From: Vigna angularis
Taxonomy: Eukaryota > Streptophyta > Magnoliopsida > Fabales > Fabaceae
Assembly (NCBI RefSeq): GCF_016808095.1
Contig: NC_068977.1
Coordinates: 28,111,364 to 28,175,363 of the forward strand
DNA length: 64,000 nucleotides
Direction: 5' to 3'
Shown one piece after another: positions 1 through 64,000 of this stretch. The notes under the pieces were generated by a model. It did not search any database. It saw only the letters and a list, made by a program, of their open reading frames with translations, and had not been told where the DNA came from. The translations under genes and the position numbers were made by a program. How positions within the stretch are numbered: the first letter of the stretch is position 1; each line of letters begins with the position of its first letter.

Positions 1-1164
1 CTACACATTAGTTAGATGAGTCTAGAAATATATATTAGACGAGTCTATTTATATGCTTATCAAACGAGTCTAACAATATTTATTAGACGAGTTTGTTCAC
101 ACATTGTTTATACGAGTTTAACAATATATATTAGATGAGATTGTTCATACATAGATTAGTTATGTCTATCAATTCACATCACATGAGTCTATGTATTCAT
201 TGCTTAGACAAGTATTGTAATACACATTATACAACTTAGTTCATACACTAAATAAATGAGTCTAGTAATATTTGTTAGACGAGTTTGTCCAAACATTGAT
301 TAGATGAGTTTAACAATATATATTAGACAAATTTGACCATACAGAGATTAAAGGAGTATATTAATACACATTACATGTGTCTATCTATTCACTTATTAGA
401 AGATTCCTACAGTACACATTAGACGACTTTGTTAATACATTGATTAGATGAATCTAGTAATACACATTAGACAAGTCTATCCATAACTTGATTAAACGAG
501 TATTGCAAAAAAATATCAGATGAGTCATTTCATACGTCGATTAGATTAGTCTAAGAAGACAAATTTGATTATTTTGTTCAACACTGCTTACATAAGTTTA
601 ACAACACATTAGACGAGTATGTTCATACTAGTTATATGAGTCTAACAATATATGTTATACGAGTATGTTCATAGATTAATTAGATGAGTTTAACAATAGA
701 TATTAGACAAGCCTATCAATATACAAGAGTCTATTAATATACATTAGACGAATTTGTCTATTCACTCATTAAATGAGTTTTACAATACATATTAGATGAG
801 TTTGTCCATACACAAAGTATGTAAGTCTAGCAATACACGTAATATGAATCTGTTTATACACTAATTAGATGATTGTAGCAAAAAAATTAGACGAGTGTAG
901 CATTACACAAAAGATAACTTTGTTTACACACTAATTAGACGAGTTTAACAACACACATTAGATGAATTTGACCATACACTAATTAAACGAGTTTTACATT
1001 ATATATTATACGAGTTTGTCATTACACCAAAAAATAATACGAGTCATTATATACATTAATTAGACGATTCTAGAAATACACATTAAATGACTTTGTCCAT
1101 ACACTTATTAGATGAATCTAGTAACACATAACTCAAGTATATTCATATACTTATTAGACGAGTC

Positions 1165-1228
<64 letters not shown>

Positions 1229-2740
1229 ATAAATTTGTCCATATATTGATTACACGAGTCTAGCAATATTTGTTAGTCAAGCTTTTCTATACACTCGTTA
1301 GATGAGTCTAACAATATATATTAGATGAGTTTTTTCATACATAGATTAGATAAGTCTATTAATACACATTACACGAGTCTACCAATTAACTGATTAGATG
1401 AGTCTTGCAATACACATTAGGTGACTTTTTTCATACACTAATTAGATGAATCTAGCAAAACACATTAAATGAGTCTATCCATAAACTTATTAGACAACTA
1501 TAGCAAAAAAACATTAAATGAGTCATTTTGTACATTGATTAGATGAGTCATTTCATACATTAATTAGATAAATATAGGAATACACATTATATGAGTATAC
1601 TTATAAATTGTTTAGATGAGTCTAGCAATATGCATTAAAAGATTATGTCTATACACATATTAAAAGATATTAATAATTAGATGAGTTTGTCCATATAAAG
1701 CTTAGACGAGTCTTGAAATACACATTAGACAAGTTTGTTCATACATTGAATATATGAGTCTACTAATACATATTAGAGGAGTTTGTCAACACTAATTAGA
1801 TGTATACAGAAAAAAACATGAGACAAGTCACTACATCCGTTGATTACACGAGTTTAGGAATACATAAAAGGAGACTTTGTTCATACATTGATTAGACGAG
1901 TCTAGTAAGATACATTACATGAGCTTGTCCATACATTAATTATACAAGTCTTATAATATATATTAGACGAATTTATTTAAACATTGATTAGATGAGTATA
2001 CTAAAAACAATGGATGAGTCATTCTATATACACATTAGACGTGTTTTGGAATACACATTAGGCAAATTTCTTTGTGCACTTATTAGATGAGTCTAACAAC
2101 ACACATTGAACAAATATGTTCATACACTGATTACACAAGTCTAACAATATATATTAGACAAATTTATCCATAAACTGATTAAATGAGTTTAGCAATATAT
2201 ACTAGACAAATTTGTTCATACATAAATTAAACGACTCTATTAACACACATTAAACGAGTATGTTTATTCATTTATTACACGAGTCTAGGAATACACATTT
2301 GATGACTTTTTCCATACTAGTTAGACCAGTCTAGCAATACACATTAGACTAGCTTGTCCATACATCAAATATGAGTTTAGCAGTACAAATTAGACAAGTT
2401 GTTCATTCATAAATTAGATGAGTCTTGCAATACATATTAAAGAATCTATCTATACACTAATTAGACAAGTCTTTTAATACATATTAAAGGAGTTTGTTCA
2501 TTCACTTACTAGACGAGTCTTATAGTGCACATTGGACAAATCTGTTTATATATTGATAAAAAGAGTCTACATATATATTATATGAATTTGTCTATATATT
2601 AATTAGACATGCTTATCATTACATATTAGACAACTTTGTGGATACATTTATTATACAAGTCTAACAAAAAATCATTAAATAAGTATATCTTTATACTAAT
2701 TATATGATATGAGTTTCTCAAACAAGTATATTTTTATACT
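1..2740. repeat. Degenerate tandem repeat, 24-bp half-unit in a ~48-bp unit
   Basis: The stretch is built from TTAGA(C/T)GAGT followed by ~14 variable bases. Two types alternate: one continues with CTAGCAATACACA, the other with TTGTCCATACACTGA. Where I measured it (TTAGATGAG at 300 to TTAAAGGAG at 348) the full period is 48 bp. Copies are strongly diverged with small indels, so this is an old array. It runs off the left edge of the window and fades out by about 2740. A (TA)n tract interrupts it at 1167-1226. No coding potential is seen. Confidence 0.85.
1167..1226. repeat. (TA)n microsatellite inside the tandem array
   Basis: An uninterrupted TA run of about 60 bp within the 24/48-bp repeat array. 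Confidence 0.95.
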
Positions 2741-3259
2741 AATATTAATCTTTGTGTAAATATCCTACTTATGAAGTTTTATTTTATAAAATATTTATAT
2801 TTCTTCTTCTTATTATTAAGATAGTGACATTTTCACGTAAATATTCTATTTATATTTTATATTTTTATTACAAATATAATTATACTCGCTTATTTTTTCA
2901 AAGAATATATTTTAATAGCACTTTTATCTTTCTATAAATTTTTAGTTTACGAAAGGTATAGAAATTTTCATTGATAAGATTTTTTTATTATTTTTAATTA
3001 AAACTGTTTATGCATATTTTTACATTTGTTTCAAGATCATTTTATTTTTTATTTTTTACTTCTGCTTTTCTCACACAAAATTTACACAAACATTTAAAAA
3101 AATTGAACAAGCATTTGAAAAAAATAATAACTATATTTTCAATTTAAAAAGAAAGCCTTTTTTTTCTAAAAAAACTAAAAAAATCGCATCCAATATTTGA
3201 GTGACTAAAAGTATAATCACCAATAATAAAAGAAAATAGCATGCATTACGCGATATGAG

Positions 3260-3344
<85 letters not shown>

Positions 3345-5440
3345 TGAATATATCTAGTTATATATAAATACCAAAGTAGATTTAATTATGTTATTAATTC
3401 AATTTATTTTCACATAAAATATATTCACTTATTTTGGACCTATTACATTAATAATCAACTTAAAAGTATCCTATTGTTTTTAAAAGTCATGTGTTTGTGT
3501 CTAAAGTGTAATGGTAAGATAAGAAACAGTGAGAAAACGAATATAAAGTGCATAACTAAAATGAATGATTAAGGTATAAAATAATTAAAACAGTTCTAAT
3601 AATTTATGATTGTTTGTATAAGATATTCTAGCTTACATTTTTAATACAGATAGATACATAAGCTTTAGCATCTAACCAATATCTTTGATGGAGGATATTC
3701 TTAAATAAAGTGGCTACGGGAGATAACTTAAAAGTTGGAGATTAATGTTGGAAAGTACTTTATTTCTCTTAGTAAATCAGGAATCGAGTAGGCATTTCTT
3801 TATCTTATGTACGTATAATAAGTAGAATTTGTATTAGTAGTGTATCATAACCAATCAATGTAACATTTTCAATAATTTGAAATTACAAAATTTAGCAGTG
3901 AGAAAAACATGATATATAGGTGACTATTTGTTTGTGTATGTCTAATCAAAGAAATAAAATTTAATAAAAAAATGATAGAAAAGACATTTTTTAAGGCTTG
4001 GACATGAGCCATCAATATAAGTTTTTATTTTGTTCTTGTTGAAATTAAAACGTGACCTTTTGACAGATAATAAAATGCGATGAGATTAAAAAATAATGAA
4101 AGTTGAAAAGTGGAGGAAGATTCATGTATGTAAAAGACTCTCTAAGTTAATAAGAAAATTGGATTTTTTATGCATAAAAGAATGAGTATGATTTTTTTTT
4201 AAAATATGTTTAGTCATACAAATAACATATCTATTTATAAGATCTTACAACCTTGTCATTTATTTTATTTAAATAGACAATATAATTTAGATACATGCTA
4301 CTAAAATACATTAATAACTATTCGAAAACTACAACAAAATTATCCAAATTTAGTAATTGATTTTTGTTAGGTCATGTCACTTAGCACATTTTGATTGGAT
4401 ATGTACCGTTCTTTTAACCACTCCCAAGAGTACAACTCATCTTTCTTTATATAGTGTATAGGTAATGTGAAACACTTGTTTGTGTTTCGTTAAGTTTTGA
4501 TGTGGTCTACTTTTAATATAGCAGTTTAGACTATAGAACCAAACATGAAAACATATGTAATACATTAGATATATGGTTTTAAGATATAATCACACTCACA
4601 AAACCCAATATTTGAAGGAAAAGACAACTATACGATGAATATTTCTTCATAATGAGATGTTTCAAATCAAATTTTTGCATTCTTGTGTTGTGTTGGATGT
4701 TTATCCAAGTTTACGAATAAGCAATATTCACTTTTGCTATTTCGAAGAAAGATTAATTATGAGTCACAAGTCATGGGTTTGTGAGGAGTGTTAGTGGACG
4801 ATAATGGTGATCTTTCTTATACATGTAATATAGTATTTAGAATTGAGAGGGGTTACAAACATATATAACTTCCATTCATTAGATTGAAAATCATAGTAAG
4901 GGGATGCAACTCGTGATAGATCAAGCATCGAAAATGTATGTTTTGAAAGGTAAGCAAGACATCCTTACAAGGTGAGTAAGAATTTATATTTTATGGTGCA
5001 TCAATTGTTCCATAATGTAGGTTAAATGGGCTAAGTCACAATCAAATTATGGTACTTAGATTACTACATTCTTAATTTATGTTTTGACCATAGTTATACA
5101 TTTGGCCTAATGGTAAACACTCAATCTAATAAATGAGATCAAATATAAAATTATTGATTTTATTTTCAAGAGAATAGTTTTTCAAGAGAGAATATTGTTA
5201 ATGAGGAAGAGATTGCCATATGGAGCGTCTCACAAAGTGAAAACAATCACAATAAATCTAAGCTAAATAATCACACTTTTAGGAAAAAGACAATAAGAGA
5301 GAGAAATAAATGATACAAGTATTTAAAATGGTTAAAAATGTTTGAGTATTATACACTTATGTCAACACTACACTAGGAAACATATTTAATTTGGCGTATC
5401 TTTCAAGTTTTACAAAGGTTTCTTATATAGCTAAATAGAG
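2741..5440. other. AT-rich spacer, no gene recognised
   Basis: Very AT-rich DNA with stop codons in all frames. It contains a long (TA)n tract at 3263-3340. I see no coding, RNA-gene or transposon-terminus signal here. Confidence 0.6.
3263..3340. repeat. (TA)n microsatellite
   Basis: A pure TA run of about 78 bp. Confidence 0.95.
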
Positions 5441-5870
5441 AACAACATCTCACAATATTAAGTAATGTAGGACTAAATTAAGCTCCACAATACTTAGAGG
5501 TAGTAATCGATTAAATTAGGTTAGTTAATCGATTGGATTGAATTAATTAGTTGTTTGGGTTTTTTTCTTTCCCCTTCTCCCTTTTCTTTGTTTGTAGAAA
5601 CCCTATATAAACAAAGGGTTTCCTTTTCATGATTAAATGAAACCAATAAACAGTTTCAATAAAGAACTTTTGAATTTCCCTTACCTACTCTCAACTTTTC
5701 TTATGTTTTCATGTCCTCAACATCTACCACTACCACGAACTTCTCTCCAGTTGTATTTTTTTCTCTCTTCGTGCCATCTTTGATACAAATTTTAGCAATA
5801 TTGTGGTTGGATTCACGATGATGTTGAACGTCATGATAAAACACATTGTGTGCTTTTATTGTCTCCTATT
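5440..5870 (+). mobile_element. Possible LTR fragment with promoter-like core
   Basis: A pyrimidine-rich stretch is followed by CCCTATATAAACAAAGGG (near 5602), then AATAAA-like sequence (CAATAAAGAAC near 5658) and a C/T-rich leader. This order (TATA, short leader, AATAAA) is what U3-R of a plant LTR looks like. I found no matching second LTR, primer-binding site or target duplication, so it could be a solo LTR, a truncated one, or an ordinary promoter remnant. Confidence 0.25.
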
Positions 5871-7915
5871 TTTCGTGTCACGAGAAATCAAGAGAAACAT
5901 TAAGAAAATGAAGATTTATTATGTCATAGAAAAATAGAAGAAAGAAAGGGAATAATAGTGAAAACTTTTAGAAATGAACACTTTTTATATCGATTGTGAT
6001 CTTAACTAATATAGAAAAAGACATATTTTATAAAAGTTTTGAAACAAAAAAAAAACAAAAACTTTCCATACTATATATATCTATACCGGTTTTAAAATTG
6101 GTATAAATTTTATTTAATCGATATAAAAACATTTTTTTAACCTATATAAAAATATTTTTTATTAAATATTATCCCAAACAAATAATATATAAAATATTTT
6201 TCATGTAAAAGATAAAATTTTATAACGAGTTATAATATAAATTCTACATGTCATTTTTCGGAAAAAATTATAACATGATAAAGTGTATAATTAATGAAAT
6301 ACTTTATACCTTAGTTTAGGAAAAAATATACTTAACATAAAATTCAATAATGATTATCCTGAACGATATAATTAATTTTAGATTTTTTGAATATATATTC
6401 CATTCTATCACGATCTAAAAATAATTGATCTTTTAAATAACTTTTGGAAAATACCTTTAATTTTAAAAATCTACATTATTTCTGCACTTTAAAGGATAAA
6501 TGTGTCCACAAAAGTAGTAGCTATATAGAAGCATGCATTGGTCGAATTCTATTATATATTTTTGTAAGTGAGAGACGATGCGAGCCACAAGAATATGCAA
6601 CAAAGCACATTTCTATCCACAACTTTGAGTTGGATCATCCATGTGGGTTGTTGGTCTAAACCTAGAGTTCTCCAAGTCACCTAATAAACTCCATAAAAGA
6701 TTTATATAAAATGGCTCTCATTTATTTTTTATACTGTAATTTTTTGGTTTAGTATGATTTTATGTTAGAACAAAATGTTATTTTACTTTGTTTTCAAAAT
6801 TAAAAAATATATATAAAAAAAAATAAAACGCATTTTTAAAAATTAAAATTATATTATTGAATTTTAATTCTTATTTATGTATAATAGTTTATATATAAAT
6901 TAATATTTGCCTAGTTATTGAACACGTGTTCTTTAGCACACAAACAAAGTATCCCTTCCTAAAAAGGTAAGACAGATGATAGAATATTTGCCTTCCTTTT
7001 GTTATACCAAATAACATTAATATCACATTTTTTATAAGCATATAAATCTCTACCACGTTTTGTTGAATTCGAAAGGAATGCAAACATGATGGTTTCCAAT
7101 AAAACCGCCAAATTTAAGATGATAGTTATTCCTTCTTACTTAAAATTTTATCACAAAAATTAAGAATAATATTATTAAAATTATTTGTATAAAATATTTA
7201 ATTTTTGGAAATGTTTTCTATGTCTTCCAAAGAGTATACACTCAAGTTTTTTTTCCTTATTATTATTATTCTAAAGTTTTAATTAACTTAGCATCGAAAA
7301 TTATAACGCAAAGTAGACTTCTATTTGATATTTGGATTTGACAACTCGAGTTCAACTTTAAAAGGTCCACTAACTTAAAAATGAGACTTTGTCAACAATA
7401 TTTGACCACCCTATCATACGAATATGTTTTCTTAATTAAAATTTTAGTATAATTATTTATTATCATAACTCATTACTAATATCATTACCAAACATATTTT
7501 ATACAAACTCATTTCAAACTCATATATAGATTAATAGCTAAACCTTAATCAAATACATGAAATTCTACACCTTGTTGTTCTAAATATTAACTTTATTGTT
7601 TACATTCTAAATGTTCTACTATTTTTATTCAAGTAAATAAAATTTAATTTTTCATTTTATTTTTTATTTAAATAACTTCAATTAAGACAGAGGTGATATC
7701 TTTTTAAGATATAAAAGTAATAAATATATATAAAAGAAAAAGAAAGAAAGAGAGATAAAAATAAGAGTATATAAATTTCATATAAAAAGAAACCAACTAA
7801 ATAATCAATAACTATATATTCTTATTGGAAATAGAATTAAATTATAAATGGAATATAATTAATATTTTTAAATCAATTTTATAAGATTGTATTAGACATA
7901 AATCTCTTATCAAGA
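5871..7915. other. AT-rich spacer with a weak CACTA-like relic
   Basis: Mostly featureless AT-rich DNA. At 5966-6190 short motifs repeat in both orientations (TTTTATATCGATTG, TATACCGGTTTTAAAATTGG, AATCGATATAAAAA), resembling the subterminal repeats of degenerate CACTA elements. Termini cannot be fixed. The ATG frame near 6444-6659 has no recognisable domain and is probably chance. Confidence 0.3.
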
Positions 7916-7926
7916 TGGTATCAGAG
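7916..7926 (+). other. Primer-binding-site-like motif of an old LTR element
   Basis: TGGTATCAGAG matches the tRNA-iMet primer-binding site used by many plant LTR retrotransposons. The AT-rich sequence just upstream (ending near CTCTTATCAAGA) could be the tail of a decayed LTR. No LTR pair or coding remnant is seen nearby, so this could be a chance match. Confidence 0.3.
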
Positions 7927-8907
7927 TTTACTCTAATTAAATTCTTTGAAAGTATTATACATTTGGACCAATCAAATTATAATGAATAACTTTTTTTAGT
8001 AAGATGACTCGCAATAATTCAATTAGAATAATTCGTTTGAATGCATGATACTTTCTATAATCAAACCAATCCCATTTATACTGGGTTATAATTAGATAAG
8101 GGATATCTAATAGATAAAAAAAATATTTTATGATTTGAAGAATAATAATATTTATATTGTATTATTATTTGAATTAAATATTATATTTGAGAAAAGAAAA
8201 CTGACATTAAAAAATACATGTGAATGTGAAAAGAGGTAAACATACTCTTTCCTTTATTGGACATTCAAAATTTAACAGGTAAATTATGAACTAGATTTAG
8301 GATTTAAATGATGAATTTGATTTCTACGACGTTTGTGGTTACAATTCAATACTTTACAAGAAGTAATTTATCCGTATAAATAAAAGTTTTCTATGAGTTG
8401 ACTGAAATTAATATGTTCGACTTTTTTTAATATATTGAATATTTTTAGATGTTTAAATTTTAGTTGATTAAGTTAAATTGGTTTAATATGATGTTTTTCT
8501 TAAATTATGTGTATTAACCTAGAAAAACATTTTATATCGATTAAAAATACTTCTTACATTAGTTGTAAAATAAGTATAGAAGTAGAGGGTAAACTTTCTA
8601 TAACAATTTCCAAATTGGGGTAAAAAGTGTTACTTTTGATACCAATTAAACTCATAGTGATATAAAAGATATTTCAAACAACAAAATCCTTTTTCAAATT
8701 TTTAAACATTCATTCAAACTATCAATACTTCGTCAAGATGTCTTTTATCAAATAAATTATATATCTTCGTAACGCTCCACCATATCAACAAAATTCAAAT
8801 CACCATCAAATAAAAAATTAAATTTCATACTAATTATAATTAGAATCAATATAAAAAATTTTCTTATTTATTATAAAACCATCATCGCATCTTTTTTTTA
8901 TAGCAAT

Positions 8908-8987
<80 letters not shown>

Positions 8988-9365
8988 CTTTTATCTTTTA
9001 CTAAATATTGATATTTATATATTAGCTATATTTTACTAAATATTGGTATTTATATACGTGTGTTTTAAGTTGAAATTGTACTTTATATTGATATTACTTG
9101 TACAGGTGTGTTTATATACTCTTTCTTAGAATATAACACTTATATTATGCTAAAAGCAAGTTGATAATGTTGGTTAAAAGTAATAAGAAAACTAATCAGC
9201 TTAATACACAAAATATTGACATATTTTGTTTTAATACAATAAAAAAAGTTACATGGTACAAATAATTGAACATGTATTTGACTTTTAAGAATTGTCCTGG
9301 GTGTTTATTAAAAGAAAAATTAATGTTGATATGTGTAATGCTTCGGCAATGTATAGGAAATATTA
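7927..9365. other. AT-rich spacer
   Basis: No gene recognised. A (TA)n tract occupies 8911-8980. The stretch around 8520-8680 (TTTATATCGATTAAAAATAC, later ACTTTTGATACCAATT) weakly resembles the CACTA-like motifs at 5966-6190. Confidence 0.5.
8911..8980. repeat. (TA)n microsatellite
   Basis: A pure TA run of about 70 bp. Confidence 0.95.
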
Positions 9366-9369
9366 ATTG

Positions 9370-9739
9370 ACTCCCACATCACCACGAGGCTTTCCAATTT
9401 GTTTTATTTTTATTCGCACACTTTTCGGATAAACACGCTTAATCATGGAGTTCTTATGAGTTAGGCTACCGAAAAACAATGCCCACCAGCTTCCGTCTGG
9501 TTCGTCCTCGAAGTTCTTATGAGTTAGGCTACCGAAAAGCAAATGCATTTGGTGATATGAGTAGCCAAATCAATCCCATACCTACACAGTCTCTAGATCC
9601 CTCTCATTCTGGTGTATGTTCGATTCATCTATGTGTCCCTTCCGCTGGAAGCCTACTAGGAGCTGCTCCTTGACTGTGTCCCTTGCACATTGTGTCTCTT
9701 GAACCGACGATCACTCCCCGCCCGTGTCCGGGTGTCACA
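9370..9739 (-). mobile_element. Truncated Ty3/gypsy-type LTR fragment
   Basis: Much richer in GC than its surroundings and bounded on the minus strand by TGTGACACCCGGACAC, a typical plant LTR start, at 9739. The other end fades out near 9370. A 63-bp tandem duplication is visible: TTCTTATGAGTTAGGCTACC occurs at 9451 and again at 9514. I remember very similar sequence as an abundant dispersed repeat in bean-group legumes, but no search was possible. The short ATG frames on both strands here are by-products of the repeat. Confidence 0.5.
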
Positions 9740-10409
9740 ATATGTAATTTATTCTTTTATTCTTTAGTTTTTCTTTTATACACATAAAATTTACAGTGAT
9801 TTCTTGAAGTTAAATTCTTGTTAGATTTAATTAGTAATTTGTTCTTTATATTTAAAATATTAAATTATTTTGATCTCTAATTTATTTATTTATACTTATT
9901 TAGATTCCTATTTTTTTAAAAAGAACTCAATTGAGTCCATATTATTTTAAAAAGATGTACGTGAGTTTCTATTTTTATATGAAGACTTAATGCTCTATTT
10001 TGTTCTCAGTTTCGCTCGAAAATGTCAAATTAATCTATCCTTTAAAAAAATGCGTCAATTACGTCCTTACTTAATCAAATTTGCATCAATGAAATCCCTT
10101 CCATTAAGTCCGTACAAACGACGTTAATTAACAAAATTTCAGTAGTTAATTACCATATTAAATATATTTTAGCGACTAACAAAATTTTGGTGCCTAATAC
10201 AATAGTATTTCGGTCACTAATTTATAGATTAAACATATTTTAGCGACTAACAAAATATTTTGTGACATACTAAAATATAGAATTTACCAACCAAAAGTTT
10301 GTTGTCACTATACAAATAAATAGTAAACACTAATTTGGTTACTATTTCGGTTACTAATTTTTGACTACTACTATTCACAAGCTATTTCAGAATTTGTGGC
10401 CAAGTTCTG

Positions 10410-10499
<90 letters not shown>

Positions 10500-12548
10500 A
10501 CCAAAACATATTAAAAATTAAATAAAAACTAAATTATTAATTGAACCTACTTATTAGCATTAAACTCTTCGATAAAAGCATGCATCAAAGTTACTAAAGA
10601 TGAAACGTGTTCGATGATCTTAAATATTAATAAATTTTCAAACAAAATAATCAGAAACAATGTTGTACTTTTTTTATTATACTAAAAATAAAATATATAT
10701 ACCTAAAGTTATATCAATATAAAAGTAGATAATAACAAATTAATGAAAGAAATTCAGCATATATAATATCTATACCTTTTTAAAAAATATTCATTTATTT
10801 AAAATATTTGAAAAAATATTCAGAACAAATATTGATTTCGTTCATAACATACAGATACTCTGAAGCTACATTGGAGAATGGTTGATGAACGTCTATTTTG
10901 ACGGTCGTTAGTGACTTTGAATATGTATAAGTTTAAACCTAAAAATTGGAGGTTGCAATTTTTTATTTTATTTTTCTTCCTTTGAAAACTTTTGAAAATG
11001 AAAATAAGAGCAGCTTGAAAGTCTGAATAAGATGTGGAGAAAGTCAAAATTCTTGTGTAATTTTTTCAACCTTATTCGTTTGATAAACAGAATCAAAGAT
11101 TAAACATTCTCTTATTGGTGGAATTAAACTTTAAAGTTACTGTGAAATAACTTTATTCTGTATACAATGACCTGACGTAAATGTAGTTAAAGAACCATTA
11201 TATTATTCTGTGTTAGAAATCAAATTGGATTTTTCTATCTTACTTTAATTTACTCGTCACTTTCTCTTCATTTTTTCTGTAAATTAATTAATATTGGGTT
11301 TGACGAAAATTCTCAATAAAAAAATTAATTGGGTATATATCATTCAGTAACAATTCTTAACTATATAATAATGATATACAAAATTATCAAATCAAAAGGC
11401 TTTCTATGCTAAATTTCTCTACGGAACTTAAAACAAATTAGTGGGAATTTAGCTCTTTTAAAAGTGAGTTCACATTGGAATTGAGAAACAAAAACTACAT
11501 TTATTATTATTTTAAAATAAACTATTATTATTTTTATCAGGATTTGAATTGTTTATCTTCTCATAGAAGATTGAATCACTTGATTTTTTAATGAATGTTT
11601 TACTAAAGTATTATTATTATTTTTTTTCATTTTAAATAAAGTAAAGGAATTTAGTATTTATGAGTAGTAAGAAAATGGATAGTAATGGCAATGAAGAAGT
11701 GTGAGAGCAGTTTTATTATCCATTTTATTTTTTAAATAAAAATTTATATTCATCTTTATATTTAGCACTATAAATTGTTCATTTCATAGTCATTTTTTTT
11801 ACCGATAATAAATATATCTGTCTGTACATTCTTATTTACTTGTTGTTAAAACGCTAATTAGATAATTTTTATAAAAAAAGTAAAAATCACAAAAAAATGA
11901 AACATAAAATTATAAAATTTCATGATAAAAAAACATATTTAATGTCATATATTTAAAAACAAATGATAATGTTATAATTTTAAATTGGAGTATCAAAGAA
12001 CAAATGGATAAAAGTAAAAGTTATACAAAATATTTTACAATTACACGTAAATAAATTTTTTATAATAATGAAATCGTTGATTTTAAAAACACTAATAAAA
12101 ATTGATAAAATTAAAAAATATTTTTAAAAAAATTATGAAAACAAAAGAATATTTCAAATTTAAAAATATTTTAAATATCTCATTTTTCTAAATTATAATA
12201 AAATCTCTTTTTTTTTTAATTTATTAATAAAGATTATAACACATTATTTAAATGAAATTACACATAAAAACATATTTAATTAATAATAATTTAAATTTAG
12301 ATATAAATGTTACATATTTTAAACTATTAAATTTTTTATATTATAATAAATAAAATATTTGTATATAATTGTGATAGTAAATTTAACTTTATGAGAATGA
12401 ATTATAAAATAAAAATAGTTATATAAAAATCATTAAAACAATACTTTATACAATGAAAAAGAAAAGCTTTAAAAAGATAATGAAAACTATGATAAGATAA
12501 AAATTACTTAAAAAGAAAACTTTTTATATATTAAAATAGTCCAATTAG
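9740..12548. other. AT-rich spacer with possible transposon subterminal motifs
   Basis: No gene recognised. At 10100-10400 the phrase TTAGCGACTAACAAAAT occurs twice, with variants of GGTCACTAATTT, like the subterminal repeats of CACTA-type elements; no termini were found. A (TA)n tract fills 10412-10494. The rest, up to 12540, is homopolymer-rich AT sequence. Confidence 0.45.
10412..10494. repeat. (TA)n microsatellite
   Basis: A pure TA run of about 83 bp. Confidence 0.95.
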
Positions 12549-12549
12549 G

Positions 12550-12786
12550 GGTTTCAAGAAGGCCTTGAGGCAAGTATCTCATCTTCTCCAAGTATCTACT
12601 GATGGGGTGGAATTTGAACCGAGGAAGGACGTATATTAAGGGCAGCTAGTGTCCTTAAGTGAGATTCCGGAAGGCGCTCTTCTTGAATCTGAAGAAGTTG
12701 GTGTTGGAATTGCCGCCACTGAGAAACCCAATGAAGACGATGCTGCAGTGCCTGATACTACTACTGCTGATGTTGTAATAGATTAG
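12550..12786 (+). pseudogene. Unidentified broken C-terminal coding fragment
   Basis: I do not recognise the protein. From 12550 one frame reads G-F-K-K-A-L-R-Q and then S-T-D-G-V-E-F-E-P-R-K-D-V-Y. After a frame change, the frame from 12658 reads S-E-I-P-E-G-A-L-L-E-S-E-E-V-G and an acidic tail, with a TAG stop at 12784-12786. The codon composition and amphipathic/acidic character are unlike the AT-rich surroundings. What follows (12790-12960) looks like a 3'UTR. It lies just downstream of the minus-strand Tat-type relic, so it may be a captured or retrocopied gene fragment. The frame change and lack of an upstream exon argue against function. Confidence 0.4.
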
Positions 12787-13057
12787 GCTTTATGACTTGT
12801 TGTGTTCACATTGTCTGCTTTTTGGAATGAAATTGGGGTATCCAGTATCTGTTTCTGTAATATCTCTTGCATTTTCTATTGTGTATGCAGCTGTGAAAAT
12901 TGTTTACAATAGTTGTGATAATTACCTGTAGTGATTACATAACATAATCGCGATAGATTATTTGTTGTCAAATATTATGACTGATTCGTGGATGGTAGAT
13001 TGTCATTATGTTGGCATAGGCCAAGCGTTCCTGGGTGAACGTAATCTAGATTTTGGG

Positions 13058-13200
13058 TGTTCTAGGGCGAACATCTACTAGAGGGAGTGTGTCCCTTTGT
13101 TTAATGCGCCTCGGTGTTCAAGGAAGAACATCTACCAGAGGGAGTGTATCCCTGTACGTGATGAGCTAGGTGTTCTAGGGCGAACATCTACCATATGACT
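13058..13200 (-). repeat. Three tandem ~57-bp repeats in the 3' part of the gypsy relic
   Basis: TGTTCTAGGGCGAACATCTA starts at 13058, TGTTCAAGGAAGAACATCTA at 13115 and TGTTCTAGGGCGAACATCTA at 13171, giving periods of 57 and 56 bp. They lie downstream of integrase on the element's sense (minus) strand, where the 3' untranslated region of a Tat-type element would be. Confidence 0.8.
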
Positions 13201-13417
13201 TTCGGCATGATTGATTTCGTAGCGTCCGTCGTTGGAGTTGGATAATTGAGATTGGTTAAGTTGTGTTTCGGCAAGCTTGTGAAACTTGCTGGTCAAAAAC
13301 ACTAAATCGAAAGCAACTTGCTAGTATTTCTCTTGAGAATGAAGTGGATGAACAATGAATACAATTTATTATTGTAAACGGAGAAACAATGTTTTATAAA
13401 CAAGGAAACAATAAATT

Positions 13418-14556
13418 TCAACTGAAATAAAATTTAAGGTGAATTGCGTTCCAAGTGTTGGGATGGTTTGTCCATTGAGAAGTTCGAGGCAATAGGCTTC
13501 ATTCATCAGATCCTCTGCAATGCGGAACAGTCCTTCCCAATTGGCTGCCATCTTTCCATGTGCTCGATTCTTTCTTGCTTCCCCTCGTTTTCGCCATACG
13601 AGATTGCCTTCTTTGAAAGTCCTGAGTCTTACTTTGGTATTGTAGCATCGAGAAAGCATCCTTTTCTGGGCCGTTGCGCGAATTATGGCAACTTCTCACC
13701 GCTCAGGTAACGTGTCAAGGCTCATTTGCAACTGCTTGGTATTGAGGTTCATATCCTGAATGCCTCGTCTTAACGACGGCTCTCTGACTTCGACTGGCAG
13801 CATCACATATGTGCCGTATGTGAGGTTGAATGGAGTTTGTCTAGTGGATCCGTGTAGGGTGCACCTATGTGCCCATAGTACTTCTGGTAGCTCCTCCACC
13901 CATAAGTCTTTAGCTTCACCGAGTCGTTTTTTTCAATTCTGTGAGCATAGCTTTGTTGGCAACTTCGGTCTGTCCAATTGTTTATGGGTGTTCCACTAAA
14001 CTGGTGACATGTTTAATCCCTAAACCTTTGAGGAAATATTCTAATCTTTTCTCGATGAATTGCCTATCGTTATCAGTGATGATTTTCTGGGGTAGACCGA
14101 ACCGGCATATCAGGTGCCAGATGAATTTCTTTACGCGTTGAGCGATTATGACCGCTAATGATTCAGCCTCTATCCACTTGGTGAAGTAATCAATCGCCAC
14201 CAAGAGGAAATTATTTTGAGCCTTCGCGATCGATAATGGCCCGACTATGTCCATTTCCCATTGGGCGAACGACCACAGTGAGACAATGTCATGCAATTCT
14301 TCGGGAGGGACTCGGAAATCATTGTCATGTGCTTGGCAGGATATACACTTTTTAACGAATGCTTCACAATCATGGTCGATCGTTAGCTAGTAGTATCCTG
14401 CTCGCAATACTCGTGCCCTGAGCGTACGTTTTCTCGAATGAAAATCACATATTCTGAAATGAAGTTCTAGCATAATGTAATCTGCTTCTTCTATTGACAA
14501 GCATTTTAATAGCGGTGTCGTATAGCCACGTCTGTATAGATTGTCACCTATACACT
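13418..14556 (-). pseudogene. Integrase of a Ty3/gypsy (Tat-type) retrotransposon, decayed
   Basis: Integrase inserts the element's cDNA into the host chromosome. Read on the minus strand, the fragments give in order: the region before the zinc finger (G-D-N-L-Y-R-R-G-Y), an H-H-C-C-type zinc-binding region (E-L-H..F-H-S ... C-E-A-F-V-K-K-C..C), the catalytic core with W-S-F-A-Q-W-E-M-D-I-V-G-P (first Asp), I-I-T-D-N-D-R-Q-F (second Asp) and T-E-V-A-N-K (Glu), then L-W-A-H-R and the C-terminal V-W-R-K-R-G-E-A-R-K and A-N-W-E-G. The end matches H-L-K-F-Y-F-S with a stop at 13418-13420. It is broken by in-frame stops (TAG at 14387-14389; another in H-P-stop-T-I-G) and frameshifts, so it is not functional. 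The D-D-E triad itself is intact. Confidence 0.9.
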
Positions 14557-15341
14557 AAAAACGAGCGATGCGTTTAGAATCGACTGTACTAACCTTTTCT
14601 CCCTTTTCCTGCTTCATCATTGGTTCACGTACGCTTTTTCTCCAATCGGCTTTGGGTGGTGATATGTTAGTGGCAAAAGCTTCCACTACAGGTTTGTTGA
14701 GCGTTATCTTGATGACTAAAGACAATTGTGTCTTCTCTCTTGAGTGAGTCAATTTGGATAGGAGATCTGCTCTTGTATTTTGCCCCCTGGGCACGTGGAT
14801 AATGTTGACGTCGACAAAATCTTTGAGGAGGTTACTAGCTTTATGAAAATAGCGCAACAGTTGATTATCTTTGACCTGGAAGGTTCATTTCATATGACCG
14901 ACCACTAATTAAGAGTCCATTCGGCATTCTAATCGAGTGACTGCTAATTCTTTGGCTAGAATCAAACCGACAATCAGGGCTTCATATTCTGCTTGATTGT
15001 TGCTGGTTTGAAATCCATGTTATGGCTTGCTCAACGACAAGACCATTTGGTCCTTCCAGCACAATGCTAGCTCCTCTACCTCTTCTGTATGAGGAGTCAT
15101 TCACGTTAAGATACTATACCGGCTCTGAATTATCAGGTATGGGTGTTAATTCGGCTGCGAAATCTGCTAGATGTTGGCCTTTGACAGATCGTCGAGGTTC
15201 GAAGCGTAAACCGAATTCAGAGAGTTCAACAGACCGGGAGACCATTCTACCTGTCATGTCAGGCTTCCTGAGAATCTTGACGATTGGGTGATTTGTTCGA
15301 ACCACCACTTGATGGCTTTGGAAATATGTTCGAACCACCAC
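14557..15341 (-). pseudogene. RT C-terminus and RNase H of the same Tat-type element
   Basis: On the minus strand the segment starts with V-V-R-T-N-H-P-I-V-K-I-L-R-K-P-D and continues with W/R-S-V-E-L-S-E-F-G-L-R-F-E-P-R, then Q-H-L-A-D-F-A-A-E-L, the linker typical of the Tat lineage. It is followed by an RNase H-like stretch (R-R-G-R-G-A-S-I-V-L-E-G-P-N-G; A-L-I-V-G-L-I-L-A-K-E) and the diagnostic H-V-P-R-G-Q-N-T-R-A-D-L-L-S-K-L. RNase H removes the RNA strand during reverse transcription. Several frameshifts and stops break it. Protease and most of reverse transcriptase are absent upstream: the sequence jumps straight to gag at about 15340. Confidence 0.88.
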
Positions 15342-15471
15342 CTGTCATGTCTGCTGACCCGTTGTATCTTTCTAACGCTTGAGGGGGTTTTTCCGGCATA
15401 GTAGCTTGCATGATGGCTTCCGTAAACGGAAGTAGATTGGTGAGCCGAAGGGATGTGAGTGTATCAATCTC
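15342..15471 (-). pseudogene. Gag start of the Tat-type element, truncated
   Basis: The minus-strand frame reads L-L-P-F-T-E-A-I-M-Q-A-T-M-P-E-K-P-P and then L-E-R-Y-N-G-S-A-D, which matches the beginning of the Tat-lineage Gag (capsid region preceding a ..Y.G..DP motif). It breaks off within a few residues into sequence copied from the RNase H side (D-M-T-G). Only about 40 residues of Gag remain. It lies immediately downstream, in the element's sense, of the primer-binding region at 15472-15493. Confidence 0.75.
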
Positions 15472-15493
15472 AGCCCCATGGTGGACGCCAAAA
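15472..15493 (-). other. Primer-binding region of the Tat-type element
   Basis: On the minus strand TTTTGGCGTCCACCATGGGG follows directly after a CA that can close the 5' LTR (…CTGAAACA). TTTGGCGCC(C/G)-type sequences at this place are usual for Tat-lineage elements. Its position between LTR-like DNA and the gag start supports the call. Confidence 0.6.
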
Positions 15494-16208
15494 TGTTTCA
15501 GTGTGATTGCTTGGGAATGAGATATGAACCTGGTTGGTGATGCTTTATTACTCTTGTACGTTTGGGACCGTTGTCTTTCCTTCAATGAAAGTGGGGGGTA
15601 CCTGCGAAGATATTCCGATGCTAAAGTCATATATGAGTATTGGAACTTTAGTTCTCTTAATCAGTGATTTTTTCACAAAGTGAATTATTTTCTCTTCAAG
15701 AAAAACGTACCTTTTTCTCTTAGGTTCTTCTGTATTTAACCTGAAAGTAAAATAACTGATTACCTTAAAATCTGATTAGTTGGTAAATCCAATTACTTGC
15801 TCGCGATCCACGTTGCCTTGATATTTGGTTAGTTGATTCTGCAACCTGCGTTATTACGGTTAGATATTATTGACTATTCTCTAATTGGACCATCTGGACT
15901 ATTGATCCAATTATTTAAGTGTTGGGCTAATTGGCCCAACCTCGTAATCGAGCGTTCGCTGATCCTGGCTTGTGTCGCGTAACCTTTAACAACCGTTTTG
16001 AGCGCCCGCTGGTCTTGACTTGATTTAGTTGACTGAGTGTCATATGTCACTTGACTTTTAACGAGCGCTTTGGCCTGCTTATGGAGGTTTGATGTGCATT
16101 GACGAGCGCTTGGTGTAGTGGATAGCTGGCGAGTCTATCTATAGTTGGTAGGACGATCGGTCGATCAATTGTGGTTGATAACCCTCGATTTAGATATCAT
16201 ACTATACA
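15494..16208 (-). mobile_element. Probable 5' LTR of the Tat-type element
   Basis: The inner end is set by the primer-binding region (CA end at 15494-15495). The outer end is uncertain: a TGTATAGTATGATATC start on the minus strand at about 16208 is the best candidate. The sequence is richer in GC than its neighbours and carries several GAGCG(T/C)(T/C)CG-like motifs (15950-16110). I found no matching 3' LTR beyond integrase, so the 3' end of the element seems lost. Confidence 0.45.
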
Positions 16209-16639
16209 ATAATTAAATAATATATCACAAGTTTCTTCATTTGAGAGAGTTTCGAAAGTCATCAATTTATTTTTGTTGCAAAGTGTTAATTTTTTCATGT
16301 ATTTAAAACCTTTTTCAAAATTTATGTTCAAAGTATTTAATCTTATATGAGATGTCAGAGTAACAATGAATTTTAGTGTATTAAATATATAATGGTATCA
16401 AAGTGTTGTATCCAAAGAAATTTATTAAGATTGTCCAATATTTATTTATAGATATTCAACTAATAATGTTTCTTAAGGTTTAATTTAAGATTTAGAAAAT
16501 ATTATGATAAATACATTATAAGTTTCAAAATTCACTAAATTTCTATATAAAAACAAGACACTTATTAACTTAATTGTGTGAATAAGGATAATAAAATATT
16601 TTGATATAAGATATATCATAATCATCAGAATTATTTTCT
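16209..16639. other. AT-rich spacer
   Basis: No gene recognised. TGGTATCAAAGT at 16393 resembles a degenerate tRNA-iMet primer site, but nothing around it supports an LTR element. Confidence 0.4.
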
Positions 16640-17287
16640 TCTTCTTCATCATGTTGTTACTAGGGAGGTGGTCAAACTAGGATGGACTACATTAGAGAGT
16701 GCCATTGTTGGAATGATGTTAGGGTGAATTGAGGTTATTGTACCATGGGTTGTGCGTTTGAAGGCAAGAATCTTATGATCAAATTTTGAAGATTCTTAAA
16801 TTGTTATTTGAGATAATCATAAGCTTGATCACGAGTTTGTAGTTGTTGTCTCAGCTCATCATAACCCTGGTCACTACTGTTGGATATAGATGGTTAGTGC
16901 TTCAATATACCTCTTCCAATAGTGTAATGAGCAGCAAGTTGTCCTGTCCATATAGCCATCCTTTATCCTTTCCACCAACGACATCCACCCAACACTATCT
17001 CCTAATGATGTCATTGTCAACGATATTTGCTTGTGATGCATCATCAAAACGTCATGATATCCTTGCTCCGATATGACCTATGAGAGTCTAATTGAAAATT
17101 CTTCCTATTAAAAAAATATGCAAAATGTTAGTAGAAGGATTACGTTTAAAAGAGTTTACTTACATGTGTCCTCCAAGACCTCTCAGTCAACAAACTGATC
17201 AGATACCTTTTGTAGATGTGTTTGTTGAAACACTTCATCAATGCGCATAATTAAGTGACTCTTGTGCTTGTAACAGAATAGGAAGTC

Positions 17288-17325
<38 letters not shown>

Positions 17326-17875
17326 CCGCACACACACACATCAATTTTTAAAGTAAATAACTTATATCATAATGGATAGGAAATGAATGTGTACCATACG
17401 AATGACATGTTTATGAGTGGTAATTGAACCATTTGTATGCACAACATCATCATTTCCTGAAGTTCTATTCCTTTAGGCGGTAACACATTGTTGTGGTAAT
17501 CTGGAAAATTTCAATGTGCTAGGAAGGAGTTATAAATGTGCTCCCCGCCCAATAAGATCGTTCTCTTGTATTGCATGCATCTCTAAACATTCATATATTT
17601 TGTGAGATGTTTTTCTATGAAATATTTTCTTAATTAAGCTTCATGCTCATGTTTCTACTACACCATCAACTGTAAGAATAATCATGTTAAAATAGAATTG
17701 AAGAACTTAATTACATTTTTTTATCGATAGATATTTAATTCATATACTTCATTACCATATTACCGATAAATATATCTGTCGATAAATTCGTTAACATAAT
17801 CTGATGATAATTTTGTCGATGATTATAGTGTATTGACATAAATACATTCATCAGTAAATATTAGTATTTGGTAGT
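16640..17875 (-). mobile_element. CACTA (En/Spm) element relic with transposase remnant
   Basis: Two minus-strand stretches match the plant En/Spm-type transposase-associated protein family. At about 17260-17200 the frame reads M-R-I-D-E-V-F-Q-Q-T-H-L-Q-K-V-S-D-Q-F-V-D, the usual 'lF.qTH.rk.g.FVD' motif. At about 16985-16920 it reads W-V-D-V-V-G-G-K-D-K-G-W-L-Y-G, the usual 'GGkkkGr.YG' motif. Stops and frame changes break both. The right end shows ..TTTGGTAGTG at 17866-17875, i.e. a TAGTG terminus, preceded by ATCGATAA/CATCAGTAAATA subterminal motifs (17720-17860). The left end was not found. A compound microsatellite at 17286-17340 lies inside. Confidence 0.6.
17286..17340. repeat. Compound (TA)n(CA)n microsatellite
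   Basis: A TA run passes into a CA run interrupted by CCCG. Confidence 0.95.
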
Positions 17876-18143
17876 GTTACTAAATAGTTTATTAGTAAAT
17901 AGAATACCATCATTAAAAAAAATGTTTTGGTACATTTTGAATGATTTATTTCAAGACTTTGTAAGTTTGTGTCATTAACGAAGCTTAATGAATAACTTCT
18001 TATCATCAGATAAATATAAAAAATCAAAAAAATCATTTTATTGTGAATATAATTATACGTAATTCTAAAAATAGAAAATAACAAAATTCTAAAATCTAAA
18101 AGTGTTAATCACATATATAGTTATATATAATCAAATATAAAAC
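17876..18143. other. AT-rich spacer
   Basis: Nothing recognised. The minus-strand frame here is AT-rich and lacks any domain. Confidence 0.4.
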
Positions 18144-18155
18144 AGACACACACAC

Positions 18156-18247
<92 letters not shown>
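18144..18247. repeat. Compound (CA)n(CATA)n(TA)n microsatellite
   Basis: A CA run passes through CATA repeats into about 80 bp of TA. It abuts the left end of the Mutator-like element, which seems to have inserted into a TA tract that continues at 19370. Confidence 0.95.
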
Positions 18248-18249
<2 letters not shown>

Positions 18250-18519
18250 GGTTTGCTAACGCGCGTACGCCTGTTTTTCAGTTGGTACATTTTAGCAATG
18301 TGTACCGGGTTTTAGTAGACAAAAATATCCTTATATATAATGAATTCTAAGTTTTAAGGTTAAGGGTATTTTAATAATTTTCATTCTCAAAACTAAAAAA
18401 AAAAAAGAAACCCCCCAAACCCTTAGTCACCTCTCTCATTCCTCTCAACCCTTTCTCTTTCATCTTTCTCACTCCAATCTTTTCTCTGTCATCCCTACTG
18501 TAACCCCAATTGAAAAAAA

Positions 18520-18930
18520 TCTGATACACTTATCGTTAAACAATCTTACAAAAAAATGATTTTATAATGAGTTTTTTCATCTTATAATTTTTGTCTTATC
18601 TAATTTTATCCAATTTTCACAAGCATAAAGGAATTGGTAATTGACCTAGAAAAAATCAGAAATATTCTCTGTTAAACAATTTCTTACAAAAAATGATTTT
18701 ATAATGAGTTTTTATTTTATAATTTTTGTCTTATCTAATTTTCACAAGCATGATGACATCAAAGGAATTGGTAATTGGCCTGGAAAAAATCAGAAACACT
18801 CGTTGTTAAACAATTTCTTACAAAAAATGACTTTATAATGAGTTTTCATTTTATAATTTTTGTTGTATATAATTTTATCTAGTTTTTACAAGCATAATGA
18901 CATCGGAAAGAATTGGTAATTGGCCTAGGG
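18520..18930. repeat. Three ~135-bp tandem repeats inside the Mutator-like element
   Basis: CAAT(TT)CTTACAAAAAATGA starts at 18541, 18678 and 18811. Each unit ends with GGAATTGGTAATTG(A/G)CCT. Copies are about 85-90% alike by eye. Confidence 0.8.
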
Positions 18931-18937
18931 TTTTTTT

Positions 18938-19090
18938 AAAGATGATGATTCAACATATGCAGATGATGAAATTAGAGAGATTAGTGAAGATGGTGAAATT
19001 GAAGAGATCTTGAATGAACCTTTGCCTGAAGGTGAATATGTCAATGACTCAACTTTTTACAAAGGCAAATTGTTTAAAGGCAAGTGTTTT
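18938..19090 (+). pseudogene. Short coding remnant, possibly N-terminus of a MuDR-type transposase
   Basis: The frame reads K-D-D-D-S-T-Y-A-D-D-E-I-R-E-I-S-E-D-G and later L-P-E-G-E-Y-V-N-D-S-T-F-Y-K-G-K-L-F-K-G-K, then a TGA stop. The acidic lead followed by a G..F..K motif resembles the entry to the MuDR DNA-binding domain (usually 'vGm.F.skeel'). It lies in the unique centre of a Mutator-like element, where leftover transposase is expected. The piece is only about 50 residues and would not be functional. Confidence 0.4.
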
Positions 19091-19366
19091 TGATTTTTTC
19101 AATTGGGGTTACAGTATGAATGACAGAGGAAAAAGCTGGAGTGAAAGAGATGAAAGAGAAATGATTGAAAGGAATGAGAGAGATGAGTAAGGATTTGGGG
19201 GATTTCTTTTTTTTTTTTTTTTAAATTTTGAGAATGAAAATTATTAAAATACCCTTAACCTTAAAACTTAGAATCCATATATATAAGGGTATTTTTGTCT
19301 ACTAAAATCCGGTACACATTGCTAAAATGTACCAACTGAAAAACAGGCGTACGCGCGTTAGCAAAC

Positions 19367-21017
<1,651 letters not shown>

Positions 21018-21020
21018 AAT
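21018..21020. other. Target-site duplication AAT (left)
   Basis: AAT precedes the CACTA element and is repeated after it at 22526-22528. Confidence 0.85.
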
Positions 21021-21119
21021 CACTAGTGCAGAATTGACCTTTAACGTCACTCCATAGACGTCCGTGCACGAAAACTCCAACGTAAATAATTGACCGGTGG
21101 CATAAATGTAAATAATTGA

Positions 21120-21870
21120 GTGTGGAGACGTCCGTCCTAGAGGGAGCCAGACGTCTATAATATATGGACGTCCGTCCCCCTCCAGGACGGACGTTCAAGA
21201 GGCTGACAGGGTGTGAACCCATCAGCCTCTTGAACGTCCGTCCTGGAGGGGGACGGACGTCCATATATAATAGACGTCTATCCCCCTCCAGGACGGACGT
21301 TCAAGAGACTGAGATGTCAGTCTCTTGAACGTCCGTCCTGGAGGGGGACGGACGTCCATAACCCAGTCAGCCTCTTGAACGTCCGTCCTGGAGGGGGACG
21401 GACGTCCATATATAATAGACGTCCGTCCCCCTCCAGGACGGACGTTCAAGAGACTGAGGGGTTGTACAACCCTGTCAGTCGCGTGAACGTCCGTCCTGGA
21501 GGGGGATGGACGTCCATTATATATGGACGTCCGTCCCCCTCCAGGACGGACGTTCAAGAGGCTGATAGGTTGTACTACCCTGTCAGCCTCTTGAACGTCC
21601 GTCCTGGAGGGGGACGGACGTCCATTATATATGGACGTCCGTCCCCCTCCAGGACGGACGTTCAAGAGACTGACATCTCAGTCTCTTGAACGTCCGTCCT
21701 GGAGGGGGACGGACGTCTATTATATATGGACGTTCGTCCCCCTCCAGGACGGACGTTCAAGAGGCTGACAGGGTAGTACAACCCATCAGCCTCTTGAACG
21801 TCCGTCCTGGAGGGGGCCGGACGTCTACTATATTATAGACGTCCGGCCCCCGCCACAACGGACGTTCAAA
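21120..21870. repeat. Array of perfect and near-perfect palindromes
   Basis: Roughly 35-bp arms around GACGTCC / GGGGGAGG / GGACGGACGTTCAAGAG alternate in orientation at ~100-120-bp spacing. Loops differ, for example GCTGACAGGGTGTGAACCC or GACTGAGATGTCAGTC. Every second junction is ATATATAATAGACGTC or its complement. Confidence 0.92.
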
Positions 21871-22273
21871 AGACGTTTAAAATAAAGATACACACTTCAA
21901 AACGCGAACCCGCGAGGAGTTATGCGAACCTTTCCCTCTGCGCCTTGCATTTCCAGGTTGGTTTTTATGCGTTTTGGGCCATTTAATCTTACTTTTGTTC
22001 CGATTAAATTGTTCAGTGATGACATATCTTTCATTTGGACCGATTAAAAATCGTTTTCGGTGCATTTTGGTGCAGTTTGTTACGTGTTCTTGGGCGGCGT
22101 TTTTTGACCTACATTTTTAGGTCGTTTACTCCTCCATTTTCATTTTGAATCTGTTCTTCAGACGTGTTGCAGTGCACAAACAAACGTTCGAACCCGTAAT
22201 CCTAAATAACCTGAACCCGTAATCCTAAATAACCCTAAATAAGCCGTCTAATAAAGCCCTTTCTGCAGTAGTA

Positions 22274-22445
22274 TATAGACGTCCGAGAGGTTCACAGCGG
22301 ACGTCTATATAGACATCCGGGTTGACACAGCGGACGTCCATATAGACGTCCGGCCGGACAACGGACGTCCATATAGACGTTCGGCCGTACACAACGGACG
22401 TCCATATAGACGTCCGACCTGACACAACGGACGTCTACATAGACG
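22274..22445. repeat. Five tandem 31-34-bp subterminal repeats
   Basis: AGAC(G/A)T(C/T)CG occurs at 22277, 22311, 22344, 22375, 22408 and 22441, each followed by CGGACGTC(C/T)A(T/C)AT. Confidence 0.9.
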
Positions 22446-22528
22446 TCACCCGAATAGACGTCCGTTGGAGGTCTGACGTTAAAAAGCCTAAAAAACGGAC
22501 GTCTATGCCCCTTTTTACACTAGTGAAT

Positions 22529-23920
22529 TCTAAAAATATAGATGTTATTTGAAAAATATACATTTAATTATCATAAATTCAACTATGTTTCAATTAGAGT
22601 TAAATCAATAAAGCATAAATTAATCTATTCATCCATCTAGTTTTAAAGAATTTTTTTTTATATATATAAATCTGCAACCAGTATAATTTTGATACAGTTT
22701 CAATTTTCCGGTTAGAATTTTAGTTCTTTGCACTCGTACATTTTTCTTAATGGTTTCTCATCATTTTATAATTTATAAATTAAGCTTGAAGATTTCTGAG
22801 TTAAAAGGGTTGGAAATTGAAGTACGAGTTTATATTAAATAAAAATAAAAAAATAAACGTCATAGAAAGATAAAAATATATTAATTTATTGTTTTAAAGT
22901 TTTAGTATCAATCTTTTATTTCTTTGGATACAGGTCTTATTATACTTTTTTTCAGAAAGTTCCATTTCTAATAAATCTAACAAGAAGCAGAAAAAAATAA
23001 ATTATTTTAAATATTGGGAGATAAAAGGAAAGTATATAATTTTTCTTTATGCTGTTGTCAAGGAAGCAAAGACAAAGATTTTAAGTAGAAGTTTTTATTT
23101 CAGAAATTGAGTTTAGAACATCCAAACTACAAATATATATAAAAAATAAATGTTTAGATCCTTTCAGGTTCGGGTAATGATTGGTTTACAATCATCAAAT
23201 TTTTTTCACCCACTTCACAGCTATTTTTTAATATTTTTTTATTAAATATTATAATTTATGTTTTAACTAAATATTTTATTATTGAAAGCAATTGTTATGT
23301 TGTTTTGTCAAAAGAGATGCTAAAATAATGTTTTTCTCTTTAGGTTAATAAATAGATTGTACCTAGTAGATGGGTATTCATATCCTAACTAGCCATTTAG
23401 ATAATTGAATTTTATCTTTCTTGAATATAATTTGATTGAAATAAAAATTAATTAATTAATTACATTAGTTCATTAACACCCAATAATCTAATTCAATATT
23501 CGTTATTAGAAAATATACTTTCAATGGGTCTGAGACAAGTGTTCTGATAACCTTGTAGTGAAATGCTAGTAAAATTTCTTTGTACTGTTTGAGTGTGACT
23601 GTCTCTCTTAACATTACTTTCATTTATAATAAAATGAAAATTGTATTTATGATATTATACAAAGAAAGTGTAATATAAAATACACGTAATAAAGCTATAA
23701 AAATTCTCGTATAATAATATTCTTACAGTGGGCTGAACTAATATTTATGCCGATTGCAGTTTATATATATTAATTAATTAGAAATTAATCACACATATAA
23801 TAAATCGAAGGTACGATCAATTCCAAGAAAAGAAATGTAAAATTGATAGTAGCAACAGTAGTTATAGCATAGATTTGCTTCTTGCAATTATCTAAAATAA
23901 TATAAATATAAATTAGTAAG
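22529..23920. other. AT-rich spacer
   Basis: No gene, RNA or transposon terminus recognised. Confidence 0.5.
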
Positions 23921-24180
23921 TGTAAGACCACATGCATGAAAAATACTACTAATAACAATTTTATTATTAGTAGTAATAATTTTATTATTAGTAATAATAA
24001 ATTTATTTGTGAATAGAAAATATAATAAATTTATGTACAAATAAAAGGTAGAAAACTAAATAAGAAATTTTGGTAGAAAATTGTGGTGATTTCAAGAAAA
24101 TGGGTTCAAACTCTTTTCTATTTTTTTGTTTAAAAAAAACTTAAAATATTGATATAGAGTAGACTTTCAGGAAAGAGAGG
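23921..24180 (+). mobile_element. Partial LTR-like copy, inverted relative to the next one
   Basis: TGTAAGACCACATGCATGAAAAATACTACTAATAA begins a ~255-bp stretch that matches, in opposite orientation, the outer part of the LTR-like sequence ending at 24778. Shared pieces include GATGAAAAATA, GGTAGAAAA(T)TTGTGGTGATTTCA-like and GTAGAC/GTAC near the inner end. It stops before any TATA box. Confidence 0.4.
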
Positions 24181-24778
24181 TGTGACACCATAAATAAAGA
24201 TAGATATACACCAAACACATTTGTTTTTCATTAACAGTATTCACACAGAATTTCAAGACATGAATAGAAATAAAACAATATTAAATCATATGCTTAGAAA
24301 GGTTAGCTCTCTTACCTCTGTTCCAGACTTAATCTCTTCCTCAGAATTTGTTTCCCCGAAACCCTCCAGAACCTCTACTCTTTTTGCAACTAAAAATTTC
24401 TTCCTAACTCTTTCTTCTCTATTTCTCAAGATTTCTCACTTGATTGTTGCTCTCTTTGTGCAGAATAACTTCCCTTTTCATGGCTATTTATAGTCCCTCA
24501 CGACATTTTTTATCCTGAATAAATGACTTCAAACGTGGAGTACTTATCCACTATCATTATTTTTTAACGTTTTTTAATTTTTTTTTTTACAAAACTTTCT
24601 AAAATAGGTTCTCAAAACTTCAAACCCTTCTTTCTGAAATTACTATAATTTTATATCAAAAATTTTAATTTTTCTACCATAATTTTCTATTTTATCATAT
24701 TTTCGATTCATTAAAATTATTATTACTAATAAAATGCTAAAATTTATAACTGTAGATATTTTTCATGAGTCTCACACA
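24181..24778 (-). mobile_element. Solo-LTR-like element with TATA box
   Basis: Read on the minus strand it starts TGTGAGACTCATG (from 24776-24778) and ends TTTATGGTGTCACA (24181), i.e. TG...CA. A TATA box (GGACTATAAATAGCC) lies at about 24485-24497, followed by a purine-rich leader with a GGTAAGAG splice-donor-like motif near 24311, the layout of U3-R-U5. Flanking 5-bp sequences do not match, so a clean insertion is not shown. The plus-strand frame across it is chance. Confidence 0.4.
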
Positions 24779-25019
24779 TTTTAAGATGTTGAGTCTCCTT
24801 TTATATAATTTCTAAAATTTGTAATTTAATCGTTCACATTTTCTCTTTTTTTCTTCCGTTGTATCTCAATGAGGAAAATGTATCTTTCTTTTAAAATAAC
24901 GAAAATGATGCAGAAAAATCTTTACACTTAAAAGAAAAGTTATTCGAGATCCATTAAAAGTTTTCAAATCATACATTTTGAAGAGATAAGGAAAGAAGTA
25001 TATATAATATGTAATTATA

Positions 25020-25068
<49 letters not shown>

Positions 25069-25941
25069 GTAATCTGAAATTAATTTATAATTATTTTATA
25101 TATTTTTATTCTGAAATATCTTATAAAAAGTCTTGTCATCTTAAAAAAAAGTTTCCAGAATAATTTAAAATATATTCAAGAATTTTCTTTCTGAAAATGA
25201 AATTATTTTAATTTTCTGAAAAGATGAGAAGAAATTATGAAAGGGAAGCAAAAGTCTATTTTGTTTTTCTTAAGTAGATCCATGACCATTATTTGCATAA
25301 GATATATTGAAATAAGGCTTTTACTTTCTGTACCCCTATCATTATTACTTGTATCTTCGTAATCTTTAAAATAACCATTCTACCTTTTTATTATTTCAAT
25401 TATGCCTCCTCTTTCTTCAACTTGTACGTGTGCTTTTGTTCAGGTGGACATGGATTTGATTTTTAAAAATCCTACATCCAAAAATATAGATAAGATTTTT
25501 TTTACTCCTTGTGAAAATCCAGATTAGATATTTTTAAAATTCTGATCCAAAATTGTAAATCCCGATCCAAATTTCAAATTGAAATTTCTAAATTTAAATA
25601 TTTTTATAAATCTAATTTTAATTTTAAATCTATATTTTAAAAATAAAATAACTATTTCATCTAATAGATAAATACGTATAAAAAGTTATATAATATATAA
25701 AATAATAAAAAATTTAATAATATTATAATTTAATAATATTAAAGATTAAAAGTATATAGTATATTATATAAAGTTCAACATTAAAAAAAAAACAAAAATA
25801 GTATAAGTATCCATATTAAGTCATTACATAATTTGATATTTTGACATTTTCTTCACATTACATAATTTAGATATACTGTATTGAAAAAGTTTCTTCAATA
25901 ACTATCTCTGAGATCATTCTCATATGCATGTCTCGTGAGCA
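24779..25941. other. AT-rich spacer
   Basis: No gene recognised. A (TA)n tract occupies 25022-25064. Confidence 0.5.
25022..25064. repeat. (TA)n microsatellite
   Basis: A pure TA run of about 43 bp. Confidence 0.95.
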
Positions 25942-26897
25942 CACTACTAATAAATAATTGATATTATCGATAGTCATAACTCATCGGTAATGTATAAAAT
26001 TCGTCGGTAATTATAGTTTATCGATGACATTTTGATCGTCAATAAAAATGTTGTTAGTAAACTTTATTGACGGACTTTTCACTCGTCGGTAATTACGAAG
26101 GCTTTTGGTCTTTGATAAATTCGTCGGTAATTACTTAAGCCTCTAGTTCATCTTCTTCGTCTTCCTTCCTCCCTTCATGTCATTTTTTTTCGTTTTCACG
26201 AACTTCGCCACCAAAAAAGCATCACGCCAATAACAAACTCATTTCCAAACAATCAAACAACCAATTTATTTTCAATAGTTAAAATCATAGGGAATCATGG
26301 AGAGTTTCTTTGCAATTCTCAAATCTGTAAGAGAAAGAAGATGTTATTAGGATCAGTGATGTTCTTAATCGCACAGATCAACTTTGCAATCGTTCGCCGG
26401 AAAAGTTGAGCTAGCCGAAAAAGTTGAGCTTTTCGGAAAGGCTGAAAAGCGAACAGTGATGGGTTGCAACAGTGGCAAACTCGCGATGATGGAGAGCAGC
26501 GGTGATGAGACTACGAGACAGTAAGGAAAAATTATAAGAAGAAATGAGTAGTGGTGGCAAGAAGTTCCGGTGACCAAACATTGGAGGGGTGGCATGCCGG
26601 TGGAAAGAAGTATGACATTGAGATGGAGAGAAATGAGAAGGAGAAATGAGCGTGATGTTTGCCACATATATTGGCACTGAAGGCTAAATGCGGGCGGGAA
26701 ATGACATACATATTAGCGATGGAAAAAAGTCTTCGGTGCATCCGTTGGTAATATGCATGTCACGTATCGACAGATTTACCGAAGACTTTTGGTCGTCGGT
26801 AAATAAAATCATTAGTAAATCCGTTGGTAAAAATATATCAAGAATACATATCCGTCGGTAAAAATTTATCGATAATATTAATAATTTTTACGTAATT
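25942..26897. mobile_element. Degenerate CACTA-like non-autonomous element
   Basis: The left part (CACTACTAATAAATAATTGA, then ATTATCGATAG, CTCATCGGTAAT, TTCGTCGGTAATTA) is mirrored on the right (GGTCGTCGGTAAATAAA, CCGTCGGTAAAAATTTATCG, ATAATATTAATAATTTTTAC). The motif TCGTCGGTAA recurs as subterminal repeats on both sides. Termini have decayed and no clean 3-bp duplication is visible. The centre (26180-26680) is richer in GC and has overlapping minus-strand frames near 26365-26741 that match no domain I know; it could be a captured fragment. The same motif family occurs at 17720-17875. Confidence 0.55.
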
Positions 26898-27838
26898 AAA
26901 ATGTAATTACTATTTTAAGTTTCATAAGATTCCTAAGAAAATGGTTTTAATCCCTGCAATCTTAAAAGACTATATTGGTCTTTCTATTTTCTGAAATATG
27001 ATCAATTTTCCTTCTCATATGATCAAAATATAATTTGCACACATCAAAGGAGAACTCCGATATCATACTGTTTTCTATAGCATTTATGCTTTGAATAAAT
27101 GAGTTTAATAACACACATGAGTAAATGACTAGGACGACAACGGATCAGGTCGGGCACGCATAATGCCTATCCCAATCCGATCTAACAAAAAAAATTCATT
27201 CGCTACACAACCTGCAACCCGTCGGATACTAGCTTAAGATCATGATGCACAATATATGCATTACCTGTTGTATCAACTGCTCGATTACATTACTAACTTG
27301 AGTGTCGGAGTGCCTTTGACAGGTACCCGCCCACCTGGGTTGGACAAGGAGAAGGGAGAACGAACAATGTAACATGAAGGACGAAAGAGAACTAGGAGTG
27401 TTGAGCAACGAACGTCTGGTCTTCAAGACAACTTGGAGTGTTGAGCAGCAAACGTTCAATCTTAAAAACAACCGGGAGTACTTTGAGCAGGGTCCGTTCG
27501 ATCTTCAAGACAACTTGGAGTGCTTTGAGTAAGGACTTCAACCCTATACCCGAAGCAGTTATCATTATTTTATCTACCAAATAAATTATAACGTTATTGG
27601 GGTTTAAATGTGATGTTAAAAGCAAAAGCAAATGAATGAAAATGTTATTGATAAGTAACATAATATGTCATAATCAGAAATAGAGGATGTCTAGCTTCTC
27701 CCCAACAGCATTTTATGTTTGATTGTAACCTTCATCTTCCCTTCAAGACAAATCATTATCTTGTTGGTCCCCATAATTAATAACAATCTCCACTGCATAT
27801 TAAGGACCCTTTCTTCATTCCTCTCATTAAATAGTGTA
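26898..27838. other. Spacer with a short tandem array
   Basis: 27120-27240 is GC-richer (CGGATCAGGTCGGGCACGC). 27390-27535 holds about four units of a 41-42-bp repeat (GGAGTGTTGAGCA...GTTC(A/G)ATCTTCAAGACAACTT), probably from an LTR. No intact gene. Confidence 0.5.
27390..27535. repeat. 41-42-bp tandem repeat, about four copies
   Basis: Units share GGAGTG(C)TTTGAGCA and TCTTCAAGACAACTT and differ in between. Confidence 0.75.
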
Positions 27839-27843
27839 ACTCT
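27839..27843. other. Target-site duplication ACTCT (left)
   Basis: ACTCT precedes the LTR retrotransposon and recurs at 36338-36342 directly after it. Confidence 0.93.
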
Positions 27844-30261
27844 TGTAACATCCCGATTATATAATAACAAATATTACATAATAAAGATGTCATCATTACA
27901 ATATAGAGAACAGTCAGAATATGACGTGTAATTTAATTGTTAAATTACAATCATCCAAATTAAATGAGTGAAAAATTAAACCTTGAACAGCTAACAAGGA
28001 TTGATCACTACAAATGATCAATCAGGAAGCTTCTAAGAAGACTACTCTGCAACATCAGCAACCTCCAGCTCCTGCTCCAAGGGAAACTCTTCGACGCCAT
28101 CTGCTCCCATCCAAGTGGATGATCATCGCCGAATAACATAATCCAAATTGGCACACAACACAAACAATGCAAGGGTGAGCTAGATATAAAAAACATGTTA
28201 TCTCCTAGCACAATTAATTCATGTCATCATAGATTTAAATACAGAAGTATTTATGCATACATATTAAACCATAATCCACATATTCACACGACTCATCCGG
28301 ATTTGTATAATTGTCGAACTATTGGTCGTCTTTGCACTTGCATAGTTCAGCTGGTCTTTCTCCAACACTAGCAAGTTGAATCCCCCAATCTGTCTATGTC
28401 TAAATTCAAAGACTATAGACGAGGACCTCCCTCTACTCTCACCACTCACATTATTCTTCTCTACTTGAGTATGAACAATGCTTTGAGTTTAGGGATAGAC
28501 ATACCATTTCAAAGCTCCTACAATTATACAGAACAACCACAATACTATACATAACCACTTTCATCCATCTCTCCCTGAGATTTCCGAATCATACTCACAT
28601 TCATCATTTACATCATATAATCACATCATCACAGTAATTTATCATATTTCACATTCATTCACATAATTTCACCCATATCACTTCTCAATATATATATATA
28701 TATTTATTCCAAATATTAATATAGATAATTCAACTCGAAAGAAAATAAAAATTTAGACAACAAAATTTGTAGAATACTATTTGGAAGACCACTATTCATT
28801 TAACCCATTCTGGAACGAACGTCACTGGACGAACGTCATTTTCCAAGCTGAACACATTTCTGAACGTACGTCATTTCCGAACGCCAGGATGAACACATTT
28901 TGACCGAACGTCACACAATTGATATGGACGAACGCTACAGGACGAACGCCCAACAACAGGCCGGACTGGACGAACGCTATGGGACGAACGCTCAACAACA
29001 AACCGCACACTTCTCTTGGACGAACGCTACTGGACGAACGCTACGGAGCGAACGCGCAACAACAGGCCGAACACTTCTTACCGACTGCTATATTGGATTT
29101 AAAAATTTCTTAGAACGAACGCTATGATACTTAAGCCGATCGCTCATCATCGAACCCTAAGAATTTCCACCTTAAGACCGAACGCTCACTCAGCTTCAAG
29201 GACGAACGCTACACTCAAACTGAAGGACGAACGCTACACTCAGGACGAACGCGAACACTCGTCAAAACGAAAACCGAACGACAACCATATTTTGGCCGAG
29301 CTACGTGGACGAACGCCTAAATTTGGCTGATTGGGTCGAACGCTAATAACAAAAACCGAACGCACAAATTTAGCTACTTTGGGCGAACGTTCAGAAAATA
29401 CCGAACGTTCAGAAATTTGGATACTTTGGGCGGACGTTCAGAAATTTTGCACGAACGTCCAATTTGAAATTTCAAATTGGACGAACGCTCAAAATTTGGG
29501 ACGAACGGAGTCAAAATTTGACGAACGCTCGGGCTGGTAATCGATTACAGGACCCCTGTAAACGATTACCCGAGAGAAATGGCCAATTTATACAGAAAGT
29601 CCAACGCAGGTACTCAGTCAGGTGAACACAGGTCACCAACTGAACGTTCAGAAAATTTTGGGACTAACGGTTCTGCAGAATTTCTGCAGAATTCCAGAAA
29701 CGTAAAAAAAACCATTTTCATCTCCAAAATTTCCCAGATTTGCACCAAACACAGTATAATTCAACAATCAAAATGCAAAATATCTAGCTCCCCTTACCTC
29801 TTGAAGACCTCCTTGAATTTATCTCAAAAGGGTTTGATCTCCTTCCAACTTCAAGAGTTCTCCACTTCTCCTCTCCCAGAACTTGCAGCGTCAATGCCTC
29901 TTAGCACTTCGGCAGCTCCTACTTCACCTTCTCTCAAATATGGCAGCAACTCCTTCAATTCGCAGAATTCCCCAAAACTCTTTGAATCCATGGTTTTTAC
30001 GTTTAAGAAGGAAGAAATGGTGCTCTTGGACGGCTGGAAACGGGAGAAGGGTTCCCTCCCTCTGCTGCTCTCTCTCTCCTTCTCACATGCCAATAATGAG
30101 AGCCCCATTTCTGCCAAACCTCCCCCGTAAAATGCCCCCTCATAACCTCCCCTCTTCCCCTCCTCTTCTCTTTCCTTTTCTTGTTTTCTTTTCATTTTTT
30201 TGTTTTCAAAGGGAAGCAACGTTTGCTGTCCCTTGTGGCAGCGCTCGTTGCTTCCTCCCTT

Positions 30262-30313
<52 letters not shown>

Positions 30314-30328
30314 ATACAATTCCTTACA
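27844..30328 (-). repeat. 3' LTR of the WOX-carrying retrotransposon
   Basis: On the plus strand it runs TGTAACATCCCGATTATA ... ATTCCTTACA; the element's sense is the complement. It is 2485 bp. It holds a cluster of about 25-30 (G)ACGAACG(C/T) motifs (28810-29540), an inverted TAATCGATTACAGG/CCTGTAAACGATTA pair (29531-29570) and a poly-T run of about 40 near 30264. Frames such as that at 29579-30130 recur identically in the other LTR and show no known domain. Confidence 0.93.
28810..29545. repeat. ACGAACG motif cluster in the LTR
   Basis: Irregularly spaced copies of GACGAACGCT, CCGAACGTTC and variants, absent from most of the AT-rich window. The same block recurs at 34831-35566 and, inverted, at 37322-38057. 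Confidence 0.85.
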
Positions 30329-30339
30329 TTCTCCCCAAC
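30329..30339 (-). other. Polypurine tract of the retrotransposon
   Basis: TTCTCCCCAAC on the plus strand, i.e. GTTGGGGAGAA in the element's sense, sits directly before its 3' LTR. This is where plus-strand DNA synthesis would be primed. Confidence 0.75.
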
Positions 30340-30363
30340 AACAAAAATTTTCGTCCTCGAAAA

Positions 30364-30520
30364 TTAGAACGGAGTCTCGAACAGATGGGGATACAAATCC
30401 TTCATAGCATCTTCCACTTCCCAAGTAGAGTCACCCGTTTTCTCGTACCAGATGACTTTCACAAATCTGATTGCTTTCCTCTTGTAGTACTTGGTGTTGC
30501 TATCTTCAGTTCTAACAGGT
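30364..30520 (-). pseudogene. C-terminal end of integrase (chromodomain tail) of the retrotransposon
   Basis: The minus-strand frame reads M-Q-P-V-R-T-E-D and then R-F-V-K-V-I-W-Y-E-K-T-G-D-S-T-W-E-V-E-D-A-M-K-D-L-Y-P-H-L-F-E, ending at TAA (30364-30366). The V-K-V-x-W...S-T-W-E-x-E-D-x-M...Y-P-x-L-F pattern is the usual end of chromovirus integrases (Tekay-type), thought to help choose chromatin targets. The stop is followed by TTTTCGAGGACGAAAAT, also typical of this lineage. Upstream pol is missing, replaced by the WOX-like locus. Confidence 0.82.
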
Positions 30521-30830
30521 TGCATTCCAGCGTTATTCTCATCACATTATACAAGAGATTGTCGAAGTCTAAGCACATCCTGTCTAATGTGTAGAGTTGC
30601 CTCCCACTACTCACATAATAAACCCATCCTGGTAGTTCCCACCACTCAAAGAGCTTATCAGGGTAACTTCAACCGTTCATACGAGGCGACAATTCTGGAT
30701 CATCATACACATCACATATCTCACACCAAAAATCATGTCATATCTACACTTACTCACATAGTAAGAGATCCTCTCTAATTTGAATATTTCATATTTCCAA
30801 AATGTGACAAAAATCATATACTATATTTTA

Positions 30831-30835
30831 TTTTA

Positions 30836-30867
<32 letters not shown>

Positions 30868-30878
30868 TTTTTTTTTAA
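30831..30878. repeat. (TTA)n / poly-T tract
   Basis: TTA repeats run into a poly-T stretch just upstream of the WOX-like promoter. Confidence 0.9.
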
Positions 30879-30941
30879 CCGATACTATTGAAGATTCCGG
30901 TATGCATGACCGGAACTGTGAGCACAGTGAGGTTCCTTGGC

Positions 30942-30948
30942 TATAAAA
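30942..30948 (+). promoter_or_regulatory. TATA box of the WOX-like gene
   Basis: TATAAAA in GGCTATAAAACGAGG. Transcription would start near 30970-30980, giving a leader with repeated GATCTGAG words (30990-31070). No other TATA box of this quality lies closer to the ATG. Confidence 0.6.
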
Positions 30949-31133
30949 CGAGGTGCTAGCCGCATTGGGCGACACTTCGAAACGTTGAGATCTGAGAGCA
31001 TCTGAGAGAGATCTGAGCACTGAGAGTTCTGAGTGTGAAAACTTTGCGAGATCTGAGCGACTGAGTGTGGTAGATCGGAGAGTCTTCCGGCAAGCTTCAA
31101 ATCCGCAAGTTCTAAGGCTTTGCTCCGCCTCGA

Positions 31134-31761
31134 GTAAGCACTTCTCTTCTCTTATCTCTTCCCTTCCTTTACCTAGCTTCTTCTTCTCCTTTACTTCTTA
31201 CTTCTTCTCTTTCCTTTCTCTTCCTTGCTTCCTTTCACATACTATTTCTTTTCTGAGCTTTTATTACTCGCACTTACATTCTGCTTTCTTCTTTACTTTC
31301 TGCTTGTTATTTTTTTTTTTTTTTTACTTCTGCTTCTGCATTTACTTTCTTTTTCTTCCTCTTCTTCTATATTTTCCTTTTAAAAACTAAGAACCCACTG
31401 CATTAACTAAGATAAGGGGTATATCGGCTGGAAACCAGACGTTAATCTCCCTCCGTTTGGAGGTATGGCAGAGACAATCGGGTAGAACAACGCCACGTAC
31501 CCCATAAAACAGAAAACTTAAAAAGAGAAATTTATTTGTATGAACCGGATATGGACAATATGGACAAAGACAGATGGACATAGATCCGTTTAAGAACCTT
31601 TGCGAGGACCGTGAAAAAGATCCGAGATTATACACTGAAACAACAAGGACCGATTTGGACAAAAAGAACCTAAAAGAAACAAAATAAATAAGGAGAACAT
31701 TGAATATTTTCGTTTTGGTTTTGCTCTTTTTATTTCATTTTATTATTTCCTTATGCTTTAG
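31134..31761 (+). other. Predicted 5'UTR intron of the WOX-like gene
   Basis: A donor GTAAGC at 31134 (CCTCGA|GTAAGCACTT) is followed by a long T/C-rich stretch, and an acceptor ATGCTTTAG ends at 31761, 20 bases before the ATG. The intron would be 628 bp. Long first introns in the leader are common in plant genes. This is a sequence-based guess without transcript support. Confidence 0.5.
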
Positions 31762-31781
31762 AAATACTTTGAGAGAGAAAG

Positions 31782-32322
31782 ATGAGTGATGTGGAGTCCG
31801 AGAGGTACACCAGTCAGCGGTGGCGACCAACCGATGATCAGATCAAAATGATGCTCAATATCTACAACTACGGGGTCACACATCCCAGCAGAGCCCAAGT
31901 CGTCGAGATTGCATCTCGACTCAGGGCTTTCGGAGAAGCAAGTGAATATAATGTACATTGCCGGTTCAACAATCATGGTAACCGGGTCAAGCGCTGGCAA
32001 GCGGAATTAGACCCTACTGGTACTATCTTTTCTCAGCTGCCGCTGTACATGTATGGTAAGAACCTTGATTACTTCTATCTTTGCTTTGAATTTTACTCTT
32101 CCTTCTCCATTATTTGACACAATTTCTTTGTTGGAAGAATATGACTGGGTAATCATGAAGGCGCCGAGGTTGCTGAACTTATTCCCTGTTCCGATCATCA
32201 TTGACGACGACAGAGACGAACGACAGATCCCTCCACCCATGCTTCTCACATTTCGAACCAGAGCGCCCTCGACGGAGCTCTCCCTTAGACCACCACAACC
32301 AGCTCGGGAATTTTTCCATTAA
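31782..32322 (+). CDS. WUSCHEL-related homeobox (WOX)-like protein, two coding exons, inside the retrotransposon
   Basis: Exons 31782-32055 and 32138-32322 are joined over an 82-bp intron (ATG|GTAAGAACC ... TTGGAAG|AATATG, phase 1) and encode 152 residues. Residues 12-73 form a WOX-type homeodomain: R-W-R-P-T-D-D-Q-I aligns with the usual RW.PT.eQI, S-R-L-R-A-F-G with the second helix, and N-V-H-C-R-F-N-N-H-G-N-R with NVFYWFQNHKAR of the DNA-reading helix. Phe, Asn-51 and Arg-53 are kept, but Trp-48 is Arg. Exon 2 has L-L-N-L-F-P-V-P (103-110), close to the WUS box (TLxLFP), and ends with T-E-L-S-L-R (137-142), like the EAR repressor motif of WUS. WOX proteins are nuclear transcription regulators of stem-cell and organ development. 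Unusual features: very short, the Trp change, and location in a retrotransposon, antisense to it. It may be functional, a decoy, or decaying. Confidence 0.8.
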
Positions 32323-32869
32323 AATTATTATTTAATGGTCTGTAATATTAACGATCAGCATTGATCGAACCCCGAACATCTTTTATTTGTTTTTGTTTAT
32401 TTGCCCTATTTGCGTATTTTATGGACTGTAATATTTATCTGCTTTACTTTTTATGTTTGTTCGTTTAACGTGTGTGGTACCATTCGCACACGAATATTAT
32501 GGTATCCGGTTATAACTTATGAAGTTTGAAAAAAATGTGTAGTCTCCATGGCCTTAAAGACCTAAATTAATGAAATATATGGTATTTGTCTTATTTCCGA
32601 AAATAAGATTTACTTTCTTGGAATATAACTCTCATCTTTATTTTCTTAAGCTAACACATCCTTATAATGTTCCAAATACGAAACAAGAGTACGTAAAATT
32701 ATATCCTTCAAGTATCTCCACACATTATACCACTAACCGCGTCAGAGAATATAACCAATAAGACAGCATAATTGAATCTGAGATACCCGAACTCGTATAT
32801 CCCAATTTCTGTTGAATTAATACTTACAAAACACACGGCTCCAAACTAAGTGGGTCGGAAATCACCTAC
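32323..32869. other. 3' flank of the WOX-like gene
   Basis: AT-rich, with TTTATTTGTTTTTGTTTATTTGCC-like sequence that could be a 3'UTR. Between 32560 and 32869 I recognise neither pol nor host coding sequence. The border between captured DNA and retroelement DNA must lie here. Confidence 0.4.
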
Positions 32870-32946
32870 TACTTTCGACCACAGTCAAGAAGAATACGGT
32901 TGATAGTCAACCAATCCATTCCCGGCACGACATCCATGCCTACATG
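32870..32946 (-). pseudogene. Aspartic protease scrap of the retrotransposon
   Basis: The minus-strand frame reads M-D-V-V-P-G-M-D-W-L-T-I-N-R-I-L-L-D-C, matching the common gypsy protease motif (D-V-I-L-G-M-D-W-L....D-C). Two stops follow at once. Only this C-terminal motif survives, and the catalytic D-T/S-G is not present. Confidence 0.75.
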
Positions 32947-33002
32947 CTTTCGAGTTGTTCTATCTGTCTGGCCATTCATCCTTCCATATTACACTTTACG
33001 TT

Positions 33003-33394
33003 TTAGGTGTCCGTTGTTGTTGTCCCTTGTGATATTCCAATTCCGTCACACTCTTCTCTAATACTCGAGTCCTTTTCCACCTCATCAGGGAGACACTTCT
33101 CAGTGAACTTAGCTGGATGATGTTGGCGGAAATACTCCAAACTCAACTTGATCCAGTGATCCCCAGAGGAAATGGGCGATCCGATAATGTCCCTAGTGAT
33201 TCCTATGATCTCCATCAGCTGTCTTTGGGTAGCTTCAAAGTTTGCCTGAGCGACCTCCAACTTTGCAATGTGACCGTGTTCTGATGTGCCAAAACAGCGT
33301 TCTGTTGTTGAAGCGTCTCTATTGCGGATTCTAATAGTCTGGTGCAGTCCGTCACATTACGATCGATAGGTTGAGGAAATGGCCTTGGTACCAT
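33003..33394 (-). pseudogene. Gag remnant of the Tekay-like retrotransposon
   Basis: A minus-strand ATG at 33394 starts M-V-P-R-P-F-P-Q-P and runs through a glutamine-rich coiled stretch (E-T-L-Q-Q-Q-N-A-V-L-A-H-Q-N). After a frameshift near 33270 it continues E-V-A-Q-A-N-F-E-A-T-Q-R-Q-L-M-E-I and S-L-E-Y-F-R-Q-H-H-P-A-K-F-T-E-K-C-L-P-D-E, the motif at the start of Tekay-type capsid ('F.k..PpkF.G...p..Ae'). The capsid core and zinc knuckle are missing. Confidence 0.75.
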
Positions 33395-33847
33395 TTGTTC
33401 TCTCGGGTAGGCAGTGAAAACGATCGTTAGTTAAGTTCAAAGAGTTTATAATACTCAATAAACGAACGTTGAGCACACAGCAAAACAAGAATGGTGTAGT
33501 CACAACCTACAATGTCCTTGAATATGCAGTTCTCTACTACTCTAGGGCACAACACACCATCACAAAACAAGAATCAGACAGGAATTACTACAGGAAACAA
33601 CACTGAAACTCTAACTCTTTCTTACCTCAAACCTTCAAAATTAAGAAAGGAAAATCATCTACGATGAAAGTCATGAGTGTGCACCCTCATTACTCTTATC
33701 CAGACATTTTCTGTTCTTAAAACTTCTAGTCAGATACACCTTACTATATAGACTTGAAAGAAATGGTAAATCATACCATCTACCCTCCAATCCTCACAGA
33801 GAAGACACGGCAAACCCACAACACAAAGGTCATCCTAAGGACGAACT

Positions 33848-33859
33848 GCTCTGATACCA
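33848..33859 (-). other. tRNA-iMet primer-binding site
   Basis: GCTCTGATACCA on the plus strand is TGGTATCAGAGC in the element's sense, complementary to the 3' end of plant initiator tRNA-Met. It lies 4 nt inside the 5' LTR (33864). This fixes the element's orientation as minus. Confidence 0.93.
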
Positions 33860-33863
33860 TTAA

Positions 33864-36282
33864 TGTAACATCCCGATTATATAATAACAAATATTACATA
33901 ATAAAGATGTCATCATTACAATATAGAGAACAGTCAGAATATGACGTGTAATTTAATTGTTAAATTACAATCATCCAAATTAAATGAGTGAAAAATTAAA
34001 CCTTGAACAGCTAACAAGGATTGATCACTACAAATGATCAATCAGGAAGCTTCTAAGAAGACTACTCTGCAACATCAGCAACCTCCAGCTCCTGCTCCAA
34101 GGGAAACTCTTCGACGCCATCTGCTCCCATCCAAGTGGATGATCATCGCCGAATAACATAATCCAAATTGGCACACAACACAAACAATGCAAGGGTGAGC
34201 TAGATATAAAAAAACATGTTATCTCCTAGCACAATTAATTCATGTCATCATAGATTTAAATACAAAAGTATTTATGCATACATATTAAACCATAATCCAC
34301 ATATTCACACGACTCATCCGGATTTGTATAATTGTCGAACTATTGGTCGTCTTTGCACTTGCATAGTTCAGCTGGTCTTTCTCCAACACTAGCAAGTTGA
34401 ATCCCCCAATCTGTCTATGTCTAAATTCAAAGACTATAGACGAGGACCTCCCTCTACTCTCACCACTCACATTATTCTTCTCTACTTGAGTATGAACAAT
34501 GCTTTGAGTTTAGGGATAGACATACCATTTCAAAGCTCCTACAATTATACAGAACAACCACAATACTATACATAACCACTTTCATCCATCTCTCCCTGAG
34601 ATTTCCGAATCATACTCACATTCATCATTTACATCATATAATCACATCATCACAGTAATTTATCATATTTCACATTCATTCACATAATTTCACCCATATC
34701 ACTTCTCAATATATATATATATATTTATTCCAAATATTAATATAGATAATTCAACTCGAAAGAAAATAAAAATTTAGACAACAAAATTTGTAGAATACTA
34801 TTTGGAAGACCACTATTCATTTAACCCATTCTGGAACGAACGTCACTGGACGAACGTCATTTTCCAAGCTGAACACATTTCTGAACGTACGTCATTTCCG
34901 AACGCCAGGATGAACACATTTTGACCGAACGTCACACAATTGATATGGACGAACGCTACAGGACGAACGCCCAACAACAGGCCGGACTGGACGAACGCTA
35001 TGGGACGAACGCTCAACAACAAACCGCACACTTCTCTTGGACGAACGCTACTGGACGAACGCTACGGAGCGAACGCGCAACAACAGGCCGAACACTTCTT
35101 ACCGACTGCTATATTGGATTTAAAAATTTCTTAGAACGAACGCTATGATACTTAAGCCGATCGCTCATCATCGAACCCTAAGAATTTCCACCTTAAGACC
35201 GAACGCTCACTCAGCTTCAAGGACGAACGCTACACTCAAACTGAAGGACGAACGCTACACTCAGGACGAACGCGAACACTCGTCAAAACGAAAACCGAAC
35301 GACAACCATATTTTGGCCGAGCTACGTGGACGAACGCCTAAATTTGGCTGATTGGGTCGAACGCTAATAACAAAAACCGAACGCACAAATTTAGCTACTT
35401 TGGGCGAACGTTCAGAAAATACCGAACGTTCAGAAATTTGGATACTTTGGGCGGACGTTCAGAAATTTTGCACGAACGTCCAATTTGAAATTTCAAATTG
35501 GACGAACGCTCAAAATTTGGGACGAACGGAGTCAAAATTTGACGAACGCTCGGGCTGGTAATCGATTACAGGACCCCTGTAAACGATTACCCGAGAGAAA
35601 TGGCCAATTTATACAGAAAGTCCAACGCAGGTACTCAGTCAGGTGAACACAGGTCACCAACTGAACGTTCAGAAAATTTTGGGACTAACGGTTCTGCAGA
35701 ATTTCTGCAGAATTCCAGAAACGTAAAAAAAACCATTTTCATCTCCAAAATTTCCCAGATTTGCACCAAACACAGTATAATTCAACAATCAAAATGCAAA
35801 ATATCTAGCTCCCCTTACCTCTTGAAGACCTCCTTGAATTTATCTCAAAAGGGTTTGATCTCCTTCCAACTTCAAGAGTTCTCCACTTCTCCTCTCCCAG
35901 AACTTGCAGCGTCAATGCCTCTTAGCACTTCGGCAGCTCCTACTTCACCTTCTCTCAAATATGGCAGCAACTCCTTCAATTCGCAGAATTCCCCAAAACT
36001 CTTTGAATCCATGGTTTTTACGTTTAAGAAGGAAGAAATGGTGCTCTTGGACGGCTGGAAACGGGAGAAGGGTTCCCTCCCTCTGCTGCTCTCTCTCTCC
36101 TTCTCACATGCCAATAATGAGAGCCCCATTTCTGCCAAACCTCCCCCGTAAAATGCCCCCTCATAACCTCCCCTCTTCCCCTCCTCTTCTCTTTCCTTTT
36201 CTTGTTTTCTTTTCATTTTTTTGTTTTCAAAGGGAAGCAACGTTTGCTGTCCCTTGTGGCAGCGCTCGTTGCTTCCTCCCTT

Positions 36283-36325
<43 letters not shown>

Positions 36326-36337
36326 CAATTCCTTACA
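33864..36337 (-). repeat. 5' LTR of the WOX-carrying retrotransposon
   Basis: TGTAACATCCCG ... ATTCCTTACA on the plus strand, 2474 bp. Against the other LTR I noticed one substitution (G at 28244 versus A at 34265), a one-base A-run difference near 34212 and different poly-T lengths; I did not compare every base. It holds the same ACGAACG cluster. Confidence 0.93.
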
Positions 36338-36342
36338 ACTCT
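36338..36342. other. Target-site duplication ACTCT (right)
   Basis: Matches 27839-27843. Confidence 0.93.
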
Positions 36343-36546
36343 CAATGTGTTCTATTCTTTCTCCGTGATATTCTGACCCTTTTAATTTCTTCCATGATAT
36401 CAATACAGACGTGGATAAGGGAATCTATTTTGAAAAACTTACAATAATGATCGATCAATATTGGTGTTATAAAATAGAAAAATTGTTGATTTATTTGGTT
36501 TTGTAAAATATTTTCCCTAAGTTGTATAGCTTGTATACTATATATT

Positions 36547-36560
36547 TGTAAGGAATTGTA

Positions 36561-36602
<42 letters not shown>

Positions 36603-39023
36603 AGGAAGCAACGAGCGCTGCCACAAGGGACAGCAAACGTTGCTTCCCTTTGAAAACAAAAAAATGAAAAGAAAACAAGAAAAGGAAAGAGAAGAGGAGG
36701 GGAAGAAGGGAGGTTATGAGGGGGCATTTTACGGGGGAGGTTTGGCAGAAATGGGGCTCTCATTATTGGCATGTGAGAAGGAGAGAGAGAGCAGCAGAGG
36801 GAGGGAACCCTTCTCCCGTTTCCAGCCGTCCAAGAGCACCATTTCTTCCTTCTTAAACGTAAAAACCATGGATTCAAAGAGTTTTGGGGAATTCTGCGAA
36901 TTGAAGGAGTTGCTGCCATATTTGAGAGAAGGTGAAGTAGGAGCTGCCGAAGTGCTAAGAGGCATTGACGCTGCAAGTTCTGGGAGAGAAGTGGAGAACT
37001 CTTGAAGTTGGAAGGAGATCAAACCCTTTTGAGATAAATTCAAGGAGGTCTTCAAGAGGTAAGGGGAGCTAGATATTTTGCGTTTTGATTGTTGAATTAT
37101 ACTGTGTTTGGTGCAAATCTGGGAAATTTTGGAGATGAAAATGGTTTTTTTTTTACGTTTCTGGAATTCTGCAGAAATTCTGCAGAACCGTTAGTCCCAA
37201 AATTTTCTGAACGTTCAGTTGGTGACCTGTGTTCACCTGACTGAGTACCTGCGTTGGACTTTCTGTACAAATTGGCCATTTCTCTCGGGTAATCGTTTAC
37301 AGGCGTCCTGTAATCGATTACATGCCCGAGCGTTCGTCAAATTTTGACTCCGTTCGTCCCAAATTTCGAGCGTTCGTAAAATTTGAAATTTCAAATTGGA
37401 CGTTCGTGCAAAATTTCTGAACGTCCGCCCAAAGTATCCAAATTTCTGAACGTTCGGTATTTCCTGAACGTTCGCCCAAAGTAGCTAAATTTGTGCGTTC
37501 GGTTTTTGTTATTAGCGTTCGACCCAATCAGCCAAATTTAGGCGTTCGTCCACGTAGCTCGGCCAAAATATGGTTGTCGTTCGGTTTTCGTTTTGACGAG
37601 TGTTCGCGTTCGTCCTTCAGTTTGAGTGTAGCGTTCGTCCTTCAGTTTGAGTGTAGCGTTCGTCCTTGAAGTTGAGTGAGCGTTCGGTCTTAAGGTGGAA
37701 ATTCTTAGGGTTCGATGATGAGCGATCGGCTTAAGTATCATAGCGTTCGTCCTAAGAAATTTTTAAATCCAATATAGCAGTCGGTAAGAAGTGTTCGGCC
37801 TGCTGTTGCGCGTTCGCTCCGTAGCGTTCGTCCAGTAGCGTTCGTCCAAGAGAAGTGTGCGGTTTGTTGTTGAGCGTTCGTTCCATAGCGTTCGTCCAGT
37901 CCGGCCTGTTGTTGGGCGTTCGTCCTGTAGCGTTCGTCCAAATCAATTGTGTGACGTTCGGTCAAAATGTGTTCATCCTGGCGTTCGGAAATGACGTACG
38001 TTCAGAAATGTGTTCAGCTTGGAAAATGACGTTCGTCCAGTGACGTTCGTTCCAGAATGGGTTAAATGAATAGTGGTCTTCCAAATAGTATTCTACAAAT
38101 TTTGTTGTCTAAATTTTTATTTTCTTTCGAGTTGAATTATCTATATTAATATTTGGAATAAATATATATATATATATATTGAGAAGTGATATGGGTGAAA
38201 TTATGTGAATGAATGTGAAATATGATAAATTACTGTGATGATGTGATTATATGATGTAAATGATGAATGTGAGTATGATTCGGAAATCTCAGGGAGAGAT
38301 GGATGAAAGTGGTTATGTATAGTATTGTGGTTGTTCTGTATAATTGTAGGAGCTTTGAAATGGTATGTCTATCCCTAAACTCAAAGCATTGTTCATACTC
38401 AAGTAGAGAAGAATAATGTGAGTGGTGAGAGTAGAGGGAGGTCCTCGTCTATAGTCTTTGAATTTAGACATAGACAGATTGGGGGATTCAACTTGCTAGT
38501 GTTGGAGAAAGACCAGCTGAACTATGCAAGTGCAAAGACGACCAATAGTTCGACAATTATACAAATCCGGATGAGTCGTGTGAATATGTGGATTATGGTT
38601 TAATATGTATGCATAAATACTTCTGTATTTAAATCTATGATGACATGAATTAATTGTGCTAGGAGATAACATGTTTTTTATATCTAGCTCACCCTTGCAT
38701 TGTTTGTGTTGTGTGCCAATTTGGATTATGTTATTCGGCGATGATCATCCACTTGGATGGGAGCAGATGGCGTCGAAGAGTTTCCCTTGGAGCAGGAGCT
38801 GGAGGTTGCTGATGTTGCAGAGTAGTCTTCTTAGAAGCTTCCTGATTGATCATTTGTAGTGATCAATCCTTGTTAGCTGTTCAAGGTTTAATTTTTCACT
38901 CATTTAATTTGGATGATTGTAATTTAACAATTAAATTACACGTCATATTCTGACTGTTCTCTATATTGTAATGATGACATCTTTATTATGTAATATTTGT
39001 TATTATATAATCGGGATGTTACA
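36547..39023 (+). mobile_element. Solo LTR of the same family, opposite orientation
   Basis: TGTAAGGAATTG ... TCGGGATGTTACA, 2477 bp, is the reverse of the two LTRs above. ATATT flanks it on both sides (36542-36546 and 39024-39028), so this is a separate insertion reduced to one LTR by recombination, not a broken part of its neighbour. It differs from the other LTRs at scattered sites, for example in the ACGTTCG cluster at 37322-38057. A poly-A run of about 33 lies at its start. Confidence 0.93.
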
Positions 39024-39028
39024 ATATT

Positions 39029-40006
39029 CAAACAATTATTTATTTATGAATATCATATACTGTTCTACTTTAATAAAGTTTATCTACCTTTTAAGAAAAT
39101 ATTAAATCATATATGGAATAAAGTAATAAGTAAAATTTTACTTATTCAATAATTTGATGATTCAAGGATAAATTTAATGAAAGAAGAATCTCTAAGCATA
39201 GTTGTCGTCAAGTTATTTTTTTTACAACTTTAATATCTTCAAAAATATAAGAATAGGGTTTCTAATAGTGTTCCAAAAATTATGGGTATGTAATACTTAA
39301 GTTGTCCAAAAATAGATTATTTGTGTTTAGAAAAAGTTTTCATTCTTTTTATTTCATGATAAGGGTCTAAGCTAAATAGTAACTTCCAAAATCTTTAAAT
39401 TTTCTTTTATATTATGAAGCAACTATAAACTTCTATTTAGATTATTCTTCAATTAAAACCTTCCAAACTTTAAAAAAATTAAAAATGAAAATAATAACTT
39501 TGAAACTCAAACTAAAAGCACCACTTTTTGAAACTTAACTAAAACTAGCATAACTGATGTTCATAATAGTGTCATAATTGGATTTAATGTTCTCCAAAAA
39601 AAAAGGCATACAGAACATTTATTAATGATTTACCATGTGTTCTGAAATTTTCTTGACTGATTCACTTATCTCTTAAGTTTTACTTACCATTTGGTTAATA
39701 ATTAATATGAGAATATGAATCTTGAGTACAAACATATAAAATACCAATTTCCTATGTGGTGCTCCCACATTTTATGGAGAAGGGTATAATTATCATAAAA
39801 AAAGGACTTTTTTTTATTGGGCCTGTGCATTTGAGAAGTTATTGAGAAAAAAATATATATTAAAGTTGGTTTCAAGGTTAAATAAATTATTGTTTTTCTC
39901 ATCACTTAGGCATAAATTCTAACTATCTTAACACCTTTTTTTTTTCTGGTTTTCTAGAAGATAATGAAAATATTTAACATTGATTATTATATAGCTATAG
40001 AGTGAG
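39029..40006. other. AT-rich spacer
   Basis: No gene recognised. The last bases before 40007 (ATAGCTATAGAGTGAG) resemble the purine tract in front of the 3' LTR at 44608. Confidence 0.4.
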
Positions 40007-41034
40007 TGTTGGTGAATATATAATGGGCTTTAAGTTTATGTTATTTCTTATTCGAGTTAAAAACACTTTAAACTTGAATTTGATTTTCTTATGTTATTTG
40101 TTACAACCGGGATCGCGACGGGACGACGAATCGAAAACAAACGGGTTTAAGAAAAGATTTTGGGAATCGCCACCATAATTTATTATGAAAAAACTATAGA
40201 AAAACGTAAAAGAAAAGTGTGGTCTAGGAAACTAGATTTTAGGTTCGGGAATCAGTTACGCATAAGGAAGGTATTAACACCTTATCGTGCATGCCCAAAA
40301 GCAGTACCTTTCATTAAATGTATAAAGTTGACGTGGTTTCTCAAAATGTTTAATTTTCCCTAAAAAAATAATATAAAGAAACTATTAAGAAACAAAAAAT
40401 ATTTTTTGTTTTATGAACCCGACAAGGATTGACCTTGCTCCTACGTATATCCATTTGTGATGGACAATGAGGGATCACATAGTTCTTTATCTAGAAAAAT
40501 GTTTGTGAGTTTGTTTGAAAATTATTATGAATTATTTTGGATTTTTGAAAAGTGAACTTGATTAGAATTGACATGGTTTTTTTTATTTGGAAGAAATTAC
40601 TTTATTTTGAAAATGGTGAAAAAAAAAGGAATGAAACCGGCCATAAGCCAACGAGTACTTATAGAAATTATCTTATGACTTATTATTATTTTTTATAGGA
40701 AAATACGTGATAAGAAATACTTATTTTTATTTATTTTGAAGTTTTTTATTTATTATTTATTTTTAAATAAAATAAATAAATATCACGTGATGTAGGAGAT
40801 ATAACTGATAGGTGTAAACTTTACTTGTTTTTGTTGCTTAAATTGTTGTGCTTTTGAGTAAGTTTTAGTGTTAATTCTCATGAAAAGTATATAAATGTTG
40901 ATGTAAATATAGTTTTGATTGTTTAAATGTGTTTTGATGCTTTTGTTTGTTTATTTTGAAGTAGAATAAGGATTGGATACTATCAAAGACTTGGAGCGCG
41001 TCAATTGTGTGTCGGCATCGAGAAGTGGATGTTG

Positions 41035-41130
41035 TTTTCACGCCCGGGCGCGAGAGAAGGGGCGCTGGGCGCGAAATTACCGAGAGTCTCGCGCCCGGGC
41101 GCGATAAAATGGGCGCCGGGCGCGACTTAG
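41035..41130. repeat. GC-rich CGCCCGGGCGCG motif block
   Basis: CACGCCCGGGCGCGAGAG, GGGCGCTGGGCGCGAAAT, CGCGCCCGGGCGCGATAA and GGGCGCCGGGCGCGACTT follow one another in about 95 bp, each self-complementary at its centre. This is by far the most GC-rich point of the window. Confidence 0.85.
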
Positions 41131-41134
41131 AAGG

Positions 41135-41470
41135 ATCCCAGGACGCTCGTCGCACAGGACGCTCGTTGCCCAGGACGCTCGTCACATAGCGAGTGCACGC
41201 TAGGTTCATAGCAAGCGGACGCTCGTCGCCCCCTGCACGCACAAGAAGACGCTCGTCCAGAGAATATCAAGTGGACGCTCGATTTGCTAGTGGACGCTCG
41301 TCCAGACGTCTGACGCTCGCCTAACGAGTGGACGCTCGTCCAGAAAGTGGACGCTCGTCCAGAGCTCAGAGGACGCTCGCTCATTAGGACGCCCGTGACT
41401 CAACAATTTGGACGCTCGCCCAGCGACGCACGCTCGCCCAGCGAACGTACGTTCGTCGCCCAGCGAGAAA
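41135..41470. repeat. GGACGCTCG motif cluster
   Basis: About twelve exact GACGCTCG copies plus variants (GGACGCCCG, GCACGCTCG, GTACGTTCG) at irregular spacing, usually followed by TCC or CCC. Confidence 0.88.
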
Positions 41471-42289
41471 TAACTTACAGCCCTTCTCTTTAAAAAACGC
41501 GATCTAGAGGCAGAAATGAGTTCTGGAGGGGAGGAGACCAGTGGACGCTGCAGAGCTCGTGTCTAGGTGCTTCCATGGTGGAAAACCACCAATTTCCACC
41601 GTCCAATCTATGCTTTATCGCTTCTATGATGTATATGTGTAGCTAGAACTCCATTTCACTGGGGTTGAGAGTACATTTCTGAAACTCTTTGTAATTTCTA
41701 TATTAATGCATGATCTTGTATAAATTTTGTGTTCTATCTTTATTACTCATGCCTACGATGAGAATCTGAGCTATTTGAACGGTTAAATCATTGAGAAATG
41801 TATGAGACCGCGGACCTAGGATAGAGCTGCTAAAGGATTTCGAGTCCTAGACATAGGAGGAAATTCTTAGTCATCTGTGACATTGTGTTTAAGGCAAATC
41901 TGATAACTGAATTATCTAAGAGATTAGAATTTAGTTTGAATGATTCTGAACTGTCATATGAGAGATCAGGACTGCATGCGCCTAGGATGTTGATGCTAAA
42001 TTTTGAGGAATTGTGTTAGTAAAAAAAATTACTTGAGTGATGAACTTGAAAATCAACCCCAGCGAACTTTAATTCATCTGTTTTCACCACTTTATTTTAT
42101 ATCTGTATGCTAATCTTAAGTTTGCTACAAAATTACGTTTAATATTCGCTAAATTAGTAAACTTTAATCAATCTGTGAATCAAAACAAATCTCTTGGGAA
42201 ACGATTTCCGGACTTACCGGTTTATTACTTGAACGATCTGGTGCACTTGCCGAGGTCTCAACAATAACCAATACCAAAAGAAACGAGAC

Positions 42290-42797
42290 AAGATATTCTT
42301 TTTATGAAAAACATTATTGGTGTGTAGTAAAAATAATAATACCTTTAGAAAGACCTTCAACGAAAAGAGAAAAAGAAAGCTGCATAGATGACATACCTTT
42401 TCAGCTTTCAATACTCCCCTAGTTCTTCCTTGATAGTTTCTGTTGGCAGAATCCCTTTAGCGTGAGAATTTATTTTTCTCTATACTCTCCCGTACTCTTT
42501 CTATCTCTATTATTTCAGTCTCTGTCCTTTTTTTTTCTTTTTTTTTTCTATGACAGGGTGCGTATTTATATACACACATTGTAGTATTATGGTGGTCTTG
42601 GTTGCCAAAAAACAAATTAAATAATATTCAAGACATTGATTATCATTATTGTCAAAAAAATTTGTCCATTCTTTTAAAATCATACTTTTCTCTTTAAAAA
42701 GAAACTGATGGAGCAAATTATATCAATATATTATTTTAATTATTGCTTATAATTATTAGCATAATATTGATTCGAATTATTACCATATTAAACTAAC
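42290..42797 (-). mobile_element. Possible further nested LTR with TATA box
   Basis: On the minus strand TGTTAGTTTAATATGG starts at 42797, GTGTATATAAATACGC (a TATA box) lies near 42558-42575, and a leader ending in AAAGGTATGTC (splice-donor-like) follows near 42395. This is the layout of an LTR, but I could not find its other end or a target duplication. Confidence 0.35.
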
Positions 42798-43229
42798 ATT
42801 TCAAAAATATTGTGTCATGTATTATTTTATCCTTTTTACCCACCATTAATTATTATTTTTTATTTTTTATTTTTATTTATTTACTTACCCGAACGAAATT
42901 GGGTATTGACACTATTGTAATAGAGTGTTGTGAGATTTTGATGAAATTCTTGCTTTCGAGTTTGGGTGTAATTGGGGTCAAAAGACATGAGAGAGTAGTG
43001 TTTGTGTTATACAAATTTTCACATAGTGTTATTCTCTAGTTGGATTTTCACATAGTGTTATACAAATTTTCACATAGTAGACAATGACGGTGGTTTTTCT
43101 TTACATTTGGATTTTCCACACGTATATTCTTGTATATCCTTATGTTAATCTTATTTTTCTATTAGTATAGTGATTCTCGAGGGTAAAGATAGTAATTTTC
43201 TTCATTGATGATGTATTTTTTCCAACAAG

Positions 43230-43241
43230 TGGTATAAGAGC
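43230..43241 (+). other. Primer-binding site of the small LTR element
   Basis: TGGTATAAGAGC differs by one base from the tRNA-iMet site TGGTATCAGAGC and follows the 5' LTR end (CCAACA, 43227) by 2 nt. Confidence 0.8.
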
Positions 43242-44607
43242 TATTATTTAGTATAATGTTTCTTAATATGCTTGGTGATTGCAACTTGGTTTGATCTTCC
43301 ACATTAGAAAAGATGAATTCCTTTGTTGGAGAATTATCCTTATTTGTTGAAGTTTCAATGAGAGATTTGATAGAAGGATCATTGTCGGCATTGTGTTAGC
43401 ATAATGAATTTGCAGTCAAGTTCACGGAGTGCAAGGATTGTGAGTTGTGTAGGATATGCAGTGGAGTTCGTGTTTTTTGGCGAGTATGCTCCTAGATATT
43501 CAAATGAGGTAGTTGTTGGTGCTCGTGTGGCTGAGTGAGAGATATGATATGTCTGACTCATGGTTTGCGGCATATGCATAGAGGAATTGCTCTATAGCTT
43601 ACACACGTACTCTAGTTTTTTCGTGTGGTGTAGCTTGTGGATCTATGCTTACGTGGTGTGCTCTTGAAGGTTTGATGGTTGTTGTATCCATGGACCTGCA
43701 TACGGTAAAGCTTGGGTTTTTTTCGGTGATCTACGTGTAGTGGATTTGTGTTGTAAATGGCGTTCTTGGCAAGGCAGGTGAAAGTTGTAAGGTGAAGTGG
43801 CTTCTTCAATGACGCACGTCTGATGATAGTGGAAGCTCGATTTGTTGTAGGAGGTGAAGTATCTACTGTGAAATTTTAGATCTATGTTGATCATGCAGTG
43901 GAGAGCACAAAGTCTACAAGTGCTGAACGAAGGTGGTAGAGCCGATGTACGACCTGCTGCTCTAATTTATGTCGTAGGCTACGACATAATGGCAACAAGG
44001 TTTTGTTGCTCTAATGACACTTGATATGTGTGGTAGAGGTCTGATGCGATGATGACATTTTGTGTGGTTGATGTGATGGAGTGTTGCTTTGTCAACAAGC
44101 ATCGTCATGCCTTAGCGGTGCGGTGGAGGCTAACTCTCTAGTGAAGGCTGTTGATGTAGGGTCTAGTGTTGTTCTGGCTATGACTGTGCGATGAAGACAT
44201 TGGCTATGTTGTTGATCTGCTTGAGGAAGAAGGTGATGATGTGGTAGCTCCTAGTTGGTCAAATCTTATATTAGAGGATTGTGACATATGGCAACTCCTG
44301 GTTAGGTGTATGGGGATTATACATGGGCATTGATTAGCAATGATACATTGTGTATGGTCACTGGCATTGGCTAATATTCATGCAAGGTGTGTGGTGATTT
44401 TACACAAACATTGGTTGGTATTGATGTAGAGTGTATGAAAATTTTTGGGATGGTTTGATTCCAGATGAATGTACTTTCTATGGTGGAATATGATTGTTGG
44501 TATATGCAATGAAGATGTGTTTATTTTATTCACGATGAATCTTGTCGTGCTGATGAAAATAATGTCTTGGAAAGTATTATATCGCTTAGGATAAGTCAGA
44601 GAGTAGG

Positions 44608-44984
44608 TGTTGGTGACTATATAATGGACTTTAAGTCCATGGTATTTCTTACTAAAGTCATAAACACTTTAAGCTTGTATATGATTTTTCTTATACTCTT
44701 GTAGTAAAGTGTTGTGATTTTTAGGTTACATTCTTGCTTTTGAGATTGTATTTGTACTTGGGGTCAATGGGCATGAGAGAGTGAGTAGTCTATGTGCTGT
44801 AGAAATTTTCACATAGTTTTATTCTCTGGTTGTCATTAGACAATAATCATTGTTTTTCTCTGGATTTGGAGTTTTCACGTATATTCTTGTGTATCCTTGT
44901 GTTAATCTTATTTCTCTATAAATAGGGTAATTCTTATAGGTAAAGACGATAATTTTCTTTATGAATGATGTGTTTTTTCCAACA
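44608..44984 (+). repeat. 3' LTR of the small LTR element
   Basis: TGTTGGTGACTATATAATGG ... TTTTTTCCAACA. It aligns with the rejoined 5' LTR throughout, except for a local duplication of TTTTCACATAGTGTTATACAAA in the 5' copy (43010-43080). Confidence 0.85.
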
Positions 44985-45039
44985 ATTATTTATAATGGAA
45001 CATGTTTATTGTATGTCAATCACTTTGATACCATCATAT

Positions 45040-46250
45040 TGTTGGCTGCAAAATCAACGACAAATGGACCAGTTATAGCGTAGCAAGTGATAAATATTGT
45101 TCTCTCTCAAGGGACTTGTGCAACACTCACCACCTCTAGCATTTTAACTCAATTAGATTACAAAGTTCACAAAAATACAAGAAACTCTTTTTTGGTATTT
45201 TCATCAAACAGTTGGTGTGCAAGAAAATGTAGCATAAGGTATTTACAATTTGTTAATGCTAGAGTTCATCCACTACACTTTCATGTATTCATAAACATTT
45301 CAATTCTAAATTTAATTCAAGTTCAACTAATAAGCATACTCAAATTTTATCCCTAATGACTTTGAGCCTATGATAATATATTAAATTTTAATCGCTTGAA
45401 TTCTCAACAAGCAACCATACATTAAGTTCAAAAGTATAAAATTGCTAATAAACCAAGTTTTATTTCTAGATACAAGCATCCATTATGCATTCAATTTTAT
45501 TTATATATACAAGCATCCATTAGGCATTTAATTTCAATTCTAGGTTCAAGTTCCCCAATAGATCAAGACCACAAATCAAGCATGAAATCAATCTACATCA
45601 AGCATTAAGCATAGAAATTGAATACTAACATGAATTGGAAAGACATATATCGTTAATAGCACAAAATTACCAAGAATTCTATGATTTACAACTAATCTCA
45701 AAAAATATAAATAGCTTTCCATGGTGGAGAACCTAGAATTTACAAATTAAAGAGATAGAAAATCAATTTAAACCATAAAGAAGATGAAGTCTCTTTCCCA
45801 AAGCACCTAGCAGCTACTCCAAGCCTCAATTGCGTCTCTCCTTCGCATTTCCATCTTCAATCTACAACCCATCTTCCTTTTCAATCTCAAAATGGGGGAA
45901 ACCACTATTGATGAAGGACGAAACCCAAGGAGGATAAGGAAAGCTTCCCATCACTTCAAACAACCTCTAAGAGTCTCTCTTGAGCACCCTAAGTGATTCT
46001 ATTTGTGTAAGAATGAGGAATCATGAAAACTCTCACGAAAACATAATCAAATACCCACTTTTGTGTATCAAGATGATAGACTTGCTCATTGGCTTTATTC
46101 CCGCCCAGCGAGGCCTACAAATGATGCTCTCCCTAACTTGTAACTTGTTGGGTGAGCCAAATTTTTGCCCAACGACTCACCCAACGAGTCAATCTGGTGT
46201 CTAATGATGATTTTCTGGTTGTTCTGGGGTATGACAATATAACCCACAAG
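45040..46250 (-). mobile_element. LTR-like fragment, minus orientation
   Basis: The stretch CTTTGATACCAT (45029) is the complement of a primer-like ATGGTATCAAAG. It is followed by GTTATAGCGTAGCAAGTGAT and TTGTTCTCTCTCAAGGGA, phrases I associate with the U5 end of Ty3/gypsy LTRs. The far end (45780-46200) is GC-richer with CACTCACCCAACGAGTC-type words. There are no matching second LTR or flanking duplications. ORFs inside carry no domain. Confidence 0.35.
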
Positions 46251-49200
46251 TGAGTCTTTTCTTTATGTTTGTAACCGTGGGTGCAATTCTAGAGATCCTG
46301 AAGTGAGTATTTGTCCAATTATGCTTCTTTTAGTTCTAACTTATTTTCCTCCACTAGAATTATTATATATTTTTTTATTTCAGACACTCAAAGTGAAATT
46401 ACACATAAAACAAACTTATATTAACCAAAACACACTAAATTTAAGAATAAAACAAGATAAAGATATTGAAAAAGTTAATTTATTCATGAAAATATAAAAA
46501 AAATACATCAAATCAATTGATATCATGTATGAAAGTTTTATTAGAATATATCATCATGGTCATAAAAATTGAAAGTTGATTTATATGCTTAACATTAATG
46601 TTATAAGTAAAATCTAATTTAATTTAACCTAAACAAACAAATGTACACATAGTCGTTCACTTCTTAAAATTTTGTAAGAATATACATTAGTTTTGTTAAC
46701 TATTAAAGTAGAAATCTTATATTATATAAAAAATATAATTTAATTATAATATATAAGTGACATTTAAATTTTACTTTATATACAAAATTAAATTAGACTT
46801 AAATTTTATTTTTTTAGTTGGTATAAAAGTTTTTTAAAGATTGATCTTAATAAAATTTGTTAGGTTTATCGTGTTACTAACGAGTTTTTCTTTCCTATAT
46901 ATTTTATAATATAAAGAACGGTTATTTACATAGTCTAAAAATAAAGTTAAACTAAAAATATATAAATTAAATGTGTACATCACTTTATAAACAAATTTGA
47001 TAAAATTGGATTAAACTTAAATTTGCCTTTATTTAAATTTCATGTTTTGAAGGAAAAAACGTAATTTTATTTTAAAACTGTTAATCAAACATTTTTATTT
47101 GAAAAATATATAAATTAGATACAACTTAAAGGACTGTGCTGAATATTTCGTATCATTGGAAGGATGATTAAGTTATAATATATAAACTAAATGGAAACTT
47201 TACAAACATATTTGATAACGTTGAATTACATTTATATTTCACTTTTTGAAAAACAAATATAATAAAACTAAAAATTAAGCCTTTTTTATTTACAAAATGT
47301 ATGTCAAAAGCCCAAAGTTAAGAAGAAAAAAAAGTCTAAGATATGAACCAGTTCTTTGGTGGGATTTCCTCATCGATCTATGATCTGACTAAACCAAGGG
47401 ATCCTTAGTAAAATGATTTGTGAACTATGTTTATATAAAATTATAGTATTTAGATTGTGGGTTGAATCTCGAAAGATTCAAAAACTTCTTGTCGGCTATC
47501 ATGTGAGGATTAGTGGGGAAGATATAATTAGCTTAAATGCTAAACCTTCTCATTAATGGACCCAACCCAAGTCTTTCTTTTTCTATTTTCTATTTTAAAT
47601 CAATAATCATATTTTCTCATAATTAAGTAATCCATTATAATAAGAGTGTGACTATTTATAGTATTAACAAGTAGCCACAAATAGAGTTAAAGGTTCACTT
47701 TAAGATTTAAGTGTGCATTGGGTCCTACGATAAAGGAGTAAGTTTATACTTTAGTTATATTAAAATGTCAAAGTTTGTGACATATGACAACTATTTGTGT
47801 ATTATTTATTTCATTTCTTCTTTTTTTTATTATTATTAATAATTGGACACTTCATCTTAGACTTATAGTTTTTTCTCTATGTTGTACAAGGGCACGTCCT
47901 TTCTAATATTTTATTATAAAAAAAGTTGGTTATCTTCTCTTTTGTTAAACTTACATAAAAGACTAATATGCCTTCTCTTATTCGTGCATATAAATGTTAA
48001 ACTTGAATATGTATAATATGTCAGTGCTGGTTTTTTTTTTGGAGAGTGGTGTAATTCTATTCTAAATTTGTTAAAATAATGCAAAATTTAAGAAAATTGT
48101 CACTTTGAATAAATCGTGTTAACTTGATATGATTTCATGAGAAAATAATTAAAAAATGGTTTTATTTTAATTATATATGTAGAAGTTGTGTCATATAGAC
48201 ACAATTTTGACATTGTAGAAATTATTTCAAGTTTCACCTTTTTTATTTCTGTTCAACTAAATTGAATGAAAAATAAGTATTTGTTGTAATTGTTTGATTA
48301 AATTCATTTAACTGATTTAATGAGAAAAGAAATAAATATTAAGTACAACGAATAATATAAAAACATGTTAATTATTAATTATTTTTTCTATACCTATCTC
48401 AATAATCAAATGTACTAATTTTTTCCTCACTCGTATGCCTTTTTCATTTTAATTATTAAATTAGTTAAATCTTTATATAGCTAGAGATTAAATCATCCAA
48501 AAAATTAAAATATTACAAGTTTAAGACAATATTTCAATATTCATATCTTGAATTATTTTCTAAATGGAAGAAATTGATATCTACATTCTTTACAAATACA
48601 TGCACAGTGACAGTTAGATACCGGTATTTCCGAAAGTAAAGATCGTAAATTTTTAAGACCGACACTATATATATATATATATATAATTAAGATTGATGAA
48701 TGAATTAAATGAATTAGATTATCTATGTAAAATTTGATAGAACTATTCGATTATTAAACTTATAATTTTGTTTGAAATTATGTCATAAATAGAAAAGTTA
48801 AAGTAAGAATTAATGAGTGTCAATATATAAGCTTGTATAAATCATAAATTTTCATTTTAAATATCATAATTTTAAACATGATATTAAAAAGTCAATTTTA
48901 AATGTAATTCAGTCTCATAAAATTAATTTATAAAATAAAATTTACATATTTTAAAGTTTCCTTATATTTAATTAATATGAAATTTTTAATACACAACCCT
49001 ACTTGATCATTGTGTAAAATATTTATCATAATTTAGACAGAATATTAATGGCTTAATTTTCCTAAATAAAAGACAATAATTGGGTCCATAGGAGTGTGTT
49101 CTTGTCGTTTATTCTGGAAATCGAAGATTATTCGTTGAAGTATAAGCTGAATAGACCTTTAGAATTTAATCAGTTGGATGTCATGATTGATGCCTCCACA

Positions 49201-49554
49201 ACGGCTCATAACAATCCACCACACAAATAAAAAGTTGTTCAATCAATGCCTTTAATATAAGTTTTCTCGAAGCTTTTCAAAACAATGAATATTCTACGCC
49301 TGTTTTTAGCTTATATATACTTCATACCATAAATTGAATATATTGGTAAATTAATAGTGAATATAAATGAGAAATCAGATATTTGTGTAAGAGGAATTAA
49401 TTACATCACTCATTAATGAAAAAAAAATTAAAGAATATATATTCAAATAAAAAATATCTTTTTAATATTTAGTATATTAAAAAATTTAATAAAGATACAA
49501 CAATTAAAAATACTTAAATTTATAAAAAATAAATAAATTTAATTATTAAATATT

Positions 49555-49606
<52 letters not shown>

Positions 49607-50200
49607 CTTTTTTAATTTCTATATATATTTGAGTCCAATAATAATAACACAATCTCAGTTAACTTAAAAATAAATTTTGAATAATTTTAATATTATTTTA
49701 AAAATATGTTTACATAATTCAAAATCACAGAACTCATTTATAAAAACTAAACCTCACTTATATGATTAATATGATATAGTTTGGCATTATTTCTATTTCA
49801 CTCAAAAAAATGTAACTATATGTCTAATTTTTTATTTAATTTTAGGAATACATATGATTCTAGTTTCCTATAATTAGATTTAAAATATTATATTTATTTA
49901 TTTTTTAAATTTGAATAAAAAAATTATATAAAAGTGTGATATAAGAATGAATTTCAATTTTGTTAGAATTTAAAAACTAAAACTACATTTAATTCTTTTC
50001 AAAAGAATAAGAGTATCGTGTACGTCTTTAAAAGAATAGAAGTAGAAAATATGAAAATAACTTATATGTGTATAAGGAAAGAAAAATGATTATGTTGAGG
50101 TAATTAATTAATGAATATAAAAAAAGACGAAAGTAAGTTTAATTTGAAGATAATAATGAAAAAGTAGGTGGTACGTGTTAGATGGTTGGTATTTAAGCAA
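46251..50200. other. Long AT-rich spacer upstream of MIR393
   Basis: About 4 kb with no coding, RNA-gene or transposon-terminus signal that I can support. A short TA tract lies at 48667-48686 and a longer one at 49557-49602. Confidence 0.5.
49557..49602. repeat. (TA)n microsatellite
   Basis: A pure TA run of about 46 bp. Confidence 0.95.
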
Positions 50201-50368
50201 AGGATGAAGAGACAAGATAAAGCAGGCAGTAGAAGAATGTTTGACGTTCACATAAATACCACTGAAAGCGTAATTTCAGAAACACACACATTCATCTACA
50301 TTTCTTCATCTCACACCAAGTGAATGTGAATCCAAACAAACTTCAAATTCACCTTTCTCTCCTCACTC

Positions 50369-50375
50369 TATAAAT
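50369..50375 (+). promoter_or_regulatory. TATA box of the MIR393 transcript
   Basis: TATAAAT in CTCACTCTATAAATCACA, with a C/A-rich start region (CCAACCCACAACCAC) about 20-30 bases downstream. It lies about 130 bp before mature miR393, the usual arrangement for plant MIR genes. Confidence 0.6.
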
Positions 50376-50399
50376 CACAAACCAACCCACAACCACTTT

Positions 50400-51020
50400 T
50401 TGGACCACCCCACACACACATACACCACAACCACCTCTCTCTCACCCTCTCTAAATTTCACACCAAAAATATCATACCTTATTATTGTGGGTGGAGAGTT
50501 CCAAAGGGATCGCATTGATCTGATTCTTTTGGTTCCATTCTGCAGAATTTTCCTTCTTATTGGATCATGCGATCCCTTCGGAACTTTCCATCGACTCTAA
50601 CTCTGTCTTTTCTTCGTCCATTTCATCCGGTAAACTCCATCATCAACTTACATCTTTCGTCTTCCTTCTCTGTCTCGTGATATTAAACTGCCTTAGCTTT
50701 TTTCTTAGTCCTTGTTTTGCAGATGACGATATTCGTGATGTTCTTAATAAGTTCTTTCTTAGATCATTGACTGATTCTTCATCACAGCTAACTAACAGCT
50801 TTCTGCAGTTTCTACTGTCAGATCTTGATTTTGCATATTATGTTCCACCTTCTTCTTTTTTATGTTCTGTGCATGGCATGAGTAATAAAATACATCCTTG
50901 GAAGAAAATAAAAAGAATCTCATTAAATACTATATATTATCTTTCAATTTTTTGGCACCTAGAACAATTCCATATACAAAGGCAAATACACACAAGAATT
51001 ACTAGCAGTAGCAAACATAA
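50400..51020 (+). ncRNA. Primary transcript of MIR393 (approximate limits)
   Basis: The start is set from the TATA box at 50369-50375; the end is not defined by sequence. A likely intron spans 50630-50722 (ATCCG|GTAAACTCC ... TTTTGCAG|ATGACG), downstream of the hairpin. Splicing of plant pri-miRNAs is common. Two ATG frames (50400-50600, 50560-51024) overlap the hairpin. They are probably not protein genes, although small peptides from pri-miRNAs have been described in other families. Confidence 0.5.
50490..50592 (+). ncRNA. MIR393: MIR393 precursor hairpin
   Basis: The mature miRNA lies in the 5' arm at 50500-50520: it begins TCCAAAGGGATCGCA and ends TTGATC, with T next (50521) for a 22-nt form. 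The 3' arm holds the star strand, ATCATGCGATCCCTTCGGAAC split as ATCATGCGATCCC (50564-50576) and TTCGGAAC (50577-50584). The arms pair over about 45 bp, from GTGGAGAG/CTTTCCATC at the base to an ATTCTGCAGAAT loop. miR393 guides cleavage of TIR1/AFB auxin-receptor mRNAs, so it dampens auxin signalling, and its 22-nt form can trigger secondary siRNAs. One star base (C in CCCTTCGG) gives an A-C mismatch; the mature strand is canonical. This is the best-supported host gene of the window. Confidence 0.96.
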
Positions 51021-51265
51021 TTAAATAAATGGTGCTAAAAAAACCATATTTCCCGTACTTCTATACTTACCAAAAAAAAGTAATATCATTATATATATGT
51101 TGCACTCATTTATTTCCATAATTAAAATAAATAAAGCCCCAGGACTATTTTTATTTTTTTCCACTTAAAATCATTACATTCACAAGAAAAAACAAAACAA
51201 ATATTTGTTTGGTAAATGTTGGGTTACTAATATCTTAGCAAACATAATTCGTTAGGAATTTAATT

Positions 51266-51268
<3 letters not shown>

Positions 51269-51359
<91 letters not shown>
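51269..51359. repeat. (TA)n microsatellite
   Basis: A pure TA run of about 91 bp. Confidence 0.95.
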
Positions 51360-51361
<2 letters not shown>

Positions 51362-52814
51362 ATCAGTTTCAATACAAAATTGTGTATATTATTGATCAGT
51401 AAAAGGTTTTTCATTAGTAACAGTTTTATGATAATTATTTTAAATTAATAAACTTTTATCATATGATTATTTACAATTGTATAACAACAGTGTAAAAAAA
51501 ATACTTTAAATACGCATGTGTTTGTTCTTAAACAATATTGGTAAAACTCATATTCCGTAGTGTCTTATTTAAGCTAAAATCAATATTATTGAAAAGAGAC
51601 GTAAAGTATTTTGTGTAGAGTGAATTATTAAGGAAAATAAAGCGATGATGGCCATGTTGGGGACCCTTGTTTGGACTTTCTTCATAAATTTCTTTCCTTT
51701 TCTCTTTAACTTTGGAACTTTAACCTTCACATGTCTTATATATTCATTTTGTACTGAGCAATAAATTTTACATGAGATAATAACCATCAAACTTTATAGT
51801 TGTGAAATTTAACAATTTCTAAGAAAAAATAATGAGTTTTAATTTTTTTTTTTTATTATGAGAGAGTTACTTAATGATAAATCTTGTAATATGTTGATAA
51901 TTTGATTATTGAGTTGTTTTCATCAATATATTATTTAATTAAGTTTTTTATAATAAGTAATTTTTTCTTATTTATATATATAATTTAATTTTATTATATT
52001 TTTGTGTAGTTGTTCATGTTTTTTATTTTATTTTTTAATAAATTTTTCATAAAATGACAATTAGGTCTATTATAAACTTTTTTTAAAGAAATTTAGCAAA
52101 AGGGATTCTACAATTTTTGTTATCATTATTTACTAAAATACATCTTAATTATTCATAATAATCAAATTTACAATATGAAATAACATTAAAACTAGTTAAT
52201 ATATAATATCTGAAAAGTTATCAATAGTTATAATTTAATCTTTAAAAAAATTGAATTTTGAAGTACTTGGCTTTCCAAACTAATTTTCCTATGACAAATT
52301 AAGTTTTCAACACAAATTATGAATAAAATTAGTTTGGAAAATAATATCAACACATATTAATTTAAAAAGAAATTGCAGTGGATTTATTGTGAAAAGAAAA
52401 ATCACAAAACTTCTTACTACTGCTCCACACATTGCATAAGATTCTAATTAATTCATAGGCAATTATATTTTTAGGTTAAAGTTATCACGTTCTCGTGGTT
52501 TGCCTCAGTTGTTTGCCGCAGGTTTCAATCTCCTTAGGAATTGTCAATTGTCCAATCATTTTACTATTTTAAATAACGGGGCAATATTATATTATTTTTA
52601 AAAGGAATTTCTTATTTATACTCATATTTATTTATTGTAGTTTTTCGCTCACTTAAAAAAAATTAATTCCAAAATCTATAGACTACCAGCCAGGAACAAA
52701 TCCAAGTGATATGCGTCTCCACAAACATTTTAACTTGCACCAATATTATGTATATGTGTAATTATAATTATATATTGTCCTTATAATTATAATGTAACAG
52801 AAAAGTCAAAGCAC

Positions 52815-52816
<2 letters not shown>

Positions 52817-52884
<68 letters not shown>
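52817..52884. repeat. (TA)n microsatellite followed by poly-T
   Basis: A TA run of about 68 bp passes directly into a T run. Confidence 0.95.
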
Positions 52885-52898
<14 letters not shown>

Positions 52899-53245
52899 CT
52901 TTTATTCATTTCATGTGTATGGATTGATGTACTCCAAGTATATATTTACATTTATAGATTATTTTTATTGATAAAAAAAACTCTACTTTTCAATGTCACT
53001 AATATAAATTCATATTCTGTTGGTTCATTTATTGTTCACAATGCACAGATATTTCTTATGCCCTATCAATTAATAGGGATAAAATAACATTTAGTAAAAA
53101 AAATTTTAAAAAATCAATAAAAATAGATAAATTATATATTTTTATCCAAAATATCTTATAACAGCATGATCATATAATTCATGTTATTTAAATTTTTATT
53201 ATAAATTAAAGTTGTTTGGATTATAAGTTCCTTAAATGAAGATTA

Positions 53246-53252
<7 letters not shown>

Positions 53253-53304
<52 letters not shown>
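53253..53304. repeat. (TA)n microsatellite followed by (GT)n
   Basis: A TA run of about 52 bp followed by GTGTGTGGGTGTGTGTG. Confidence 0.95.
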
Positions 53305-53306
<2 letters not shown>

Positions 53307-53390
53307 GTGTGTGGGTGTGTGTGAGGTATTCTTCGTTTTATAATATATTACAATGTTATTTTTAAAAGATGTTTTCAATAATGAAAAGAA

Positions 53391-53752
53391 TTACTAGTGA
53401 AAAAATAGTATTTATGAATAGGTTGACCGGTTATAGAATTGTAATAAACTTAAGACATATTATTACGTAGTTATGGAAATCAATCATAATATACAACGAA
53501 TGTGACAAACTTGTAAATAATTTCAAAATGTATTATAACGGAGTTATTGACATTAGTCATAATATGAAAGATGTGACAAATTTGTAAATAAGTTCAAAGC
53601 ATATTATAATGGAGTTATGAACACCTGTTAAATACATGAGAAAGGGTTGAATAAAATGCGTTTGATATGTTATAACGTCTACAACTATGATCTCAACCAC
53701 TTGTCATAATAGGTCATTTTTATCCGTCATAAAATGCGATTTTTGCACTAAT
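53391..53752. mobile_element. Small CACTA-like non-autonomous element
   Basis: The left end ACTAGTGAAAAAATAGTATT (53393) and the right end, read inverted (TTAGTGCAAAAATCGCATTT, from 53752), match over about 25 bp and resemble the CACTAGTGCAAAAA terminus. The inside has three ~72-bp units (GAGTTAT near 53467, 53540, 53611). End bases have mutated and no clean 3-bp duplication is visible. Confidence 0.5.
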
Positions 53753-56700
53753 AAATATTTAAATTGTGTTTGATTTTGATTTTAAGTGGCGTTAAACTAG
53801 AGTAGGAATAAAAGTTATTTATGAAATAAGAAGTTAATGCAAGGAAAAGAAAAGTAAAATTAGTTGAAGTAATATAATTTATGGATGAATGGAGATGGAA
53901 AATGTGGAAGGAAAGAGGCATTTAATACGTGAAGTGAATTGACGTGAGATTCCCTTTAGAGTGAGAAAAAACAAAATGTGTGTTGGGAGGGGTCCATGTG
54001 TGAGCTAGATTTTGATCACATCAACCCCAACACAAGTGGCCCAATGGACAAGCCCATCAATCTAACATGTCGGTTCATAACACTCACATAAATTTTTGTT
54101 CCTTCCATCATCTCATTTGTCTCCATTCTCTACTTCCACTAACCATCACACCCTATTCATTAGGGTTGGTTTCTTGCTTATCCATTTCAATAAATTTTCT
54201 TTTATATTCTTATATTTATTAAATTATTTTTACCATAAATATTATGCTTTCTTTCTTCTCACATCTTTTATTCTTTTCTTTAAAAATATATACTTTTTTA
54301 AAAATCACCAAATACCAGTGATGTATGATTATTTGAGAAAAAGAAAGTGAATCTAATGTTAAAAAAAAGGTGAAAAGTGAAATGACATTATGGATTATTT
54401 GTCAAAAAGGTAATATAATATTAAATTAAAAATATTCTTATTAAAATAAAGTCACGTGTAAAGAAACATATTTTAGTATTTTACTTAAAGTTATTAGAAG
54501 AAAACTTACATGTATTGTTATAGATATTTTCAATCTATATAAAGTTTTAATTTAATAATATGTAATATATTTACAACGATGCATATTAACACTGTAAACA
54601 TCATATAACAAAACAATAATACCTATATTACTTACCATGTTTTGATAAATTTTGATTTTAGTCAAACATGTTACAAGAAATCAACCTTTCTTATATATCA
54701 TATAACAACATTGAAAATTTGATTATATGCAACATAAAGAAATAAAACTAATTACATGCTTCTTCCATTACTGCAATATATCTACTAATTTTGTTAATAA
54801 TGCTTTTTATCACGAAGTTTAATGGATTTTCTTGTTGAAGTACCCGAATCATTTCATTTATGGCAGAGGTTATGACCATTCTCAATTGATGGAGATTTTT
54901 GAAAAAAAGCTTTTTTAACAACTTTATACCATAGAATATATCGTATTTTGTGATTAGTTTATTTCAAATATACGAAACAATAAAATAATCACACATGATT
55001 TATTGTAAAAACATTGTTAAAAAAAATAATTAACGTAGAAGAATCCAACATTTTTATGCGTGTGATTGAATTTCAAAAAATTAACTATCGTTTAATTCTA
55101 ATACTAAGGAAAGATATAATTACCTACTTCAGTGACATATTTAAGCCCACAAAACTTTTATGCAATAATTTTAAACACTATTATCATGAAACACCCACAA
55201 GTATTAAATCATTTACTTAACAAAAGAAACTTTAACTTAATTGTATGGAGAGTAATTATACCTTAGTAACTAATTGTGCTTTGTGTATTGCTATAATTTT
55301 TCTTGAACAAGAAACATCAACTTGGAAATAACAAATTACTTGCACGATACTCTAACCATGATTCCAACATCGAACATGGTTTTCATCTTTCTGAAAAAAA
55401 TTCAGATCCTCTTTATCATAGTGTAGTTGCTTTTCAAGAGAAAGATAAACCATCATGTCCCCACAATTTTAAAACTTTCATTTTTACCATAACCAATTAT
55501 TGTTCACTTTTCCATTATGCAAACATCATGAAATGATTACCAAAAGTTGATCTTATTGTTTCCCAGTGTCATACATTTAGTATAAAAGAGATGTTTTTTT
55601 TTTTACTATTATTTTTTTCAAAAATTGTGTTTTTGAGATGAGCTGATCTACATGAGGAAAAAATGTTATTAAAAGATTTATGCATTGTTAGGGTGAACAA
55701 AATTAACACAATCAATGAAAGAATTGTTATAAAAGTGAATAGATATATTGGATGAGAAGCTATAGTGAATAAAACTTTACTTTAAAATTAAACTTGGTTA
55801 CATAAACTGCAGGAAAAAGTATACATTGAGTGAACTAATGAGTGATGAAAGACAGAAAAGCCTTAATTTAAGAATAGACTGGTTGATAGCAATCATGGTG
55901 GTGGTTACAATTGCACACATCAGCAACTGTATCAGATCTTTGCACGACCACAAAAAAAATAGCTGGTTCACATTTCATAAGTCATAACTCACATCACTTT
56001 ATATTCGTGAATATTGTGACAAATTTGAAATCCAGACATTTGAAAATGAAAGGGACTAATTAAATACCAAAAATATAATATTGTATTATTAGAAGATTAG
56101 ACAAGGTTCAAATGTACATTCAAACCCTCGCAAAGGAATTTAATATATCCATTCCAAGGTTTTAAATTATAAGTCATTATTATTAGAAGAAAAAAAATGG
56201 TTTGTTGTGATTTTATACCGTAAAACTTTTACATAAATATTGTACTGGGTTATTGCAATAATTTTTTTTGTTTTGATCTTAAGTAGGTTAAAATAGTATT
56301 GACAACGTTAATAATCACAATAATAACATTATGAGGTATGATCCAAGCTTTATAGAGAAATGAGTAAAAAATGCATATTTAAGTTGTCTTTAGATTAATT
56401 TTAAACGATATAAGACTATTTGATGTATTACAACAAGTCATCACTCAAGATTTAAGAAGAAAAATTCGTCTTTTTGGAATCTCCTTTTCGTTTCTACAAA
56501 AGATATCAATATTTCAATCTCAAGTCCATTGAGATATCATTATAGTAATCACTATATTTGAGGTATTAACTTTTTTTTAGCCTAAAACTCCTTCATAGTT
56601 TCATAGTCTCAAGATTAGAAAAAACAAAAAACATATTTAAATTATCCTTACTTCTACTTCTAAAGAAAATATATATACCTAAGAAAAAAAATATAAATAC

Positions 56701-57100
56701 TTACTCAATACTTTTTATCTATAGAAAATATAAATAATAAATATAAATAAACATACATCTGTATCTAGTTTTTATTTATTTTATATATACTCGTTTTGTT
56801 TTGGGATTATGAGGTTCATGTATCTTTCCTTATCATTATTATTGAATGCATTGAACGTAAGAACTTGAAACACTATAATAATTAAGAAATATATATTCAA
56901 GATAGTTTACTATTATTTTTATTTATAAAAATTTATGATTTACTAATTATTGAAGAGATTTATTTTATTTAAAAAATATACAAAGTGATTATTATAATAT
57001 GAGTTTCTTGAAAAATATATAAAGTAGTTATTATAATATATGCAAGTTATGTTTTTTAAGAATTATTAAAAAAATATAAGATTTATTACGTGGATGATTT
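53753..57100. other. AT-rich spacer
   Basis: No gene recognised. 53880-54100 is slightly less AT-rich. The frame at 55303-55536 has balanced composition (H-G-F-H-L-S-E-K-N-S-D-P-L-Y-H-S) and might be an old coding remnant, but I cannot identify it. Confidence 0.4.
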
Positions 57101-57179
57101 TCGTTCTATATAATTTTTTTTTAAGAAAAAAAATAAAAAGATAAGAAAAGATAATATGATATTTTTATGGTTATCATAA

Positions 57180-57760
57180 GGATCACCAAAATCTCTTAAG
57201 AGTATGAAGGGAGTTTAAAGTGAGGTTGAGACCCATAAATATATACTAAACTGAGTGAGTGAGTGTTACATTTGTGTGAAAAATAATGCAATTGAGTAGT
57301 TTTGAAGGAAAAGTAAGAGTAAGATTCAAACATAGAAAGAAAAAAAAAAGTTTTAAAGGTTGAGTTTCGAAGAGGGTGAAGGAAGAATTGAACACAAAGA
57401 GGTAAGGGAACTTACATTCTTATATGTTTTTTTCTTGCCTTCTTGTTTGTATGTGATATATTATTTTATAAAAGTCTAAATTGTGAAGTAGATGTTATTT
57501 AGAATGATTGTGATGAAATGTAATTGTATGTTTGTGTGTGGTGACTAGATGAAAGGTAGTGAGGGATAACTTCGCGTAGTTGTAAAGAAGGTGTACTTTG
57601 TCGGGCTTCTAAGGAGAGTAATGGGAGGTGACACTTGTATTGGTAAGCTACGTGCGAGAGATACATCTCAGTTTTGTAGCACATAGATCACTAATGGTTG
57701 TACTATAGTGTGAAAAAATAGGTGTAATTGTATTGTCTTGAGACACATGACTATGTAAAG
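57180..57760 (+). mobile_element. LTR-like fragment with TATA box and splice donor
   Basis: CCCATAAATATATAC (57233) is followed by a purine-rich leader, AACACAAAGAG|GTAAGGG (57390-57406), then GTGAGGGATAACTTCGCG, TTTGTCGGGCTTCTAAGG and GTGACACTTGTATTGG (57550-57640). I recall this series of phrases from U5 of legume gypsy LTRs. Neither boundary nor a second LTR could be fixed. Confidence 0.35.
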
Positions 57761-59713
57761 CTTGGTGAATTGTTATATTATGATTGATGTGTATTCATGT
57801 TTTGATATTTGTTTAGGTTAACTCATTCTTTCTATTTGGTAGTTTTCGTTTGTGATGATATTTTTAATAGAAACAAATGATGATGTAATTATTAAAAAAG
57901 ATACATAGCTTTAGAGAGAATGATCAATATTAGAAAGGTTTGAGATCGCCTTTTAATTTAGGCTTTTTTCTTTTTAATAAAATATATTTGTAAGTAAGAT
58001 TTCAATAAAGTAGAAATAAACTTTTATTTTAATTATATAATTTGTTGCTAATTATATATTTTAAAAAACGAAAAAATGTTACCTTTATAATAAACTTTTC
58101 TTGAGTGATTCTTGTCCTTGTAAAATGTCCCAAAGTAATTGGAATCCACGGTGTCAGAAAATTAACCTAAGATATTTTGACCTAAAGAGGGTTCAATATA
58201 AACATTTTTGATGATGCAATTGCAGATCACCCTTTATAAAGTTTTACAACATTATGGATTACATTAATTGTTTTTAATTTTTCAAATATTTTGACATGAA
58301 GAGATTCACTGTTGAAAATTACATAGAATTTGTAGTCTTATTATACTAAGTGGAGACTGACTGAGTTTAAACTTGTTATATATAAACCTCAATTGACTCA
58401 GATCCAGGCATGTAACATTTCCCAACTTTGGTGCTGTGAAATTGTCTTTTTAATGTACCTACCCAACACTTTTTGGCCAAATACCACTGTTCATGGAGGA
58501 ACATGTCCTAAAGAGGTTTAGAACCAAAAACAATATATGTGGTGTTATTGGATCAATCATTCTGAAAAAGTGGAATTTGTACAATAGGTCTCTGACACTA
58601 CTTAGAAAATCTATGCACCTTTCATGTCCCTAAATTTCTTAACAAAAGATCTAGGTGTCGTTTATTGGCTTTGTTTTAAGTGCAGTGTAGAGTCATATCC
58701 AATACTAAGTTCATATTTATTTAAAAATCAATAAAGTGGTGGATGAGATTGGAAAGAAAAACAGCGTGTGGTCATTTTAAAATTAGATTTTGAGGAAGCA
58801 AATATTTGAGTAAACAGAAAATTTGTATATTATGAAAATATTAGACTTTAATTCCCAATGAATTAGGTGGATAAAGGACTGATGGAATTTGGTTCAATCT
58901 TTGTGCTAGTTAACGGAAGTTTGTTAGAAAAATTTACACTAACTACAAGTTAAGACAAAGAGATCCATTAACTACTTCTATTTTTATATTTGACAAAAGG
59001 TTTAATTATATTAGTCATGCAAGTCGTGAAAAAAAATGAAAGAGTTAAAGGTTGGAAAGAATGAAATAAAGGTAAAATATATTACAATTCATTGATGATA
59101 ATTTTTTTGTGTTTAGGTTTCGTATATTGACTTTTAAGAGTATCCTTTGTTTCTTTGAAATAACATTAGGACTAAAGGTTAACTTTTACAAAACTAAACG
59201 GGGGAGTTGGGATATATCTAGGCATATTAGTAGGGTAAATTTAGGAAAAGTTATTTTGTTTTGTCAATTTCTTTTCTTTTATTTCCTTTTTTTCTTAACT
59301 TTCTCTTTTTCATTTTTTTTTAATCCTTTATCTTTCATTTCTTTTTCTCTCTATTCATTCTCTTTTACTATGCCAGAAAAATTCATAAATCCAAAAAGTT
59401 CTCTAATGAAAAGGTTCACGGAATCAAAATATCCACAAAAATTCTATGGCTAAGACAAACTCCTGGGCCATGCAAGAAATAAATACAAATTAACTCTTAA
59501 TCTGTCTCTAATATAAGTGCTTTTAATTTGCCAAAGGATTACATACAAACATTTTAATCAAACTATAACATAGACTTTGTAAGAGGTTTTAATAAACTTA
59601 CTTATAGAAAAATTACATAATAACATAGGACGTTGAAATTTTTGACTGGCTAAACATATTTACTTTTCTTTCATTGACTAAACATATTTTTAAAGTATAT
59701 AAACTAATTATTT
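57761..59713. other. AT-rich spacer
   Basis: No gene recognised. The plus-strand frame at 59109-59453 is F/S-rich low-complexity sequence without a domain. Confidence 0.5.
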
Positions 59714-59832
59714 AATTTTTATGTACGAAAAATTCATCTAGATTTGAATCAAAACTAAATAAGACATATCAATTTGAAAGTTTACAACAAGGAACTTATG
59801 AATAACAACTTTATGAATTTATGAATAATAAG
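59714..59832 (+). repeat. Left copy of a long direct repeat flanking the inverted-repeat element
   Basis: Begins AATTTTTATGTACGAAAAAT and ends TATGAATAATAAG against the left terminal inverted repeat. It matches 61788-61883, with few mismatches and one ~23-bp extra segment (near 59803-59825). Confidence 0.85.
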
Positions 59833-60511
59833 GTTTAATGTTTCAGTAGGTCCCTTTTTTGGTCCAAAATCTCAAATAGGTTCCCTACTTATTCACTGTC
59901 TCAATTGGATATTTATTTTTGAAAAATTGAAATAAATAGAGGTTTGCCGTCAAATTCAACAAACGTCATTTAAGAGGCCCTTACGTGACATATTGACAGT
60001 ATTTTCGCCTAAGCTAAACCTTCTCGCCTGGGCGATATATGCACGGTAACATTTTCATTTAAGCTAAAACTAAGTTGCTTGGTGAAATTTAGACTAAAAC
60101 TTGGGGTGCCCATTGGAACATTTTCGCTTACGCGAAACTTTGCTCGCCTGGATGACAATGTCCTACAACTAAGGTTGAGCCACTAGAACTTTTTCGCTTA
60201 GGCGAAACTTGGGTCGCCTGGACGAATCCTTCTAAAATTGTTGGCTCGTCAACCTGGCTTAAGCAAATATTTTTAGCTTAAGCGAGACCACGCGACCCTG
60301 TGTTAAAACTCAAAAAAGAAAGGACTTATTCATAACCACTTTCTTTCCAACACAGTGCTTTCTTTTCTCAAATTATAGGGCGCGAGGTATGAAGAGATAA
60401 AACACTGGTACTTTATCATAGAAAGAAAAGTGGTTTTGCTTCTATAGGAATATGATCCCTCTTCTTGATTAGGATTCATACTTTTTGATATACCATTAAC
60501 ATCATTGCTGG

Positions 60512-60514
60512 TAT
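60512..60514. other. Target-site duplication TAT (left)
   Basis: TAT before the CACTA element, repeated at 61345-61347. Confidence 0.85.
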
Positions 60515-61344
60515 CACTAGTACAAAAACAATGTATAACGTCATGCGTTTAACGTCTAACCACTGAATAGCCAACGTTAAAAATGACCGGTGACATTTTT
60601 GTAAATAAATACAATTATTAAACGTTGTTTAGAAATGTAATTCGACGTAAAAAGGATATAAAACGTGGAATGCCCTAGAGTCAGACGTCAAAAGGTTAGT
60701 GAATTCAATAAAAATTTGAGCGGGAGATTGAAATTTCATTCACTTTATCTTAGCACTCAATACCCTCTTCTCTTCTCAAACTTTTCTCAAACGAAGTTTG
60801 ACGACCATCACATGTAATCTTTCTTTCATTTGATACAAATGCATTTTTTTATGATTTTCGTTTGTTTTGACCGATTATTTTCATGTTTTTGTTCTTCATA
60901 GGCACATTCTACTTTCACGGTCACCGGTGACGACACTTTATTCCGACACACCCACCTTTTGAAGGTTAGTTTTCATTTTGAAGAACTTGTTTGTTGAACT
61001 TGTTTGTTGTTGGTTATTGTTGTTTGTTGTTGATACTATGTTCATAGTTCTTGCTTTATAAAATATCAAAAACTGAAATTTGTTATTTTTCTGTTTTTCA
61101 GGTCTCGTAGAGTTGTAAAAAAGGATCACAATTAATTAAAAAAACAAAAAAAAAATTATTAACGTCGTATATTAATAAAATTCGACGTTAAGTAAATGTC
61201 GTATATTTACAAAATTCGATGTTAATTTAACGTCGAATTTAAAAAATTTGACGTCAATTTAACGTCTCTTAATATAACGTTGTTCGCAAATTAGCTGTTA
61301 AAAGCCCAAAATATTTGACGTTGTATTCGATTTTTGCACTAGTG
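60515..61344. mobile_element. Non-autonomous CACTA element, same family as 21021-22525
   Basis: CACTAGTACAAAAAC (60515) to GATTTTTGCACTAGTG (61344), 830 bp, with TAT duplicated on both sides. Subterminal AACGTC(G/T) words occur at both ends (60543-60660; 61160-61320). It shares ATGACCGGTGACATTTTTGT (60583) with TTGACCGGTGGCATAAATGT (21090) in the other CACTA element, at the same distance from the left end. There is no transposase. The centre (60715-61130) has leader- and intron-like sequence (TTTTTCTGTTTTTCAG near 61085) of unknown origin. Confidence 0.92.
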
Positions 61345-61787
61345 TATTGAGGTAAGGTAGTTCATTTTCATGGATTACACAACAGAGTATACTTTGATGA
61401 CCCTGAAACACCTACCAAGAGAGCCAAATAGTAGACTGAATATAACACAACTTTATTCATTCAAGATAGTCAAATACATTGCTATTTGAGTTTTCATTCA
61501 CAAACTCACTTTAAGATCATCTATTGCATCCTAACAAAACGAATATATCAGAAAAACTTGTGTTTTAGTTTTCTCCATATCTCGCTCAGACGAAAAGGTT
61601 TAGCTTAAGCGAAAATACTGTCAGCATGCCACGTAAGGGTCTTTTAAACGACATTTGTCCAATTTGACGGCAAGCCTCTATTTGTTTCAATTTTTCAAAA
61701 ATAAAGACCCAATTGAGACACCGAATAACTAGGGGGCCTATTTGAGATTCTAGACGAAAAAAAAGACCTATACCGAAAGATTAAACC

Positions 61788-61883
61788 AATTTCTTTGTAC
61801 AAAAAATTCATCTAGATTTGAATCAAAACTAAATAAGAGATATCAATTTGAAAGTTTACAACAATGAAATTATGAATAATAAG
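61788..61883 (+). repeat. Right copy of the long direct repeat
   Basis: Begins AATTTCTTTGTACAAAAAAT directly after the right terminal inverted repeat and ends TATGAATAATAAG. See 59714-59832. Confidence 0.85.
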
Positions 61884-62387
61884 TTTATGATTGTTTTTTA
61901 TTATATGTTGTTTATATTTAAATTCTACTAATTATTTAGTTCTCTTTAATAATCGCTACATAATAAATATATATTTAGTAATTATAAAAAATTAGTGTGA
62001 ATTTTATTAAAATTAATCCAATATTCTCATATTTTTACTAAACTCCATGTTTCTTCTTGGACTTTATCACAATGTACTACGTGCTTTATTAAATAAGTTT
62101 TCTTCTAATAAATTGATAAAATTAATAAATAAATTATAATCAACAACTATATTAAACTATATATTATATATATTTTATTTAATAATATAATAATAATTAT
62201 GATATAAAAATATTGATTTAAATAATTATAAAACTACAGCATATTAGACTATCTAATAAATTATATAATTTTATACCTGTACATAAATTATATTGTTTCT
62301 AAGAATAAATTAAAGTCTTGTAGTAAGATCAAACACACATTAACCCTTAGTCTAACTACTTGAGAATGGATTTTCGAAATTGAGACT
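61884..62387. other. AT-rich spacer
   Basis: Nothing recognised. Confidence 0.5.
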
Positions 62388-62531
62388 TTTTTTTTTCTTC
62401 ACTTGAGGTGTTTTCTAAAAGAAAGTTTTTTCAAGAGTGTGTTAGAGTTGACCCAAGAGCCATTGATCAAGTTGACAACTCTAGTTACACATGTCAATGA
62501 CAAATATTATTATCTTGTATTCAATTATGTC

Positions 62532-62579
<48 letters not shown>

Positions 62580-62821
62580 ATTCAATTCAATCTAATTTTT
62601 TTAAATAAAAGAATTTTGATTTTTTTTTGTTCCCACTTGAGGGGTCTCCTAAAAGAAAGTTTTTTCAATTATGGGTTAGAGTTGACCCATGAACTATTGA
62701 TCAAGTTGACAACTCTAGTTACAAATGTCAATGACAAATATTATTATCTTGTATTCAATTTTTTCATTATATATATATTTTTATTCAATTTAATCTGATT
62801 TGTTTAAATAAAAGAATATTG
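62388..62821 (+). repeat. Two-copy tandem duplication, ~234-bp period
   Basis: CACTTGAGG(T/G)G...AAGAAAGTTTTTTCAA...GTTGACAACTCTAGTTACA...TTATCTTGTATTCAATT occurs from about 62400 and again from 62634. A (TA)n tract (62534-62576) has grown in the first copy and is short in the second. The 131-codon frame across both copies arises because the period is a multiple of three; no domain is seen, so I do not call a gene. Confidence 0.85.
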
Positions 62822-64000
62822 ATCCTTTTGAACTGGGTACATGTAAATAACAAAATATTTTCTAACTTAAAATAAAATATAGAATAAATATTTGTTTGAC
62901 TTAAAAATATTAAAATTTAAAATAAATTATAATTTAAAAATATTTTTTATTATATAATTAAGAAAATAAAAATAAAAAATAATTTAAACCATTAATATCC
63001 ATAAATTAAATTTTAATTTTAGTTATTAGTTTTATAGCAATAAAGTAATTTAATACGTAAGTACTTTAATTATTTAAATTTAATATGTTAAAAGTTAATT
63101 TTAATAAAATTATGAGTATAACATTTATATAAATATTCAATTTGGTTATAATTGAAGGACAACATTGCTCCATTTAACAAAAATTAGGATAAATTAAACT
63201 AAAAGAACATATATAGAGACTGAATTAAAAAAAAAAACAATAACACTTAACATTAAAACATGATATTGTCATGCCCGTAACATTAACCGTGTCACGTGTC
63301 ACATGACAGAACCTGATACATGCTCAACAAAATTTTTGAAAAAAAAAATATAATATTTGTTTTAAAATATTAAAAAAACTATAAATTGAAATGTGGTAAG
63401 TGGATAACATTGCTTGTAAGGTAAAAAAACTAATTGAGTGGATTTTTAAAATATTGAACCTTGATTGAATAAAAATAAAAAGAAAACCTATTTACAACTT
63501 TTTTTAATCAAAATTGGGACGAAAAAGAATAATTAGACATAAAATAAAAGAGAAACTTACAATTATGTCATTTTAGAGAATGAATTAAACTATACCCTTT
63601 AGAGAATGAATTAAGCAATATCCTTTACATTTTACATTATTTTTTACTAAATAATATTTAATATACACTAGTAATTATCTAGTTTTGCCTTTAATTTCCA
63701 ACATGGATAATTATTTTCTACCACGAGAATATCATCTATTGGCCTTCTTGTAGTTTTCTTTTATCTTTACATCAAATAACTACTTAATTAAAAATATAAC
63801 AAAAATTATAAAAAAAATAAAAAATTATTTACCCTTTAAAATTTATATGCTTTCAATCTTAACCATTTAAATAAAATTCAATAATATAATTTTTTAACTT
63901 TTAATTTTTAATCTCATGATAACAATAATAAGTATAATGATACATTATGTTTATGTTTATTCATATATAATTGTAAAAACATATCTAATTAATCATTAGA
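62822..64000. other. AT-rich spacer to the window edge
   Basis: No gene, RNA or transposon terminus recognised. Confidence 0.5.

What the first reader, a model, noticed from the sequence alone, without database searches (positions are those of the whole stretch)
30831..32869. A WUSCHEL-type homeobox gene carried inside an LTR retrotransposon, antisense to it
The two LTRs, matching ACTCT duplications, primer site and purine tract prove that 27844-36337 is one inserted unit. Between a protease scrap and the integrase tail, where RT/RNase H/integrase should be, lies a plus-strand gene with TATA box, predicted leader intron, two coding exons, homeodomain, WUS-box-like LLNLFP and ELSL tail. Because it runs opposite to the element's RNA, its introns would not be spliced out during retrotransposition, which explains their survival. 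Antisense extra genes before the 3' LTR are known in some plant gypsy lineages (e.g. Grande-type); I do not know of one encoding a WOX protein. A mobile developmental regulator, or a source of antisense/siRNA against host WOX genes, would be a new kind of cargo.
Basis: partly seen in the sequence, partly recalled or inferred. Interest (0 to 1): 0.9.

Follow-up and report, generated by a model that had tools for sequence, protein, structure and literature searches.

The report
Jumping homeobox gene in bean retrotransposon
A copy-and-paste DNA element in an Asian bean genome carries, in reverse orientation, a small gene descended from the plant stem-cell regulator family of WUSCHEL, and relatives of that gene are repeated many times in the adzuki bean and conserved as protein, which suggests a developmental control gene turned into mobile cargo.

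Summary
27844-36337 is one young LTR retrotransposon on the minus strand (LTRs: 1 mismatch in 2474 aligned bases; TSD ACTCT; tRNA-Met-type PBS). Where RT/RNase H/integrase should be lies a plus-strand gene (CDS 31782-32055 + 32138-32323, 152 aa) with a WUS-type homeodomain (WUS structure, E=3.5e-9), a WUS-box-like LLNLFP and an EAR-like ELSL tail. It is not a one-off: 59 protein clusters (258 members by hand sum), all named Vigna angularis, match it, 32 of them over at least 95% of its length; a second subfamily reaches mungbean and rice bean. Promoter, leader and intron sequence recur in single gene models of other copies. WUS base-reading residues R38, N90 and R94 are fixed in the 26 A and 9 B proteins compared; out-of-frame gene models show a 2.5-fold third-position excess that 4 x 300 neutral simulations never reached: purifying selection. 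The window copy carries W61R in the homeodomain core and is probably a dead protein. Best reading: an antisense accessory gene of homeobox type, a new variant of the antisense ORFs of Grande, Retand and PvRetro13; eight library searches aimed at it listed no report. Transcription, function and LTR context of other copies were not shown: the genome search did not complete.

The parts
27839..27843 (.). target-site duplication ACTCT, left copy
27844..30328 (-). left LTR (3' LTR of the element); carries many GACGAACG-type repeats
   Evidence: 1 mismatch in 2474 aligned bases to the right LTR; 28 GAACG forward, 4 reverse
30329..30342 (-). polypurine tract (minus strand GTTGTTGGGGAGAA)
   Evidence: sequence read directly
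30364..30546 (-). putative integrase C-terminus / chromodomain remnant (AIRFVKVIWYEKTGDSTWEVEDAMKDLYPHLF)
   Evidence: open frame; similarity recalled; no Pfam hit
30942..30948 (+). TATAAAA of the cassette promoter
   Evidence: sequence; surrounding 30900-30950 matches read-through model P0060 at E=6e-4 in a 3.5-kb search with filters off
31134..31761 (+). predicted leader intron (GT..AG)
   Evidence: sequence; 31358-31462 matches P0039 (E=1e-6, with one gap); splicing not observed
31782..32055 (+). coding exon 1, start codon and homeodomain
31815..31994 (+). homeodomain, residues 12-71; W61R in this copy
32056..32137 (+). coding intron; read through at the same place in some models of both subfamilies
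   Evidence: P0037 matches 31782-32141 without a gap; P0065-P0067
32138..32323 (+). coding exon 2 with stop codon
32167..32193 (+). WUS-box-like motif RLLNLFPVP
   Evidence: L104, L106, F107, P108 conserved in both subfamilies
32272..32289 (+). EAR-like TELSLR
   Evidence: L139 and L141 conserved in both subfamilies
32869..32988 (-). frame with the protease remnant (GMDVVPGMDWLTINRILLDCGRK)
   Evidence: Pfam RVP_2, E=2.8e-4 for the 26-residue piece; frame
33003..33430 (-). gag-like remnant, two overlapping frames
   Evidence: open frames; no Pfam hit; similarity recalled
33848..33859 (-). primer-binding site TGGTATCAGAGC (initiator tRNA-Met type, recalled)
33864..36337 (-). right LTR (5' LTR of the element)
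36338..36342 (.). target-site duplication ACTCT, right copy

Best explanation
This is a young, non-autonomous Ty3/gypsy element (probably of the Tekay/Del chromovirus type) in which most of pol is replaced by a self-contained antisense gene for a short WUS-clade-derived homeodomain protein. The gene has its own TATA box, a predicted leader intron and one coding intron; being antisense, the introns are not spliced from the element's RNA and survive retrotransposition (inferred from anatomy). Gag/Pol must come from an autonomous relative (inferred). The protein family keeps WOX base-reading residues and two repression-type motifs, so it most likely acts as a nuclear TOPLESS-recruiting repressor, used by the element family as an accessory regulator of its own or host transcription in meristem or germ-line tissue (inferred; direction of effect unknown). 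Selection on the protein in the family's history is shown; transcription and activity are not. The window copy itself is probably inactive (W61R).
For: One inserted unit with near-identical LTRs. WUS/STF homeodomain by sequence and by fold of relative P0002: all six Foldseek hits at E<=0.001 are 6wig or 6ryd chains, five with rmsd 0.7-2.1 over 57-66 columns, one (6wig_A) with 7.0 over 80. Family: 59 clusters, 73 proteins (70 V. angularis, one each V. radiata, V. umbellata, V. mungo). LR48 locus tags of 49 representatives of both subfamilies name 10 chromosomes and 14 scaffolds (tags copied by hand, counted). Promoter homology in P0060, leader homology in P0039, intron homology in P0037. R13, N64, R68 (WUS R38, N90, R94) are 100% conserved in 26 A and 9 B proteins; 11 of 12 preset functional columns are at least 90% conserved against 40 of the other 132, Fisher p=4e-5. 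Primary codon position 3:1 changes 42.3:17, neutral means 1.00-1.09, 0 of 300 runs as high in each of four settings. The base contacts of WUS and STF are from passages of PMC7203112 and PMC8329861.
Against: Only this one copy was seen in DNA, so that the other copies sit in LTR elements is unproven. No transcript evidence. WUS-type sites are not convincingly enriched in the LTR or internal region, so self-regulation has no support. Selection could have acted on host source genes rather than on element-borne copies. Of the four out-of-frame pieces P0045 shows no excess (5:6) and P0059 carries most of the signal. The window copy lacks the core tryptophan, and P0052 lacks R38, W87 and R94 equivalents. 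WUS backbone contacts K82, Y86 and K92 are replaced in all 36 relatives compared, so DNA affinity is uncertain. The chromovirus assignment rests on recall.
Confidence: 0.55

Rival explanations
1. Passenger: a host WOX-like gene was captured once with its promoter and introns and has been copied as inert cargo; conservation reflects recency and selection before capture.
For: The window copy carries the core change W61R in a recent insertion; several annotated relatives are truncated or fused.
Against: Codon-position bias between P0059, P0047, P0042 and the window (P0045 does not show it), and conservation of both repression-type motifs between subfamilies that are 46-49% identical, argue against long drift.
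Confidence: 0.22
2. Lineage-specific expansion of host WOX genes: most members are ordinary dispersed genes and this copy merely lies in an element.
For: Annotators call some members WUSCHEL-related homeobox 2, 4, 7-like, 8-like; PMC10357499 (passages) reports significant WOX expansion in V. reflexo-pilosa.
Against: Number of clusters and spread over 10 chromosomes plus scaffolds fit a mobile element; counted WOX families elsewhere are smaller: 14 in alfalfa (PMC10557229, start of abstract), 21, 20 and 38 in cottons (PMC5501002, start of abstract).
Confidence: 0.15
3. The antisense transcript, not the protein, is the working product: it forms double-stranded RNA with the element RNA and tunes silencing.
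For: This role has been proposed for antisense transcripts of LTR elements (PMC7264820, parts 1-2 of 3 read).
Against: Purifying selection on the protein frame is not predicted by an RNA-only role.
Confidence: 0.08

Closest known systems
Antisense accessory ORFs of plant Ty3/gypsy elements (Grande gene23, RIRE2, Retand ORF4, PvRetro13 ORF2)
   Same: Antisense to gag-pol, multi-copy, conserved; in Grande transcribed from its own promoter; nuclear or putative DNA-binding products (PMC7264820, parts 1-2 of 3 read; PMC11963269 passages; PMC4093653 passages)
   Different: Here the gene has predicted introns, lies in the pol position rather than between pol and the 3' LTR, and encodes a recognisable WUS-clade homeodomain; [quoted passage not shown]
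WUS-clade WOX transcription factors (WUSCHEL, STENOFOLIA)
   Same: Homeodomain with R38/N90/R94 equivalents, then WUS-box-like and EAR-like motifs in the same order
   Different: 34-43% homeodomain identity to WUS or STF for seven of nine sequences compared (P0052 30-31%, P0074 42-44%), against 72% between WUS and STF; only about 144-152 aa; fixed NHGN in place of NHKA in the 26 A and 9 B proteins
Orchid Ty3/gypsy elements with a 2-ODD m6A demethylase ORF
   Same: A host-type domain acquired and fixed in a Ty3/gypsy lineage (PMC9289625, passages)
   Different: Different domain, 25-kb elements; the same screen reports a B3 DNA-binding domain in other elements, and a search for words beginning with homeo found none in its main text

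Membership tests
WUS-clade WOX proteins | WOX-type homeodomain | tested here: met
   6ry3 E=3.5e-9, 6wig E=9.9e-9; fold of relative P0002; window copy below the Pfam cut-off
WUS-clade WOX proteins | WUS box (T-L-x-L-F-P, consensus recalled) | tested here: inconclusive
   L-x-L-F-P conserved at 96-100% in 26 A and 100% in 9 B members; the leading T is absent from the family consensus
WUS-clade WOX proteins | C-terminal EAR-like motif (LxL type) | tested here: met
   L139 and L141 at 96% and 92% in A, 100% in B
WUS-clade WOX proteins | placement within the WOX tree | tested here: inconclusive
   homeodomain tree with only WUS and STF as references; no full WOX set was retrieved
Antisense accessory ORF of plant LTR elements | antisense to gag-pol | tested here: met
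   PBS, PPT and protease frame on minus, CDS on plus
Antisense accessory ORF of plant LTR elements | lies between pol and the 3' LTR | tested here: not met
   protease scrap on one side and a putative chromodomain end on the other; the latter rests on recall
Antisense accessory ORF of plant LTR elements | present in most copies of the element family | not testable with these tools
   The genome search did not complete (15 tries)
Tekay/Del chromovirus | RT/RH/INT phylogeny | not testable with these tools
   no RT, RH or integrase match in nine minus-strand frames of 60 aa or more
Tekay/Del chromovirus | chromodomain upstream of the PPT (PMC3605345, passages) | tested here: inconclusive
   position fits; no Pfam hit
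Retand | antisense ORF with TRP28 domain | tested here: not met
   Pfam at E<=1 gives the homeodomain and one weak unrelated row for the product, no TRP28

The most novel reading that the evidence does not exclude
An LTR-retrotransposon lineage of Asian Vigna has made a stem-cell homeobox regulator its own: an antisense, intron-bearing accessory gene under element-level selection that binds DNA with an altered recognition helix (NHGNR) and recruits TOPLESS to steer element or host transcription in meristem or germ-line cells, and whose copies have been counted as host WOX family expansion.
Probability: 0.35. Interest if true: 0.92.

Novelty: new variant of a known kind. Interest (0 to 1): 0.78.

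Why it matters
The origin and function of antisense accessory genes of plant LTR elements are largely unknown (PMC7264820). One whose product is plainly derived from a structurally solved developmental repressor makes the question of what these genes do directly testable: DNA target, TOPLESS binding, tissue of expression. It also warns that reported WOX family expansions in Vigna genomes may be transposon cargo, and it could show how a master regulator becomes mobile.

Tried and rejected
Self-regulation through WUS sites: TGAATGAA, TGA-N5-TCA (run under the script label 'TGA N4-6 TCA' but testing spacing 5 only), TGA-N4-TCA, TTAATSS, CACGTG and TGAA were counted in the LTR, internal and upstream sequence against 300 dinucleotide shuffles each; none is convincingly enriched (TGA-N4-TCA in the LTR: 3 against a mean of 0.99, 18 of 300 shuffles as high; one of 18 tests). 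Cassette brought in by a DNA transposon: no inverted repeats and five short two-copy direct repeat families in the internal region. A second cassette in the window: none at E<=1e-5. Placing the gene among host WOX genes: the profile search at E<=10 returned no ordinary WOX protein, probably because of the 5-residue-word filter. A weak Pfam Nodulin match (E=0.008, 16.1 bits, cut-off 25) on minus 30814-31197 was taken as chance. P0046 has a tail of repeats like those at 41.1-41.5 kb of the window; judged by eye and not used. Rows dropped: the conservation test used 26 of 59 proteins as subfamily A (those with both motifs and 140-205 aa), 9 B proteins (P0070 left out) and P0052; columns present in fewer than 70% of rows were left out. 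The four out-of-frame pieces were picked by eye from the models; only the first 14 residues of P0045's piece were used because of an indel.

Full report
What is there. The window holds an LTR element at 27844-36337 with ACTCT duplications on both sides. The two LTRs (27844-30328, 33864-36337) differ at one of 2474 aligned bases, with 22 gap columns, many in a poly-T tract (the aligned pieces over-ran the ends by 10 and 1 bases). With a rate of 5e-9 to 1.3e-8 per site per year (recalled), the insertion is some 15,000 to 40,000 years old. The primer-binding site at 33848-33859 and the purine tract at 30329-30342 set the element on the minus strand. In element order it reads 5' LTR, PBS, gag-like remnant, protease remnant (RVP_2, E=2.8e-4), cassette in reverse, putative chromodomain end, PPT, 3' LTR. 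None of nine minus-strand frames of 60 aa or more matches an RT, RNase H or integrase family. The chromodomain and gag calls rest on recalled similarity; Pfam found nothing.

The cassette gene. A TATAAAA at 30942-30948 stands 840 bases upstream of the start codon; a leader intron 31134-31761 is predicted. Exons 31782-32055 and 32138-32323 give 152 residues. The homeodomain matches WUSCHEL (6ry3, E=3.5e-9) and STENOFOLIA (6wig, E=9.9e-9). A LLNLFPVP motif and a TELSLR tail follow, in the order of WUS (homeodomain, WUS box, EAR; PMC7203112 passages). The copy scores 18.0 bits in Pfam, below the 22.9 cut-off. Its core tryptophan W61 (WUS W87 by my count along the alignment) is arginine; that change is in none of the 26 relatives compared, and M4V, T25L and R70K are likewise in none. 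I take the window copy to be inactive as a DNA binder (inference).

The family. One search found 59 clusters (E<=0.01, of 66 candidates), all with Vigna angularis names; 32 cover at least 95% of the query, some with internal gaps. Their member counts add to 258 by my hand sum, over at least three annotation sets, so loci are fewer. A profile search gave 73 proteins: 70 V. angularis and one each from V. radiata (P0068), V. umbellata (P0072, homeodomain part) and V. mungo (P0073, partial). A second subfamily, B (P0061-P0070, 128-174 aa, four of ten with 144), is 46-49% identical to P0002 of subfamily A and keeps the ordinary WFQN recognition helix. A third search at E<=10 gave 74 proteins, including two from an unnamed source (P0074, P0075) with a WOX-like homeodomain and a TLSLFP box. 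No hit is identical to the window protein (best 90% over 99%, excluding partial matches), so the window may be adzuki or a close Asian Vigna. Of ten relatives scanned, eight pass the Pfam homeodomain cut-off, P0071 misses it by 0.1 bit and P0052 has no match. The AlphaFold model of P0002 is fair only in the homeodomain (block means 77-86 over residues 11-60; overall pLDDT 58.3); its six PDB matches at E<=0.001 are STF and WUS homeodomains.

The cassette moves as a unit. Some gene models read through non-coding sequence. P0060 matches the TATA region (30900-30950, E=6e-4) and P0039 the leader intron region (31358-31462, E=1e-6), both in a 3.5-kb search with filters off. P0037 matches exon 1 and the whole coding intron without a gap (31782-32141, 82.5% identity), and B members P0065-P0067 have inserted residues at the same place. 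So promoter, leader and intron are shared with at least single other copies, as expected for DNA copied from unspliced antisense sequence.

Selection. Residues that read bases in WUS (R38, N90, R94; PMC7203112 passages; STF equivalents in PMC8329861 passages) are fixed in 26 A and 9 B proteins; Q89 is N in A and Q in B; P0052 departs at R38, W87 and R94. Of 12 preset functional columns 11 are conserved at 90% or more, against 40 of the other 132 (p=4e-5). Against this, WUS contacts to the DNA backbone (K82, Y86, K92) are replaced by Y, C and G in all 36 relatives compared. Four gene models, picked by eye, translate part of the gene in a wrong frame and so reveal silent changes. Inferred changes fall 42.3 on primary third positions and 17 on first positions, a ratio of 2.5. 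Neutral simulations gave means of 1.00-1.09 and never reached the observed ratio in 300 runs for each of four mutation models. P0059 carries most of the signal (27.3:8); P0047 is 7:2, P0042 3:1, and P0045 goes the other way (5:6). This shows purifying selection somewhere in the family's history, not necessarily on element-borne copies.

How it may work. Grande's antisense gene is transcribed from its own promoter and makes a nuclear protein; regulation of retrotransposition by such products has been proposed but not shown (PMC7264820, parts 1 and 2 of 3 read). By analogy, and from WUS-box-like and EAR-like motifs whose counterparts recruit TOPLESS in WUS and STF (PMC8329861 passages), I propose a short repressor serving the element family. 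I looked for WUS-type sites in the LTR and found no convincing enrichment, so its targets are open. The element lacks RT and must move in trans (inference).

Against the known. Antisense ORFs of Grande, RIRE2, Retand and PvRetro13 lie between pol and the 3' LTR and encode TRP28, SMC or unknown domains. A domain screen of LTR elements reports 2-ODD, B3, KOW and Argonaute-linker domains, and words beginning with homeo do not occur in its main text (passages of PMC9289625). Eight library searches aimed at this (a ninth, sought WUS structures) listed no paper on a WOX gene in an LTR element. I saw listings with the start of each abstract, and only 20 of 170, 20 of 110, 12 of 31 and 12 of 48 matching papers were listed; subscription journals are mostly not held. 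PMC10357499 (passages) reports WUSCHEL-related homeobox genes among the significantly expanded families of V. reflexo-pilosa, which may be this cargo; that is inference.

Limits. The genome search was tried 15 times and never answered, so copy number, LTR context of other copies and DNA-level dN/dS remain open. No transcript data were at hand.

Noticed in passing
36547-39023: Solo LTR of the same family in opposite orientation, flanked by ATATT duplications (36542-36546, 39024-39028), about 200 bases from the element; 16-17 mismatches in about 2465 aligned bases to the element's LTRs.
   Followed up: partly
28800-29560 and 34820-35580: LTRs hold dense GACGAACG-type repeats, GAACG 28 times forward and 4 reverse in one LTR; purpose unknown.
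   Followed up: partly
P0074, P0075 (unnamed source; sequences): WOX-like proteins with a YCWFRNR helix and TLSLFP boxes (two LFP boxes in P0075); possibly another divergent or mobile WOX lineage.
   Followed up: no
P0016, P0057, P0058, P0060: Gene models of other copies contain repeated peptides (GLAGQHGNWALQA type, most clearly in P0057 and P0058) upstream of the homeobox or promoter region, suggesting a minisatellite not seen in the window copy.
   Followed up: no
21128-21874: Nested direct and inverted repeats of a roughly 108-base unit containing GGACGTCCGTCC palindromes.
   Followed up: no
40980-41480: Cluster of GGACGCTCGTCC-type repeats, probably part of another repeat element; similar repeats seem to be translated in the tail of P0046 (by eye).
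   Followed up: no
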